DNA of 53,616 bases from a virus, in IMG/VR virus record IMGVR_UViG_3300042881_003221, positions 1-53,616 of that record; one strand, written 5' to 3'. Position 1 is the stretch's first letter; every line of letters begins with the position of its first letter. Shown here one piece after another: positions 1 to 53,616 of the stretch. The translations under genes were made by a program, and so were the position numbers. The notes below the pieces were generated by a model. That model saw only the letters and a program-made list of their open reading frames with translations, did not search any database and was not told where the DNA came from.

Positions 1-290
1 CGGCCAGATAGGCGCGGGCCAGATTGGCGCCGTCCAGATTGGCGCCGTCCAGATTGGCGCCGGCCAGATTGGCGCCGTCCAGATTGGCGCCGTCCAGATT
101 GGCGCCGTCCAGATTGGCGCCGTCCAGATTGGCGCCGGCCAGATTGGCGCCGGCCAGATAGGCGCGGGCCAGATTGGCGCCGTCCAGATTGGCGCCGTCC
201 AGATTGGCGCCGGCCAGATTGGCGCCGGCCAGATTGGCGCCGTCCAGGTTGGCGCCGGCCAGATTGGCGCCGTCCAGATTGGCGCGGGCT
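1..290. repeat. 15-bp tandem repeat array inside the pentapeptide gene
   Basis: Nineteen tandem copies of a 15-bp unit with core ccagattggcgcc. Units differ almost only at one position (ggcc versus gtcc, meaning Ala versus Asp) plus two ccagata/gcggg variants and one ccaggtt. Positions 1-77 and 151-227 are identical, so there is also a 150-bp (ten-unit) higher-order repeat. Coding explains the 15-bp period, but the lack of synonymous divergence suggests recent expansion or continuing slippage and recombination. Confidence 0.95.
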
Positions 291-427
291 TCGACGGCCT
301 TCTTGACGGCCCATCCACGTTTGAATTGCACAGACATGCCAAGACATTCGGCGGTCAGTTCGCACTCGAACATGACCGCATCGGTCCAACGGTTTCGGAT
401 TTGGAAGCGTTCGGCGGGGGTGCTCAT
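1..427 (-). CDS. Pentapeptide-repeat protein, N-terminal part (gene crosses the window ends)
   Basis: The minus-strand frame opens with ATG at 427 and encodes about 45 non-repeat residues (beginning [14 protein letters not shown]), then A-N-L-D/A-G pentapeptides down to position 1, where the frame is open in mid-codon. Its continuation is the frame entering at 53616. Joined directly, the halves stay in frame and give about 252 residues. Pentapeptide repeats fold as a right-handed quadrilateral beta-helix; known members include DNA-mimic proteins, but many phage members have no assigned role. The gene is first in the long leftward operon. The N-terminal segment matches no family I recognise. 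Confidence is high that it is a pentapeptide protein and low on function. Confidence 0.85.
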
Positions 428-537
428 GTCGGCGGTTCCCATCGGTTTCGATGGGGGGACTTTCCCATATCCGAAAACTTCCGTCAACCGGAAATATTCA
501 GATTGACAGAAGTTTCCCGGCGGCTAAGATGCACCGC
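428..537. promoter_or_regulatory. Divergent control region with candidate operators and a rightward promoter
   Basis: This 110-bp gap lies between divergent starts (427 leftward, 538 rightward). On the plus strand TTGACA (503-508), a 16-bp spacer and TAAGAT (525-530) form a plausible sigma-70 promoter. A dyad TTCCG-N5-CGGAA lies at 479-493. A second imperfect dyad, ACTTTC...GAAAACT, lies at about 459-479, and a further half site GTTTCCCGG at 512-520 sits between -35 and -10. Such clustered half sites next to a Cro-like gene resemble a phage operator region. No clear consensus leftward promoter was found. Confidence 0.55.
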
Positions 538-747
538 ATGATCACTCTCAAACAGCAAGCCAAGGCCGCCGGGTTGACGCAACGGGAAATCGCATCCGCG
601 CTTGGCGTCGGTGAGCCTGCCGTATCTATGTGGTTTTCGCGGACTGCTGGCATTCCGGTCCGTCACCTGACACCGCTTGCGGACTTGCTGAAAGTGCCGC
701 TGGCTGACGTTGTGGCTCAGGCTTGTCCGATGAAGGATGATGCGTGA
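538..747 (+). CDS. Cro/C1-type helix-turn-helix protein
   Basis: Sixty-nine residues with an XRE-type helix-turn-helix at about 13-34 ([21 protein letters not shown]), followed by a helix pair typical of Cro-like proteins. It probably binds operators in the adjacent control region; that role is inferred from position. An ATG at 529 (three residues longer) and a longer upstream frame are possible. I prefer 538 because the -10 box TAAGAT would put the transcription start at about 537, giving a leaderless mRNA, and no Shine-Dalgarno sequence precedes either ATG. The stop overlaps the next start (TGATG). Confidence 0.75.
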
Positions 748-1271
748 TGCCGGTTTACATGATCCGATCCGGAGAATACGGCCCGGTAAAAATCGGGCAC
801 GCTACCGACCCTTACGATAGGCTTGCCGCTTTGCAGGTGGCGCACTTTGATCCTCTTGTTATCATTCGCTTGTTCGATGGTAGCGTAAATGAGGAGCGCG
901 CCCTTCATCGTGCTTTTATGAACTTGCGTGTGCGGGGTGAGTGGTTCTCTTTCTGCCCAAGCATGATGGAAGATGTCGGGTTGATCGAAGTGCCGATATA
1001 TCAGCACAAGAAAGGCCGTCTGGCGCATGTATCCTCAGAGGATTTGAGGGATTATGCAAAAAAGCATGGCCTTTTCATGATGACAGCATACCGCGAGGCC
1101 CACAGCCTCACACAAGCCGATCTGGCCGCTACGCTTGGCGTCACACAATCGACCGTGGCGCGGTGGGAGGCTGGGTCAATGCCGGCGCGGGACATGCTGA
1201 CGAAGATCGCGGAAATCACGGAAGGGCAGGTTATGCCTAATGACTGGATTGAGCCGAGGGTTGTCGCATGA
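747..1271 (+). CDS. GIY-YIG (T5orf172-type) domain fused to an XRE helix-turn-helix
   Basis: About 174 residues in two domains. Residues 3-70 (VYMIRSGEYGPVKIG, then DRLAALQ, EERALHRAF and GEWFS) match the T5orf172/MUG113 branch of the GIY-YIG nuclease superfamily, with the expected Tyr, Lys-Ile-Gly, Arg and Glu positions. Residues about 118-145 (SLTQADLAATLGVTQSTVARW) are an XRE-type DNA-binding helix-turn-helix. It could be a sequence-directed nuclease or a regulator using a degenerate nuclease fold. The start is ATG 747, coupled TGATG to the Cro-like gene, so the two are co-expressed; GTG 744 is an alternative. Confidence 0.8.
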   Translation: MPVYMIRSGEYGPVKIGHATDPYDRLAALQVAHFDPLVIIRLFDGSVNEERALHRAFMNLRVRGEWFSFCPSMMEDVGLIEVPIYQHKKGRLAHVSSEDLRDYAKKHGLFMMTAYREAHSLTQADLAATLGVTQSTVARWEAGSMPARDMLTKIAEITEGQVMPNDWIEPRVVA

Positions 1272-1345
1272 TCTTCAACGCCATCCTCACGGTCCTCGGG
1301 TCCATTAGCGTCGGCGTGATATCCGTCGTGTTGCTCGCATGGTGA
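1268..1345 (+). CDS. Micro membrane protein (25 aa)
   Basis: Short frame with an ATGA overlap to the preceding stop. The product is MIFNAILTVLGSISVGVI followed by SVVLLAW, one hydrophobic segment over almost its full length and no charged residue. It is probably an inner-membrane micropeptide if expressed. Coupling to its neighbours supports it; size and low complexity argue for caution. No family recognised. Confidence 0.45.
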   Translation: MIFNAILTVLGSISVGVISVVLLAW

Positions 1346-1419
1346 ACGCGGTGATCGGCTTCCTCATGGCCGGCGGGGTCGCGGGCGTGGCGATCGCGCT
1401 GGTGGCGGTGTGGCTGTGA
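1339..1419 (+). CDS. Second micro membrane protein (26 aa)
   Basis: Overlaps the preceding micro-gene by 7 bp and starts ATG GTG AAC. The product, MVNAVIGFLMAGGVAGVAIA then LVAVWL, is one Gly/Ala-rich transmembrane helix with small-residue (GxxxA-like) packing positions. It ends in a GTGA junction with the next gene. Two adjacent overlapping single-helix micro-proteins may form a pair; nothing in the sequence shows the target. Confidence 0.45.
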   Translation: MVNAVIGFLMAGGVAGVAIALVAVWL

Positions 1420-1598
1420 TCACGGTCGCCCGTCTCTACTGGCCGCGCATCCGCACCGTGTCGCAACGGACCATGGTAGCCCGGATGCGCGCCTCCGGCA
1501 TGACCTACGCCGCGATTGCCAAACAGACCGGCATTCCGGTTTCGACGCTGCATGAGTGGTGCACCTCCGCGCAGGCCAAGAAGGCGCGCGGGGCATGA
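1416..1598 (+). CDS. Small helix-turn-helix protein
   Basis: Sixty residues. The centre, MRASGMTYAAIAKQTGIPVS followed by TLHEWC, is a homeodomain-like/resolvase-type helix-turn-helix. The N-terminal part is basic (RLYWPRIR...RTMVARMR). It has no catalytic domain, so it is a probable DNA-binding regulator. GTG 1416 is chosen because it overlaps the previous TGA (GTGA); GTG 1410 is the alternative. Confidence 0.65.
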   Translation: MITVARLYWPRIRTVSQRTMVARMRASGMTYAAIAKQTGIPVSTLHEWCTSAQAKKARGA

Positions 1599-1744
1599 AT
1601 AGCCGGGATGGTGAACGCAATTTTGTCCAGGGTTCGGACCGTTGTGAGCAGCCTCGGGACCCGGCTACGGCCGGCGTGCGCGTCATGGTGGCGGTGCGCC
1701 GGTCGATCTTATCCCCGTGCGCGCGGGGGGTTATCCGTGCGTGA
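1595..1744 (+). CDS. Hypothetical small protein (49 aa)
   Basis: ATGA overlap with the previous stop; the product is polar and Arg-rich (MNSRDGERNFVQGSDRCEQP and on). It ends 20 bp before a strong terminator hairpin, as expected for the last gene of a transcript. No family recognised. It could be spurious, since no conserved motif supports it. Confidence 0.4.
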   Translation: MNSRDGERNFVQGSDRCEQPRDPATAGVRVMVAVRRSILSPCARGVIRA

Positions 1745-1763
1745 CTTCCTCCCCGATCAACTG

Positions 1764-1796
1764 CGCCGGCTGGGTTCGCTCAGCCGGCGGCTTTTT
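1764..1796 (+). terminator. Rho-independent terminator
   Basis: Perfect 9-bp stem CGCCGGCTG (1764-1772) and CAGCCGGCG (1781-1789), 8-nt loop, then GCTTTTTC. It would end the transcript from the 538 promoter just before the helicase gene, or attenuate it. Downstream genes then need read-through, antitermination or a promoter I did not recognise. Confidence 0.8.
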
Positions 1797-1823
1797 CGGG
1801 GAAAAAAATCGGGGAATGAAAAA

Positions 1824-3224
1824 ATGCGAGACGAATACCAGGAGTTTCTGACGGCCAGGGCGCAACTCGGCACACGCGACGGGTTCAAGCCGACGTATCG
1901 GCCGTCGTTTTTGAAAGACTTCCAAGCCGCACTTCATGAATGGTCCGTGGAAATGGGACGGGCTGCACTGTTGGAGGATTGCGGCCTTGGCAAGACGGTC
2001 CAGCAACTTTGCTGGGCACAGAACGTGGTCGAGCATACCAACCGGCCTGTCATTATCTGGGCACCGCTCGCCGTGACCGGCCAGACGGTCAAGGAAGCCG
2101 AGAAATTTGGGATCGAGGCTTACGCCTGTCCCGATGGCAAACCACGTCCAGGGATCAACGTGGCCAACTACGAGCGGATGCACCTGTTCGACGCCGCCGA
2201 CTATGCCGGGGCGGTGTGCGATGAAAGCTCAATTTTGAAATCCTTCGACGGACAACGTCGACAGGACATCACCGAGTTTATGCGGAAAATGAGGTATCGT
2301 CTGCTTTGCACCGCAACCGCCGCGCCGAACGAATACACCGAGCTTGGAACATCCAGCGAGGCGCTGGGGTATCTGGGCTACATGGACATGCTTTCCCGGT
2401 TCTTCAAAAACAACCAAGGGAACAGCATCAAGCCGAACGTCATTCGCCAACGCGGCAAGAATTTTCAGCAGCTAGACGACAACGCGAAGTGGCGCTTCAA
2501 GGGTCACGCGGAGGTTGCGTTCTGGAAGTGGGTTTGCTCATGGGCGCGGGCTGTTCGGCGTCCGTCTGACATGGGGTTTTCGGATGAAGGGTTTATCCTG
2601 CCGCCGCTGATCGAGCGGCAACACATGGTGCAGGTCGATCGCCCGCCTTCCGGGATGCTGTTCACCCTACCCGCGATCGGGCTTGCGGAGCAGCGCGATG
2701 AACGGCGCCGGACTATCCGCGATCGGTGCGAAGCCGCCGCCGCGTTGGTTGCCGATACCGGACAACCGGCCGTCGTGTGGTGCCATCTGAATGAGGAAGG
2801 CGATCTACTCGAAGGCATGATCCGCGATTGTGTCCAGGTTTCCGGCAAGGATACCGACGATCGGAAGGTCGAAAAATTCGGCGCATTCCTGACTGGCGAG
2901 GCTCGTGTTCTTGTCACTAAAGGCAAGATCGGCGCATGGGGCTTGAATTTCCAACACTGCGCTCACTCGGTTGCGTTCCCGACGCACTCGTTCGAGGAAT
3001 ACTACCAGCAGGTTCGGCGGTTCTATCGGTTCGGGCAGACCAGGCAGGTGGTGTCCGATATCGTCACGACCGAGGGTGAAAAATCCATCCTCGCCAACCT
3101 GCAACGCAAAGCCGTAGCGGCTGACAAGATGTACAATGATCTGGTGACGTATATGAATGACGCGATCGGAATTGATCGCAGCGTCGCCTTTACCAAGAAT
3201 GAGGAACTTCCCCAATGGCTGTAA
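1824..3224 (+). CDS. SNF2/DEAD-type superfamily 2 helicase
   Basis: 466 residues from ATG 1824, preceded by GGGGA at 8-bp spacing. Motif I (Walker A) is EDCGLGKTVQ at 51-60. Motif II is CDESS at about 132-136, a DESx variant of DEAH. The C-terminal RecA lobe has VVWCHLN, VLVTKGKIGAWGLNF and QQVRRFYRFGQTR (motifs IV-VI). It is an ATP-dependent DNA translocase or helicase of the phage type usually encoded beside a methyltransferase, and the next gene is one. The longer frame opening at 1608 would include the terminator hairpin and is unlikely. Likely role: DNA metabolism or protection, by inference. Confidence 0.9.
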   Translation: MRDEYQEFLTARAQLGTRDGFKPTYRPSFLKDFQAALHEWSVEMGRAALLEDCGLGKTVQQLCWAQNVVEHTNRPVIIWAPLAVTGQTVKEAEKFGIEAYACPDGKPRPGINVANYERMHLFDAADYAGAVCDESSILKSFDGQRRQDITEFMRKMRYRLLCTATAAPNEYTELGTSSEALGYLGYMDMLSRFFKNNQGNSIKPNVIRQRGKNFQQLDDNAKWRFKGHAEVAFWKWVCSWARAVRRPSDMGFSDEGFILPPLIERQHMVQVDRPPSGMLFTLPAIGLAEQRDERRRTIRDRCEAAAALVADTGQPAVVWCHLNEEGDLLEGMIRDCVQVSGKDTDDRKVEKFGAFLTGEARVLVTKGKIGAWGLNFQHCAHSVAFPTHSFEEYYQQVRRFYRFGQTRQVVSDIVTTEGEKSILANLQRKAVAADKMYNDLVTYMNDAIGIDRSVAFTKNEELPQWL

Positions 3225-4207
3225 TGGATCAACTGATTACCGACCGCTTCGCCATCTACAACGGCGACTGCATGGACGTGATGCGCGCCCTGCCGGACCG
3301 CAAGATCGCCATGACGGTCTACTCCCCCCCGTTCGGCGGACTGTTCCAATACAGCTCCTCCGACCGCGATCTGTCCAACTGCCTCGACTACAACGAGTTT
3401 TTCCAGCACTACGAGTTCATCGTGAAGGAACTGGCCAGGATCACCATGCCGGGCCGGATGACAGCCGTGCATTGCATGGACGTTCCCACCGGCAACACCG
3501 GCACCGATGGCTACATCGACTTTCCGGGCGATATCATCCGCCTGCACCAACGCCTCGGTTGGACCTATGCCGCGCGCCGGGCCATCTGGAAAGAACCGCT
3601 GGCCGTGCGGATGCGGACCATGGCGAAGAACCTCGCACACGCGACCATCGTGGAAGACAGCGCGAAGGCCGGCGTAGCGGGGGCGGATTACCTGTTGGTG
3701 TTCCGCCGCGATGGCGAAAACAAAGTCCCGATCGCGCATCCGGTTGGGCTGTTGGATTACGCGGGCGAACGCAAGCCGCCGGTTGGGGTCCTGAAGTATC
3801 GCGGATGGACCGGCAACCAAATCGAGAACCGCTATTCGCACTGGATTTGGAGACAGTATGCGTCTTCGATATGGGACGACATTAGGATCAGCAATGTCCT
3901 GCCGTTCCACGATGCGCGCGACGATCAGGACGAGAAGCACGTTCACCCCCTCCAACTGGACGTGATCGACCGCGCGACTGTTCTGTGGTCCAACCCTGGC
4001 GAAACGGTGCTTACGCCATTCATGGGCGTGGGATCCGAGGTGTTTTCTCCGGTTCGTCTCGGACGCAAGGGCATCGGCATCGAGTTGAAGCCGTCCTATT
4101 TCCGGCAGGCTGTCAAGAACATGGGGCAGGTTGACGCGCCTCCGTCCGAGACATTGGAATTGGAGTTTGACCCGAACGCGTTTCCGTCGATGGATGTTGG
4201 GAAATGA
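3215..4207 (+). CDS. Beta-class DNA adenine/cytosine-N4 methyltransferase (orphan)
   Basis: 330 residues. Catalytic motif IV is SPPF at 37-40; the SAM-binding motif I comes late, at TPFMGVG 267-273, followed by GIGIELKPSYF. The IV-before-I order is the beta-class arrangement of N6-adenine/N4-cytosine methyltransferases (D21-type). No restriction endonuclease is nearby, so it probably protects phage DNA from host restriction or alters regulation. It overlaps the helicase end by 10 bp; GAGGAA upstream supports ATG 3215 over ATG 3224. Confidence 0.92.
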   Translation: MAVMDQLITDRFAIYNGDCMDVMRALPDRKIAMTVYSPPFGGLFQYSSSDRDLSNCLDYNEFFQHYEFIVKELARITMPGRMTAVHCMDVPTGNTGTDGYIDFPGDIIRLHQRLGWTYAARRAIWKEPLAVRMRTMAKNLAHATIVEDSAKAGVAGADYLLVFRRDGENKVPIAHPVGLLDYAGERKPPVGVLKYRGWTGNQIENRYSHWIWRQYASSIWDDIRISNVLPFHDARDDQDEKHVHPLQLDVIDRATVLWSNPGETVLTPFMGVGSEVFSPVRLGRKGIGIELKPSYFRQAVKNMGQVDAPPSETLELEFDPNAFPSMDVGK

Positions 4208-4542
4208 CCCCCCTGCAACGCCGCACCCTCGAATATCTGGCCACGGTGGACAGCGCGACGCCGGCCGATGTCGCCCATGCGCGGAGGTTCTTGTGCCCGA
4301 AAGCAGCCCGCGAACTTATGGCCCGCCTAATCGCCGCTGGCCACGCCCGCAACATTTCCACTACCCGCCGCTGCGTCTACCGCATCACGCTCCAAGGCCG
4401 CGAAGCCATCGCCCCGCCGCTCGTATGCGTCGCGTGGCGGAACGGCCAGAGCGCGCCCCTCAAGCCCGCGACGGCCGAGGCTTTGCGGGTGCGGCTGGAT
4501 GGGGAGATGGGGCCGGGGACGCATCGGGTGGTGCCGAAGTGA
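4204..4542 (+). CDS. Winged-helix-like hypothetical protein
   Basis: 112 residues with an ATGA overlap to the methyltransferase. The first half (TPLQRRTLEYLATVDSATPA, then KAARELMARLIAAGHARN and YRITLQGREAI) has the helix pattern plus trailing Y-x-I-T...G of a winged-helix domain (MarR/PadR-like). A DNA-binding role is inferred. The C-terminal third is not recognisable. Confidence 0.7.
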   Translation: MTPLQRRTLEYLATVDSATPADVAHARRFLCPKAARELMARLIAAGHARNISTTRRCVYRITLQGREAIAPPLVCVAWRNGQSAPLKPATAEALRVRLDGEMGPGTHRVVPK

Positions 4543-4715
4543 TGCTGCTCACCAGCCCAGACTGGCAAGCCGACTGCCAGAAATGGCGCGGTCGATTGCT
4601 GACCGGCAAGCACGCTCATTGGTGTGCGGAGTGGGACCACCTGCCGGTGGATGAGACCTGCGCGGAGTGGCCGTGTGGGTGTGACGTGAAACGGAAGGAT
4701 GCGGACGATGCCTGA
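4542..4715 (+). CDS. Small conserved-looking protein with Trp/Cys/His positions (57 aa)
   Basis: Starts in a TGATG overlap and encodes 57 residues rich in Trp, Cys and His (DWQADCQKWRG, HAHWCAEWDHLPVDETC, EWPCGC). The spaced Cys and His could bind a metal. The dense aromatic/Cys pattern suggests a real constrained protein, but I know no family name. Confidence 0.65.
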   Translation: MLLTSPDWQADCQKWRGRLLTGKHAHWCAEWDHLPVDETCAEWPCGCDVKRKDADDA

Positions 4716-5133
4716 TATCGTAAACAAAATGAGTGAAGCGGAGGCCGATTATATCCGACGGGTATGGACAACAAACACCGTCCAAAGGGACACAGAACGC
4801 AACGTTAACGGCCTAGCCGCATTCTGCCACGCATCCAGCGTCATTCCCGGCTGGTGGGACAAGCCACGCAATCCCGGCGAACTGATTGCCCTGATGCACT
4901 CGGAACTATCCGAGGCACTGGAAGGCATCCGCAAGGACGCGCAAGACGATCATCTGCCAGAGTTCAAATCGGTAGAGGTTGAACTGGCCTACGCGCTGAT
5001 CCGCATCTTTGACTACGCCGGAGCGGCAAACCTGCTGCTTGGCGAGGCGTTCGTTGCCAAGCTGGCATACAACGCGCAACGGGCCGATCACAAGCGGGAG
5101 AACCGGGCAAAGGTTGGCGGCAAGGCGTTTTAA
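4708..5133 (+). CDS. MazG-like nucleotide pyrophosphohydrolase
   Basis: About 141 residues. The helical segment ELIALMHSELSEALEGIRKD followed by KSVEVELAYALIRIFDYAG has the E-x2-E...E-x2-D/D pattern of all-alpha NTP pyrophosphatases (MazG/dUTPase-2 superfamily), which hydrolyse (d)NTPs or (p)ppGpp-type nucleotides with Mg2+. ATG 4708 is preferred because GGAAGG (4693-4698) lies 9 bp upstream; ATG 4699 touches it. It overlaps the previous gene by 8 bp. Likely role: nucleotide pool control during infection. Confidence 0.75.
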   Translation: MPDIVNKMSEAEADYIRRVWTTNTVQRDTERNVNGLAAFCHASSVIPGWWDKPRNPGELIALMHSELSEALEGIRKDAQDDHLPEFKSVEVELAYALIRIFDYAGAANLLLGEAFVAKLAYNAQRADHKRENRAKVGGKAF

Positions 5134-5159
5134 CCAATCCGCGCCCGGCGGTTTCGGGC

Positions 5160-5189
5160 AAAAAAAACACCCGCGATGGTGCGCGGGTG
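5160..5189 (-). terminator. Hairpin with U-tract readable on the minus strand
   Basis: Eight-base stem CACCCGCG (5168-5175) and CGCGGGTG (5182-5189), 6-nt loop, with an A-run at 5160-5167 on the plus strand. It is a rho-independent terminator only for leftward transcription, although all flanking genes read rightward. It may block antisense transcripts, or act as an mRNA hairpin just before the next ribosome site (GGAG at about 5194). Confidence 0.55.
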
Positions 5190-5204
5190 CATTGGAGACT
5201 TACG

Positions 5205-6098
5205 ATGCTTCAAGAGCGTTTGAATATACAACCGAGCGGAACGAAGGACAACAACAAAGGCGATGGTGACAAGATGTGGCTACACGCCATGCTCCATCGC
5301 GGGCGGACTGAACGCATCACAACAATCGTCATGATCACGCCAGAACTGGCAAAGGCCATGCTCGAATTGAACAAGGGCAATCGTCCAATCGGCGAGAACC
5401 GCGTCAAGCGGCACATGGAACGGTTGAAGTCCGGGACGTTCATATTGACACATCAAGGGATTGCGTTCGCTGATGATGGCACGTTGAACGATGGCCAGCA
5501 CCGTCTGACCGCCATTGCTCAAAGCGGCGTCGGCGCGGAAATGCAAGTTACGTTCGGCGCGTCGCGTGATGAGTTTCTCGTTGTGGACAAGGGAGACCGT
5601 CGGACGTCGGGCGACGACCTAAACATCATGCGTATGAGCTACGGCAATATCAGGGCATCCGTGTCGCATCGGCTATATTCGATTGAGCATGGGATCGTCG
5701 GATCAATCGACCCCGAAATTGTCACTCAACATGCGCAACAAAACGCCAACGAGCAAATGGAACTGGCGCTAACTACGGCCTATCGGCTGAAGAAAATCAC
5801 CCAGCCAACAGCATCTGCTCTGGCACATTATTGGATTGCAACCAGGACGAAACAATCTAAGGCAAGACAGGATGATTTTTGGGGCGGATTGATAACCGGC
5901 GAGAATATCAGCGGTGTCCTGTTGAAACTTCGCGAGTGGCTGAAGGATGAAAAGCCTGAACAACACAACTATGCACACCAGAATGTGGTAATCGCCGCCG
6001 TCATCATCCTCGGTTGGAACTCGTTTAACCGCCGGGGCATAAAAGCACTCCAACACAAGTCATGGCCGCACATTATTAAACTACCGGAGCCGGTATGA
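5205..6098 (+). CDS. ParB/sulfiredoxin-fold DNA-binding protein
   Basis: 297 residues from ATG 5205 (GGAG 8 bp upstream). The segment NRPIGENRVKRHMERLKSG, then GIAFADDGTLNDGQHRLTAI and VDKGDRRTSGDD, resembles ParB-like nuclease-domain proteins of phages, with the G-Q-H-R-L signature in place of G-x-R-R. The C-terminal 150 residues are helical and I do not recognise them. Such proteins are often linked to phage DNA modification or transcription control, not partition. No parA neighbours it; a second ParB-like gene follows with a 4-bp overlap. Confidence 0.7.
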   Translation: MLQERLNIQPSGTKDNNKGDGDKMWLHAMLHRGRTERITTIVMITPELAKAMLELNKGNRPIGENRVKRHMERLKSGTFILTHQGIAFADDGTLNDGQHRLTAIAQSGVGAEMQVTFGASRDEFLVVDKGDRRTSGDDLNIMRMSYGNIRASVSHRLYSIEHGIVGSIDPEIVTQHAQQNANEQMELALTTAYRLKKITQPTASALAHYWIATRTKQSKARQDDFWGGLITGENISGVLLKLREWLKDEKPEQHNYAHQNVVIAAVIILGWNSFNRRGIKALQHKSWPHIIKLPEPV

Positions 6099-6961
6099 TG
6101 ATCGGCAAGCGATCCCGCGAACCCGTTGACGCCATCGAAGTATCCGACCGGATGCGCGATCGGTGCGATGACGATACGGTAGTCCGATTGATGGACAGCA
6201 TCCAGAGGATCGGGCTACAGACGCCGATATCCGTTCGGTGGGTGGGTGATAACCTGATGCTTGTCGCTGGCCGCCACCGACTGGAAGCAGTCCGCCGTCT
6301 TGGATGGGAGAATGTCGATTGCACCATGCTCACGGGCACCGACGATGAAGCACGGATGTGGGAGATTGCGGAGAACCTGCATCGGGCTGATCTGACGGTG
6401 TTGGAGCGGGATGAGCATATCTCGGAGTGGGTGCGGCTGGCGGGGAAGAATGATGACGGAGTATCGGCGCAAGATGCGCCGAAACTCTCTGCGCGAGGTA
6501 GGAATGGGGAGGGAAGGCCGGAATCCGGCATCAACGCCGCATCCCGCGAGCTTGGCGTTGAAAGAACCGCAGCACAGCGCGCAACCAAGGTCGCAGCGAT
6601 CACTCCAGAAGCGAAGGCAGCAGCAAAGGAAAACGGCTTAGACAACAACCAAGCCGCGCTCCTCCAAGTGGCCAAGGCGCCGCCGGAAGAACAAGCAGCC
6701 AAGGTCGAGGAAATCGCAGCCGCGAAGAAAGCCGCCGCCGACGCAAAGAAAGCCGAGCGCCTACTGGCCGAGGAAGCAGCGAAGGAAGCAAAGAAGGCCA
6801 ACGCCGCGACCGACACCGTAATTCGCCTGACAGTGGAACAACAATACGCAGAGTGGATCATGCGGCACGTTGCCATATCCGAACTAGACACACTCATTGC
6901 GTGGATACAAACCGCCAAGCCTGCCGGTATCATCGCAGCACTGCGGCGCAATGCCGCCTAA
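6095..6961 (+). CDS. ParB/Spo0J-like protein with coiled-coil C-terminus
   Basis: 288 residues. The ParB N-terminal domain has SDRMRDR...VRLMDSIQRIGLQ, GRHRLEAVRRLGW (the G-x-R-R catalytic/CTP-binding type box), then IAENLHRADLTVLERDEHI and a putative helix-turn-helix near 145-165. Residues about 170-240 are an Ala/Lys/Glu-rich coiled coil. It is a possible CTP-dependent DNA clamp or a ParB-like nuclease. No parA gene and no obvious parS palindrome were seen, so plasmid-like partition is not supported. Confidence 0.8.
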   Translation: MMIGKRSREPVDAIEVSDRMRDRCDDDTVVRLMDSIQRIGLQTPISVRWVGDNLMLVAGRHRLEAVRRLGWENVDCTMLTGTDDEARMWEIAENLHRADLTVLERDEHISEWVRLAGKNDDGVSAQDAPKLSARGRNGEGRPESGINAASRELGVERTAAQRATKVAAITPEAKAAAKENGLDNNQAALLQVAKAPPEEQAAKVEEIAAAKKAAADAKKAERLLAEEAAKEAKKANAATDTVIRLTVEQQYAEWIMRHVAISELDTLIAWIQTAKPAGIIAALRRNAA

Positions 6962-6963
6962 CC

Positions 6964-7257
6964 ATGCCCCGCGCCCTCTGGATCACCCCCGCACTCGCAG
7001 CCTTCGTCCAAGCCAACGAAGGCACGTCATGGGAACGCATCTACAACAAATGGTGCACCGAACATCCAGACCAGCCGGCGCCGGGGAACCATGAGCAGAT
7101 GCGGCGGCATTTTCGGAAGGGGGAGAAGAAGTATCTGCAAAAGCCCCTCGCTGTGAAGCGACCGACTGCCCCGCGTGTGTGCCTGTGTTGTCGGGCGATG
7201 TTCCCGTCCGAGGGAATTGGAAACCGGATGTGTGAGACGTGTAAGGACAAAGCCTAA
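6964..7257 (+). CDS. Small zinc-finger protein
   Basis: 97 residues from ATG 6964. The C-terminus has two CxxC knuckles (CLCCRAMFPSEGIGNRMCETC), a four-Cys zinc ribbon. The N-terminal half (WITPALAAFVQANEGTSWER and on) is helical. A nucleic-acid-binding role is likely but inferred. TAATG overlap with the nuclease gene that follows suggests joint function. Confidence 0.7.
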   Translation: MPRALWITPALAAFVQANEGTSWERIYNKWCTEHPDQPAPGNHEQMRRHFRKGEKKYLQKPLAVKRPTAPRVCLCCRAMFPSEGIGNRMCETCKDKA

Positions 7258-7781
7258 TGCCTAGACCCATCAACCGCGAGCATATCCTGCAAGTGGCGCT
7301 CGTCCGCTTCGTCCGCGAGGCCGTCGCCGCGCCCCATCAATTCCTGGCGTTCGATCGGTCCAAAGCTTCCGGCGCGTTTTCGCACATGCGGGAAAAGGCG
7401 CGGGGCGTGCGGGCCGGGACGCCGGATACACTGCTGATCGTCGAAGGCAAACCTGTGATCTGGTGCGAGTTGAAGGCGCCCGGCAACAAGCCGACGCCGG
7501 AACAAATCGCCATGGGGGACAGTCTCATGGCGCTCGGGTGTTGGTGGTCGTGGGTGACGTCGGTGGACGCATATTTCGAGTGGATCAGGTCCATTGGGGT
7601 GGAAATGCGCGCGAATGCCGAGTTTCTGGCGATGCACGCGGACGCTGGCGTTCGGACGAAAATTGAAAAGGCCGAGGCTGCCATAGGGAAGGCGCCACGG
7701 TCCTACAAGCCCCGCGAGGCCAAACCTTCGGCCGCGCGGTTACGGAAGGTCAACGCCGTGCGAGCAAAGGTCATGTTCTAA
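7257..7781 (+). CDS. VRR-NUC domain nuclease
   Basis: 174 residues. The core GVRAGTPDTLLIVEGK (P56-D57) followed by VIWCELKAPGNKPTPEQ (E71-x-K73, Q83) is the G-x-PD...E-x-K...Q active site of the VRR-NUC family of the PD-(D/E)XK superfamily. These are Holliday-junction-resolving or structure-specific nucleases in phage replication modules. The basic C-terminal tail may help bind DNA. It is coupled to neighbours by TAATG on one side and a 1-bp overlap on the other. Confidence 0.9.
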   Translation: MPRPINREHILQVALVRFVREAVAAPHQFLAFDRSKASGAFSHMREKARGVRAGTPDTLLIVEGKPVIWCELKAPGNKPTPEQIAMGDSLMALGCWWSWVTSVDAYFEWIRSIGVEMRANAEFLAMHADAGVRTKIEKAEAAIGKAPRSYKPREAKPSAARLRKVNAVRAKVMF

Positions 7782-8155
7782 TGGATCGCATCTTTTCATC
7801 GCGGCCGGTCAACAAAGCCGCAGCTCTGGTCACCGGCAAAGGCGTTCACTACACGGCGCCGGAGAAATGCTATGGCGGGACGGTCTGGCAGGACACGCCC
7901 ATCAAGACCGAGCCGCTGCACAAAAGCGTATGGGACGCGAACGCCAATCTGACAGGCCGGCAAATCTGCCGTCTTCGGGTTATCGGATACAAAGGCAGCG
8001 GGAAGAAAAGCGCCAAGTGGGTGGTCCGTTGCGTGTGCGGTCACTATGGCATCCAGACCGGCGCATACCTCCGGACACCCACCGCGCAGGTGCGGGCCAT
8101 GTGCCCGGCGTGTGACCACCTAGAGTATCTGCGCGGCACGCAGAGGCCAGGATGA
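7781..8155 (+). CDS. Zinc-ribbon protein
   Basis: 124 residues. The C-terminal half has GRQICRLRVIGYKG, KWVVRCVCGHYGIQ and MCPACDHLEYLRG, a four-Cys zinc ribbon followed by the H-L-E-x-L-R ending that I know from small phage DNA-metabolism proteins. A nucleic-acid-binding role is inferred. It lies between the VRR-NUC gene and a hypothetical gene, with an ATGA overlap downstream. Confidence 0.75.
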   Translation: MDRIFSSRPVNKAAALVTGKGVHYTAPEKCYGGTVWQDTPIKTEPLHKSVWDANANLTGRQICRLRVIGYKGSGKKSAKWVVRCVCGHYGIQTGAYLRTPTAQVRAMCPACDHLEYLRGTQRPG

Positions 8156-8445
8156 ACCCCATCAACCTCGGCCCGAAGATCGACGGTGCGCGGCACGGCG
8201 TGTGCGACCTGGGGCCGATCGTCATGGACCAAGCCGTGCGCGATCCGAGCGGTTGCATCTGGGCACGGCTGCGGATCGCGAGCGCGGATTGGGTGCTGAT
8301 GTATGCGTCGGATGATGATCTCGTCACCATGGCGTGGCACGGGTTCATCACACTCGACGGGGTGGACTGGCGGGTCGCAATCGATCCGGGGACGTGGGTG
8401 CTGACGTTCCATGAGTGCAAGCAGCCGTATTACCCTCCCACATAA
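8152..8445 (+). CDS. Hypothetical protein
   Basis: 97 residues, probably a small mixed alpha/beta or beta-rich fold judging from alternating hydrophobics (WVLMYASDDDLVTMAWHGFI, VDWRVAIDPGTWVLTFHE). No domain recognised. Start fixed by the ATGA overlap with the zinc-ribbon gene. It ends the translationally coupled run from 5205. Confidence 0.65.
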   Translation: MNPINLGPKIDGARHGVCDLGPIVMDQAVRDPSGCIWARLRIASADWVLMYASDDDLVTMAWHGFITLDGVDWRVAIDPGTWVLTFHECKQPYYPPT

Positions 8446-8452
8446 CCATCCA

Positions 8453-8481
8453 TTGCCCAGCGCCACTACGCGACGTAATAT
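8453..8481 (+). promoter_or_regulatory. Candidate promoter before the RHH gene
   Basis: TTGCCC (8453-8458), 17-bp spacer, TAATAT (8476-8481), each matching four of six consensus bases, within the only AT-rich patch of the local intergenic gap. It would transcribe the ribbon-helix-helix regulator and the replication genes. The overlapping string gtaatatatacc could also be a regulator site. Confidence 0.4.
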
Positions 8482-8504
8482 ATACCGGATAAATGGGGGC
8501 TGGC

Positions 8505-8711
8505 ATGGAACGTTTCGAGATGAGACTACCAAGGGAGGCGGTGGGGCAAATCGACGCGCTCGCCACTGAGCAAGGGCTTTCCCGCGCGGCCGTCGTGCGC
8601 CGCGCGATCGGCGTCCTGGCCACGGCGGAGGGGCGCGCGGTCGGGTCCTATGTCGGGATCACCCGAAACCGGGAGGCGTTGGACGTGGTTTTGATGGGGG
8701 CGCGGCAATGA
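8505..8711 (+). CDS. Ribbon-helix-helix (CopG/Arc-type) DNA-binding protein
   Basis: 68 residues from ATG 8505. The beta strand ERFEMRLPREAVGQIDALA followed by EQGLSRAAVVRRAIGVL is the classic RHH pattern (short strand, helix, turn, helix). RHH proteins dimerise and insert the strand in the major groove, and this one may autoregulate the AT-rich promoter just upstream. ATG 8493 is an alternative, but the GGGGG stretch favours 8505. The next gene overlaps by 4 bp. Confidence 0.75.
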   Translation: MERFEMRLPREAVGQIDALATEQGLSRAAVVRRAIGVLATAEGRAVGSYVGITRNREALDVVLMGARQ

Positions 8712-9025
8712 GCGACAAACCTATGCCGGTGGAACTTGTCACATGGAAGTCCGTCCGAAAGGGCGGGTTGCGTGGCTTCGCTGACGTGCGCGTTGGCGCG
8801 CTTCGTATCAACGGCGTGATGATATACCGCAAGAACGACGGCGGTGTTTGGGCGGCACTTCCTTCGAAGCCGTCCATCAATTCCGATGGTTCCGTGTTCC
8901 GTGGCACAGACGGCAAGCCCAAATACACGCCGATCTTGGAATGGACAAACCGGGACACATCCGATCGGTTCTCGGCCGCAGTGATCGCCGCTATCGAGCA
9001 GGACCACCCCGGCGACACGGAATGA
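8708..9025 (+). CDS. Conserved phage protein beside primase
   Basis: 105 residues. The pattern RGFADVRVGALRINGVMIYR, then WAALPSKP and IEWTN/ILEWTN with a C-terminal helix (RFSAAVIAAIEQD), resembles small phage proteins encoded before primases and is reminiscent of the SpoVG beta fold. The function is unknown; a replication-accessory role is inferred from place. ATGA junctions on both sides. Confidence 0.65.
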   Translation: MSDKPMPVELVTWKSVRKGGLRGFADVRVGALRINGVMIYRKNDGGVWAALPSKPSINSDGSVFRGTDGKPKYTPILEWTNRDTSDRFSAAVIAAIEQDHPGDTE

Positions 9026-9843
9026 CCGTGATGGCCATCCCGGAGGAAATCGAGCGGGTGGCGTTGCTCGGGTGGCATGTTTATCCGGCTTCACAATATT
9101 CACGCGCCGCGTGCTTTGCCGGCGCGTCGGCTAATGCGTCCTGCGATCTGGACACCATCGCCCGATGGGGTTCAGAGTATCCGGGATGCAACTGGCGGGT
9201 TGTGTTCGGCCCATCCGGTCTATGGGGCATCGACTGCGACGTTCCGCCCTTGCATGAGGATGGAGTGTCAGCCTTCAAGGCTATCGTTGCCCAAAACTCC
9301 CCACTCCCCCCGCGCCCGGTCATGCAATCTGGCTCGGGTGGCATCGGCATTTTCTTCCGACACAATGGAGAGCCGATCCGTGGACAATCCGGCTACCCCG
9401 CACCCGGCATAGACCCGAGGCGAGGCCGACTGTCCCAAACAATCCCGCCATCCCGCCATGTGGATACGAAAGGCGCCTATCGGTGGCTTGTGCCTCCATG
9501 GGAGGTATCTCCGCCCGATGCGCCCCGATGGTTGTTGGACCTGATGGCGCCGGCGCCGATGCCATCCACGCGCTCGGCGCCGGTTATCACGGGCGACGGA
9601 CCAAAGTTGGCCTATGCGTGCGCGGCCCTCAAATCAGCTCTTGCCAGGATCGCCACCGCACCAGCCGGCCAGGCCAACGACACGCTCAATCAAGAGGCGT
9701 ATGGAATGGCCCGGTTCATCAACGAAGGCACGCTATCCGACGGAGACGTGCGAGATGCGCTCATGGTTGCCGCACGACACAGGGCTATCCCGATGCGCGA
9801 GGCTATGGCTACGATCAACAGCGGCATCAAAGCGAGGACATAG
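9022..9843 (+). CDS. Bifunctional primase/polymerase (PrimPol, N-terminal type)
   Basis: 273 residues. LGWHVYPASQ, NWRVVFGPSGLWGIDCDVPP (the D-x-D metal site) and MQSGSGGIGIFFRHNG with PPSRH follow the archaeo-eukaryotic primase fold of phage PrimPol proteins. The C-terminal part (QANDTLNQEAYGMARFINEG) is a helical primase C-terminal-type segment. It would make RNA or DNA primers at the origin with the helicase encoded 1 bp downstream. ATG 9022 is set by the ATGA overlap. Confidence 0.85.
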   Translation: MTVMAIPEEIERVALLGWHVYPASQYSRAACFAGASANASCDLDTIARWGSEYPGCNWRVVFGPSGLWGIDCDVPPLHEDGVSAFKAIVAQNSPLPPRPVMQSGSGGIGIFFRHNGEPIRGQSGYPAPGIDPRRGRLSQTIPPSRHVDTKGAYRWLVPPWEVSPPDAPRWLLDLMAPAPMPSTRSAPVITGDGPKLAYACAALKSALARIATAPAGQANDTLNQEAYGMARFINEGTLSDGDVRDALMVAARHRAIPMREAMATINSGIKART

Positions 9844-11439
9844 ATGGCACTCCCGTTTGATCCCGAGAAGGTTGTGCAGGATGCGATCAAGCGCGCCTCC
9901 CGCCCTCCGATCATTGAAGACCAGTCGCGCCCAACCATAGAGGTTGTCGCAGGGCAGCGGCATGTTGCGGCCGATCAGGCGATTGACGCTATGGTGCAAA
10001 ACGGCACCGCATTTTATCAAAGGTCGTCATCGCTGGTTCGGGTGACATCCACGAAGGCGAAAACGGCCGATGGTGCAATTATCGAAACACCGGCCATAAC
10101 GCCAGTCACAGCCCCTATCCTCGGCCGAGCCATGGGACAGGCAGCCGAATGGGAACGGATGACAACCAAAAACGGCCTCATTCGCATAGACCCGCCGAAA
10201 GAGGTAGTGGAACAGGTCGCCGCCATGTCTGGCGAATGGCCATTCCCCCCGATTGCTGGCGTTATCGGCACGCCCACTATGCGCCCTGATGGCACGATCC
10301 TAGACCGCGTGGGGTATGACATCGCAACCGGCCTTGTGTTGGTTGGCCCTCCGCGTATGCCGCGTATCCCCGATCGTCCCGCCAGGCAGGACGCCGACCG
10401 CGCCTTAGAGGTCCTGCAATCCCTTCTGGCCGAGTTCCCGTTCGTGGATGACGCATCGCGCGCGGTGGCGCTGTCCATGATCCTAACCGTCGTGTTGCGC
10501 GGTGCACTCCTGCCGGCCGTGCCGATGCACGCCGCCACAGCGCCACAACCTGGCACCGGCAAAAGCTACCTCGCGGATATCGCATCGGTGATCGGGACGG
10601 GAGAACGCTGCGCGGTGATCGCCATGTCGCCAGACGTGAACGAGACGGAAAAGCGACTGATCGCCGCCGCGCTGTCCGGGCAACAAATCATAGCCATCGA
10701 CAACGTATCGGAAATCATGGCCGGCGATTTCCTAAACCAAGTGACAGAGCGACCGTTGCTCAAAATCCGCCCCTTGGGCACCTCGACGGATATCCGCATC
10801 CCCAACACGTTTACCCTGTTCGCGAACGGCAACAACCTTTCGGCCCCGGCCGATATGGTCCGCCGGACGTTGCTCTGCCAACTCGACGCGAACGTCGAAA
10901 ACCCGGAGGCTCGGCAGTTTGCCGGCAACCCGGTGGCGGACGTGATGGCGAACCGTGGGCACTACGTCGCCGCCGCACTGACGATCGGACGGGCCTATGT
11001 GTGCGCTGGCTATCCCGATCAACTTCCGCCCCTCGCCTCGTTCGAGCGGTGGTCCAACCTCGTCCGTTCGGCACTGGCTTGGCTTGGCGCTGGCGATCCC
11101 TGCAAGTCTATGGACATGGCCCGAGCCGAAGACCCGATACGAGCGGCCCGAGCGGCAGTGTTTGCGGGGTGGGCAAAAGAGCTTGGATTGAACCCCGGCG
11201 GGCTGACCGTCCCACAAATGATACAGGAGGCGGACGCGTTCGACGGGACAGGGTTTCAGTGTCCAACCTTCAGGGAGGCGGTTCTTGGCGTTGCGGCGGA
11301 GCGTTCGGGCACCGCTATATCCCCCAAACGGTTCGGCAAGTGGCTTGCCTCCAACAATAACAACGTCATAGGTGGGTTTAAGCTGACCGCAAACCGATCG
11401 GACCCGTCGCGTGTGCGCTGGATGTTGACCAAGCAATGA
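9844..11439 (+). CDS. Replicative AAA+/SF3-like DNA helicase
   Basis: 531 residues. Walker A is APQPGTGKSYLADI at about 233-246, Walker B is QQIIAIDNVSE at about 280-290, and a sensor-like segment FTLFANGNNL follows. An N-terminal domain of about 200 residues precedes the ATPase. It is placed directly after the primase gene as in phage and plasmid primase-helicase modules, so it is the likely replicative helicase. The gene ends just before a repeat-rich noncoding stretch. Confidence 0.85.
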   Translation: MALPFDPEKVVQDAIKRASRPPIIEDQSRPTIEVVAGQRHVAADQAIDAMVQNGTAFYQRSSSLVRVTSTKAKTADGAIIETPAITPVTAPILGRAMGQAAEWERMTTKNGLIRIDPPKEVVEQVAAMSGEWPFPPIAGVIGTPTMRPDGTILDRVGYDIATGLVLVGPPRMPRIPDRPARQDADRALEVLQSLLAEFPFVDDASRAVALSMILTVVLRGALLPAVPMHAATAPQPGTGKSYLADIASVIGTGERCAVIAMSPDVNETEKRLIAAALSGQQIIAIDNVSEIMAGDFLNQVTERPLLKIRPLGTSTDIRIPNTFTLFANGNNLSAPADMVRRTLLCQLDANVENPEARQFAGNPVADVMANRGHYVAAALTIGRAYVCAGYPDQLPPLASFERWSNLVRSALAWLGAGDPCKSMDMARAEDPIRAARAAVFAGWAKELGLNPGGLTVPQMIQEADAFDGTGFQCPTFREAVLGVAAERSGTAISPKRFGKWLASNNNNVIGGFKLTANRSDPSRVRWMLTKQ

Positions 11440-11598
11440 GGCACGGGGATGCGGGTAATGCGCCTTCTGCGGGTTCTGTCTAACTCCCCCATGACGAAAA
11501 AACAGAGAACAATATAGGAACAGCCGTGAAATACACATGGGAACCTAGTCCAGCACTCCCGCAGAAGGCGCAGAACCCGCATTCTGAACCGGGCCAAC
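11440..11598. repeat. Inverted-repeat/iteron region after the helicase gene, candidate origin
   Basis: GCGCCTTCTGCGGG (11460-11473) is repeated perfectly in inverted form at 11558-11571, 84 bp apart. GCGGGTTCTG (11469-11478) is likewise inverted at 11571-11580. The stretch between contains an AT-rich core (gaaaaaacagagaacaatat). Short repeats flanking an AT-rich core beside primase and helicase genes are typical of phage replication origins, but the element could also be a regulatory hairpin. No real gene is seen here. Confidence 0.45.
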
Positions 11599-11626
11599 AA
11601 AAAACCGTCCCAATTGTGGGACGGTT
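11599..11626 (-). terminator. Rho-independent terminator for the leftward gene 11659-11874
   Basis: Perfect 10-bp stem AACCGTCCCA (11603-11612) and TGGGACGGTT (11617-11626) with a 4-nt loop. Reading leftward it is followed by a T-run (A-run 11599-11604 on the plus strand). It lies 33 bp past the stop of the minus-strand gene. Confidence 0.85.
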
Positions 11627-11658
11627 CATGAAGGCACTGTGTCAGCGGTCGGTGGGAT

Positions 11659-11874
11659 CTAAGCCGTTCGCCATAAGCGGGTTTCATCTCCCACCGTTCT
11701 CGTCGTGTAATTCCATCCCGACGCCCGATGCTTGGCTTTGTAACCGGCTGCCATCGAGAGCAGGTAATCCCTGCGCTCCTTTTCAATGGCGAGACTGTCG
11801 CCAACCGAAAGTTCGGAGAAAGGGAACCCACGGAGTCTTGGCGCTGGGATCGGAATATCCCGAGAAATCTTCAT
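11659..11874 (-). CDS. Conserved small phage protein on the opposite strand
   Basis: 71 residues: DIPIPAPRLRGFPFSELSVG then SLAIEKERRDYLLSMAAGYK and a C-terminus TTRTVGDETRLWRTA. This matches the layout of a small phage protein family (IPIPAPR...YPF..L.VGDSF...TR....VWR) that I recognise by pattern but whose role is unknown. GAGGA 7 bp upstream of ATG and a dedicated terminator support expression. It is the only minus-strand gene inside the rightward half. Confidence 0.8.
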   Translation of the reverse strand: MKISRDIPIPAPRLRGFPFSELSVGDSLAIEKERRDYLLSMAAGYKAKHRASGWNYTTRTVGDETRLWRTA

Positions 11875-11970
11875 CGTTCTATCCTCATGGTTGTTGGGTT
11901 AGGCAAGTCCTCCTTATTTAGTTGGTTATTCCGGTCATTCAATACCAGAGATAAGGAATTAACCGAAGTG
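11875..11970. promoter_or_regulatory. Divergent intergenic region
   Basis: A 96-bp AT-rich gap between divergent genes. Leftward there is a TTGAAT-N16-TAAATA candidate promoter, GGAGG at 11909-11913 and a possible TTG-started 11-codon leader (11906-11871) whose stop overlaps the start of the gene at 11874. Rightward AAGGAA precedes ATG 11971. The promoter call is tentative. Confidence 0.3.
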
Positions 11971-12243
11971 ATGAAACCCACCGCCTACGCCACCCCCCGA
12001 ACCATTCGACCCTACTCCCTAGGCCAGAACCCCGAATGGGATGCTGTGTCCCGAATGCTCGCAGCGGGTTTGGTGACCGTGTGCCCCGATCCGATGGCGG
12101 TGGGGTTGGTGCGGGTGGAGATGGTGGACACAGCGGGCGATATTCGGCCCCAGACGGCGCGCGTGTCCCATCCCGCTAGCCCACTAGAGGCCCGACCACA
12201 AACGACCGTCCTGACGCATTCTAGGAAGGAACCCCGCCGATGA
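11971..12243 (+). CDS. Hypothetical protein
   Basis: 90 residues from ATG 11971. The motif YSLGQNPEWDAVSRMLAAGL followed by VTVCPDPMAVGLVRVEMVD suggests a compact alpha/beta N-terminus with a disordered, Ser/Thr/Arg-rich tail. No family recognised. It begins a run of four coupled genes (ATGA overlap downstream) that ends before the late promoter. Confidence 0.6.
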   Translation: MKPTAYATPRTIRPYSLGQNPEWDAVSRMLAAGLVTVCPDPMAVGLVRVEMVDTAGDIRPQTARVSHPASPLEARPQTTVLTHSRKEPRR

Positions 12244-12443
12244 CCCGGAAATCCCGCCTATGGACGGCGTGGCTAATCGGGGAAGACGGGAACGCCCCAC
12301 GCAACCCGGCCGGATACCGACTGGCGCGGAAATTCTGGGGACGGCAGGTCGCGCGGATGCACTGGCCCGGCGCGTGGCGATTGTCCAAGCGAGTTATCCG
12401 ACCCCGCATCCGCTATCTGCGACACAAGGAACCCCTCCCATGA
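12240..12443 (+). CDS. Small basic hypothetical protein
   Basis: 67 residues, strongly basic (many Arg, several Trp: MTRKSRLWTAWLIGEDGNAP, RLARKFWGRQVARMHWPGAW). Start and stop are both set by ATGA overlaps. It may bind nucleic acid, but nothing specific is recognisable. Confidence 0.6.
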   Translation: MTRKSRLWTAWLIGEDGNAPRNPAGYRLARKFWGRQVARMHWPGAWRLSKRVIRPRIRYLRHKEPLP

Positions 12444-12970
12444 CCGACTACGGCGCCCTATCCACCCGAGACATCAAGGGCCGCGTCACCCTCCCCGCCC
12501 GGCTGATGCTCGAAGACCGGCCCGATCCAGAAGCGCCCAACCGCACCGTTCGTGGTGCGCGATACGTCGACCATCTGGCCAGGACCCTCGGCGCCGATCG
12601 CAAGCGGTGGTCCGATACCGACCGTCTCCGCTATTGGGCGGCCGAGCTATACCGGGACGATTGGGCAATCGGGGAGGATGGCGCGTCCCCGAACACCGGC
12701 GAGACGCTGCCATCCCTTCGCACTGGCGGGCCGGGGAGCTATGGGCCGCCTGATGGTAGGGTTGACGCCTTGGCCCGCCTGAGAGGCGCTAGGAGGGCGC
12801 TGGATGCGGTGCCTATCGGGTCACGCGTCGCTGTGTTCAACGTGGTCATCAAGAATTGGAAGCTCCAATCCGTCCCCGGATATAGCGGCCGCTCGCACGC
12901 TGCGTTGCGGTCGTCGCTCATGGCGGGGTTGGATGCGCTGGCGGTGCATTATGAGGGGATGGGACGGTGA
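12440..12970 (+). CDS. Hypothetical protein, possible late regulator
   Basis: 176 residues from ATG 12440 (ATGA). The N-terminal half is hydrophilic and helical (ARYVDHLARTLGADRKRW). The C-terminal half (GSRVAVFNVVIKNWKLQSVP, HAALRSSLMAGLDALAVHY) is globular. Its place between replication and packaging genes is where many phages keep late regulators or Holliday resolvases, but I see no catalytic motif and assign no function. Confidence 0.6.
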   Translation: MTDYGALSTRDIKGRVTLPARLMLEDRPDPEAPNRTVRGARYVDHLARTLGADRKRWSDTDRLRYWAAELYRDDWAIGEDGASPNTGETLPSLRTGGPGSYGPPDGRVDALARLRGARRALDAVPIGSRVAVFNVVIKNWKLQSVPGYSGRSHAALRSSLMAGLDALAVHYEGMGR

Positions 12971-13230
12971 AGACGCCAGAACTAACTGCCAAGGAGGGAG
13001 AGGGAAATATCCAACTCCCCAACGACTGGAACCAATCCGACGTAAGAGCGCGCCGCGCCTTGCTCGCAGATTGGGTGTGGCATCTAGCCTATGTCTGGGG
13101 TGAGACTATTCTCGAACAACAATCCGGTGAATTTGCTGTTCCAGACGTTGGGCCAGATATCGAATATGCGAAGTCCCTTTGGCTAAAGGAATTCGGCGAG
13201 TTCCCAACGCTATATACAGAAGACGAATAG
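12967..13230 (+). CDS. Hypothetical protein
   Basis: 87 residues starting at GTG 12967, overlapping the previous stop (GTGA). It is helical with Trp-rich hydrophobic patches (RARRALLADWVWHLAYVWGE). No domain recognised. It is the last gene before the candidate late promoter. Confidence 0.6.
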   Translation: MKTPELTAKEGEGNIQLPNDWNQSDVRARRALLADWVWHLAYVWGETILEQQSGEFAVPDVGPDIEYAKSLWLKEFGEFPTLYTEDE

Positions 13231-13237
13231 AAACCCC

Positions 13238-13267
13238 TTGACACCCCGGAAACAAAACCGCTATCAA
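13238..13267 (+). promoter_or_regulatory. Candidate late promoter
   Basis: A perfect -35 box TTGACA (13238-13243), 18-bp spacer and TATCAA (13262-13267) lie directly after the stop of the preceding gene and 20 bp before the HNH start. It would open the packaging and structural block. The -10 box matches four of six positions, so activation by another protein is possible. Confidence 0.5.
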
Positions 13268-13286
13268 ATCCATAAGATGGGGTTTC

Positions 13287-13637
13287 GTGACGGTGGGGGT
13301 TAGACCAACGCTCAAATCCCTACCTCCCCGCATTGGATCAATCAGCACTGCCATCGCTCGCACGCTGCCGAAAGTGGCGGATGCGGAACTTCTCACGCCT
13401 GAACATCGGGCTTGGCGCAAAGCTGTGATGGACCGATCGGGTTGGCGATGCGAGGCGGTCGAGGGCGGCTACCGATGCACCAATCGTCATCCAATGCGGA
13501 TGTTCGCCGACCACGTCACGGAACGGAAAGACGGTGGCGCAGCATTGGACCCGGCGAACGGGCAATGCCTTTGTGGCAGGCATCACGCATTGAAGACGCA
13601 ACGGGCTAGAGCAGAGAGGTTCGCCCGTAAGACATAG
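13287..13637 (+). CDS. HNH endonuclease
   Basis: 116 residues. A treble-clef HNH fold is visible: WRCEAVEGGYRC (first Cys pair), MFADHVTERKDGGAALDPAN (the H...D-G-G...N core) and QCLCGRHHALKT (second Cys/His knuckle). Phages with HNH genes next to terminase use them in cos cleavage, as in HK97, and here the small terminase gene follows. Start is GTG 13287 with GGGG upstream; GTG 13293 is possible. Confidence 0.9.
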   Translation: MTVGVRPTLKSLPPRIGSISTAIARTLPKVADAELLTPEHRAWRKAVMDRSGWRCEAVEGGYRCTNRHPMRMFADHVTERKDGGAALDPANGQCLCGRHHALKTQRARAERFARKT

Positions 13638-13787
13638 CGACCCGGACGGGCGTTGGAAGCGCCGGCCCGGGGGGGCACCCTCAGATACCCGGCAGCGCAA
13701 GGGGCTTTTACCACCCGGGTCTCATTCAGGGATTCCACAGCCCCACCAACTTGATTTGCCCTTACGAAACCAAGAGGAACCAAAAAC
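13638..13787. other. Noncoding packaging region, candidate cos site
   Basis: 150 bp without a convincing gene between the HNH and small terminase genes. It has C/G-rich blocks (ccggcccgggggggcaccc near 13663-13681, ccacccggg near 13711) and an RBS GAGGA before GTG 13788. In HNH-containing HK97-like phages cos lies just here. Ends of the window are not at this site, so the cut position is unproven. Confidence 0.35.
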
Positions 13788-14075
13788 GTGAACGGACATG
13801 GCGGCTCCCGTCCTGGATCGGGCCGCCCCAAAGGTGTGAAGCCAGACGCGCCGGCCGAGTGGCTTTCGACGGATGGCCTTTCCCCGCTCGAAACGCTGCT
13901 GACTATTATGCGGAACCCGGAAGCCCCGCTTAAACTGCGGTTTCTGGCTGCAAAGGAAGCGGCTCCGTATATGCATCCGAAGTTGTCGCCGAAATCGGCA
14001 GATGTGGATGACCAATCGCAGATCACGCCAGAGGAAGCCGCATGGAGTGCGGACCTGGGGATGCGCCCTAACTGA
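13788..14075 (+). CDS. Terminase small subunit
   Basis: 95 residues. It starts NGHGGSRPGSGRPKGVKP, the Gly/Arg/Pro-rich N-terminus common to phage small terminases. The remainder (LSPLETLLTIMRNPEAPLKL, LRFLAAKEAAPYMHPKL) is the helical oligomerisation part. It recognises the packaging site and feeds DNA to the large subunit, whose gene overlaps by 1 bp. It is shorter than many TerS proteins. Confidence 0.85.
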   Translation: MNGHGGSRPGSGRPKGVKPDAPAEWLSTDGLSPLETLLTIMRNPEAPLKLRFLAAKEAAPYMHPKLSPKSADVDDQSQITPEEAAWSADLGMRPN

Positions 14076-15739
14076 TGCCTTGGGACCTGTCGTGCTTGGA
14101 TTGGCAGGATCGTATCCGCGCCGGTCGATCGCTGGTCCCTGACCTACCGCTTGACAATGAAGCCGCAGAACGTGCGGTCCGGGTCTTTAACCGGCTCCGT
14201 CTGGCAGACGTTCCGGGCAATCCAACCTTGGGAGAGGCTGCGGGGGATTGGTTCCGCGATATTGTGCGGGCCTTGTTCGGTTCGTGGGACCCTGTGACGA
14301 AAGAGCGGTTTATCCGCGAGATTTTCGTTCTGGTTCCGAAGAAATCGAGCAAGACCAGCTACAGCGCGGGCGCGATGTTGACGGCGCTGATCCTGAATGA
14401 GCGCCCGATGGGCAAGTTTCTGTTGGTGGCGCCGACGCAGGATGTGACGGAATTGGCGTTCGGGCAGGCATCCGGCGCGATCGACTTGGACGGGTATCTT
14501 TCCAAGCGGATGAAGGTGCAATCGCACCTAAAGAAGATCACCGACACGACCAATGGCGCGACTTTGGAGGTTATGAGCTTCGATCCGCAGGTGTTGACTG
14601 GTCAGAAGCCGACCGGGTTCCTGGTCGACGAGTTGCACGTCATGTCTGCCAGCGCGAAGGCGGCAAGTGCGGTTGGACAGTTGCGGGGCGGCATGATTGC
14701 CCAGCCGGAAGCGTTCGGGGTGTTCATCACGACGCAATCGGAGAAGCCCCCGGCTGGTGTTTTTCGTGCGGAATTGAACCGGGCGCGGTCAATCCGCGAT
14801 GGTAAGGCAACCGGGCCGCTGTTGCCGGTGCTGTATGAGTTTCCGCCGGATATCGCGGGCACTGCGGAGAAGTGGCAGGACCCCGCCAACTGGCACATGG
14901 TCACACCGAACGCGGGGCGGTCGATTACGATCCCACGCTTGATTGATGAGTTCAAGACGGCCGGCCAGCTTGGGACGGAAGAAGTAACCCGCTGGTCTTC
15001 TCAGCACCTCAACATCGAGGTCGGGATAGGTCTCACGTCCGACCGCTGGCGTGGCGCGGACCACTGGCTAACCTCTGGTGAGCCTGATTTGACGTTGGAG
15101 ACGCTGTTAGATCGATCCGAGGTCGTGGTGATCGGTGTTGACGGCGGCGGGTTGGACGATTTGCTTTCGGTGTCGGTGGTGGGTCGCGAGGTTGATACGC
15201 GGCGTTGGCTTTCGTGGTCAAAGTCCTGGGTGCATGAGGGCGTGCTGAGCCTCCGCAAGTCGGAGGCATCGCGGTTGCGCGATTATGCTGCGGCGGGCGA
15301 TCTGGTGATTGTTGACGATATGGAGGCCGCGTTTGAACAGGTCGCGGACCTGGCGGCCGAGGTCGATGCGTCGGGCTTGCTGTCCCGCGTTGGCTTGGAC
15401 CCGATGGGCGTGGGCATGATCGTTGACGCCATGGCCACCCGTGGGATTGACGGTGACCGGGTGGTTGCTGTGTCGCAGGGTTGGACCTTGAACGGCGCGA
15501 TCAAGACGGCAGAAGTCAAGCTGGCGTCGGGTGCTTTGGTTCATGCGGATCAGGCGATTATGGCATGGGCCGTGGGCAACGCGAAGGCTGAGCCGAAGGG
15601 TAACGCGATCACGATCAACAAGCAAAACAGCGGGACCGGAAAGATTGATCCCGTGATGGCACTGTTTGATGCTGTGGCTTTGATGTCTCGGAACCCGGAA
15701 GCAGTCCCTCCGGTCGATGTTTTTGCAATGGTCGCCTAA
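14075..15739 (+). CDS. terL: Terminase large subunit
   Basis: 554 residues. The ATPase P-loop VPKKSSKT is at 87-94 (the K-rich variant of Terminase_1 proteins), Walker B GFLVDELH at 181-188, and a coupling-type segment ITTQSEKP follows. The C-terminal RNase-H-like nuclease has VIGVDGGGLDDLLS and VIVDDMEAAF as acidic metal sites, then LDPMGVG. It is the ATP-driven packaging motor that cuts concatemers and fills proheads. Confidence 0.95.
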   Translation: MPWDLSCLDWQDRIRAGRSLVPDLPLDNEAAERAVRVFNRLRLADVPGNPTLGEAAGDWFRDIVRALFGSWDPVTKERFIREIFVLVPKKSSKTSYSAGAMLTALILNERPMGKFLLVAPTQDVTELAFGQASGAIDLDGYLSKRMKVQSHLKKITDTTNGATLEVMSFDPQVLTGQKPTGFLVDELHVMSASAKAASAVGQLRGGMIAQPEAFGVFITTQSEKPPAGVFRAELNRARSIRDGKATGPLLPVLYEFPPDIAGTAEKWQDPANWHMVTPNAGRSITIPRLIDEFKTAGQLGTEEVTRWSSQHLNIEVGIGLTSDRWRGADHWLTSGEPDLTLETLLDRSEVVVIGVDGGGLDDLLSVSVVGREVDTRRWLSWSKSWVHEGVLSLRKSEASRLRDYAAAGDLVIVDDMEAAFEQVADLAAEVDASGLLSRVGLDPMGVGMIVDAMATRGIDGDRVVAVSQGWTLNGAIKTAEVKLASGALVHADQAIMAWAVGNAKAEPKGNAITINKQNSGTGKIDPVMALFDAVALMSRNPEAVPPVDVFAMVA

Positions 15740-15750
15740 CCAAAACCGGA

Positions 15751-17634
15751 ATGAACATGGATATCATCAACAAGACTGCCGTTTCTGACGGCGGCTCCCT
15801 TGAGTTTGTCCTGTCCGATGCGACGGTTGACCGTTATGGCGATATCGTTGACCAGTCGGGTTGGGACCTTCGCGATTTCAAGCGCAACCCGATTGCCCTG
15901 TTCGGCCATTCGTCTTCATTTCCGATTGGAACATGGTCGAATGTCCGGGTGGAAGGCGGAAAGCTACTGGCGAGGCTTGATCTGGCGGCTCGCGGCACAA
16001 GCCAGCGGATCGACGAACTGATCGGTCTTGTTGAACAGAAGATTTTACGTGCCGTTTCCGTGGGTTTTTTTCCCATGGAATGGGAGCCAATCGACAAAGA
16101 CAAGCCCTACGGCGGACAGCGATACACCAAGCAAAAGCTTGTTGAATGTTCGTTGTGTTCCGTTCCGGCAAACCCATCGGCGCTCGCCTTAGCGAAGTCG
16201 CTGAACCTATCCCCCGAAACCATGTCCCTAGCCTTTGGCGAGCAAGCCGGAGTGAGGCAACGGGCCATTTCGGGCCTTGGCGGGAACGCCTCCAAACCTT
16301 TTATAACCCAAAGGCAAACGCCAATGACCACCCTTTCCGAGCGGATTGAAGCCGCCGAAACTGACCTGACCGCCAAGCGTGACCGTCTTGTTCAACTGAG
16401 CGGCATGGACGATCCCGACCTGGACGCCATCGACGAGTTGAACACGCAGGTTGATCACGTGGAACGCACGATCAAGACCCTTCGCGCGTCCGAACAGAAG
16501 ATCGGCTTGACCGCGACGCCGAACGCCCCCGCCATCATCCGCAACCCGCTGGGTCGCATGGGAAAGGATGTCAGTGGCCTTGATCTGCTCGTTCGTGCCG
16601 CCGTGGTTCGTGGCATTGCCCACTTTGGCAACAAGTCCGTCGATCAGGTTCTTCAGGAACGCTACAACGGCCACGAGCCAACGGCGCTGATCGTCAAGGC
16701 TGACCAGACCATCGGCACCACCACGGTCTCCGGCTGGGCTTCCGAGGTTGTTCAGACCGCATATGCTGACTTCCTGCAAGCCCTGACGCCGTTCTCCATT
16801 TATCCGGCGCTTCGCTCGCGCGGCATCGGCCTGAGCTTCGACGGTATCGGCACTGTGTCCATTCCGAGCCGGACGGCTGGCGGCGCAGGTGGCGGGTTCG
16901 TTGCCGAGGGTTCGCCCATCCGTGTCGGTCGCATCACGACTGCCGCAACGACCATGACGCCGAAGAAGCTGGGTGTCATTGTCCCGTTCTCTCGCGAACT
17001 GGCCAAGCGCAGCACTCCGGCGATTGAGGCTTTGGTGCGGCAGGCGATTCTTGAAGACACGGCGGCCATTCTGGACGCTGCCCTTCTGGATGCGACTGCC
17101 GTCAGCACCGCGCGCCCTGCCGGCTTGCTGAACGGCGTGTCGGCTGCCGCGTCCGGCTATGGTGGTGGCGACTACGCTGCCGTCCTGGCGGACTTCAAGG
17201 CTCTGATGGCGCCGTTCTTCGCGGCCAACGCGGCGGACAACATCACTGTCGTCATGAACCCCGCTCAAGGTCTGGCAATGTCCATGATGCCCGGCCCGGA
17301 CGGTGTGATTGGGAGTTTCATGACCGCCATTCAGGGCCGGGTGAACTTCGTCGAAAGCACCAGCGCCACGGCCAACCGCCTGATCGCCATTCGCAATTCC
17401 GACTTCGCGACGGCGTTGGGCGATGCGCCGGAGTTCGACGTGTCCGAACAGGCGACGGTCCACATGGAAGACACCACGGCGCTGGAAATCGTGTCCGGCA
17501 CCGGCCCGACGACGGCCGATCCGGTTCGTTCGTTCTTCCAGACCGCCACCATCGGCGTGCGTATGCTGATGGACGTGTCCTGGAAGATGCGCCGGTCCGG
17601 CATGGTCCAGTGGATCGACGGCACGTCCTACTGA
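15751..17634 (+). CDS. Prohead protease fused to HK97-type major capsid protein
   Basis: 627 residues in one frame. Residues 1-150 are an S78-type prohead protease: catalytic His53 (FGHSSSFPIG), Ser103 (LRAVSVGFFP) and Glu132 (KLVECSLCSVPANP). Residues about 192-250 are a helical scaffold (delta) region (TTLSERIEAAETDL). Residues about 290-627 are the HK97-fold capsid (YPALRSRGIGL, GFVAEGSPIRVGRI, the C-terminal RSFFQTATIGVRM). ATG 16324 (residue 192), with AAAGG 9 bp upstream, could give a separate capsid precursor. ATG 15757 is an alternative first start. Such fusions are known but uncommon. Confidence 0.93.
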   Translation: MNMDIINKTAVSDGGSLEFVLSDATVDRYGDIVDQSGWDLRDFKRNPIALFGHSSSFPIGTWSNVRVEGGKLLARLDLAARGTSQRIDELIGLVEQKILRAVSVGFFPMEWEPIDKDKPYGGQRYTKQKLVECSLCSVPANPSALALAKSLNLSPETMSLAFGEQAGVRQRAISGLGGNASKPFITQRQTPMTTLSERIEAAETDLTAKRDRLVQLSGMDDPDLDAIDELNTQVDHVERTIKTLRASEQKIGLTATPNAPAIIRNPLGRMGKDVSGLDLLVRAAVVRGIAHFGNKSVDQVLQERYNGHEPTALIVKADQTIGTTTVSGWASEVVQTAYADFLQALTPFSIYPALRSRGIGLSFDGIGTVSIPSRTAGGAGGGFVAEGSPIRVGRITTAATTMTPKKLGVIVPFSRELAKRSTPAIEALVRQAILEDTAAILDAALLDATAVSTARPAGLLNGVSAAASGYGGGDYAAVLADFKALMAPFFAANAADNITVVMNPAQGLAMSMMPGPDGVIGSFMTAIQGRVNFVESTSATANRLIAIRNSDFATALGDAPEFDVSEQATVHMEDTTALEIVSGTGPTTADPVRSFFQTATIGVRMLMDVSWKMRRSGMVQWIDGTSY

Positions 17635-17643
17635 CCCAACTAG

Positions 17644-17674
17644 CGCGGGGCCTTCGGGTCCCGCGTTTCGTTTT
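17644..17674 (+). terminator. Rho-independent terminator after the capsid gene
   Basis: Stem CGCGGG (17644-17649) and CCCGCG (17660-17665) closing around gccttcgggt, followed by TTTCGTTTT. A partial terminator after the capsid gene would lower expression of downstream genes relative to capsid, as is common in late operons. Confidence 0.75.
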
Positions 17675-17702
17675 GTCCGCGTGAGTGCGGGGGAGAAGCC
17701 CT

Positions 17703-18074
17703 ATGACCGTTCGCAGATTTGTTGTTCCAATGACCGTTGACGCCAGCGGTGATGGCACGTTCTACACGCCGCCCATCTATGGGCATCTGGTGTCATTCCG
17801 GTATGTGAAAACGAACTTCACCGATGGTATCGACTTCGTTTGCACGCTGGAAACGACAGGGGAAACGCTGTGGGCTGAAGACAGCGTGGACGCGTCAGCA
17901 ACGCGCCACCCTCGCGCGGCCACGCATTCCACCGCCGGGGCTGCGTCTCTCTATGCTGCCGGCGGAACGGCTGTAAACGGGCGCATCGCCATCGGCGGTG
18001 ACCGTATCAAGATCGTGGTGGACGGCGCGGGCAATGCGACCACCGGCACGCTTCACGTTACGATCGACGGGTGA
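17703..18074 (+). CDS. Putative head decoration protein, copy 1
   Basis: 123 residues from ATG 17703, preceded by GGGGGAGA. Beta-rich sequence with YVKTNFTDGIDFVCTLETTG, then HPRAATHSTAGAASLYAAGG and DRIKIVVDGAGN. The layout matches small phage proteins found just after capsid genes (PRA.T....GAA.LYAAGG.AVN..IA). The next gene is a clear paralogue. A virion-surface or decoration role is inferred from position and fold. Confidence 0.75.
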   Translation: MTVRRFVVPMTVDASGDGTFYTPPIYGHLVSFRYVKTNFTDGIDFVCTLETTGETLWAEDSVDASATRHPRAATHSTAGAASLYAAGGTAVNGRIAIGGDRIKIVVDGAGNATTGTLHVTIDG

Positions 18075-18080
18075 ACGGCA

Positions 18081-18467
18081 ATGGCACGCTCTCGCAAATT
18101 CACGGTCGTGGCGACTTCTGACGGGTCGCAGGTTGGCACGCATTACACGCCGTATGTGTCGGGCTACGTCGAAAGCATTCAGTATGTGAAGGACGGCACG
18201 ACGCCATACACCGACGGCGTTGACTTCACCATCACAGCGGACGTAACCGGCGAAAACATCTGGACGGATACGAACATCAACGCATCCGAAGTGGTCCGTC
18301 CTCGCGCAGCGACGTGCAGCACGGCCGGGGTTGCGTCGCTTTATGCTGCGGCCGGCGCGGCAGTGAATGACCGTATCGCGTTGTCTCGCGATCGGTTCAA
18401 GATCGTGCTGGCACAGGCCGGCGCGTCGAAAACAGGGACCTTTGTTTTCACGGTGGCGGACGCATGA
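18081..18467 (+). CDS. Putative head decoration protein, copy 2
   Basis: 128 residues, paralogous over its length to the gene 7 bp upstream: the same order of TPYVSGYVESIQYVKDG, DGVDFTITADVTGENIWTD, RPRAATCSTAGVASLYAAAG and DRFKIVLAQAG. A tandem duplication that has diverged. It may form mixed or alternative capsomers. Downstream ATGA overlap. Confidence 0.75.
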   Translation: MARSRKFTVVATSDGSQVGTHYTPYVSGYVESIQYVKDGTTPYTDGVDFTITADVTGENIWTDTNINASEVVRPRAATCSTAGVASLYAAAGAAVNDRIALSRDRFKIVLAQAGASKTGTFVFTVADA

Positions 18468-18721
18468 ACGAAGTCTGGTATGTGATGACGGATGGTTCGG
18501 TGGGTGATCCTGCCGAGATTTCCGCCGGCCCTGATGGCGTGCTTCGGCATGTCGACGGGCGCACCGTGGCGTATCGCGATCATGGGCCGAGGGCGCGGAT
18601 GATTGATCCGGTTGCGGAGCGGGCGAAGATTGCCGCCGCGTCTGCGAAGCCCGAAGCCAAGGAAGTGAAGCCGGCGGCGCAGGCTGGCGGGTATCGCACG
18701 CGCGAAGCCAAGGCCGGCTAA
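18464..18721 (+). CDS. Hypothetical structural-block protein
   Basis: 85 residues. The first 60 are globular (VWYVMTDGSVGDPAEISAGP, VAYRDHGPRARMID); the last 25 are Lys/Ala/Glu-rich and probably disordered (KPEAKEVKPAAQAGGYRT). Sits between decoration-like genes and the portal. No family recognised; a minor head protein is plausible. Confidence 0.6.
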   Translation: MNEVWYVMTDGSVGDPAEISAGPDGVLRHVDGRTVAYRDHGPRARMIDPVAERAKIAAASAKPEAKEVKPAAQAGGYRTREAKAG

Positions 18722-18722
18722 C

Positions 18723-20105
18723 TTGGGCATCCTGTCCCGCATCTTCAAACGCAAAGAGAAAGCCGTAGAAGGCCAATATCGCCCCGGTCCCTACCAGATC
18801 GACGGCGGCTGGCTTTCTGCGACGGCGGGCCGCTACATCAATTGGTGGCAGAACGGATACAGCATTCAGCCGTCCGGCGAAGCAAGCGCCATGGTGGAAG
18901 CCTGCGTTTCTGCCTATGCACAAACCGTGGCCATGTGCCCCGGCGATCACTGGCGGAAGATGCCAGATGGCGGGCGCGAACGGGTTGCCAACTCTGCACT
19001 AAGCCGCATCCTCCGCCGGCCGAACGATTATCAGTCGATTTCTGATTTGCTGATGAACCTGACGCGCCGGACCTATACGCATGGCGAGGCGTTCGCGCTG
19101 GCGATCCGCAACGACCGTAGCGAAATTATCGAGTTGCACCAGATGCGGAGCGGTCTCGCCATGGTGGCGACGGACGGTTCCATCTTCTACGGTCTGAGCG
19201 GCAATGAGATTGCAGACAGGCGGTATGATCTGTCGGCTCCTATCCCTGCGCGCGACGTGCTTCACATTCGGTTGCACACCCCGCAACATCCGCTCAAGGG
19301 AGTGTCACCGATCCTGGCCACGACGCTTGAGCTTTCCATGTCCGGCGCCGCGCTCAATCAGCAGGTGGCGTTTTACCTGAACCAAGCCCGTCCTTCCTTT
19401 ATGTTGGAGACGGATGAAAAGCTGACGAGCCAGCAGACCAACGACCTTCGCGACCGCTGGAATGCACAGACGCAGGGCGAAAACGCGGGCGGCACGCCTA
19501 TCCTTGCGTGGGGTCTGAAGGCAAAGCCTGTGGTTTCGAGTGCCCACGATGGGCAGCTTGTCGAAATGCTCAAGATGACGGATCAGAACGTCGCGTTGGC
19601 GTTCCGGCTTCCGTTGCAGGTTCTTGGGCTGGGTGGAACCACGTTCGCATCCACTGAACTGCTCATGCAATCGTGGATCGCGTCCGGTCTCGGGTTCTGC
19701 CTCAACCACATCGAGGAAGCGTTCGGGCTTCTGTTCCGGCTTAAGGGTATGCCGGATGAATACATGGAACTCGACACGCGGGCGCTTCTTCGCAGTGCTT
19801 ACCGCGAACAGATTGAGGCCCTACGGACAGGCGTGATCGGCGGCATTTACAGCCCGGATGAAGCCCGCGCGACGGTCGACCTTCCGGCGGTGCCAGGTGG
19901 CCACGGCGCAATGCCTCGCGTGCAACAGCAGGTGGTTCCGTTGTCCTACGGGACCGACATGAAGCCTACGCAACCGGCCCCCGCTGCGGCCCCCACACCA
20001 GAGCCGGACCCGGCAGAGGATGACGCGGCCGATGAACAGTCTACCGACCGTGCCCTTGCCGCGTTTCGCCAAGCCAATGAGCGACACCTTGCGCTCACAA
20101 ATTGA
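18723..20105 (+). CDS. Portal protein
   Basis: 460 residues starting at TTG 18723 (N-terminus MGILSRIFKRKEK, typical of HK97-type portals). Core signatures: AYAQTVAMCPGDHW, LSRILRRPNDYQS, LMNLTRRTYTHGEAFALAIR, VLHIRLHTPQHPLKGVSPIL and FRLPLQVLGLG. Twelve copies form the ring through which DNA enters and leaves the head. The last 60 residues are Pro/Ala/acidic and overlap the start of the next gene. No other start in frame fits the N-terminus. Confidence 0.93.
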   Translation: MGILSRIFKRKEKAVEGQYRPGPYQIDGGWLSATAGRYINWWQNGYSIQPSGEASAMVEACVSAYAQTVAMCPGDHWRKMPDGGRERVANSALSRILRRPNDYQSISDLLMNLTRRTYTHGEAFALAIRNDRSEIIELHQMRSGLAMVATDGSIFYGLSGNEIADRRYDLSAPIPARDVLHIRLHTPQHPLKGVSPILATTLELSMSGAALNQQVAFYLNQARPSFMLETDEKLTSQQTNDLRDRWNAQTQGENAGGTPILAWGLKAKPVVSSAHDGQLVEMLKMTDQNVALAFRLPLQVLGLGGTTFASTELLMQSWIASGLGFCLNHIEEAFGLLFRLKGMPDEYMELDTRALLRSAYREQIEALRTGVIGGIYSPDEARATVDLPAVPGGHGAMPRVQQQVVPLSYGTDMKPTQPAPAAAPTPEPDPAEDDAADEQSTDRALAAFRQANERHLALTN

Positions 20106-21279
20106 GGCGCTCGCTGGCGAACTTGGCGCAACGGCGGCCCGGATCGAGAAGGCACTACAACAGAAGTTCGATTTGATGGCGGCTGAGTTGCGGGCCAAGA
20201 TTGCTGAATTGGAATTGCGGGCAGTCAGCGCCGAACGCGCCTCGGCCGATATGGTTTCGGCCCGGTTGGCGACTGTTCGGGATGGCGAGCCGGGCCGGTC
20301 GGTGACGCTTGAAGACGTGGCGCCTCTCATTCGCGCCGAGGTGGAACGGGCAGTTGCATCACTGCCGCCGGCAAAAGATGGCAACGACGCAGACCCCGAA
20401 TTTATCCGCGCGATGGTCGACAAAGCCGTTGCGGAGTTGCCCCCTGCTGAAAAGGGAAAGGATGCTGATCCTGCCGTTATCGCGGCGATGGTCCGCGAGG
20501 AAGTGGCGAAACTGCCTCCGCCGGAGCCGGGTCGGAATGCAGATATCGAGGATGTGCGTCCGATCGTGGTGGCACTGGTAGCGGAAGCCGTCGCGGCTAT
20601 CCCGCCGGCTGAAAAGGGCAAGGATGCTGATCCGGCTGTAATCCGCCAGATGGTGGTCGAGGAAGTGGCGCGCATTCCCGCCCCACAGGACGGCCAGGAC
20701 GCCGATCCCGCTGTCATCCGATCCATGGTGGACGAAGCAGTCGCGGGCGCCGTCTCCGCGCTTCCTCCGCCTGCCAAGGGCGACCCAGGCCCGCCGGGTC
20801 GTCTGTCTGCGGTCAAGGCTTGGACGGACCGCGTGTATTACGACGGCGACATTGTGACGCTGGACGGTTCCACATTCCAGGCGATCCGTGACACAGGGCG
20901 ACAACCGCCTCATGACGATTGGGTTTGCGTCGCACAGGCAGGTCGTGCGGGTGTTGATGGTCGGTCGTTTGCGATCCGTGGAACCTGGGAACCTGACGGG
21001 CTGTATCGTGAACTGGATGTTGTCGCGATGAACGGCGCTTCGTTCGTGGCCAAGTCCGACGACCCCGGCCCCTGCCCCGGCGATGGCTGGCAACTAATGT
21101 CGGCGCAAGGCAAGCGCGGCAAACCCGGCGATCCTGGGTTGAAGGGTAATGTCGGACCCAAAGGACCGGCGGTAATTGGTCTTGGCATTGACGAAAACGG
21201 CATCCAGACGCTTCGCAACGCCGATGGCACAACGGTATCGTGCGACTTCTACCCGCTTTTGTCGCGGCTTGACCGATAA
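20077..21279 (+). CDS. Collagen-like fibre protein with carbohydrate-binding-type segments
   Basis: 400 residues from ATG 20077; ATG 20032 is possible. An N-terminal coiled coil (SQIEALAGELGATAARIEKA) is followed by about four repeats of roughly 40 residues containing K/D-G-x-D-A-D-P-x-x-I and A-x-L/I-P-P. Then come short collagen-like Gly-x-y runs (KGDPGPPG, GKRGKPGDPGLKG) around two beta modules (WTDRVYYDGDIVTLDGSTFQ; WEPDGLYRELDVVAMNGASF) that resemble CBM5/12-type chitin-binding repeats. Likely a trimeric head or neck fibre. It overlaps the portal end by 29 bp. Confidence 0.75.
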   Translation: MSDTLRSQIEALAGELGATAARIEKALQQKFDLMAAELRAKIAELELRAVSAERASADMVSARLATVRDGEPGRSVTLEDVAPLIRAEVERAVASLPPAKDGNDADPEFIRAMVDKAVAELPPAEKGKDADPAVIAAMVREEVAKLPPPEPGRNADIEDVRPIVVALVAEAVAAIPPAEKGKDADPAVIRQMVVEEVARIPAPQDGQDADPAVIRSMVDEAVAGAVSALPPPAKGDPGPPGRLSAVKAWTDRVYYDGDIVTLDGSTFQAIRDTGRQPPHDDWVCVAQAGRAGVDGRSFAIRGTWEPDGLYRELDVVAMNGASFVAKSDDPGPCPGDGWQLMSAQGKRGKPGDPGLKGNVGPKGPAVIGLGIDENGIQTLRNADGTTVSCDFYPLLSRLDR

Positions 21280-21905
21280 TGCTCACGGTCACCACACCGG
21301 CAACGGATCGGTTGTTGCTCACGCTGGCTGAAATCCAGTCCGCAACGGGCGTGACGGGTGCGACTTACAACACGGAACTGACTGCCCTCAACGCCCGCGT
21401 TGCCTCAGCTTTGGCGCGGGAATGCTGCATTCCGGTTGGTGGTGCGAACCCTCCGACGTTCCGCGTGGAAACCCTGACGGAAGTGTTCCGGATTGTGGTT
21501 GGTGCGCGGTATCTGCCGTTGTCGCGGTGGCCTGTCACGTCGATCACGTCGGTGGTTGTCGACGGATCGACCTTGGACGCGGCGAATTACGAGACAGATG
21601 AAGCGGCCGGTTGGCTCTATCGGCTGGCAAGTGATGAATTGTCGTATTGGTCCGCGACCAAGATCACGGTTGTTTATGTTGCAGGATGGGCAACCGTTCC
21701 GGACGATTTGAAGTTGGCCGCGTCCAAGTTGGCGCGGATGCTTTGGGCGGAAGACGGACCGAACGCGCGGACGGACCCGAACCTTAAGCGCCAACGGATT
21801 GAGGGCGTAGGTGAGCGGGAATGGTGGGTGCCACCGCCGGATGATGAATTGCTGTCTTCGGAAATCAAGGGGCTGATTGGCCCGTATCGGCATAGGGCAA
21901 TTTGA
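21279..21905 (+). CDS. Head-tail connector (gp6-type)
   Basis: 208 residues. Pattern LTLAEIQSATGVTG..., the Cys-containing AREC segment, LPLSRWPVTSITSVVVDG, YRLASDEL and VVYVAGWATVPDDLKLAASK is that of phage gp6/connector proteins (DnaT-like helical adaptor with a central beta arm). It docks below the portal ring. TAATG overlap with the fibre gene. Confidence 0.85.
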   Translation: MLTVTTPATDRLLLTLAEIQSATGVTGATYNTELTALNARVASALARECCIPVGGANPPTFRVETLTEVFRIVVGARYLPLSRWPVTSITSVVVDGSTLDAANYETDEAAGWLYRLASDELSYWSATKITVVYVAGWATVPDDLKLAASKLARMLWAEDGPNARTDPNLKRQRIEGVGEREWWVPPPDDELLSSEIKGLIGPYRHRAI

Positions 21906-22295
21906 ATGGCCATCCCCGGCGTCTACAGCCTCGCATCCGAAACGATAACCACGGCAGTGACGGCACAGGCGCAAACCGCCATCGACAACCTGGACGGCAT
22001 GACGAGCGCGACATTCGAGGCGACGTTCTCGGGCACGGGCGGATCAACGGCTGTTGCTCTGATCCAGTCGCGCATGGGTTCCGCCGGGGTATGGCGAGAG
22101 ATTGCCTCCATCGACTTCGCGGCGGCCGGCGCCAAATCATGCACGGTCGTATCCACAGCCGCCACGCCCGCCGCGTTCGCCACGCTGTCAGCTAACTCGG
22201 TGCTGAATTGGCTTGGAACGGAACTGCGGGCGGTGGTGACGACAACCGGGACGTGGGCTAACGGTGCGCTGGCGGTGAGGGTGCATGTGGCGTGA
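21906..22295 (+). CDS. Hypothetical structural protein
   Basis: 129 residues, Ala/Thr/Ser-rich and beta-stranded (VALIQSRMGSAGVWREIASI, ELRAVVTTTGTWANGALAVR). Lies among connector genes; probably a virion component. No family recognised. Confidence 0.65.
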   Translation: MAIPGVYSLASETITTAVTAQAQTAIDNLDGMTSATFEATFSGTGGSTAVALIQSRMGSAGVWREIASIDFAAAGAKSCTVVSTAATPAAFATLSANSVLNWLGTELRAVVTTTGTWANGALAVRVHVA

Positions 22296-22537
22296 TACTT
22301 GATCCGAAAACGCCCGGCGCTCGGGACGCGCGGGTAATCGACACGGACACCGGAGCGGAAATCCAATTCGTATGCCGGTTGGACAGTGAAACGGGTTTTG
22401 TCGAACGGCTTTCATATGTCGATGGGAAGCCGGAACTGTCCGAAGACGGTAGCCGCTATCTCCAAATCGAGGAGCGCCGCAATTTCCGCGTGGTCCATCG
22501 GACCACTGGCCAACTGATCTGCCAGCATCCGCGATGA
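22292..22537 (+). CDS. Hypothetical protein in the connector cluster
   Basis: 81 residues starting at GTG 22292 (GTGA overlap). A beta-rich small protein (AEIQFVCRLDSETGFVERL, FRVVHRTTGQLICQHP). Not recognised; context suggests a minor head-tail joining role. Confidence 0.6.
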   Translation: MILDPKTPGARDARVIDTDTGAEIQFVCRLDSETGFVERLSYVDGKPELSEDGSRYLQIEERRNFRVVHRTTGQLICQHPR

Positions 22538-22911
22538 CCTTCCAATCCGACCTAGACCAATTCCTACGCGCAGACGGCCAAGACGTGATCCTCCGCCGCA
22601 TCACCGGCACCACAAACCAAGTCGCCGTCGACTGCCCCTGCCGCGCGCTTGTCCGAGGCTACCAGCCCAAGGAACTGGCCGGCGGGATCATCCAAGGCGA
22701 TACGCACGTTATCCTGTCCGCGACCGATATCAACCGCGCGCAATGGCCGGGTGGCGAGCCTGTAACGAACCCGCCGGCTTTGACTGATCCACGCATCCCC
22801 CGCAAGGGCGATCGGGTCATCATCGAGGGCAAGGCGCGGACTGTGGAATACGCGTCCCCCACGTCCATCAACGGCATTCTTCACCGCATAGATTTGACCG
22901 TCCGAGGCTAA
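22534..22911 (+). CDS. Head closure/head-tail adaptor protein
   Basis: 125 residues. LRADGQDVILRRITG at the N-terminus, VRGYQPKELAGGIIQGDTHV in the centre and PRKGDRVIIEGKARTVEYAS near the C-terminus form the small SH3-like beta barrel pattern of phage head closure proteins. Lies between connector and tail terminator genes, the expected order. Confidence 0.8.
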   Translation: MTFQSDLDQFLRADGQDVILRRITGTTNQVAVDCPCRALVRGYQPKELAGGIIQGDTHVILSATDINRAQWPGGEPVTNPPALTDPRIPRKGDRVIIEGKARTVEYASPTSINGILHRIDLTVRG

Positions 22912-23340
22912 ATGTCCCGCTCCATCGTCCGCGCTGCCGTAGTCGCTCATATCGCGGCCGGGTGGACGTTTGCGCCCGTCATTACGCAAAACGTTGCAGG
23001 CTCGCCCCCCGAACCGACTGGCACGGACCCGACGCCGTATCTGTTCATCGAGATCAGCAACAATAGCACGGAACAGGCATCGACGGGCGAAGCCGAACCG
23101 GCCGGCAACCGATGGGATGAATACGGGCAGGTGTTCTTCCACATATACACCCCGTCCGGTTCTGGCGTGGCGTTGTCCGATCAGTATGCCGACGCGATCG
23201 TTGAGTTGTTCCGTGGCCAGACGCTGGCCACCAACATTGAATTTCACGACTTCAACGGCGATGTTGGCGGACCCGGCGACGTGAACGGCAATTACTACCG
23301 CGTGAGCGTGTCGGTCGATTGGATCATGCGCGGTGGTTGA
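22912..23340 (+). CDS. Tail terminator protein
   Basis: 142 residues. AAVVAHIAAGWTFAPVITQN, YLFIEISNNSTEQASTG, WDEYGQVFFHIYTPSGSG and YYRVSVSVDWIMRGG follow the tail-terminator/minor tail (gpU-like, DUF4128-like) pattern. It caps the tail tube and joins it to the head. TAATG overlap upstream. Confidence 0.8.
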   Translation: MSRSIVRAAVVAHIAAGWTFAPVITQNVAGSPPEPTGTDPTPYLFIEISNNSTEQASTGEAEPAGNRWDEYGQVFFHIYTPSGSGVALSDQYADAIVELFRGQTLATNIEFHDFNGDVGGPGDVNGNYYRVSVSVDWIMRGG

Positions 23341-23884
23341 AGCGACATGGCGCGCAGTCGAAACATTCGACACGGCAAACCGTCGCATCAAGCCGACCTT
23401 TGTGCTGGCGGATGCTGACGGAACGCTTGCGGTCGATGCCGATGGCGACACGGTAGGCGGGCTGGTCAAGTTGGTGATCAGCCGTGACGAAGTGCTTGGA
23501 CCGAAACCGTTTGATGCGCTGGCGTTGTTGGAGTTTGTGGAAGTGAATTATGCTGACCTGAGCACGACCATTGCGGATGGTGCGTCGCTATCGTCCGCAG
23601 TTCCGCTTTCCCGCCGGCCCGTGCTTTGGTTCACGATCCCGAACGGTTGGGATGATGCGGTCCTTACGTTCCAGGTCTCCACGGACGGGATTACGTTCTA
23701 CGAGCTTTTGACGGAAGCCGGCGCCGCTGTGTCCCTGACCGTATCGGCCGGCACCGCGACCCGAACCACCAACTTGGACCAATGGGCCGGGTTCAATTAC
23801 CTCAAGATCAGGTCTGGCACCTCCGGAACGCCTGTCAACCAGTCGGGCGCCGTCACAATCCTTCTCACAGTCAGGGACGCTTAA
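23333..23884 (+). CDS. Hypothetical tail-associated protein
   Basis: 183 residues from GTG 23333, overlapping the previous gene by 8 bp. Likely a beta-sandwich (VLWFTIPNGWDDAVLTFQVS, FNYLKIRSGTSGTPVNQSG), similar in outline to discoidin-like or Ig-like add-on domains on tails. No exact family recognised. Confidence 0.65.
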   Translation: MVEATWRAVETFDTANRRIKPTFVLADADGTLAVDADGDTVGGLVKLVISRDEVLGPKPFDALALLEFVEVNYADLSTTIADGASLSSAVPLSRRPVLWFTIPNGWDDAVLTFQVSTDGITFYELLTEAGAAVSLTVSAGTATRTTNLDQWAGFNYLKIRSGTSGTPVNQSGAVTILLTVRDA

Positions 23885-23885
23885 C

Positions 23886-24110
23886 ATGCGATACGCAGTG
23901 TTGCGGCCATTCAACACGCCGTCGCGTCGTTTTGCGATCGGTGATGTTGTCTGGGCCGAGGATATCGACGGTCCCGTTTCCGTCGCAGACCGGGCCGATA
24001 CCGGGTTCATCCAACCCAACGACCCTGATCATCCGGTGGCGCCGTTGACGATGCGCCGGAACGAAGCCCTGCCCCCGCCCGTCGTGAAGGACAACGAAGA
24101 TGACGTCTAG
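23886..24110 (+). CDS. Small hypothetical protein
   Basis: 74 residues: a small SH3-like beta N-terminus (YAVLRPFNTPSRRFAIGDVV) and an acidic disordered tail. Overlaps the tail tube gene by 11 bp, so translation may be coupled. Function unknown. Confidence 0.6.
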   Translation: MRYAVLRPFNTPSRRFAIGDVVWAEDIDGPVSVADRADTGFIQPNDPDHPVAPLTMRRNEALPPPVVKDNEDDV

Positions 24111-25581
24111 CAATCGCACTCAAATCACGTCCGTTCGCGAGGTCACAGTCGGCACCACGCCGGGCACCCCGCGTATGCGGTTGCGGCGCGTCAATGGCGA
24201 GACGTTGCAGCTTGTCCCGACCTTTGCGGCGTCCAACGAAATGCGGTCGGATCGCATGGCGTCTGACATCATCCGCCTTGGCAAGCAATCCAGCGGCGAT
24301 CTGCCCTACGACCTGATCTATCCTTTTCCGGATAGCCCAAACGACAGCGATCTGTGTTCCGCGTTCTACAACGATTTCACCAATCGTGCGACGCGGTTCA
24401 ATGATGGGATGGCGGATAGCGTCATCACCGCCGTTGCCACGTCTGGCGAAGTCGTGACATGCACCACCGGAACGGCTTTCGTTGCTGGCCAGCTTGTGCG
24501 CCTGACAGGCTTTGGGGTGACGGGCAACAACGTCATCGCGAAATGCACCACAGGCAGCGCAACGGTCCCCGCATTCGTCGGCGCTGGCCTGACTGACGAA
24601 GCCGCCCCCGCTGCCGCCGCACGCATGAAGGTGGTCGGGTTCCAGGGCGCGTCGGGCGATATCACGGCAACGTCAACCGGCCTCGGTTCCACGGCTCTGG
24701 ATTTCACCACCCTGGGCCTGGCAGTCGGGCAGTGGGTCAAGATCGGTGGCAGCGCGACGGCGGACAAATTCGCCACGGCGGCTTTGAACGGCACCGCGCG
24801 CATCACGGCCATTGGCGCCACAGCCCTTACGCTGGATCACCTCCCCACCGGATGGACCACCGACGCGGGCACGTCGAAGACAATCAAGGTTTGGATTGGC
24901 GACCAGATCAAGAACGGCACGACGCAGGTCGGCCAGACCATCGAACGCGGCTTTCTCGGCCAAGGCACGCCGAACTACTTCGTGCATGCCGGTATGGTCG
25001 TTGCACAAGCCAACATCAGCATGGCGCTCAATCAGCCGATCACCCTCGCGAACACGTATCAGGGCATGGGTGGTTCTGTCAGCACGTCGCCGCTGGATGC
25101 CTCCCCGGATGCGTCGCTTGTGCTGGCGTCCTTCCCACCGTTCGTCACGCGCGTGCATGTCGCGCGGGTGACGGAAGCGGGAACCACGATCGCCTCCCCC
25201 AACTTCCTTCGCGGTATGACCATCGTCATCAACAACAACTCGACGATGATCGAAGCCATTGACGCCGAAACGGCGCAGGGCATCACTGGCCATGCGGTGG
25301 ACGTGACCGGCACGGCCGAGTTTTACTTTGGCAACAATGCGTTGCTGACCAAGTATCTGGCCGGCACCCCAACGTCGCTTTCGACCTACGCCTACAACTC
25401 GCTTTCCGGGCAGGCGCTCATCTTCGCCATCCCCCGCGTGATCTTCGCAGGCGACGGTTCCCCGAACGCGAGCGGCCGGAACGTGGACGTGATGCTTCCC
25501 CTGTCATGGACAGCATCGAAAGACGAGACGGTGACCGGCGCGATGATTACGCTGGATCGTTTCGAGTATGTGGAAAACTGA
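24100..25581 (+). CDS. Major tail tube protein
   Basis: 493 residues, long for this family. N-terminus TSVREVTVGTTPGTPRMRLR, then MRSDRMASDIIRLGKQSSGD and IGDQIKNGTTQVGQTIERGF, with tube-fold strands to the C-terminus (FFYVEN-like end, DRFEYVEN). Matches phage tail tube proteins of the Phage_tube_2 type. The insertion at about 105-260 (AVATSGEVVTCTTGTAFVAG and following Thr/Ala-rich strands) looks like added surface domains. Polymerises into the tail tube around the tape measure. Confidence 0.85.
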   Translation: MTSSNRTQITSVREVTVGTTPGTPRMRLRRVNGETLQLVPTFAASNEMRSDRMASDIIRLGKQSSGDLPYDLIYPFPDSPNDSDLCSAFYNDFTNRATRFNDGMADSVITAVATSGEVVTCTTGTAFVAGQLVRLTGFGVTGNNVIAKCTTGSATVPAFVGAGLTDEAAPAAAARMKVVGFQGASGDITATSTGLGSTALDFTTLGLAVGQWVKIGGSATADKFATAALNGTARITAIGATALTLDHLPTGWTTDAGTSKTIKVWIGDQIKNGTTQVGQTIERGFLGQGTPNYFVHAGMVVAQANISMALNQPITLANTYQGMGGSVSTSPLDASPDASLVLASFPPFVTRVHVARVTEAGTTIASPNFLRGMTIVINNNSTMIEAIDAETAQGITGHAVDVTGTAEFYFGNNALLTKYLAGTPTSLSTYAYNSLSGQALIFAIPRVIFAGDGSPNASGRNVDVMLPLSWTASKDETVTGAMITLDRFEYVEN

Positions 25582-25593
25582 TAGGAGCAACCT

Positions 25594-26037
25594 GTGGCGT
25601 CTCTCAATCGCATCAAGTTTGATGCGGACAAGATCAAGGAAGGCAAGTGGGTCACGGTGGAAGCGGACGGGGAACCGTTCGATATCCGCACGCGCGGCTT
25701 CACGCCTCGGTATCGTGACGCTCTGTTTCGGCTCCGCATGGATGCGGTTCGTGATATGAACAAGGGACGCGATCCCGGCGCGGAACGGGTGACAGTGGAC
25801 ACGCTGCCACCCACGCATGACGACGCGTGCTACGGACGCGCGCTGGCGGCGGAATGCTTCCTCGACGTGCGAGGCTTGCAGCATTCGGACGGCGGCCCGG
25901 ACGTGACGGCGGATCAGTTCCGCGAAATGCTGCGCGATCCGGAGTTTTGCGGCCCGCTGGTCATCCTCGCCATGGCGGCGGCGGGGCGCGTCACAAACGA
26001 CCGTGATGCACAAATCGAGGCAGCAGCGGGAAACTGA
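25594..26037 (+). CDS. Tail assembly chaperone (gpG-like)
   Basis: 147 residues from GTG 25594 (AGGAG upstream). NRIKFDADKIKEGKWVTVEA and the FDIRTRGFTPRYRDALFRLR segment are typical of gpG-type chaperones in proteobacterial phages. A heptamer G-GGA-AAC at 26028-26034 immediately precedes its TGA stop, so a fraction of ribosomes shift -1 to make a 286-residue gpGT fusion. The chaperone coats the tape measure before tube assembly. Confidence 0.88.
   Translation: MASLNRIKFDADKIKEGKWVTVEADGEPFDIRTRGFTPRYRDALFRLRMDAVRDMNKGRDPGAERVTVDTLPPTHDDACYGRALAAECFLDVRGLQHSDGGPDVTADQFREMLRDPEFCGPLVILAMAAAGRVTNDRDAQIEAAAGN
26028..26034 (+). other. Programmed -1 ribosomal frameshift site (GGGAAAC)
   Basis: The heptamer G GGA AAC fits X XXY YYZ in the upstream frame (codons GCG GGA AAC TGA). 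Slipping back one base gives GGG AAA CTG ACA and opens the frame that runs to 26453 with no stop between. This is a canonical heptamer, at the usual gene position for tail chaperones. Confidence 0.9.
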
Positions 26038-26453
26038 CAACCCGCCTTCGCTGGCACCTAAGCGGAGGCGGAACGTCCATCACGCGATTGGCGGAGATCG
26101 AGGCGCTTATCCAAGAGGCCCCGGAAGCGGCCGAAGTGTTCGCGGATGAAATCCAGCAACTCCGCAACGAAGTTGACGACACGCCAGACCCAACCCCGCA
26201 TCTGGACTGGATATGGGAAGCGTGGTGGCGCCTCGGTGACGAGCGGCCGCATATCGTAACGGGCATGTCGGCACCGATGGGCGGATCAATCATTCGTTCC
26301 GTCCCTGGCAAAATCCCGTGGTCCGTCATCGCCCATTGGTGCGACGCTCACGGGCATGGCGACGAAGACCGGGACATCATGGACAGGTGCATCCAGTCCA
26401 TGGATGCGGTCTATCTGCGGTGGTGGACTGAGAAGAATAAGCCGGGGACGTGA
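26034..26453 (+). CDS. Tail assembly chaperone extension (gpT part of gpGT), made by -1 frameshift
   Basis: Open frame of 139 codons entered from the slippery site. It begins LTTRLRWHLSGGGTSITRLA and continues IEALIQEAPEAAEVFADE and WEAWWRLGDERPHIVTG. In lambda the T domain binds tail tube monomers while G coats the tape measure. No good independent start exists: a TTG at 26088 has no convincing ribosome site, which supports frameshift expression. Full product is 25594-26453, 286 residues. Confidence 0.85.
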   Translation: MTTRLRWHLSGGGTSITRLAEIEALIQEAPEAAEVFADEIQQLRNEVDDTPDPTPHLDWIWEAWWRLGDERPHIVTGMSAPMGGSIIRSVPGKIPWSVIAHWCDAHGHGDEDRDIMDRCIQSMDAVYLRWWTEKNKPGT

Positions 26454-27169
26454 TGGCGAGCAACCACCTGACCGTTGCGCGCACGATCCGGGAATTTGTA
26501 GATGCGACGCTATCCCCGGAAGCCAGCGCGGCGCGGTTTGCTGTGGTGGCACGGGCGCGGCGTGATGAGATAATCCGGTCTGGGCAGGCGTCGGAACGAT
26601 ACGACACGTTCGTTGACGGCCGAGAGGGTGCCAGAGAGGAAACCACGCGGCCCGGCGGCGCGGTCGAGTATCGCTTTAATTCGTGGGGAGAAATCATCCG
26701 CGAGGCGATGCTGCAACTAGCCATGGCGTCCCCGATGGATGACGGCGACTTTGTGCGGGCTTGGACCTTGGCCGTAAACGGCAGGCCATGGACTGGCGAC
26801 TATGAGGACATCCCGTTGAATGCTGACGTGATAATCGTCAACCCGCTTCCATACGCGCGCAAGATCGAGGTCGGCGCCATGACGTTGAGCGTTCCCGCCA
26901 ATCCGATTGAGCGGGCGCGACAAAAGCTCATGCGTCGGTTTCGCGCCGCGTTCTTCAACAAAACCTTCGTGTTCCTGCCGTCATCTTTCGCGACATTGGG
27001 ATACGAAACGCCCTACACCCTGAAGGGCCGATATCACGACAAGTCGTTCATAGCCGGGCGCCGGGAACGTGCCTTCAAATCGGGGCGCCGGTTCCATGCG
27101 CCGGGCAAAAGTCAGCAGCGAGGCCAGCAAGTGACATACCCTGCCCTCGCTATTTCGTTGACGCGCTGA
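26453..27169 (+). CDS. Hypothetical tail protein
   Basis: 238 residues from ATG 26453 (TGATG). EYRFNSWGEIIREAMLQLAM, WTLAVNGRPWTGDYEDIPLN and VIIVNPLPYARKIEVG suggest an alpha/beta structural protein; the C-terminal 45 residues are basic and disordered. Lies between the chaperones and tape measure, where alphaproteobacterial phages often carry an unassigned structural gene. Confidence 0.65.
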   Translation: MASNHLTVARTIREFVDATLSPEASAARFAVVARARRDEIIRSGQASERYDTFVDGREGAREETTRPGGAVEYRFNSWGEIIREAMLQLAMASPMDDGDFVRAWTLAVNGRPWTGDYEDIPLNADVIIVNPLPYARKIEVGAMTLSVPANPIERARQKLMRRFRAAFFNKTFVFLPSSFATLGYETPYTLKGRYHDKSFIAGRRERAFKSGRRFHAPGKSQQRGQQVTYPALAISLTR

Positions 27170-30100
27170 TGGCGACGGTAGAAACCCTCCGCGTCGAGTA
27201 TGCCAGCCGCATTGCGGCGCAGGCGAAGGCGGATCAAGACGCTTTGCTTGGCATGGCGAAGGCGATGGAGACGGTCGGCGACAAGGGCAAGGTCACCGAT
27301 GAAGTCTTGAAGCGGTCCACACAGACCTATGGCCGCTTGGTAAAGGACATCGACGGCGTTGCCGCTGCGACCACAAAGTTGGAGCGCGCGGAAACCGCAC
27401 ATGCGACCCGCGTCAATGTCGTCATGGATGCGTATCGTCGTGGTGAAATCACGCTGGCCAAGGCGCAGCAAGATATCGCCCGGCTGAACGCCAACTTTGA
27501 GCAAACCACCAACAAGATCGTCGCCTCTGGCAAAGCCATAGAGGAACGCTTCACCCCACCCCTGCAACGCAGCGTAGCGGGGATGAAATCCGCCACGGAT
27601 GCGTCACGATCCTTTGCGGAACAAACCGGCCAGACCACCAGCGCAATTCGCCAGATGGGTATGCAACAAGGCGGGCTGGTAGGTGCGTTTGCCACGGGCG
27701 GCGTGTTCGCCGTCGGCATGGCGGCCGCAACGGCGGCGGTTGCCGCATTCGGAACGGCCATGCGTGCCATTCCCGTTGCAGGCGACGCGGCCCGCGCTTC
27801 GATCGCGCGCCTGTCGGCAACGGTCGGCGACATGGGCGTTGCGTCCACCGTGTTTGACAAGCTGACCGCATCCTCTCGCCAGACAGGCATCGCGGTCGCG
27901 GAAAGCGCCGGATCGTTCCAGCGGTTTTCGATCGCCGCGAGTGACGTGGGCGCGACGAATGAGCAGGTTCTAAGCCTCGTTGCCGGCTTGCAAAAGTTCG
28001 CCATCGTATCGGGCGCATCGGTGCAAGAAACCGGCGCGGCGACCCAGCAGCTTGGCCAAGCGTTGGCCTCTGGCGTTCTGCAAGGCGACGAACTGCGGTC
28101 CATCCTTGAAAATATGCCGCTGTTCGCTCAATCCCTTGCGCGGGAATTGGGCACTTCGATCGGCAACCTTCGCACGATAGGCGCGGAAGGCAAGCTGACG
28201 GCCGAGGTTGTGTTCCCCGCCATGCTGCGCGCGGTGCAAGGCGTCGATGACGTGTTCGGGCAGATGCCTGTCACGATGGCGCGGGCGCAGCAGCAATTCG
28301 ACGTTGCCGCGCAGTCCTTCCTTGTCCATCTGGATCAGGCGTTGGGCTTTAGCGAAAAGCTGACGCGCGCCTTGCAGATCGCCGCCAACATGGTGGACAA
28401 AATCAGAGGCTTTGCCGGCGGCGCAACGGGTGCCGAACGGATGGCGGAGTTGGTTGCCGGCGTGGCCACCGGATCGGCAACGGTATCGGCCTATGACCAA
28501 GCCATCCAGGACGCGCGGAACGCCAACGCGGACCCGCAGGCGATTGCCGGGCTGGAGCGGACGCGCAATGACGCTGCCGCAGAGCTTCGCAAATTCCGAG
28601 ACGAGCTAGGCCAGATCAACAAGGAGGCCGTCCTACGCGACGAAGCCGAATGGGAAATCGCCTCCGAGAAAAGGCTCTCCGCCGAAAACGCGGCCCATTC
28701 CAAGTCTGTGCAGGAGTTGAAGCGTAAATACGACGCTCAATACAAGATCGAGAGCGAGTATACAACCGAACTGGCCAAACTAGACAAGGCGCGCAACACG
28801 GGCGCCGTCTCGGAAGTCGATTACTTGAAGATCAGCACAGGTCTTTTGAAGGAGCGCGACGAAGCCCTCGGCAAGCTGAACAAAACCGAGGATGTGCGAC
28901 GCGCCGGCATTGACCGGACCACGAATAGCATTCGGCAGTTGGTTGATAAAAGCGTCGAGCAGGCCCGCAAGGAACAGGACCAACTCCATCAACAAATCCG
29001 CGCGGCCGAGGAAACCGCCGGGTCGCAAGAGCGCATCGCCGCTGCCTACGATGGCACGGCTGAAAGCATCACGCGCGCGGCCAATGAGGAAAAGGCGTTC
29101 ACCGCCGTCCGGGATAAATTCGAGGAAGGATCAACCGAGGCAGCGGCGGCGCAACGCCGCTACGCCGATGCCTTGAACCGTAGCAGCGACGCAACGAAGG
29201 AACTGGATCAGGCTCAACGCTCGGTTTCGGCCATCATGGATACGCTGTCCAATGCGGCCGATCGTGTTGGGCAGGCGCTTGTTGATGCGTTCATTTCTGG
29301 CAGCGGCCGCGCGGTGAATTTCGGCAACGTCGTGCGCGGCGTTGTGGCGTCCGTCGTGACGGACTTTGTGAAGCTGGCCGCGATCAACCCGCTTCGGAAC
29401 GCGTTGTTTGGCGGCGGTGCCCCCACCCTGTCCGCCGGCCTAGGTGTCCTGACAGGCGGCAACGCTGGCGTTTCGGCGTCGGCAACCGGCGGCTTGAACA
29501 TCATGAACGCGGCGTCGAATGTCTCGACGTTCGGCGGGATCACGGATGCGCTTGGGCTGACGGACTTTGCCGGCCGGCTGTCTGGCATTGGTGAATACCT
29601 CGGCCTCACGGGCAGCAATGGCATCCTCGGGAACATCGGCGGCGGGATCAGTAGCCTGCTGTCCACCGGGATCAATGGCGTAAGCCTCGGCACAGCCACT
29701 AACACGGCACTCGCGGGTATGGGTGGTGCATTCGGCCCGGCCGCGCCTTCGTCCGTCCTGGCCGCGCAGGGCGGCGCCACGATCGGCGGCGTCCTGTCTG
29801 GCGTGGGCTTGGGCTTTGGCGCTGGGTCGCTTGCTGGCGGGTTCCTGCAATCCTCTCTTGGCAAGGTTGGCCCCGCGCCGACGATTGGGGCGGGTCTGGG
29901 GGCGGCTGGCGGTGCGGCGCTAGGCTCCATCATTCCCGGCATCGGCACCGTTCTAGGCGGCCTCCTAGGCGGCCTATTGGGCGGCGGCGGCGGCGGCCTG
30001 ATCGGTCCTAGGGCCGCAAGCCCGTTCTCCGCCACAGGACTAAACGCGACGGACGGAATGCTCTCCGTTGGCCAGACATTTTCCCAAATCGTCGACGTAA

Positions 30101-31350
30101 GCCAAGAGGTCGCGACGCTGCAACAGCAGACGGCGCAAATCAACTCCATCCTCGCGGCCAGCAACCTCCGCATTGCGAATGCCGTATCCGCCGACAACTA
30201 CGGCCAGACCCGCATCATCGGCGGCAATACCGGCACGTGGCTGAATTTCGGACAGGGTGACGGCCGGCCCGGTTCCATCGCTGATGCGTTCTCGGAATTG
30301 CGGTTCAGCAGCACGGAAGACACGCTCAACCGCGCGTTGCAGGGCAAGGCGTTTGCCAACCTTGAAGAACTGCAATCGACCGTCTCCCGCATCACGACGT
30401 TCGTCAACGATACGGCGCCTGCGCTGATCGCCCTCGGCAAGACTGAGACCACCTATGGCGTCGGATCGCTCGCGGCGACGATCACGGAATTGAGCCGTCA
30501 GTTTGATGACGCAATCGCAATGGCGCGCGAGCTTGGCCATGAGGAAGATGCACTCACGGCCGCGCGTGCTACGGCGATTGCCACGGCGCAGAAATCCGTG
30601 AACGAGGTCATGGATCAGTCCAAGATGGGCTTCGATCTGCGCTACTGGCAGGCCAAGGCGACAAACGACAACGACCCGCGCCTCGCCTTCGATGCCTCGC
30701 TTGTGGCATTCGACGTGCGCGCTGGGCAGGAGCGTGCCGCGTTCGAGGCGCAGTTGCTTGGCATCCTCGGCGACAGCGGCAGAACATCCGCGCTCTATCT
30801 GGATCAGATGGCGCAGCTTGACCGGGTGCTTTACGAGGAACGCCTCACCCTCCTAACCCAATTCAACTCCCAAGCCCTGCAATCCGACCAATCCTCGCTG
30901 GCGGCCCGTGCGCGCGGGGAGCAAAGCGCGCTGGCCACGATCACGTCCATTGCCGACTACGCCGCATCTTTGCCCTTTAGCGACAAATCCCCCATGACCG
31001 GCCGGGCGCAATACAGCCTCGCCCTCGGCAACTTCCAGTCGATCGCGGCTGGCATAGGCGAAGGCGACTTTAATGCACTCTCGCAGCTACCGGCGGCGGC
31101 GGATCAGCTTCTAGGGTCGTCGCGAAACCTGTTCGGCTCTGGCCAGCAATACGCGACAGACTTTGCCTCCGTGCAAGCCGTGCTTCGCGGTGCCGTGTCG
31201 CAGTCGCCAGAGGATATAGTTGCGGCTGCCATCCGCGCATCGGAGGCGCAACAAACGGCGGTGTTGGGCGGGCTGATTGAGAAGATGGTCGAGAAGCTTG
31301 ACGCCATCCTGGCCGAGACCCGCTTGCAGGCGATGCGGCCAGCGGCATGA
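27169..31350 (+). CDS. Tail tape measure protein
   Basis: 1393 residues. Helical N-terminus with coiled coils; the tape-measure core domain at about 200-400 (RASIARLSATVGDMGVASTV, ATQQLGQALASGVLQGDELR, SILENMPLFAQSLARELG); a long Glu/Lys/Gln coiled coil at about 470-680; Gly/Ala-rich hydrophobic stretches near 850-950 (GTVLGGLLGGLLGGGGGGL) that may cross the host membrane; and a helical C-terminus. At about 1.5 angstrom per residue the tail would be near 200 nm. Coupled TGATG and ATGA to its neighbours. Confidence 0.95.
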   Translation: MATVETLRVEYASRIAAQAKADQDALLGMAKAMETVGDKGKVTDEVLKRSTQTYGRLVKDIDGVAAATTKLERAETAHATRVNVVMDAYRRGEITLAKAQQDIARLNANFEQTTNKIVASGKAIEERFTPPLQRSVAGMKSATDASRSFAEQTGQTTSAIRQMGMQQGGLVGAFATGGVFAVGMAAATAAVAAFGTAMRAIPVAGDAARASIARLSATVGDMGVASTVFDKLTASSRQTGIAVAESAGSFQRFSIAASDVGATNEQVLSLVAGLQKFAIVSGASVQETGAATQQLGQALASGVLQGDELRSILENMPLFAQSLARELGTSIGNLRTIGAEGKLTAEVVFPAMLRAVQGVDDVFGQMPVTMARAQQQFDVAAQSFLVHLDQALGFSEKLTRALQIAANMVDKIRGFAGGATGAERMAELVAGVATGSATVSAYDQAIQDARNANADPQAIAGLERTRNDAAAELRKFRDELGQINKEAVLRDEAEWEIASEKRLSAENAAHSKSVQELKRKYDAQYKIESEYTTELAKLDKARNTGAVSEVDYLKISTGLLKERDEALGKLNKTEDVRRAGIDRTTNSIRQLVDKSVEQARKEQDQLHQQIRAAEETAGSQERIAAAYDGTAESITRAANEEKAFTAVRDKFEEGSTEAAAAQRRYADALNRSSDATKELDQAQRSVSAIMDTLSNAADRVGQALVDAFISGSGRAVNFGNVVRGVVASVVTDFVKLAAINPLRNALFGGGAPTLSAGLGVLTGGNAGVSASATGGLNIMNAASNVSTFGGITDALGLTDFAGRLSGIGEYLGLTGSNGILGNIGGGISSLLSTGINGVSLGTATNTALAGMGGAFGPAAPSSVLAAQGGATIGGVLSGVGLGFGAGSLAGGFLQSSLGKVGPAPTIGAGLGAAGGAALGSIIPGIGTVLGGLLGGLLGGGGGGLIGPRAASPFSATGLNATDGMLSVGQTFSQIVDVSQEVATLQQQTAQINSILAASNLRIANAVSADNYGQTRIIGGNTGTWLNFGQGDGRPGSIADAFSELRFSSTEDTLNRALQGKAFANLEELQSTVSRITTFVNDTAPALIALGKTETTYGVGSLAATITELSRQFDDAIAMARELGHEEDALTAARATAIATAQKSVNEVMDQSKMGFDLRYWQAKATNDNDPRLAFDASLVAFDVRAGQERAAFEAQLLGILGDSGRTSALYLDQMAQLDRVLYEERLTLLTQFNSQALQSDQSSLAARARGEQSALATITSIADYAASLPFSDKSPMTGRAQYSLALGNFQSIAAGIGEGDFNALSQLPAAADQLLGSSRNLFGSGQQYATDFASVQAVLRGAVSQSPEDIVAAAIRASEAQQTAVLGGLIEKMVEKLDAILAETRLQAMRPAA

Positions 31351-33716
31351 CAACCAAGCCGTTCTTCGTCGCTACGGTGGATATGTTCCAACCGGCCGGC
31401 GATACGCAAGAGTATGAGCTTGCCTGGGGTGCCGTGCCGTGGGGTTCGATTTCCATGGACGTGGAACCGACCGAAACAACCGGGACGCTCTACCTGTCAG
31501 ACGACGGCTACACGACGAAATCCACGGACGCGGGCGGCGTTGTCGTCTACCCGCCCAAAATCGCCGCGTCGTTCGGGATTGACCGGCAAATCCCTCTCCC
31601 GCCGGGTGACGGCGCCGGTTCATGGTCGTTCGGATCGCTCGAAGTCACGGATACGGATGACGCGGTTTCGTCGCTTCTCCGTTCGTGGAACATCGACGCG
31701 CAAAACGTCACGATCAAGCGCGGCACAAAGACCTTTGAGGCATTCGACGGCTACCGATCGAACCGGCAAACCAAGGGCTGGTATGTAGACGTTGCCGGCG
31801 TGTTGCAGGAAGCGCCGGCTGGCGTGATCCGATGGGACTATTCCACCGGCACGCGGACGTTGCTCAATGAAGCGGCGTCAACGAACCACATTGCCAACCC
31901 ACGGGCGGAAGGCGCGGTTGCGGGATCGCCTGGCACAGTCCCAACCGGGTGGACGGTCTCAGGGTCATCCAGCGGCATCACGCGCACGATCGCGGGCGTG
32001 GGCACTGACGACGGTATCCCGTATGTGGATGTTCGGCTTGTCGGCACCGCATCGGCAGGCGTGATATTCCAGATCGTTTTCGTATCAGCCACGTCCGTTG
32101 CAGCGGCGGTAGGCGAGACGTGGGCTTGTGCTGTTTACGCCAAGGTAGCGGCCGGCGCGGTGACTGGCACAACCTATGCCGTCAATCTCTTGGAAGCCGG
32201 CGGGTCGTCTACCCCATCGACATCTCAGACTTTCACCCCCACGACTGCCGACCTGTATACCCAACGGATCAGCGTAACTCGCACGGTTACAGTCGCCAAC
32301 ACGGCTTATATTCGGGGCCGCATTCTGGTGACCGTGACGAACGGCGCAACCATCGACGTGACGATACGGGTTGGCGCACCGCAGATGGAGAAAGCCTCCG
32401 CAATCAGTTCGGTGATCCTGCCGGCTGTCTCTACGCCAGCCGTCACAAGCCGCGACATGGAACGCCTCTACACCGCGCGCCACATATGGACATCGCCCGC
32501 GCTGGCGTCTCTCGAAACGGTGTTTACAGGCGTCGCGGGAACCTGGATTGCCGCCGACCGATCGGTTGTCATCCCCATTAGGGATATCTCATATTGGTTG
32601 GAGCGCCCGATCCAGTCGGCGGTTTACGGCGGCACCGGGACGTATGACGGGACGGCGGAGCTTGCCGGCGTCACACTGCCGAAACTGCGGGGCAAGGCTT
32701 ACAACATTGCGCCGGTTCTGATCGACCCGACCAACCTGATCTATCAATACAACGACGCAGCCGGAACGGTTGTTGCGCTGTATGAGCGAGGTGCAACCGG
32801 CGCGTCTGGCATCGTGTTTCAGGCCAACACGACGGACCTATACACAGGGACCACGAACGCAGGCGAATACCGAACCGACAACAGCCGTGGCCTGTTCCAG
32901 CTTGGTAGCCCCCCGGTTGGCCAGATCACCCTAACCGCAACCGGCCAATTCCCGATCGCTGGCAACATCACCAATCTGGCCAGCATCGCCCGCTACCTGC
33001 AATCCGAGGATGCGGCGGTGCCGTCCGGGTTCATGAACACCACATCCTACAGCGACGCGGCGACCGCGTATCCGTATGCGGGCGGTATATACATCGCCGC
33101 CGGCTCTGGTATGACCGCGCGGGCTGCCGTGGCTTATGTCCTGTCATCCTTCGCGGCAAAGAATAACGTCGGGCGCGACGGGCGATCCACGGTCCTGGCG
33201 CTCCGCGCGGCGTCTCTCTCCGCCACGCCAACGGCGGCGCTCAACGAATACACGGCCAAGACTGTCCGGCCGATCGAGTTGCCGTCGTCACTGTCCCCGC
33301 CCCCCTACCGCATCCGAGTAGCCTACCAGCAGAACTACACGATACAGACCGACGCATCCGAATTGGCAACCGACACCCACCGCGAGTTCATCGCCCAGGC
33401 GGCCAGGTTCAAGTCGGTATCCAACGCCGCGATCCTGGCCGCATACCGCCGGCCTAACGACCTTCTGCCGTTCGGTGGCGGGTTGGATAGCGCAACCGAC
33501 GCGGCGACGGTGGCGAGCGAAATAGAGGCGCTGTGGTGCACGTCACGATCGGCGTATCTTGTAGAAGTGCCGATTGAAATCGGGTTGGGCTTGGACCTAG
33601 GCCAAACAGTCTTGCTGACATGGTCCAGCGCGTTCCTGCGCCTCGGCCAGCGGGGATTGATTGTGTCGGAGCAGTTCCGCTCACAGGAAGATATCACATT
33701 CATGGTGCTGGTCTGA
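31347..33716 (+). CDS. Tail tip/baseplate protein with inserted carbohydrate-binding-type module
   Basis: 789 residues. The N-terminus (PFFVATVDMFQPAGDTQEYE...) and the segments SFGIDRQIPLPPGDGAGSWS, WYVDVAGVLQEAPAGVIRWD and FAPRTI-like tail-hub strands fit phage distal tail proteins. At about 180-350 lies a beta-sandwich insert (LLNEAASTNHIANPRAEGAV, GWTVSGSSSGITRTIAG) like the carbohydrate-binding modules seen in phage structural proteins. The C-terminal half (GKAYNIAPVLIDPTNLIYQY, RAAVAYVLSSFAAKNNVG) is typical of large tail-hub proteins. Probably contacts host polysaccharide. Confidence 0.8.
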   Translation: MTTKPFFVATVDMFQPAGDTQEYELAWGAVPWGSISMDVEPTETTGTLYLSDDGYTTKSTDAGGVVVYPPKIAASFGIDRQIPLPPGDGAGSWSFGSLEVTDTDDAVSSLLRSWNIDAQNVTIKRGTKTFEAFDGYRSNRQTKGWYVDVAGVLQEAPAGVIRWDYSTGTRTLLNEAASTNHIANPRAEGAVAGSPGTVPTGWTVSGSSSGITRTIAGVGTDDGIPYVDVRLVGTASAGVIFQIVFVSATSVAAAVGETWACAVYAKVAAGAVTGTTYAVNLLEAGGSSTPSTSQTFTPTTADLYTQRISVTRTVTVANTAYIRGRILVTVTNGATIDVTIRVGAPQMEKASAISSVILPAVSTPAVTSRDMERLYTARHIWTSPALASLETVFTGVAGTWIAADRSVVIPIRDISYWLERPIQSAVYGGTGTYDGTAELAGVTLPKLRGKAYNIAPVLIDPTNLIYQYNDAAGTVVALYERGATGASGIVFQANTTDLYTGTTNAGEYRTDNSRGLFQLGSPPVGQITLTATGQFPIAGNITNLASIARYLQSEDAAVPSGFMNTTSYSDAATAYPYAGGIYIAAGSGMTARAAVAYVLSSFAAKNNVGRDGRSTVLALRAASLSATPTAALNEYTAKTVRPIELPSSLSPPPYRIRVAYQQNYTIQTDASELATDTHREFIAQAARFKSVSNAAILAAYRRPNDLLPFGGGLDSATDAATVASEIEALWCTSRSAYLVEVPIEIGLGLDLGQTVLLTWSSAFLRLGQRGLIVSEQFRSQEDITFMVLV

Positions 33717-34528
33717 TGGGTGTCACCGCGTTCGGGTATCAAAACTACGTCAAGGACGCGGTGATCGCCGCGAACAGCGTGGACGATACCGCCACGGGGC
33801 TGGACCCGGATCAGGTGGCCAACGATCAGGGATCGCCGCAATACGCCTGGCAGACGGCGGCCGGTGGATTGTCGCAGGCTACCGGGGCACTCATCAAGAT
33901 CACGCCTCGCACCCCGGCGCAAACATGGCGCGCGGTCGGGTTGTTCCGGACAAATCTCACCACGGCCGCGACTGTCAATATCGGGCTTTGGAACGACAAC
34001 AACGGGTCGCCAGTCGGCGTATATTCAACCACGATCGCGGGTCCGCCGGCCGGCTATCAGCAGGTGGTGCACGTCCTGCCCTCCGCCACAACGGCTGACT
34101 TCCTGCAAATCGTCATCACGGACACCGGCAATCCCGACAACCATATCAACGTGCCGCTGATCTTTGCAGGCCCGCTCTGGCTCCCGCAATACGGCCGAAC
34201 CTATCGTTCCGGTTTCGGCCGCACTGATCGGACGGACCAACAGCAAACCCAAGGCGGGCAAGAGTTCCCCATGCACCGCTGGCAAAAGCGGTTCGTCACC
34301 ATCGACCTTGATAGCACTTCGACTGCAACCGAGGTCTGGCAGTATGCCATGGAAATCGACCGCCTTGCGCGCCTCGGGGGGAACATCCTCGCCATTCCGA
34401 ATGTGGACAGCGCAGACATCAACTACGAAGCGGTGTTTGGCCAACTTTCCACGTCGGACCAAATGAACTACGGGCTACGCACCGCCGCGCGCGTGGCCTG
34501 GAATGCTCGCATCTTGGAGCGCATCTGA
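33716..34528 (+). CDS. Tail-tip associated protein
   Basis: 270 residues from ATG 33716 (TGATG). The N-terminal part (TWRAVGLFRTNLTTAATVNI, GLWNDNNGSPVGVYST) looks like a small beta-sandwich. The C-terminal 100 residues (HRWQKRFVTIDLDSTSTATE, AMEIDRLARLGGNILAIP) resemble distal tail-type folds. Encoded in the tail-tip cluster. Precise role unknown. Confidence 0.7.
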   Translation: MGVTAFGYQNYVKDAVIAANSVDDTATGLDPDQVANDQGSPQYAWQTAAGGLSQATGALIKITPRTPAQTWRAVGLFRTNLTTAATVNIGLWNDNNGSPVGVYSTTIAGPPAGYQQVVHVLPSATTADFLQIVITDTGNPDNHINVPLIFAGPLWLPQYGRTYRSGFGRTDRTDQQQTQGGQEFPMHRWQKRFVTIDLDSTSTATEVWQYAMEIDRLARLGGNILAIPNVDSADINYEAVFGQLSTSDQMNYGLRTAARVAWNARILERI

Positions 34529-35130
34529 TGGCTGGCCTAGCTGACTATGTAAAGGAAACGGCGTCCGCGCCGGGCACTTCAACGACCTTCAACCTTGGCG
34601 GTGCAACGGCGCCGTTCGTTACGTTCGCCTCGGTGTTCGGCAACGGCACGACGCCATACTATTTCATGCGCGACGCGACGCAGTGGGAGGCCGGCGAAAG
34701 CACGCTTACGCATGGATCGCCAAACACGCTGTCTCGCACGACGGTTCTTGCCAACTCGGCAGGAACCACGGCGAAACTGAACTTCGCAGGCACCACGACG
34801 GTCTATTGCGCCCTTCCCGCGTCGAAGGCGATCAGGCTTGACCAATTCAATCAGGCTACCGGGGCCGAGGGTTTCGTTGCGCTTCCGGGCGGTATTATCT
34901 ATCAGTGGGGGCCGGTTGACGTGACGACGGATGGCAGCGGCAACGCGACATTCTCGTTTGGGCAGGTGTTCCCCACCGCTTGCTGGCAGGTGATTGTTAG
35001 CAACGGGAACGCAACGACAAGCTCTAGCATCGTCAACTTGATTGGCAAGAACACAAGCCAAGCGCAGGTGAATTGCCCAACCCGATTGGGCGGCACATAC
35101 ACAGTCAGCTACCTAGCGATCGGGAACTAA
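34528..35130 (+). CDS. Tail fibre protein with C-terminal receptor-type domain
   Basis: 200 residues. N-terminal fibre segment (LADYVKETASAPGTSTTFNL, SPNTLSRTTVLANSAGTTAK), a pattern common in phage fibres, then FVALPGGIIYQWGPVDVTTD and FGQVFPTACWQVIVSNGN, which match the C-terminal receptor-binding domain of many tail fibres (PGG.I.QWG....G...F). Likely host recognition. TGATG coupling upstream. Confidence 0.8.
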   Translation: MAGLADYVKETASAPGTSTTFNLGGATAPFVTFASVFGNGTTPYYFMRDATQWEAGESTLTHGSPNTLSRTTVLANSAGTTAKLNFAGTTTVYCALPASKAIRLDQFNQATGAEGFVALPGGIIYQWGPVDVTTDGSGNATFSFGQVFPTACWQVIVSNGNATTSSSIVNLIGKNTSQAQVNCPTRLGGTYTVSYLAIGN

Positions 35131-35133
35131 CTG

Positions 35134-35589
35134 ATGGCCAGCGAACCGAAACAGATCATCGAATTTCCAGCCGGCGGAGCCATATCCGGCACCGACGTGA
35201 TGCTTGTGCAGCAAGGCCCGCTCGGAACGCCGCTCACCCACATTCAGCTAAGCGCCTTGGTGCAACAGGTCCTCGGCACATCGGGGCAATTCCTGGTCCC
35301 GCTAGAACCGGACAGCGAGAATGTCTACCTCAACGCAGCCCAGCACAACGAACGGCTGCTAACGATCACGCGGGCAAACACCTTCATCACCGCCACGGCA
35401 TTCTCCGCGCTCGGGTCTGGTTTCAACGCTGTGGTGTGGAACCGTTCGGGCGGCGTGGTGACATTCTCGGGGACGTTCTCAAACGGCTACGGCCATACAA
35501 GGCTTGCCGCTGGCGGTGTTGCTGCTGTCATGGCCGCAACGGATAGCAGCGGGTCCGCAATTAATTGGAGCGGAGGCCCGTCGTCGTGA
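35134..35589 (+). CDS. Minor tail/fibre-associated protein
   Basis: 151 residues. The N-terminus (PAGGAISGTDVMLVQQGPLG, LTHIQLSALVQQVL) is a fibre attachment-type segment found in phage tail proteins; the remainder is a beta-rich domain (NERLLTITRANTFITATAF, VVWNRSGGVVTFSGTF). Likely virion-associated; specific role not known. Confidence 0.7.
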   Translation: MASEPKQIIEFPAGGAISGTDVMLVQQGPLGTPLTHIQLSALVQQVLGTSGQFLVPLEPDSENVYLNAAQHNERLLTITRANTFITATAFSALGSGFNAVVWNRSGGVVTFSGTFSNGYGHTRLAAGGVAAVMAATDSSGSAINWSGGPSS

Positions 35590-36254
35590 GTGCCCGCAGT
35601 CATCTTGTATTCATGTCCATGGGCGCAACGAATCCGGCGGCGCCTCCGCGTGGCAGGGGCTTTGAAAGCAACTGGACGATCGCGCCAACCGATGAAGCGT
35701 CATTCGATGCGGATTGGACCACGCTGCCCAACTCGTTGTCGTTCGATGCGGATTTCACCACCGACACATACCTGATGGAGACGGCGGCTTTCGTCTACGG
35801 CCTGTTTCAGACCACGGACGGTGCCGAACAAATCGGAGAGCACAACACCGGGACCACGCAAGACATCCTCCGCAGTGGGTTCGATAGCGATTTCTGTCTG
35901 TGGGCTGATCCGCAAGAACCGATCGGGTTCGAGGGTATTTCGTTTTCGTCCGATTTCACGGTGCCCCGTCACGTCGCGGAAACCTACCCGTCTCCGATAT
36001 CGTTTGACGCCAACTTTGAAGACGGCGGCTACAGCTTTGACGCCAACTTTGCCGGCGATGCTTACAAGATGGCGACGGCTGGCACGGTGTTCGGCACTTT
36101 CAACACCAACCCCGATCGCGTGTTTCTGACAGGCCGGTTGGTTCGCCCGCCGTTGCCGTTCACGGTCAATCAAATCCTACCCGGATCATCTCTGGATGAC
36201 CGCATGGGCTATTTCATCCTCGGAACAACGACCCTCGGAGGCAATCCACTATGA
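35586..36254 (+). CDS. Repeat-containing tail-region protein
   Basis: 222 residues from GTG 35586 (GTGA). Short repeats SFDADW, SFDADF, GFDSDF, SFSSDF, SFDANF and SFDANF occur at irregular spacing, each followed by a turn. This F-D-x-D/N-F motif may mark the edges of repeating beta elements. No family recognised. Position between fibre genes and the esterase implies a tail-tip component. Confidence 0.65.
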   Translation: MSARSHLVFMSMGATNPAAPPRGRGFESNWTIAPTDEASFDADWTTLPNSLSFDADFTTDTYLMETAAFVYGLFQTTDGAEQIGEHNTGTTQDILRSGFDSDFCLWADPQEPIGFEGISFSSDFTVPRHVAETYPSPISFDANFEDGGYSFDANFAGDAYKMATAGTVFGTFNTNPDRVFLTGRLVRPPLPFTVNQILPGSSLDDRMGYFILGTTTLGGNPL

Positions 36255-37645
36255 GCACACTCCTAGAGGATGGGATGGTTCTTAATGCCTCCCGTCTCGC
36301 AGCCGAGATTGAGCGGCAGGTTGACGAAGCTGTGGCGGATATCGTTCCCCCGGAGCCTGTGGATGGCGTCAGCATCGTGCAAGGCCAGAACGTCAGCACT
36401 ACGCGGTGGTCGGCGCGGTTTGGCGCCTCTGCGGCCACAGGCGGCGAAGTCGCCGACACGCAAACGTGGCACCACACACAGACAACCGAGGTCCCGCCGT
36501 CGTGGGTGCGTCTGGTTTGGCCGTATGACCAGCTTGATACATGCACGATCGAAGGTGCAATTATTGCGCCATCGGCCAGTGTCACCAGTCCGATCAACCC
36601 TGTTGACGAAAATGGCGACCCTGTAGACTGGATCGAGGTGACCTTCAACAACGCGGGCCTACCGCTCACACTCGCGGCGCAACTCGACGCGGAGGATGAT
36701 CAAGCCGGCGCCGATGACACGACGCAGGTGTTGTTTGAGCCACCCATTAACGGCTCCGTCTGGCCAGATGGCCCGCGCCTTAAATCGCAGAAATACACCT
36801 ACTCCGATTGGATACCGATCAAGTCTCTGGCTCGCACGGATGTCCCCGGTGGGTATCCGATCATTATGCACCGCGTCAAATTCGAGGGTCCCATTTCGCT
36901 GACGCAAGCCGTCTCGGATGCGGATCATCTGCTCATGGACGGGCATCAAGTCCGCGCCTACGCCAACGCGGGCGATTGCGTGGCCACGCCTGCCAACTTC
37001 GTATCAACGACCCTGACGGACATCGCCACGCCCATCCTGCAATACATCACGACGCATCCGGTGGTTTCGCTGGCGGTGGCAGGTGACAGCACGCAGACGC
37101 CCACGGCGAACCACGTATCCCTGACCGCGCTCGCCATTTCGACGGATGAAAATCCAGTCGAGTTCTTCGCGGGCGGAACGGGCGGGTTTGACGCGGAAGC
37201 CTATTGCGGGAACATGCGTCGCCTCGCGCCCCATCTGAAACTGTCCATCGTGTTCATTGAGGTCCGTTCCGCGAACGGCATCCTCGGTGTTGCCGACGCC
37301 GAAAGCGATTGGGCAACGGCTACCGCTCTTGCGGACACTGTGCGCGGATATGGTGGTATCCCGGTATTGATGACGCCGATCCCCTGCCCAGCCCGCATCA
37401 ACACCGCTGGCGACCCTACTGCTGTCGAGGCAAGCCGGCTGGATATCGTGGCGCGGTGCCTCGCGGCGCAGGAAGCCGGAATGCACGTCCTCGATTTGAA
37501 TGAATTCTTCTCTGACGGTGCCACACCCGTTGCCAATTTCCGGACGGGAACCAGTAACGATGGCATTCACCCCACCGATACCGGCCAGTCTGATTGCGCC
37601 ACCACACTGACGACGCCGTTCACCCGCACTTTGCTAGGATTGTAA
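36251..37645 (+). CDS. SGNH/GDSL-type hydrolase, tail esterase
   Basis: 464 residues. An N-terminal region of about 260 residues attaches to the tail or carries beta domains. The C-terminal SGNH domain starts VVSLAVAGDSTQ (block I, nucleophile Ser280) and ends NDGIHPTDTG (block V, Asp437 and His440). Such enzymes on tails remove acetyl groups from host polysaccharide. Blocks II and III (Gly, Asn) are less clear, so activity needs care. ATGA overlap upstream. Confidence 0.8.
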   Translation: MSTLLEDGMVLNASRLAAEIERQVDEAVADIVPPEPVDGVSIVQGQNVSTTRWSARFGASAATGGEVADTQTWHHTQTTEVPPSWVRLVWPYDQLDTCTIEGAIIAPSASVTSPINPVDENGDPVDWIEVTFNNAGLPLTLAAQLDAEDDQAGADDTTQVLFEPPINGSVWPDGPRLKSQKYTYSDWIPIKSLARTDVPGGYPIIMHRVKFEGPISLTQAVSDADHLLMDGHQVRAYANAGDCVATPANFVSTTLTDIATPILQYITTHPVVSLAVAGDSTQTPTANHVSLTALAISTDENPVEFFAGGTGGFDAEAYCGNMRRLAPHLKLSIVFIEVRSANGILGVADAESDWATATALADTVRGYGGIPVLMTPIPCPARINTAGDPTAVEASRLDIVARCLAAQEAGMHVLDLNEFFSDGATPVANFRTGTSNDGIHPTDTGQSDCATTLTTPFTRTLLGL

Positions 37646-37648
37646 GCC

Positions 37649-38884
37649 ATGCCCTTGGAAGATGTCGATTTCGGTGATCTCTACACCTACACGCGGACGG
37701 AGACGGCCGAATATCTCGGCTCCGGCGGCGTCATCACCTCTGTGGCTGCTGATACCGCAGCCGTAGCGTGGACGGCGGCGGGCACAGTCAACGGGTTTGT
37801 GGTCGAGGGATCGACGCAAAATCTGCTGCCGAATACCAGCGACCCTCATGCGCTGTTTGCGACACTCGTCAACGCAACGCAGGATGATGACAGCGGGGTA
37901 GCACCGGACGGCACCACTACCGCGACAAAGATCATCGAAGATGTTAGCATCGCGGTGCCGCATTACGTCAATACGACATTCACATCCAGCCCCGCGATCA
38001 CGGCCGGGGCCAATCGCGCGTGGTCATTTTTCGTTAAGGCGAACGGTCGAACACGGCTCAGCGCCACAATGTTTGATAGTGGCGCTCAGGGCAACTTTGT
38101 AAGCAGCGCAGTCAATCTAACAACGGGCACTGCGACCGGGTCGGTGGGCGGCAACGGCGTGCTTGTAATGGCTCTCGCACCGGAGGCATATCCGAACGGC
38201 TGGTATCGGATCACACTCATCGGCACGCCGAACCCGTCTAGTTCCGACGCGTTGCGTCCACGCGTCCAGTTGCTCGGGGACGATGGACTCTCCAACTACA
38301 TTGGTGACGGAACCTCGGGCGTCTACCTGTGGGGCCACAACATGCACACTGGCCTATCCCCGCGCTCGTTCATCGCCACCACCACCGCGCCGAAAACCCG
38401 TGGCGCTGATTTGTGTTCCCTGAACAGCCTCGAAACCACATTCGAGCAAACGCAGGGCACATTTTACATGAAGTTCATCGTCCCGGCGGCGGCTCCGACT
38501 GGCATCAACCGGACGCTGTTTCACATGGACGATGGCACTACCGACAACTCGTATGACGTTCGCATTGACGCGGGAACGCTCAACGTGACTGTCATTGTCC
38601 GATCGGGTGCGGCGCAGGTCGCGAGCGTGACGGCGGGCGCGATCACGGCAGGGGCTACGTCGGTCGTGGCGTTCAGTTACACAACCGATGCGTTCAGGAT
38701 CAGCCTGAACGGTGCGGCGGCGGTGTCGGACACTTCCGGCGCCGTGCCTACTGGATTGTCCGCGCTGTATGTGGGATCGTCCGACAACGCAGGCGCCGCG
38801 CCGTTGGATGGCGTCATCAAGCGGTTCTACCGCCGTGACAGCGCATACAGCGCCGTTACGCTGGCCGTCACGTCGTCATCGTAG
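37649..38884 (+). CDS. Tail protein with two lectin/LamG-like beta-sandwich modules
   Basis: 411 residues. After a short N-terminus, STQNLLPNTSDPHALFATLV...DGTTTATKIIEDVSI and AWSFFVKANGRTRLSATMFD are the recurring phage carbohydrate-binding module pattern. The C-terminal 150 residues (TFYMKFIVPAAAPTGINRTL, VVAFSYTTDAFRISLNGAA) fit a concanavalin A-like (LamG) domain. Likely binds surface glycans beside the SGNH esterase. Domain assignment is from pattern only. Confidence 0.75.
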   Translation: MPLEDVDFGDLYTYTRTETAEYLGSGGVITSVAADTAAVAWTAAGTVNGFVVEGSTQNLLPNTSDPHALFATLVNATQDDDSGVAPDGTTTATKIIEDVSIAVPHYVNTTFTSSPAITAGANRAWSFFVKANGRTRLSATMFDSGAQGNFVSSAVNLTTGTATGSVGGNGVLVMALAPEAYPNGWYRITLIGTPNPSSSDALRPRVQLLGDDGLSNYIGDGTSGVYLWGHNMHTGLSPRSFIATTTAPKTRGADLCSLNSLETTFEQTQGTFYMKFIVPAAAPTGINRTLFHMDDGTTDNSYDVRIDAGTLNVTVIVRSGAAQVASVTAGAITAGATSVVAFSYTTDAFRISLNGAAAVSDTSGAVPTGLSALYVGSSDNAGAAPLDGVIKRFYRRDSAYSAVTLAVTSSS

Positions 38885-38893
38885 GAGGGGATT

Positions 38894-39085
38894 GTGGACC
38901 TGACCGATATTGCCGACATGCTCGGCTGGGCGGAATACCTCGCGATCGTGTGCGGTATCGCCGCGATCCTGGCCGCGTTCGCTCCGCCGGCAACCGATGC
39001 GTCCCCGGCATGGTGGCAGCACTGCCGGCGCGTGCTGGATTTGCTGGCGGCCAACTTCAAGAACGCGAGGAACCGGCGGATATGA
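38894..39085 (+). CDS. Holin-like small membrane protein
   Basis: 63 residues from GTG 38894 with strong AGGAGGGG upstream. One hydrophobic helix (EYLAIVCGIAAILAAFAPPA) and a polar helical tail (CRRVLDLLAANFKNARNRR). The endolysin gene starts in its last codons (ATGA). Holin or holin-accessory role is inferred from position, size and membrane segment. Confidence 0.65.
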   Translation: MDLTDIADMLGWAEYLAIVCGIAAILAAFAPPATDASPAWWQHCRRVLDLLAANFKNARNRRI

Positions 39086-39555
39086 GCAGCTTTGAACGGG
39101 CGTTGTTGTTCGTCCTCGCGCAAGAGGGCGGATACAGCAACGATCCGCATGATCCGGGCGGTGAGACCCGATACGGGATCAGCAAGCGCCAATACCCGGC
39201 CGAGGATATTCGAAACCTGACGGTCGAGCGCGCCCGCGAGCTATACCGGCGTGACTATTGGGACCCGAACCGATGCGGCGAACTGCCAGGCCACATGGGG
39301 CTGGCCGTGTTCGATGCGGCCGTGAATGGCGGCGCGCCCATCCGCTGGCTACAGATGGCCGTGGGTGCCGGCATTGATGGTGTGATCGGGCCTAAGACCA
39401 TCGCGGCGGCAAACGCCTGTAGGGACAAGCCTCGCGCCGTCCGCGACATGCTGGCCTCGCGCATGATTTATCTCACTGCGCTGTCTGGATGGAGCCGTTA
39501 CGGTTTGGGATGGACGCGCCGTGTGGTAGACTTGGCGCTCTACCGAATGGATTGA
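39082..39555 (+). CDS. GH108-family endolysin (N-acetylmuramidase)
   Basis: 157 residues. The N-terminal GH108 signature is AQEGGYSNDPHDPGGETRYG with catalytic Glu15; a Glu-Gly-Gly-Tyr motif at this place is diagnostic. The C-terminus (QMAVGAGIDGVIGPKTIAAA) is a predicted peptidoglycan-binding domain. Cuts the host cell wall at lysis. No signal peptide visible, so the holin is probably needed. Confidence 0.92.
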   Translation: MSSFERALLFVLAQEGGYSNDPHDPGGETRYGISKRQYPAEDIRNLTVERARELYRRDYWDPNRCGELPGHMGLAVFDAAVNGGAPIRWLQMAVGAGIDGVIGPKTIAAANACRDKPRAVRDMLASRMIYLTALSGWSRYGLGWTRRVVDLALYRMD

Positions 39556-39623
39556 CGCGACCGCTAGACCGGCCCGGCGCCAACCGGGACCGGCCGCCGA
39601 CCCGACACGAGGAAACCGCCCTC

Positions 39624-39701
39624 ATGACGACAACCCACGATAGGACCACCCGTTTGCGCGCGCCTATGGCCTGGGTCACAGACCTTGCCGCCAAAGCGTG
39701 A
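39624..39701 (+). CDS. Small ORF after endolysin (25 aa)
   Basis: Starts ATG 39624 with GAGGAAA about 8 bp upstream and encodes TTTHDRTTRLRAPMAWVTDL and four more residues. No membrane helix or family. The good ribosome site is the only support; it may be a leader peptide. Confidence 0.3.
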   Translation: MTTTHDRTTRLRAPMAWVTDLAAKA

Positions 39702-39903
39702 CAGACGGAGACAGAAGGTTGCCGCTCATGCTCGCCCGAACCAAGATCGTGAAACAGCCGTCAAATTTTCAGTATGGACAGCCCTAAGATGGATCGCCCT
39801 GCGGATATTGGAGGGTGGGCTTCCCGAGGCTGGCAAGGTCCTGTTTCGGATCGGTGCCGGCGGGTTGGTGGGGTTGGTAGCGCGGTGGCTCTTTGGGGAG
39901 TAG
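39685..39903 (+). CDS. Possible second lysis-region membrane protein
   Basis: Up to 72 residues from TTG 39685, the only start in frame. The C-terminal half (LRWIALRILEGGLPEAGKVL then FRIGAGGLVGLVARWLF) has an amphipathic helix and one membrane helix, resembling small lysis-cassette proteins. The weak start and the ORF on another frame (39774-39995) make it uncertain. Confidence 0.4.
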   Translation: MPPKRDRRRQKVAAHARPNQDRETAVKFSVWTALRWIALRILEGGLPEAGKVLFRIGAGGLVGLVARWLFGE

Positions 39904-40090
39904 CCCACTGGCGAGAGTTTCGCGAGCGGCCCGGGTGGGTTTGCTGGCGGTGCTTGCAGGTGACGCTTGGGTTTGTGGTGGTGTGGTGGATGTAAAGGCA
40001 AACCCGCTTCCCTTCCCTTGGCGCGTGGGGTAAGGAAAGGAATGATCGTGCATCGCGATCGACTGCGGCTATAGGCTGCGGCGACTTCCG

Positions 40091-40124
40091 AAACGCCCCT
40101 TGCCAACGCGGGGGGCGTTTTTTA
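40091..40124 (+). terminator. Strong bidirectional-type terminator
   Basis: Nine-base stem AAACGCCCC (40091-40099) with GGGGCGTTT (40112-40120), loop of 12, then TTTATT. Excellent rho-independent terminator for the late operon; read leftward the U-tract is short (TTTCGG). Confidence 0.9.
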
Positions 40125-40229
40125 TTGTGGGGATGCTGTCGCGTCCAGGCGATGAGCCGCCCATGGCGCGAATACGCTGAGCCGCGCTAGCCGTGATCGG
40201 GAAACCGATATAGCGCCATGTGAGGCTAG

Positions 40230-40264
40230 AACCCCGCGACTGCTGAAAGGCGCTCGCGGGGTTT
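40230..40264 (+). terminator. Second terminator-like hairpin
   Basis: Stem ACCCCGCGA (40230-40238) with TCGCGGGGT (40253-40261), loop of 14, then TTCG. A T-run follows only rightward, so leftward termination is doubtful, although the leftward gene ends only 4 bp away. Confidence 0.6.
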
Positions 40265-40267
40265 CGT

Positions 40268-40639
40268 CTATTTCGGCGGCGCGCTCAACTGCCCCACTGC
40301 GGTCGGCACCGATAGCGCGGCGATCCAGGCATACCGAGTGACTATGCAGTCCGCCGGAATGTCAAACCAGCCGCGCGGGTCCAGGTGGCCGGTGACGTAG
40401 TATTCGCCCTCGGTGCCCGGGCGCTGGACGGCCAGTAGGAACACGTCCCATCGACCGTATCGGCCCGGCTCTGGCGGGGTATCGGCGGCTATCCAGGGAA
40501 TGGCGCGAGGCTTTCGCACCTCGGCCGCGAGCAACACGATCGCCTCGCATCGGAACGCGTATCCCGTGTGCACGACCGTGTCGTGGGCTAGTTCCTCCGC
40601 CGCTTCGTCCGCTTCTTCCAGTGCTTGCTTTAGGTCCAT
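40268..40639 (-). CDS. Hypothetical protein, end of the leftward operon
   Basis: 123 residues from ATG 40639. An acidic helical N-terminus (MDLKQALEEADEAAEELAHD), a Cys-containing central helix (YAFRCEAIVLLAAEVRKPRA), then a beta-rich segment (PGRYGRWDVFLLAVQRPGTE). Not recognised. It lies next to the convergent terminators and about 200 bp downstream of the preceding leftward gene. Confidence 0.6.
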   Translation of the reverse strand: MDLKQALEEADEAAEELAHDTVVHTGYAFRCEAIVLLAAEVRKPRAIPWIAADTPPEPGRYGRWDVFLLAVQRPGTEGEYYVTGHLDPRGWFDIPADCIVTRYAWIAALSVPTAVGQLSAPPK

Positions 40640-40840
40640 TCCATTTCTCGCTTGGGTTTGGTATACGGGTGGGGCTGCAACGCCTAGCCCGGTCGGTAGC
40701 CCCATGCGGCGCCGGTCGGGACTTGTCGCAGCCCTGCCGCGATGCCCCAACAGGCGCGGGGGTTATGATAGGGCAACGGATTACCCGCTTCACGAGAGAT
40801 CGTGCGGCCCCCGCAGGTTCCGGCCTGCGGGTTTTCGTTT
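40640..40840. other. Noncoding gap with a rightward terminator hairpin
   Basis: About 200 bp between two leftward genes. CCCGCAGG (40810-40817) and CCTGCGGG (40824-40831) form a hairpin followed by TTTTCGTTT on the plus strand, i.e. a terminator for rightward transcription. No convincing gene (a 93-codon leftward frame starting at 40965 overlaps its neighbour and looks spurious). Confidence 0.6.
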
Positions 40841-41425
40841 CTACAGACGCCGAACGCTGCCACCGGCCATGATCCCGCCGGACACGTTCCCAGCTTCAAC
40901 TGAACCGCCGGCTTGAACGCTTCCGCCGACATTCTCGCACCGAACCGAACCGCCGGCGGTGACATTCCCCGTGATCGGTCCGGCGGTTACGGACGCGTCG
41001 GTTTCGAGGTTGTGCAACGTGCCCTCAACCGTGATCGACACGACGCCAGAAACGTGCCCGTCCACTGGCCGGCCGTCGATCTTGACCCGTCCGTTGATGA
41101 TGCTGATGGACTGGCCGACAAAATCCCGACCATCAATCTGGATGCGGGCCTTTCCGCCGATATTGATTGCGCTCATACTCTCTCCCTGCCGCGTCGCGGC
41201 GTTTCTGTGGCAGGGCAACTCGTAAGGCTTGCTTGCAGGTCCAACAGGGAACAGCACGCGCGCAATCTCCGCGTCCGTCGTGCTAGGTCGCCAGATCAGC
41301 GCATTGACGCGGAACGCCTCGCGCAGCCTGCCTATCTCCGCATTCAGCCGCTCGATCTCCCGCGCGTGGTCCCACTCTCGGCAGTCGCACGCGTGGTGGT
41401 GCGTGATGCATCGCGGGCGACGCAT
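40841..41425 (-). CDS. Two-part protein: helical N-terminus and repetitive beta-rich (bactofilin-like) C-terminus
   Basis: 194 residues from ATG 41425. Part one (MRRPRCITHHHACDCREWDH, then a coiled coil REIERLNAEIGRLREAFRVN) is Cys/His-rich. Part two starts at an internal ATG (41174), opens MSAINIGGKARIQIDGRDFV, and runs in repeats such as ITGNVTAGGSVRCENVGGSV and QAGGSVEAGNVSGGIMAGG, a beta-helix pattern related to bactofilin-like proteins. GGGAG precedes the internal ATG, so two products are possible. Function unknown. Confidence 0.6.
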   Translation of the reverse strand: MRRPRCITHHHACDCREWDHAREIERLNAEIGRLREAFRVNALIWRPSTTDAEIARVLFPVGPASKPYELPCHRNAATRQGESMSAINIGGKARIQIDGRDFVGQSISIINGRVKIDGRPVDGHVSGVVSITVEGTLHNLETDASVTAGPITGNVTAGGSVRCENVGGSVQAGGSVEAGNVSGGIMAGGSVRRL

Positions 41426-41676
41426 CACCCCTCCCCCGCCGCGCCGATCATGGCGCGGAATAGCAGTCGATGCAGATCGGACGTGCTGGCTTGGGGTGCG
41501 ATCGGTCGGCTAAGCGCGGCCCATAGCATCGCCTCAGTCGGCTCCGCCAGCGCGGACAGGGCGGCGTCGGCATAATCGCGGTATCGGTCTTGCATCCATT
41601 TTGGCGCCCTTTCCCACGCTGTGAGTGGGTGCTCCATCGCCCATATTGCCCGCGCCATCCGTTCGCGCATGTTCAT
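41425..41676 (-). CDS. Small conserved-pattern phage protein
   Basis: 83 residues. NMRERMARAIWAMEHPLTAW followed by QDRYRDYADAALSALAEP is a pattern common in small phage proteins of leftward early clusters (R-A-I...W...Y.D.A.AAL). Role unknown. ATGA overlaps on both sides indicate coupling. Confidence 0.65.
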   Translation of the reverse strand: MNMRERMARAIWAMEHPLTAWERAPKWMQDRYRDYADAALSALAEPTEAMLWAALSRPIAPQASTSDLHRLLFRAMIGAAGEG

Positions 41677-41864
41677 GGCGCTTTCTCCGTCTTGAACATC
41701 CCGAACAACCCCAGAGCGGCCATGATGAGCGCATGGAACAAGTCCGACCATGCGGACCCGCCGATCGCCTCAATGGAACTGCTGATTTTGGCCGCGCCAT
41801 AGATCATCAGCATTGAGAACGCGACGTATGGCAGGCGGCTCAGTGCCCATATGATCCTGTCCAT
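41673..41864 (-). CDS. Small protein with two membrane helices
   Basis: 63 residues: IIWALSRLPYVAFSMLMIYG is one membrane helix and WSDLFHALIMAALGLFGMF a second, with a short charged C-terminus (KTEKAP). Holin-like topology, yet encoded far from the endolysin and on the opposite strand; a membrane or superinfection role is equally possible. TGATG coupling. Confidence 0.65.
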   Translation of the reverse strand: MDRIIWALSRLPYVAFSMLMIYGAAKISSSIEAIGGSAWSDLFHALIMAALGLFGMFKTEKAP

Positions 41865-42085
41865 CACTCCCCCCTCACCCGCGCCACGGCCGCGCGGAGG
41901 CGGCGGACGGGGGCTATGGCGTCCTGATATTGTTGCATCATGTGCGGGTATACGTCCCGTTCGATGTATTCCGGGCCGATCATTGACGCCAGATCATCCG
42001 CACACTCGGTTGCCGCCGCGAGCAGTTCGGTGAGGGCGGCGGTGGGGATGGTGGTGTGCGCCATCGGGTCCGTCTCGTCAGTCAT
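41864..42085 (-). CDS. Hypothetical helical protein
   Basis: 73 residues, mostly helical (TAALTELLAAATECADDLAS, QYQDAIAPVRRLRAAVARV). No motif recognised. Overlaps the preceding gene by 8 bp. Confidence 0.6.
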   Translation of the reverse strand: MTDETDPMAHTTIPTAALTELLAAATECADDLASMIGPEYIERDVYPHMMQQYQDAIAPVRRLRAAVARVRGE

Positions 42086-42704
42086 GGCCCAGCGCCTCCA
42101 TCAAGTCCGCCTCGAGCGCGACGCGGGCGGCTTCGAGCGTGTCGGTAATTCCGTTCTGATCAGAAAACTGATTGATCCACATCCACGATCCGTCATGGAT
42201 AGGCAGGACCACGCCGACTTTCTTGCGGCCAAGGAACGCGGATGGAGGTCCGTCCGTGTATGGCACGCCCCACCTGATCCGCAAGGCCCGCCCCTCCGCC
42301 TCCCGCACGCGCTGGATCAGCCGCAGCCAGGTTTCAGGGGTAGCCAGATCACGGAACGCAATCCGTCGACCAATGGCCGCGACTGCCTGCAATGGCTCGG
42401 TTGCAGCCTGCGTCGCCGCCCGCGCGGCCGCTTCGAGGGCGGCGAGTTCGGTGTCACACGGCGGCTTTGCAGTGGCGAGGCGGTTCCATGCGGCGATGGC
42501 GCCATCTTCTCGGGGAGAGATCGGCCCGCAAGCGCCGCATGTCTGGCACTGGACAGCGAAGGACCCGAGTATGTCAGGTGCCTTACCTTCGCCTCCGCAC
42601 CACGGGCACGGCGCCGGCTTTTCGTCATGGGGCGGTTCCTTTCGGCGGGGGTGGGGGTGGCGCCAGTCTCCAATGCGTGACCGCTCGGGCAGTGATCCAC
42701 ACAA
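42078..42704 (-). CDS. Lar-like zinc-ribbon protein with an apparent one-base frameshift at its start
   Basis: The coding frame (PCPWCGGEG, CQTCGACGP, EDGAIAAWNRL) matches Lar-type restriction-alleviation proteins: two CxxC pairs plus the A-I-x-x-W-N-R ending. A C-terminal region of about 120 residues (LRIRWGVPYTDGPPSAFLGR, WMWINQFSDQ) is unrelated to Lar. The only in-frame start is GTG 42704, deep inside the preceding gene. An ATG at 42628 overlaps the previous stop as expected, but lies one frame off; one more A in the run 42619-42622 would give MTKKPAPCPWCGG. Sequencing error, real mutation or slippage cannot be told apart. Confidence 0.65.
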   Translation of the reverse strand: MCGSLPERSRIGDWRHPHPRRKEPPHDEKPAPCPWCGGEGKAPDILGSFAVQCQTCGACGPISPREDGAIAAWNRLATAKPPCDTELAALEAAARAATQAATEPLQAVAAIGRRIAFRDLATPETWLRLIQRVREAEGRALRIRWGVPYTDGPPSAFLGRKKVGVVLPIHDGSWMWINQFSDQNGITDTLEAARVALEADLMEALGHD

Positions 42705-42987
42705 GGTGGTTTAATGGTCCTGTCGTTCTCCATTGGTCACAAATCTGATCGTAGTGGCAGTCACACCGGCGGGTTTCCCCGTTGATCAGGATATCAATGA
42801 GACGGTCTTTCGGCGCCGTCTCGATCGGCTGCCACTCGGACAGGTGGCGCAGGGCGTGGATGATTGTGTAGGCGTTTAGCGCCTTGGTCTGCAAATGAGT
42901 GGGTAGCCGTAGTTGCTCGATCAACTCCCCCACCGTCATCCCGTCAAAGCGGGGCTGCCCGTCCGGGCCGGTTGTGATCTGGGTCAT
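42625..42987 (-). CDS. DUF551-type protein
   Basis: 120 residues. SEWQPIETAPKDRLIDILIN ... QWRTTG ... THWRLAPPPPPP is the DUF551 pattern (W-x-P-I-E-T-A-P near the start, H/W-W-x-x-L/P at the end), seen in many phages with unknown function. The N-terminal 50 residues (MTVGELIEQLRLPTHLQTKA) are a separate helical part. ATGA overlap. A second DUF551 segment lies in the gene 46628-47152. Confidence 0.75.
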   Translation of the reverse strand: MTQITTGPDGQPRFDGMTVGELIEQLRLPTHLQTKALNAYTIIHALRHLSEWQPIETAPKDRLIDILINGETRRCDCHYDQICDQWRTTGPLNHLVWITARAVTHWRLAPPPPPPKGTAP

Positions 42988-43340
42988 GGCTTGTCCTCCA
43001 ATGCCGCGCGGAGCTTGTGCGCGAGGTATCCCATCCCGGCCACGTATCCGACCGCGAATGGCGATGCTGGCGTGTCTGGGCCTGTCGCTGGGGCAGCGAG
43101 CGCGTAGACCGCATCCAGCCCCGCCGCGCTCGGGATCGGGTGGGGGCTGGCGAGGGTGTAGCCGGCTTTCCCCGCAAGGTCCGGAGACATCGGTCCCCAC
43201 TGTTCATGCCGCCACAGCGGTTCGGCCGGGGACCACTCCCAAATCTCGACGCGCTTCCCGATGTTCCATCCGGTTCGCGTCATCCAATACCGCCCCGGCC
43301 TATCCGGGTCCGGGGGCAGGAGGGCGGGGGTGTCGGTCAT
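42984..43340 (-). CDS. Hypothetical protein
   Basis: 118 residues; a beta-rich N-terminal half (DRPGRYWMTRTGWNIGKRVE, IWEWSPAEPLW) and a helical C-terminus (SPFAVGYVAGMGYLAHKLRA). Not recognised. ATGA overlaps on both sides. Confidence 0.6.
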   Translation of the reverse strand: MTDTPALLPPDPDRPGRYWMTRTGWNIGKRVEIWEWSPAEPLWRHEQWGPMSPDLAGKAGYTLASPHPIPSAAGLDAVYALAAPATGPDTPASPFAVGYVAGMGYLAHKLRAALEDKP

Positions 43341-43540
43341 GCAAATTCCTCCGGGTGCATCTTCGCGTAGCAGTCTCGGCAATGAGGTTCGCCGCGATCG
43401 TCAAAATACCCATCTTCTTCGCACTGCCCGGTCGGCTCGTCGCAGGTGACGCAGATTTGCCGCGTCCCTGGATAGTGATTGGCGTTGATGCGCTCGTGGG
43501 TCGATTGGTCCAGCGCCCGACCGCGCCACCACTCACTCAC
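43337..43540 (-). CDS. Small zinc-ribbon protein
   Basis: 67 residues from GTG 43540 (GTGA). QICVTCDEPTGQCEEDGYF followed by EPHCRDCYAKMHPEEFA: two CxxC pairs (CVTC and CRDC), with an extra Cys between. A likely single zinc-bound domain. No enzyme motif. Member of the Cys-rich cluster at 43.3-44.4 kb. Confidence 0.65.
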   Translation of the reverse strand: MSEWWRGRALDQSTHERINANHYPGTRQICVTCDEPTGQCEEDGYFDDRGEPHCRDCYAKMHPEEFA

Positions 43541-43854
43541 GCCCCCACCTCCGCCGCCATCGCCCGGAGCGCGGCTGCCGATCGGGCGCGGGGTTCGTCG
43601 GGGGCAGTGGCGGATGCAAAGTTGTCAGGCTCCTCGCGATATGCCTCGACGCAGAAAACGTCTTCGTCCTGCGCAATGTGCCCGATACGCCAACCCTCCG
43701 GCATCGCGCCCGCCGCTGCGTCGCGGCTGGTGAGGCACTCAACGGGGATGCCGGCATTGAACAGATCGGCGGCAAGGCCAATCGTCGGTTCCTCCGCGCA
43801 CACCCTCTCCGCCAGTGCGAGCAGGGCGCGGGCGCGGTCTGGGTCACTCGTCAT
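43537..43854 (-). CDS. Hypothetical protein
   Basis: 105 residues from ATG 43854, helical, with RARALLALAERVCAEEPTIG and FNAGIPVECLTSRDAA. Overlaps its upstream neighbour by 11 bp. Not recognised. It separates two Cys-rich genes. Confidence 0.6.
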   Translation of the reverse strand: MTSDPDRARALLALAERVCAEEPTIGLAADLFNAGIPVECLTSRDAAAGAMPEGWRIGHIAQDEDVFCVEAYREEPDNFASATAPDEPRARSAAALRAMAAEVGA

Positions 43855-44020
43855 CGGTCTTCTCCTTCCATTCTCCGCACCACTGGCCCTGAATAACCCA
43901 GGGATGGCGCGGTTCCGCGTCGGCACCCACGACGGTCGGCGGGAACCTTCGGCACCATCCTGCGACGGCGTTCGCGCGCGCGAAAAAGCGGCAGTTTCCG
44001 CATCCTTCCTTACTCGTCAT
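43844..44020 (-). CDS. Cys-rich small protein, paralogue 1
   Basis: 58 residues. CGNCRFFARANAVAGWCRRF ... QGQWCGEWK has the pattern C-G-x-C-R/E-F/W...C-x-x-x/P...W-C-G-E-W known from phage Cys-rich proteins, likely binding one zinc or an iron-sulfur cluster. The two genes upstream (44010-44207, 44197-44385) share the pattern. ATG 44020 lies inside the end of the preceding gene. Confidence 0.7.
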   Translation of the reverse strand: MTSKEGCGNCRFFARANAVAGWCRRFPPTVVGADAEPRHPWVIQGQWCGEWKEKTDDE

Positions 44021-44207
44021 CGGGCAACCCTCCATCGGACCACATGGCGCAGTCGCCCCCGTCGTCCGGCCCGCTCCACGCAATCGGCCCCTGCCGCATC
44101 ACCCACGGCAGGTGATCTTTCGGCCACTTGCACGGGCGCTTGCCCGTCGCCTGCATGTCCGGGTGTCCCCACCACTCGCAGGTGCCGCATCGGCGCTCAC
44201 TCGGCAT
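44010..44207 (-). CDS. Cys-rich small protein, paralogue 2
   Basis: 65 residues: RRCGTCEWWGHPDMQATGKR PCKWP, then GDCAMWSDGG. The pattern C-G-T-C-x-W/F-W ... C-x-W-P ... D-C-A-x-x... matches paralogue 3 upstream, and both end in a D-G-G-x-P-D-x/A-E tail, so this looks like a tandem duplication. Confidence 0.7.
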   Translation of the reverse strand: MPSERRCGTCEWWGHPDMQATGKRPCKWPKDHLPWVMRQGPIAWSGPDDGGDCAMWSDGGLPDDE

Positions 44208-44385
44208 CGGGCGATCCTCCGTCGTGCTTGGCGCAGTCGGTGCCGTCGTTCATGTGCATCACCGGGCGCGTGTAGAGCGACGCCGGCTGATGGAGTCTGG
44301 GCCACTCGCAGTATCCCATTTCGGAATGCGCCTTGGACCGTTCCCAGAAGACGCAGGTGCCGCATCTGCGGTCAGGGGCGGTCAT
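44197..44385 (-). CDS. Cys-rich small protein, paralogue 3
   Basis: 62 residues from ATG 44385 (ATGA): RRCGTCVFWERSKAHSEMGY CEWPRL, then GTDCAKHDGGSPDAE. The same four-Cys arrangement (C-x2-C...C...C) as paralogue 2. Metal binding inferred; target unknown. Confidence 0.7.
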   Translation of the reverse strand: MTAPDRRCGTCVFWERSKAHSEMGYCEWPRLHQPASLYTRPVMHMNDGTDCAKHDGGSPDAE

Positions 44386-44672
44386 GGGGTGGTCTCCCAT
44401 TGCATCCACGCACTGCGCTGGAACCTAGTGTTGAACGGCGACCAAACGTCCGGCTGGCGTTCGCAGAACCGCCATTCCAGCGTATCGGGTGGCGTGTCAT
44501 AGGCAGCAACGACCGCAGCCTTGGCTGCGTCTTCGTTCTCAGCTTTTATAGCGGCACAAACTGTGTCCGCACCATCAAGGCGGGTGCCAGACACCCACCA
44601 CGGCGAGTGCAACTCAAACGCGCCGAGCGCGTCAATGTCATGATACCAGGATAGCCAATAATTGCGGGTCAT
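44382..44672 (-). CDS. Hypothetical protein
   Basis: 96 residues. NYWLSWYHDIDALGAFELHS PWWVSG then AIKAENEDAAKAAVVAAYD suggest a small ferredoxin-like or DUF-type fold with Trp-rich strands followed by a helix. Not recognised further. ATGA overlap with the MarR-like gene. Confidence 0.65.
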   Translation of the reverse strand: MTRNYWLSWYHDIDALGAFELHSPWWVSGTRLDGADTVCAAIKAENEDAAKAAVVAAYDTPPDTLEWRFCERQPDVWSPFNTRFQRSAWMQWETTP

Positions 44673-44968
44673 TCCACCACCCGCCCAGCTTCCACCGCCC
44701 TAAGGCAATCCCGCCCCGCGTCGGTCAGGCTCACCACGCACGTCCGCCGATCGCCGCAGAGGTATTCCGTCGTGACCAGTCCGGCGCCCACGAGCGTCAC
44801 CACAGCCCGCGAGATAATCGGCCGCTGTCTGCCGATCGCCTCGGCCAGCGTCTTGACCTGCCGGTTCTCCGGCTTCTTCTCCCGCCGCGCGACGAACATC
44901 ACCGCGAGTTCGATCAGCGAACGCCGGTGATGGCTGGCCAGGGCAATGATGATATTGGGAATTGACAT
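44669..44968 (-). CDS. MarR-type winged-helix regulator
   Basis: 99 residues from ATG 44968 (AAGGAA 7 bp upstream). RSLIELAVMFVARREKKPEN, KTLAEAIGRQRPIISRAVVT LVGAGLVTTEY and VVSLTDAGRDCLRAV form the helix-turn-helix plus wing of a MarR-like regulator. First gene after the strong promoter at 45001-45028; may control it. Effector unknown. Confidence 0.8.
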   Translation of the reverse strand: MSIPNIIIALASHHRRSLIELAVMFVARREKKPENRQVKTLAEAIGRQRPIISRAVVTLVGAGLVTTEYLCGDRRTCVVSLTDAGRDCLRAVEAGRVVE

Positions 44969-45000
44969 TATGGGTTCCTTCCGGGGCATCCGGTTTGGGA

Positions 45001-45028
45001 ATTATGTATGGTCCGCAATCGTTGTCAA
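45001..45028 (-). promoter_or_regulatory. Near-consensus leftward promoter
   Basis: Reading leftward: TTGACA (45028-45023), 16-bp spacer, CATAAT (45006-45001), eleven of twelve consensus bases. It overlaps the final codons of the gene at 45002-45220. Upstream lies a perfect dyad CAATT-T-AATTG (45026-45036) touching the -35 box, a candidate operator. Drives 44968 and genes downstream. Confidence 0.75.
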
Positions 45029-45220
45029 TTTAATTGTTGCGCGCGCCGCTTCCAAAGCCTCGGGGCACCGCCCCCAAGCATCCAGCAGCAACATCACCAT
45101 GTGCGGGGTCGGGTGGACGCCGCGCAGCCATTTATAGACCGTCGAAGTCGTCACCCGGACGATCGCGGCGAACGTCTCGGGGGTGAGGTCGTGGCGGGAT
45201 AGGGTGTCGCGGAGGGTCAT
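45002..45220 (-). CDS. Cro/YdaS-type helix-turn-helix protein
   Basis: 72 residues: LRDTLSRHDLTPETFAAIVR VTTSTVYKWLRGVHPTPHMV is an XRE helix-turn-helix with a Y-K-W recognition helix. Last gene before the 45001-45028 promoter, which overlaps its 3-prime end, so its mRNA passes through the promoter it may regulate. ATGA overlap with the gene upstream. Confidence 0.75.
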   Translation of the reverse strand: MTLRDTLSRHDLTPETFAAIVRVTTSTVYKWLRGVHPTPHMVMLLLDAWGRCPEALEAARATIKLTTIADHT

Positions 45221-45420
45221 TCGGCGTCCGAGAACACGGTCATCACGGCGTTGTGGCTGATGCCATATTCGTCAGCGATCCCGGAGAAGGCTTCCTCTGG
45301 ATACGCGAGCGCAAGGCCGGCCCGCTCTCGTTCCATGTTTGCTGCCTTGCACCCTTCGATGGCGGCCAGCGCGGCGACTGCTTGGGCAAAAACGTATGCG
45401 GCGGCTTGTTCTTTGGTCAT
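45217..45420 (-). CDS. Small hypothetical protein
   Basis: 67 residues from ATG 45420 (GGAGA 7 bp upstream). Helical (KEQAAAYVFAQAVAALAAIE, KAANMERERAG) with a C-terminal helix-turn-like segment (SGIADEYGISHNAVMTVF). Possible DNA-binding role, weakly supported. Confidence 0.6.
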   Translation of the reverse strand: MTKEQAAAYVFAQAVAALAAIEGCKAANMERERAGLALAYPEEAFSGIADEYGISHNAVMTVFSDAE

Positions 45421-45445
45421 ATTGGTGTCTCCATCTGTTCCAGCG

Positions 45446-45739
45446 TCATCCCGGCAACCCAAACGCCCGCATGTCCCGGCGATACGTCCCATGATCCAAC
45501 GGGTCACCCCCGATCGCGGGATACGCCCGCGCCAACGCCTCGCGGCACCGGCTGACGGTGAACGTGCTCACGTCGTGCGGCGTGTCGTCGATCGCCCAGA
45601 GCGACAGCCGATCACGCCCGCCGGTGGGACCATATCCGACCGACCCGGCTGGCATGTCGTCGCGGCCGAGGATGATGGTGCCACGCGGGCCGGTGGGGTC
45701 GGTGGTGGTTATGTCTAGGGCGCGGTAGTGGCGGAGCAT
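45446..45739 (-). CDS. Hypothetical protein
   Basis: 97 residues from ATG 45739 (GGAGA 8 bp upstream). Mostly beta-rich (MLRHYRALDITTTDPTGPRG, LSLWAIDDTPHDVSTFTV) with a helical end (REALARAYPAIGGDPLD). Not recognised. It has its own ribosome site rather than translational coupling. Confidence 0.55.
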   Translation of the reverse strand: MLRHYRALDITTTDPTGPRGTIILGRDDMPAGSVGYGPTGGRDRLSLWAIDDTPHDVSTFTVSRCREALARAYPAIGGDPLDHGTYRRDMRAFGLPG

Positions 45740-45752
45740 GGTGGGTCTCCGA

Positions 45753-45965
45753 TTACCGCCGCGCCATCGCGGCAAGACGCGCCTCGGCCCGCGCCTGATT
45801 GATTGCGGTCCGAACGCGGCCGATTTCGCTCTTGTGAGCGCGGGCTGTCGCTGCGCCGTTGTCGTGATGCAGGATCACAACCGACCTGCACCATGAGGGG
45901 ATCAGGTCACCGATGCGGGTTGAAAGATCGTCCGGGAAAGCGCGGGTTTCGATGTATGCGGTCAT
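45753..45965 (-). CDS. Small hypothetical protein
   Basis: 70 residues from ATG 45965 (GGAG 8 bp upstream). A beta start (MTAYIETRAFPDDLSTRIGD, SWCRSVVILHHD) and a basic helix (RVRTAINQARAEARLAAMARR). No family recognised. Confidence 0.6.
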   Translation of the reverse strand: MTAYIETRAFPDDLSTRIGDLIPSWCRSVVILHHDNGAATARAHKSEIGRVRTAINQARAEARLAAMARR

Positions 45966-46010
45966 CTGCTTCACTCCGTTGGGTGGCGGGCCGTAGCCCG
46001 CCGGGTGGGG

Positions 46011-46223
46011 TTAGATTGCAGCGATTTCCTTCAACGCCGCCTCAAAAACCCCGCCGATTTCGTTCATTTCGGCTTCCATCTTGGCAATGCGGGCCTTGGC
46101 GGCTGCAACCTTCTTCGCGATGGCGTTGTGACGCTTGGCGGCCTCATCCCGAACTGCCCAAGGATCGTCACGGATGGTCTGGCGAAGTTCGTGGGTCCCG
46201 TAGGATGCTACCGCGTATTCCAT
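46011..46223 (-). CDS. Coiled-coil small protein, first gene of the operator-controlled operon
   Basis: 70 residues from ATG 46223 (AAGGAA 9 bp upstream). The C-terminal 45 residues (AAKRHNAIAKKVAAAKARIA KMEAEMNEIGGVFEAAL) form one long coiled coil. It is the first gene after the promoter with two operators at 46271-46320. Function unknown; oligomerisation likely. ATG 46268 is a longer alternative. Confidence 0.65.
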   Translation of the reverse strand: MEYAVASYGTHELRQTIRDDPWAVRDEAAKRHNAIAKKVAAAKARIAKMEAEMNEIGGVFEAALKEIAAI

Positions 46224-46270
46224 CGTCTCGTTCCTTTCTCTCGGCCCGGCCATCCCGTCCCGATGCACCC

Positions 46271-46320
46271 CTTATATTGGCGTTACGCCACACGGTCAAT
46301 AGGAAAATGGCGATACGCCA
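46271..46320 (-). promoter_or_regulatory. Strong leftward promoter with two palindromic operators
   Basis: Reading leftward: TTGACC (46299-46294), 17-bp spacer, TATAAG (46276-46271). A 13-bp palindrome TGGCG-N3-CGCCA lies at 46278-46290, exactly between -35 and -10; a second TGGCG-N3-CGCCA is at 46308-46320, upstream of -35, centres 30 bp apart. A dimeric repressor here would block RNA polymerase, and cooperative binding at helically phased sites is possible. Confidence 0.8.
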
Positions 46321-46340
46321 GGTAATTTATGCGGGGGAGG

Positions 46341-46631
46341 TCATGCCTTGTCTCCCATGTCCGCATCAATCGCCGTCGTCCACGCGTCGTGCATATCGCT
46401 GATCGTCCGGCAGTCGGGAGGCGCAGGCGGCATGAACCCGACCACGATGGCGTGCCCATGTCCGACTGGCCGGAGGTCGACCATTTCCCGAACATGCCGA
46501 AACCGCGCCGCATCCCTCGCCAGTTCCTTGATCTGGTCAGGCGTCACGGCCAGCCATAGCCGCGCCCATTCTCCGGTTTCCGTTGCCGCCTCGCATTGGG
46601 CGATCAGCGCGCGGAGGTCGTCTGTGGTCAC
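46341..46631 (-). CDS. Small phage protein
   Basis: 96 residues from GTG 46631 (GTGA). LRALIAQCEAATETGEWARL then DAARFRHVREMVDLRPVG, with the D-A-x-R-F/Y-R-x-x/V-R motif seen in small early phage proteins. No function known. Last gene of the coupled run coming from the pentapeptide gene. Confidence 0.65.
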   Translation of the reverse strand: MTTDDLRALIAQCEAATETGEWARLWLAVTPDQIKELARDAARFRHVREMVDLRPVGHGHAIVVGFMPPAPPDCRTISDMHDAWTTAIDADMGDKA

Positions 46632-47152
46632 GCCCCGCCTCCCTCGATCAGCGCCATGATGGCGTCAATGGTCTGGGCACAGGGGCACTTGTCGGGAGCG
46701 CAACAATCCCCCGCATTGGCTGGGCAGTCTGTGTATTTTGCCTCAGTCACAACACGCGTCACCGCCGGCCGGGCGGGTTCGGCGCGCCGTGGCACCCCGG
46801 CTAAATCCCCCGGCAATGACATCCACCCGGTCACGCCCTCATCAGGAACATCACGCCCCATCCCGACCGCCGTCACATGCCAACGCGGCGGCCCGTAATG
46901 TTCCGCGCTCGGAATGCGAACAAGAATGGACCTGTTCGGCGGGGCGGTTTCGGGTGGTTGCCACGACAACGCGGCCTCCAACGCCGTCAGGTAGACCAGC
47001 AGATCGGCGGCTTCCTCCCGCGCGTGCCGCACCAGCGCAGCCGGCGACAAAGCCGCATCCGCCAGCGTGTGACCGTATTTCTTGCGGCCCATGATCGCGC
47101 GCCCGGTGATGAACTCGGCGGCGGATCGGGCGTGGGAGCAGGGGTTGGTCAT
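46628..47152 (-). CDS. MazG-like N-terminus fused to DUF551-like C-terminus
   Basis: 174 residues. RKKYGHTLADAALSPAALVR HAREEAADLLVYLTALEA is a MazG/dATP-diphosphohydrolase-like helix pair (E-E-x-x-D). WQPPETAPPNRSILVRIPSA ... WMSLPG is a DUF551-like segment. A Cys-rich tail (CPANAGDCCAPDKCPC) ends the protein. Nucleotide pool control is plausible; DUF551 function unknown. Confidence 0.75.
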   Translation of the reverse strand: MTNPCSHARSAAEFITGRAIMGRKKYGHTLADAALSPAALVRHAREEAADLLVYLTALEAALSWQPPETAPPNRSILVRIPSAEHYGPPRWHVTAVGMGRDVPDEGVTGWMSLPGDLAGVPRRAEPARPAVTRVVTEAKYTDCPANAGDCCAPDKCPCAQTIDAIMALIEGGGA

Positions 47153-47349
47153 ACCGCACCCCCTGCCGCCCGGATCATGCCGGCGGTGATGATGATGCTC
47201 GGACCACCATGCACGTTGATCGTCGACATGATCGGCGTGTCGTCTGGCAGTGGTCCGGCCGGCTCTACTGCTTTGAGGTAGGCGGCCATCGCGTCGCACA
47301 AGGTCGCCATGGCCTGAAAGTGGGTAAACGTTGCCTGAGTGCCGCTCAT
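47149..47349 (-). CDS. Small hypothetical protein
   Basis: 66 residues: a helix (FQAMATLCDAMAAYLKAVEP), then a beta-rich end (STINVHGGPSIIITAGMIRA). Not recognised. Coupled by ATGA on both sides. Confidence 0.6.
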   Translation of the reverse strand: MSGTQATFTHFQAMATLCDAMAAYLKAVEPAGPLPDDTPIMSTINVHGGPSIIITAGMIRAAGGAV

Positions 47350-47774
47350 ACCATCCCCCTAACGTTCAAAATGGAAACCGCGCACCGCGTCCGCTCCGCC
47401 ATTGCCACCCGCGCCGCGACCATTTCCGCGTAGTTCGGAGGCTTGCCCGACATGATCCCCTGACGCGGGGGCGGAGCAAACGCCACTTCCTGCAACCGGA
47501 GATCGCGCCCAGCCTGGGCAAACTGATCGCTCATGGTCCGATATTCAGCGTCGGAACGATAGCGCGGGCCGGCGGCGAAGTGGTTCGCATTGCTCACTAC
47601 CGGCTCGCCACGCTTGGCGCGGATCGTGCGCGCGCGTTCCACCATTTGACTTAGCGTCACCTGCGGCTCAAAACCGTCGTTGATCCGTGCCAGCATTTCC
47701 GGCCGGGGCATGTCCGACGCGCGAAGCTCGCGGAGGAGGGCGTCGCGTTCGGGGGTCCAGTTTGATGGTCTCAT
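47346..47774 (-). CDS. SANT/GcrA-like helix-turn-helix protein
   Basis: 142 residues from ATG 47774 (GGGAAG 8 bp upstream). It opens NWTPERDALLRELRASDMPR PEMLARIND, the W-T-x-E-R...L...G/M-x-x-x-x-I-A-x-x-x arrangement of SANT/Myb-like or GcrA-type DNA-binding domains. The rest is polar and disordered-looking. Possibly a regulator of host or phage transcription, by inference. Confidence 0.65.
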   Translation of the reverse strand: MRPSNWTPERDALLRELRASDMPRPEMLARINDGFEPQVTLSQMVERARTIRAKRGEPVVSNANHFAAGPRYRSDAEYRTMSDQFAQAGRDLRLQEVAFAPPPRQGIMSGKPPNYAEMVAARVAMAERTRCAVSILNVRGMV

Positions 47775-47775
47775 T

Positions 47776-48279
47776 TCAGTGCTTCCCATCCCAAAGATGC
47801 GGCCACAGCTTTCGTGAGCCGGCAGATAGTGCAGCCTTAAGCCGTTCATGGTGTTTCTCGTGTTTCGTCACAACACGGTCGCGCAAATCAACGGCCATAG
47901 ATGCTGATATCATGGCCGAGTTTGCGTTTAGCGGCACAACCGCATAAAAATTCTCGTGCAACATCGCCACAAGCGTAGCGGCGTTAACCTTGGAGCCTGA
48001 CTGGATCAGCAGCCAATCTAGCGTCGCGATCGGTCCCGGAACTCCCTTGTTGCTCTGTGGTCGGTTCGGTGCGCTCCTTGCACCGTTCCACGCAGAAACA
48101 ATTAACTTTCGGATGGTGGATGGTTTAGTCAAGCCGGCAAGGATGTAGTCGTTCACGATTTCCGACCCAAACTCATGGACCAATTGGCGAAACTCGTCTT
48201 GCATATCATCAACCCTGTCCAGTGCGCGAAGTGTCCGCCTCGGCATTGTCGGAGGGTTGTATTCCTTGGTTTCGCTCAT
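47776..48279 (-). CDS. Hypothetical protein
   Basis: 167 residues. RVDDMQDEFRQLVHEFGSEI VNDYILAG and TPK/RKLIVSAWNGARSAP are helical; the C-terminal half (TLDWLLIQSGSKVNAATLVA, NFYAVVPLNANSAMISAS) suggests an alpha/beta domain. Not recognised. ATGA overlap with ThyX. Confidence 0.6.
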   Translation of the reverse strand: MSETKEYNPPTMPRRTLRALDRVDDMQDEFRQLVHEFGSEIVNDYILAGLTKPSTIRKLIVSAWNGARSAPNRPQSNKGVPGPIATLDWLLIQSGSKVNAATLVAMLHENFYAVVPLNANSAMISASMAVDLRDRVVTKHEKHHERLKAALSAGSRKLWPHLWDGKH

Positions 48280-49118
48280 CCCAACGCCTCCATCATTTCC
48301 CGGTATTCCCGCTTCCCCATTCCGCTGTTCTCGGCCGTGACCGTTTCGCCAGCGATGATCCGCTTGAGCGCCGCCATGGCTTGGGCCGAGAACGTCACCG
48401 CGTTCAGCTGGTAATCATCCCAAGCCTCCGTCGCGATCGGGACCCATTGCCGGGTGATATCCAGCATCGTTTCGGCGTATTGCCGGATTTCCCATTGGGC
48501 ATGAGCGTCGGCGCGGAGGGATAGGAAGTGAAACAGGTTGTGGAGGTCGATCTTCCACACCCATTCGGTATAGGTGCCGAGTGGCAGGCTGATCCGCGCA
48601 ACCTCGCGGGATAGCCCGTGCGTGTGCAGCATGTCCTTATAATCGTCATGCGACCGGCGCGCGTCGGCGTATAGCATCCGCAGCACAGCGGCGGCATTCT
48701 CTGACGATAGAACCTCGCCTCGGCCTTGCTTGTTGGTTTCCGACTGCTTAGCCAACTGTTCCGGGCGCGGGATGTAAAATTCCTCCCGCATCTCGGAGTA
48801 GCGCGCGGATTGTTCGTTCACGTTCGCCGTGCGGTGCCTGATCCACTGGCGGGCAACAAATATCGGAAGCCGGATGTGGAATTTGATTTCCGCCATCTCG
48901 AACGGCGTCGAGTGCCGGTGGCGCATGAGGTAGCGTAGGAGGTCGCGCGTTTCGGATATCTTCCGCGCGTGCGTGGCGTTCGCATAGGACATGCGCGCGG
49001 CTTCCTCAATCGCAGCGTCATTGCCCATGTAGTCCACAATCCGGATGAAACCGAGGTTCAGGACCGGGAACGACTGGCCGAGGATGGCGTCTAGCGCGGG
49101 GGAATGGGGGCGGTTCAC
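48276..49118 (-). CDS. thyX: FAD-dependent thymidylate synthase ThyX
   Basis: 280 residues from GTG 49118 (GTGA overlap). The diagnostic R-H-R-x-x-S/N-x-N-E-x-S-x-R-Y box reads RHRTANVNEQSARY at 94-107. Other conserved segments (LLRYLMRHRHSTPFEMAEIK, ISLPLGTYTEWVWKIDLHNL FHFLSLR) are in place. It methylates dUMP to dTMP using folate and flavin, supplying dTTP for phage replication. It replaces a ThyA-type enzyme. Confidence 0.97.
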   Translation of the reverse strand: MNRPHSPALDAILGQSFPVLNLGFIRIVDYMGNDAAIEEAARMSYANATHARKISETRDLLRYLMRHRHSTPFEMAEIKFHIRLPIFVARQWIRHRTANVNEQSARYSEMREEFYIPRPEQLAKQSETNKQGRGEVLSSENAAAVLRMLYADARRSHDDYKDMLHTHGLSREVARISLPLGTYTEWVWKIDLHNLFHFLSLRADAHAQWEIRQYAETMLDITRQWVPIATEAWDDYQLNAVTFSAQAMAALKRIIAGETVTAENSGMGKREYREMMEALG

Positions 49119-50140
49119 GCGTCACCTCCCGGCCATCCATCGTCAGCCCCACCCGTCGCGGGCGCCTGAATGCCACCCGGCAACGCCGGCCCCGCAAACG
49201 GGTCCTTCAAATCCCCCTCCGTCGCCTGCTCCTTCGCTTCGTCTTCCAGACGCTTGCGTTCCGCGTCCGCCGCAGCCGCCATGGATTTGAGGTTGTCGTG
49301 TTGGGGTAGGAGTAAGGCTTTCTGATCCTTGGACAGCGCCACGAAAAACGCCTGATACGATGCCAGACCGTTCTCGGCTTCTTCCTTGGCCTTCAAGGCC
49401 AGCGATCGAGCCTCCGCGCTGTTCGCATCCTGTCCGCCAATCCATGCGATCAACCGCCGGCCCATATCTTCGTTCATCAAGGCGCCATCGAACACGGGGC
49501 GCAGAGCGCCGGGGCACTTGCCTCCGTCCTGCTTGGCGATCGAGAATTGGCCGTCTCCGAGCATCAATGCCATGATCGTCATATCAAAGCGCAGCGACTT
49601 TTCTTGGATGGGAACGACGGGGCCGGGAGTGTAGGCTTTCCGGCCGTTCACGTTTGTTTCAATCAGCGGCTGCTTGCCACGGGAACACAGGATCAGATGT
49701 AAACCGCACCCAAGCCATTGGTTCGTCAGCTTCCCAAGCCGGCGCTTAGGCTTGGCCCACTTGGCTAGGTCGTTTTTCTCGGTGGCATTCTCGACCATAT
49801 CCAGCACGCCGCCGGCCGCGAACCATGCGTGACTGACACTATCGACAACCAAGGTCGTCACGCCAGCCGCCACAAAGTCAGACAGCGCCTCGGCATAGCG
49901 TTCGGGCGTGAATGGTGCGGTGAGGCAGCCATACATATACCCGCCGTCGATCGCGTCCACATACGCGCGGCCGCGCTCACCGCCTTCGGTGTCCAGCAAA
50001 CCCCGCTTCATCGGGTCGGGTTCAATCCCCGCCGCCAGCTTCAAGGCACTGTAAGTTTTCCCCGTTTCAGACATGCCAAACAGAGATATCAGCAGCTTCA
50101 TTCCGTTTCGCTTCACGGGCGCAATGTTCAGGATCGGCAT
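49115..50140 (-). CDS. Sak4-like RecA-fold ATPase (recombination)
   Basis: 341 residues. Walker A FGMSETGKT at 21-29, Walker B TTLVVDSVS at about 95-103 (Asp100), and further RecA-type features (LGKLTNQWLGCGLHLILCSR). The last 90 residues are an acidic, Ala/Lys coiled region. Small single-domain RecA-like proteins of this type (Sak4/AAA_24) act with an exonuclease in single-strand annealing; the exonuclease-like gene 50140-51000 lies next upstream (TAATG). Confidence 0.8.
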   Translation of the reverse strand: MPILNIAPVKRNGMKLLISLFGMSETGKTYSALKLAAGIEPDPMKRGLLDTEGGERGRAYVDAIDGGYMYGCLTAPFTPERYAEALSDFVAAGVTTLVVDSVSHAWFAAGGVLDMVENATEKNDLAKWAKPKRRLGKLTNQWLGCGLHLILCSRGKQPLIETNVNGRKAYTPGPVVPIQEKSLRFDMTIMALMLGDGQFSIAKQDGGKCPGALRPVFDGALMNEDMGRRLIAWIGGQDANSAEARSLALKAKEEAENGLASYQAFFVALSKDQKALLLPQHDNLKSMAAAADAERKRLEDEAKEQATEGDLKDPFAGPALPGGIQAPATGGADDGWPGGDA

Positions 50141-51000
50141 TAGTATTCCTCCGCCATGGCCAACCGGCCGTCAATCTGCATGTAAGCGTATGTCGGCAGT
50201 CCAACCCGCACCGCGCGCGTGTCGCTGTATCCAGGCCAATGGCCAGCATCCAGGCACTTGGCGAACAACCGCACCGCGCGTTCGTTCTCTTGCCGGCCAG
50301 CATCCAGCGCAGTCATGTCCAGTTCAGTCACTGACGTTAGAAACGGTTCCGACACTTCCTGGTTGCAGAACCAATAGTGCGCGGGTTCGGTGCCGGTGAT
50401 CGCCTTGTATCCGTCGAGATACCAAGCCGCCCGGCGGTGATATCCGAGGTTGTAGGCGTGGCGTCCGAAGTTCTCCGGGTTGGCGTTGGCGGTCGCCTTG
50501 TAGTCGCACAGATACGCCCCGCTATCCGGCGTCCAGTCCGGACGCGCGCGGCACCACACACCGGACGAATGCTGCCAGAACATGGACAGTTCCGGTTTTC
50601 CGGCGGTGAACGCGCGGCTGATGAACGGGTCCGACATGAAGGCATTGCGGGCTTGCACGATGCGGGCGTGATGCTTAGCCAGGATCGCGATCCTGCCGGC
50701 TTCGGATGCGGCCTCCCGCCGTTCCTTGGCTTCCTTCTTCCGCCAGTCGTCAAAGTCCAAGACAATCACGGTCGACTCAAACTGTTCCGGTTCAAGGAAC
50801 ATCACATGCGACACCGAACCGATCGTAAACTTGCCGTCGTCTGGGCGGGCTTCGTATGCGGGATTGAGGCGGCTGGAATTGTGGAAGCATAACGCCGGGG
50901 CCGTGAGCATGTGGTTTATCATGCCGGCGGACAGGCTCGGGGTGGGGCATGGGTCCGCGTGGTATTCGGACGCGGTGATTTCGTAGATGCCAGGTGTCAC
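50140..51000 (-). CDS. PD-(D/E)XK exonuclease, RecE/YqaJ-like
   Basis: 286 residues from GTG 51000. SLSAGMINHMLTAPALCFHN, FTIGSVSHVMFLEPEQFEST and CRARPDWTPDSGAYLCDYKATA (Asp155 ... Asp166-Tyr-Lys168) show the PD-(D/E)XK core of the RecE/YqaJ-type phage nucleases; GYHRRAAWYLDGY is the Gln/Tyr-type helix. It resects double-strand ends for the neighbouring Sak4-like ATPase. The motif is D-Y-K in place of E-x-K. Confidence 0.85.
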   Translation of the reverse strand: MTPGIYEITASEYHADPCPTPSLSAGMINHMLTAPALCFHNSSRLNPAYEARPDDGKFTIGSVSHVMFLEPEQFESTVIVLDFDDWRKKEAKERREAASEAGRIAILAKHHARIVQARNAFMSDPFISRAFTAGKPELSMFWQHSSGVWCRARPDWTPDSGAYLCDYKATANANPENFGRHAYNLGYHRRAAWYLDGYKAITGTEPAHYWFCNQEVSEPFLTSVTELDMTALDAGRQENERAVRLFAKCLDAGHWPGYSDTRAVRVGLPTYAYMQIDGRLAMAEEY

Positions 51001-51167
51001 TTCCCATCATCCCCAGAAAGCCGCGCCTTCACGGTCAGGTAAACCACCGTCAGGCTCGGCATCTGCGCCACAACCAAGCCCCACTTGATCCCGAGAAACG
51101 CGGCATCAGCCTCGGCCTCAGACGTGGCGGCTTCCAGCCCGGCCTTGGCGCGGAGGTATTCGTTCAT
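50997..51167 (-). CDS. Small protein with a hydrophobic segment (56 aa)
   Basis: Starts ATG 51167 (ATGA with the previous stop); 56 residues with NEYLRAKAGLEAATSEAEAD AAFLGIK then WGLVVAQMPSLTVVYLTV, a short hydrophobic stretch. It ends in a GTGA junction with the nuclease. No family recognised. Coupling on both sides is the main support. Confidence 0.6.
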   Translation of the reverse strand: MNEYLRAKAGLEAATSEAEADAAFLGIKWGLVVAQMPSLTVVYLTVKARLSGDDGK

Positions 51168-51613
51168 GGCCGCTGTTCCTCCCGCCGCGCCTCAATCACC
51201 AGCAGGCGCCCCATCGCCTTTTCCAGCAACTGGATGCGGCGAACCATCTCCATTTCCGGCCGGCGCGCGGACGATCCCGACCACACGTCGCGCAGTTCGG
51301 TCGCCGTGTCGGCGTTCCAGATCGCGATGACTTCGGAGCATTCCGGGACGGGGCGGGGGCGTTGGGTGGCGGCGTCTCGGATTTCGGCGGCGATGTCCGA
51401 CAGGTCCTGCACTATCTTGGGGCATTCTTGCATAATCGCATCAGTGCGGCGCCCGACTGCGACAAGGCGGGCCAGACGTTCCGCCACCTGCAAAACCCGC
51501 ACATCCAGCGACGTGGACTTGCTCGCGGTGATGCAGTCAGCGCCTCGCACCTTGCTCATGTCGGTCGGCGGCAGGGTGGTGTGGGGTGGGGGAACTGGCG
51601 GGTCATGAGCCAA
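51164..51613 (-). CDS. Hypothetical helical protein
   Basis: About 149 residues. Largely helical with a coiled coil (CITASKSTSLDVRVLQVAER, LSDIAAEIRDAATQRPRP, MEMVRRIQLLEKAMGRLLVI). Start is uncertain: TTG 51613 overlaps the previous gene by 11 bp, ATG 51628 is further inside it, ATG 51559 is an internal option with no ribosome site. Function unknown. Confidence 0.6.
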   Translation of the reverse strand: MAHDPPVPPPHTTLPPTDMSKVRGADCITASKSTSLDVRVLQVAERLARLVAVGRRTDAIMQECPKIVQDLSDIAAEIRDAATQRPRPVPECSEVIAIWNADTATELRDVWSGSSARRPEMEMVRRIQLLEKAMGRLLVIEARREEQRP

Positions 51614-51821
51614 TCCTTTCAATTGCATGGATGGGACATTCCCAAACATCTGGATTTGTCTTAACGCCGCGCGTGAATGTTTCCGCGAACCGCATCGCAT
51701 CGTTGATGCTGTCACATTCAACAACGGTGGATTGTTCGCGCGGGCCAACTGCCTTCCGGTCCACATCGGCGCCGCGTCCTGTTGAATACGGCATGACTGC
51801 GACCATAATTTTCCACTTCAT
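51603..51821 (-). CDS. Small hypothetical protein
   Basis: 72 residues. A beta start (KWKIMVAVMPYSTGRGADVD) and a short helix (SINDAMRFAETFTRGV). ATGA overlap. Resembles small ferredoxin-like or DUF-type early proteins; none identified. Confidence 0.6.
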   Translation of the reverse strand: MKWKIMVAVMPYSTGRGADVDRKAVGPREQSTVVECDSINDAMRFAETFTRGVKTNPDVWECPIHAIERIGS

Positions 51822-52000
51822 GTCATATCCTTCTCAGCCGCTTCCAGCGCGGCGCGGAGGGTGGCGGACTCGTCTGTGGTAAGGGCGACTGACGCCAACG
51901 CTCCGGCGCTATTGATGGTTACAACCACAAGTTGGCAACCCGGCTTGACCCGTATTGCGTCGCCGTCTGCGTCTTCAATCACCCGTGGCCAGTCGCTCAC
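51818..52000 (-). CDS. Small hypothetical protein
   Basis: 60 residues from GTG 52000 (GTGA). VIEDADGDAIRVKPGCQLVV VTINSAGALASVALTTDE is a small beta-barrel-like pattern with a C-terminal helix (SATLRAALEAAEKDM). A very similar layout appears in the genes at 52284-52472 and 52469-52669, hinting at a family. Confidence 0.6.
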   Translation of the reverse strand: MSDWPRVIEDADGDAIRVKPGCQLVVVTINSAGALASVALTTDESATLRAALEAAEKDMT

Positions 52001-52287
52001 GTCCGATCCCCCAGCGCCCGGTCAATCAGCGCGCGCATCTGGCGCATCCACTGTTCCGTCACCTCAATTTCCAGCCCGCCGATCGTCTTCGGGCCGCAAA
52101 GCCGGTTGCGCGCCTCGGTGTGAATTTCCATCAGCGTGATCTCCAGCCGGTGCGGATGCGCGAACAGGCCCGTCGTGATCGTCGTCAGGTCGTGCTGGCA
52201 TTCAAACCAGTCAGGCGCGGGCGACTGCGGCAGGCTGTCCAGAATGCCGGTATCGTCGGCGTGGTTCGGGTGGATTGTGGCGCTCAT
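51997..52287 (-). CDS. Hypothetical protein
   Basis: 96 residues. Acidic, helical (HPNHADDTGILDSLPQSPAP DWFECQHDLTTITTGLF, VTEQWMRQMRALIDRALG). No family recognised. ATGA overlaps. Confidence 0.6.
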   Translation of the reverse strand: MSATIHPNHADDTGILDSLPQSPAPDWFECQHDLTTITTGLFAHPHRLEITLMEIHTEARNRLCGPKTIGGLEIEVTEQWMRQMRALIDRALGDRT

Positions 52288-52472
52288 GACGCTGCCTTTC
52301 GTGCTGATTGCAGGGCCGCGATAAACCTGTCGCACTGCCTGACTGTCATTTCTGTCTGTATCGACATGCCGGGTTCGCTGATTTCAACAGTCACCCGCCG
52401 GCCGGCTCCGATGACTTCGACCTGATCGCAGGTCCCGGTCGCCATCTGCCATCGAAAGACATCGCTCTTCAC
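52284..52472 (-). CDS. Small hypothetical protein
   Basis: 62 residues from GTG 52472 (GTGA). A beta meander (DVFRWQMATGTCDQVEVIGA, RRVTVEISEPGMSIQTEM) then a helix (VRQCDRFIAALQSARKA). Similar in layout to 51818-52000. Confidence 0.6.
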   Translation of the reverse strand: MKSDVFRWQMATGTCDQVEVIGAGRRVTVEISEPGMSIQTEMTVRQCDRFIAALQSARKAAS

Positions 52473-52669
52473 GTCCGGCCTCCCCGTGCGACCTTCAACA
52501 GCGACTCTCCGACGCGGCCGATCAGGTCGTGTTGAATGAACATCGTCTCCCGCCACGTCTCGGCCGGGTCCTGCACTTGGAGGAAGGCGCCCCCGTCGCA
52601 TGGCGTCACGGTCGCAACTTCGGCCCCGTGCGCGTCGCGGATGGCGATTTCGGTGTCGGTGGCGATCAT
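52469..52669 (-). CDS. Small hypothetical protein
   Basis: 66 residues from ATG 52669 (ATGA). Beta strands (DTEIAIRDAHGAEVATVTPC, AFLQVQDPAETWRETMFIQH) followed by a helix (LIGRVGESLLKVARG). Likely a relative of the genes at 52284 and 51818, by layout only. Confidence 0.6.
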   Translation of the reverse strand: MIATDTEIAIRDAHGAEVATVTPCDGGAFLQVQDPAETWRETMFIQHDLIGRVGESLLKVARGGRT

Positions 52670-52980
52670 GTCCGTGCCTCCCGAGCCAGACGGAACCGTT
52701 CGGCCGCAGCCTCGCGCTGTTCGTCGCTGATTTCCCGCTTCTCCCGGAACGGATCGGAACCCATGCGGAATGGCCAGAGGGCGCATGTCACGTCACCGCA
52801 GCGGCGAACCTCGGCCGGGCTGCTTCCCATGCAATCCAGGCACTTCGCCCGCACCGCATCGCCCCGGCTGATCCGCTCCAAGCCGAGGGCCTCCATGTCC
52901 GCCGGCCCCATCTTCCGGGGATCGCGGCCCTGTGGCGTGCCGTCCGGGTGCAGTTCCTGGTGGGGTGCGAGCGCGTTCAC
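52666..52980 (-). CDS. Cys-rich conserved phage protein
   Basis: 104 residues from GTG 52980 (GTGA). RISRGDAVRAKCLDCMGSSP AEVRRCGDVTCALWPFRMGS DPF is a strong signature (K-C-L-D-C...E-V-R-R-C...C-x-L-W-P-F/Y-R-M-G) that I know from many phage proteins. Four Cys probably bind zinc. Function unknown. Confidence 0.8.
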   Translation of the reverse strand: MNALAPHQELHPDGTPQGRDPRKMGPADMEALGLERISRGDAVRAKCLDCMGSSPAEVRRCGDVTCALWPFRMGSDPFREKREISDEQREAAAERFRLAREART

Positions 52981-53285
52981 AGGTCGCCTCCCATCGCCAT
53001 ATCCGTAGCGACGGCCGAGGCCCGGACCCGATACGCCGGCAGGTCGATCCCGTCGCGGATGTCGGTCAGCATGCCGGTGATGTCTTCCATCCCATAGCCC
53101 GGCACCGGCTCGGTGGTCTTGAACGAAACGCCGTCGATCGCGGTCAGGAACGTCGCTGCGGCATCGCGGAGGGTGGCGGCGGCGTTTACGTCGGCGTTGA
53201 CGATCGCGCGCAGGTCCGGGCGGGGAATGTCCGTGCCGTAGATGCGGTCGAACTTGGTTCCGTCGAAGTTGTCCGGGTAGGGCAT
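52977..53285 (-). CDS. Hypothetical protein
   Basis: 102 residues from ATG 53285 (TGATG with the pentapeptide gene). DNFDGTKFDRIYGTDIPRPD is an unusual N-terminus; LRDAAATFLTAIDGVSFKTT and GYGMEDITGMLTDIRDGIDL follow in a helical layout. Not recognised. First gene downstream of the pentapeptide protein in the leftward operon. Confidence 0.6.
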   Translation of the reverse strand: MPYPDNFDGTKFDRIYGTDIPRPDLRAIVNADVNAAATLRDAAATFLTAIDGVSFKTTEPVPGYGMEDITGMLTDIRDGIDLPAYRVRASAVATDMAMGGDL

Positions 53286-53616
53286 CACACCGCCTCCCCC
53301 GCCGCATCTTCGACGCCACGCCCATCGGACGCCGCGAGAGCGAGGATCGCCGTCTTGTGCCGATCCCAGAACCGCCGCGCGCGGGCACCGTCCATGCGGG
53401 CGATCCGCTCGTTGTTGAACGCGGCCCATTCGGCGATCGAGTGTAATTCGCATCCGATCTTGATGTGTTGGTCGAGGATCAGGACGGGATATGACAGACC
53501 CAGGATTTGCAGCGGGGCACGCGCAATCGTGATGTCTTCAGTGATCTTGGCGCCGGCCAGATTGGCGCCGGCCAGATTGGCGCCGTCCAGATTGGCGCCG
53601 TCCAGATTGGCGCCGG
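53285..53616 (-). CDS. Pentapeptide-repeat protein, C-terminal part
   Basis: Continues the frame that leaves the window at position 1. About four more A-N-L-x-G repeats are followed by a non-repeat C-terminal domain with the segments ITIARAPLQILGL, IGCELHSIAEW and IARMDGARARRFW. I know this tail type (ITIARAPLQ, GCE.H...EW, IARMDG..A..FW) from other phage pentapeptide proteins, which supports a real full-length product rather than a repeat artefact. The stop TGA at 53287-53285 overlaps the next start (TGATG). The exact repeat number between the halves is not known. Confidence 0.85.
   Translation of the reverse strand, partial: GANLDGANLDGANLAGANLAGAKITEDITIARAPLQILGLSYPVLILDQHIKIGCELHSIAEWAAFNNERIARMDGARARRFWDRHKTAILALAASDGRGVEDAAGEAV
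53556..53616. repeat. Right-end copy of the 15-bp tandem repeat
   Basis: Four copies of the same 15-bp unit found at 1-290, in the same orientation and frame, reaching the last base of the window. With the left array the total is at least 23 units. Shared terminal repeats are what an assembler leaves when it breaks a circular or concatemeric molecule inside a tandem repeat. Confidence 0.9.

Follow-up and report, generated by a model that had tools for sequence, protein, structure and literature searches.

A predicted leftward phage operon with paired operators in its promoter and a candidate XRE autorepressor

The leftward operon and its promoter

The sequence analysed, referred to here as the window, comprises positions 1–53,616 of IMG/VR virus record IMGVR_UViG_3300042881_003221. 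Its rightward genes specify siphophage terminase, portal, head, tape measure, tail and endolysin proteins, while a leftward block carries ThyX, an AAA ATPase and a PDDEXK protein. The promoter considered here, together with the genes which follow it, lies within the leftward block (Table 1). At positions 1–350 a 15-bp tandem repeat encodes a pentapeptide-repeat protein in the leftward direction (10 protein letters not shown), which the contig end truncates.

Table 1. Features of the leftward promoter and predicted operon (window coordinates)
Feature	Coordinates	Strand	Basis and remarks
Operator site B, TGGCG-N3-CGCCA, putative	46308..46320	.	Exact match; upstream of −35
-35 element TTGACC	46294..46299	-	Sequence; relatives all TTGACG
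Operator site A, TGGCG-N3-CGCCA, putative	46278..46290	.	Exact match; inside 17-bp promoter spacer
-10 element TATAAG	46271..46276	-	Sequence; relatives TATAAG/TATAAA or TACAAG/TATAAG, by group
Conserved leader TGCATCGGGACGGGATGGCCGG, 22 bases	46246..46267	-	At transcript start; single copy in window
First operon gene, 70 aa	46011..46223	-	ORF; AAGGA + ATG
Second gene, 73 aa	45753..45974	-	ORF
Third gene, 97 aa	45446..45739	-	ORF; tblastn ~90% identity in L264/L267/L269
Fourth gene, 67 aa	45217..45420	-	ORF; 4-bp overlap with XRE gene start
XRE/MqsA-like HTH protein, 72 aa, proposed autorepressor	45002..45220	-	HTH_3; AF2 model; co-variation with operators

The preliminary description had placed two TGGCG-N3-CGCCA palindromes in a leftward promoter, one in the spacer and the other upstream of the −35 element, with centres 30 bp apart. 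Both are exact matches, the promoter reads TTGACC-N17-TATAAG on the minus strand, and the coordinates bear out the placement, since the 17-bp spacer (46293..46277, minus strand) contains site A and the centre-to-centre distance to site B is 30 bp. In the minus-strand reading site A is TGGCGTAACGCCA and site B is TGGCGTATCGCCA. The promoter was omitted by an automated promoter scan because its −10 element ends in G.

These are the only two perfect copies in the whole 53.6-kb contig. Markov simulations gave an expectation of 0.26–0.64 perfect copies per window by chance, and a pair of 5-3-5 palindromes with the same arms no more than 60 bp apart in 2.5% of simulated windows, a figure which leaves out the exact placement in the spacer. 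With up to two mismatches allowed the motif was not enriched in the contig (69 observed vs. 74 expected). The remark that the palindrome was not noticed elsewhere thus holds for this contig, but not beyond it, as unrelated phages and prophages likewise have the motif in promoter spacers. Among these are the unrelated loci L126 (2275–2760), L041 (7705–8652) and L019 (6072–6474), where it lies beside XRE genes; the neighbours are an XRE/ImmA-like pair in L126 and an XRE gene with an S24-like repressor in L041, and the operator is possibly convergent. Pairs of the palindrome adjoin genes for Arc-like ribbon-helix-helix proteins in L009 (2131–2864) and L016 (7221–7739), the two proteins sharing ~54% identity over 42 residues. 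L075 and L076, relatives by way of an AAA_24 protein, are without such a promoter, and the L075 contig has one perfect copy inside a primase-like gene.

Translation of the first gene most likely begins at ATG 46223, which has AAGGA upstream; GTG 46268, at about the position of the transcription start, was rejected in its favour. The four small genes are separated by 36, 13 and 25 bp, and the small HTH gene, the start of which overlaps the preceding gene, closes the series (46223 to 45002), which we predict to be an operon. None of the four small genes scored above the cut-off in Pfam, NCBIfam or PADLOC family searches. A promoter-like sequence, TTGACA-N16-CATAAT (45001–45028, minus strand), lies where the XRE gene ends, ahead of the MarR-like gene 44669–44989.

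The leader has no Rfam family match, its predicted fold is no better than that of shuffled sequences, and no good match to it was found among the phage or plasmid records searched. Nor did the leader pattern find a promoter in a set of Alphaproteobacteria (the class and family of an Acidocella genome), where an XRE profile search recovered distant homologues, all without the motif.

The same promoter in related phages

When the HTH of 744–1271 was used as query, four related contigs (L207–L210) were recovered, three of which have the same promoter with another spacer sequence. This XRE is a stand-alone protein of ~70 aa in L207–L210, while its counterpart in the window carries a fused T5orf172/MUG113 (GIY-YIG-like) domain on its N-terminal side; the window also has an extra XRE gene upstream (451–747), with a TTCCG-N5-CGGAA palindrome at 479–493. 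A second search of viral contigs, with a pattern of 18 bases located shortly after the −10 element, gave 11 viral loci in which an exact copy of this leader core follows the promoter. The stretches from −35 to −10 were aligned ungapped and three groups compared. The window and L010 read TTGACC GTG TGGCG TAA CGCCA A TATAAG, group 2 (L262, L266, L268) reads TTGACG GGT CGCCG TGG GGGCG A TATAAG/A, and group 3 (L264, L267, L269) reads TTGACG GTG CCGCG TGA CGCGG T TACAAG/TATAAG. Records inside each group are near-copies, L010 being the same phage as the window, so that the independent sample consists of three distinct operator–helix pairs from few independent phages.

The promoter register, the two-site layout and the leader are constant in the three groups, the leader being retained directly past the −10 element irrespective of the operator sequence, which is lineage-specific. 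Every group has a second operator copy upstream of −35, at a distance of 30 or 31 bp. Sites A and B of one promoter agree at 12/13 bases in the window and L010, at 9–10/13 in group 2 and at 11/13 in group 3, whereas only 6–8/13 bases of site A are alike when the groups are compared. For a random upstream stretch the probability of reaching a 10/13 match is 0.0027 and that of reaching an 11/13 match 0.00015. Sites A and B have therefore been altered jointly in each promoter, as would be expected if a single protein reads both. The group-2 sites are imperfect palindromes (3–4 of the 5 pairs).

Two further kinds of relative retain the XRE gene and the leader, though the spacers of L263 and of L265, L270 and L271 are without a 5-3-5 palindrome. 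At L263 (4140–4215) ATACGCTCAT spans the spacer and −10 element and GAGCGTAT lies upstream, at approximately the two operator positions. These sequences correspond to the two half-sites of the Aca10 operator as published, ATACGCTCATTGAGCGTAT; L263 agrees with the Aca10 site at 14/19 bases, as good a match being given by 13 of 20,000 shuffles, although this comparison was made post hoc. A sequence comparison of the L263 XRE protein with PDB chains, among them Aca10, gave no match. In L265, L270 and L271 the promoter–leader unit occurs twice, 515 bp apart (leaders at 369 and 884 in L265 and at 5650 and 6165 in L270), and is accompanied by TTGCACA motifs; the XRE protein of these loci is related to Aca2 (E 0.0035).

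The XRE protein and other candidate regulators

The 45002–45220 product matches Pfam HTH_3 (E 7.2e-5, 23.2 bits vs. a cut-off of 23). Its AF2 model (pLDDT 88.8) is a helical XRE fold, the best PDB neighbours of which are XRE proteins, and places the recognition helix at residues 25–33. The XRE gene is present in the predicted operon of all three groups, 0.8–1.05 kb downstream of the promoter. Its recognition helix reads TTSTVYKWL in the window, SHHALSRYV in group 2 and TLSTIERYA in group 3; it is invariant inside group 2 and inside group 3, and among the groups only 0–3 of the 9 residues are identical, as against 13–16 of 20 at the C-terminus. The helix thus changes in parallel with the operators. 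Unlike the helix, the product of the nearby gene 45446 retains ~90% identity between the window and group 3. Helix divergence could instead reflect block exchange of the region, without DNA contact.

We have considered whether another phage regulator reads the operators, the candidates being XRE 451–747, the GIY-YIG/XRE fusion 744–1271, RHH 8493–8711 and MarR-like 44669–44989. All belong to DNA-binding families, and XRE proteins whose helix is of the STV/STY kind present in 744–1271 adjoin TGGCG-N3-CGCCA promoters in L019, L041 and L126; we do not count this shared helix as evidence, as it is too frequent among XRE proteins. The 744–1271 helix QSTVARWEAGSMPARDML is unchanged between the window and L207–L209, whose operators differ, and hence this protein does not track the operator. 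The genes 451–747 and 44669–44989 gave no tblastn match in L207–L209, and the stretch of the relatives which corresponds to RHH 8493 falls outside the compared sequence. The 45002 gene alone among the candidates sits in the operon of all three groups, and we regard a different phage regulator as improbable.

A host regulator might likewise read the palindromes, given that some bacterial and prophage promoters also contain TGGCG-N3-CGCCA. Against this, phages that are close relatives differ in operator sequence but share a constant layout, and the matches of a genome-wide scan for palindrome pairs were for the most part planctomycete and Microbacterium repeats or coding sequence; we consider a host protein very unlikely. 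It is scarcely credible that site B is a weak terminator of the upstream gene and site A coincidental: the 5-bp stem of B precedes a TTTT run and lies ~20 nt beyond the stop codon of gene 46341–46631, but its hairpin, if transcribed, is weak (−6.1 kcal/mol), and in group 3 the T-run is gone (TGATTTG) while the similarity of A and B is retained.

Proposed autorepression and its likeness to known systems

We propose that the 45002–45220 product is a dimeric autorepressor of its own operon, with an MqsA-like HTH and an Aca-like mode of action, acting through sites A and B, and estimate the probability of this reading at about 0.78. Counting against it are the small sample of three operator–helix pairs, the imperfect group-2 palindromes, the spacers of L263 and of L265, L270 and L271, and the absence of the window protein from the MqsA model matches. 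The preliminary description had spoken of cooperative repression by a dimer not yet identified; repression by a dimer now has strong support, and this XRE protein, one of six HTH/RHH products it had named, is a candidate. Upon phage entry the operon would be transcribed from its near-consensus promoter. As the XRE protein builds up, we infer that it would dimerise and occupy site A, where it would cover the promoter spacer and exclude RNA polymerase; the dimer would also occupy site B upstream, and the operon would be shut down by negative autoregulation. Site B, at about −50, may contribute affinity or cooperativity, and cooperativity over three helical turns (a spacing of 30 bp in the window and of 31 bp in its relatives) is plausible.

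The structure and profile neighbours of the protein (HigA2, Aca1, Aca2, 434 Cro and PezA) are autorepressors. All these similarities are weak, and they speak for a similar way of working, short of membership in any of these families.

Among Aca autorepressors the core promoter always contains an inverted repeat, and in several families two or more repeats are present (PMC9410906); acr-aca operons likewise carry inverted repeats, one in the core promoter and often another (PMC9410906, PMC9410881). The locus resembles the operons of Aca1, Aca2 and Aca10 in being a predicted phage operon of small genes with a small HTH gene last, and in having an inverted repeat (site A) within the core promoter, between −35 and −10. 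The 45002 product is weakly similar to Aca1 and Aca2 in fold and in profile (E 0.001–0.002), the profile match to 434 Cro being equally good. Unlike those operons, this one has no gene which matches a family of known function.

MqsA (YgiT), an autorepressor with a C-terminal HTH, likewise has a 5-3-5 palindrome for its operator (PMC4894380, PMC5422877), the sequence being AACCT-N3-AGGTT (PMC4894380); its Asn97 and Arg101 are important for DNA binding (PMC5422877). The Pfam MqsA_antitoxin family is matched above its cut-off of 30 bits by the group-2 orthologue (L266, 34.5 bits); L264 scores 17.4 bits, and the window protein falls below the reporting level. In contrast to MqsA, the 45002 product begins at the HTH and has no N-terminal zinc domain, and no MqsR toxin gene was recognised. 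The residues which we take, from alignment by eye, to correspond to MqsA Asn97/Arg101 are Ser/Lys in the window, His/Arg in group 2 and Ser/Arg in group 3, which may serve as a lead.

The small XRE protein and the paired operators overlapping a promoter also recall phage 434/P22-type Cro, although the 45002 gene lies outside any divergent CI/Cro switch. In lambdoid and Cluster A mycobacteriophage immunity, repressor and operator specificity diverges between related phages (PMC6550527), as here, but those systems have many genome-wide sites as opposed to two at one promoter. Since no tyrosine integrase was found in the 11 records searched, contigs which are possibly incomplete, a lysogenic role is without support; a serine recombinase was found in L263 only among the records searched.

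An unexplained pair of palindromes is thereby turned into a named candidate repressor–operator pair, and at least three matched helix–operator sets in one scaffold should be useful for studying how XRE proteins choose their DNA. We tentatively suggest, as a doubtful extension, that the promoter and leader form a fixed frame for exchangeable repressor–operator pairs and small cargo genes, in which case the XRE proteins might be a new Aca-like family, the cargo new defence inhibitors and the whole a set of undescribed anti-defence cassettes. If the operon is Aca-like, the small genes upstream of the XRE gene would be good candidates for new anti-defence proteins.
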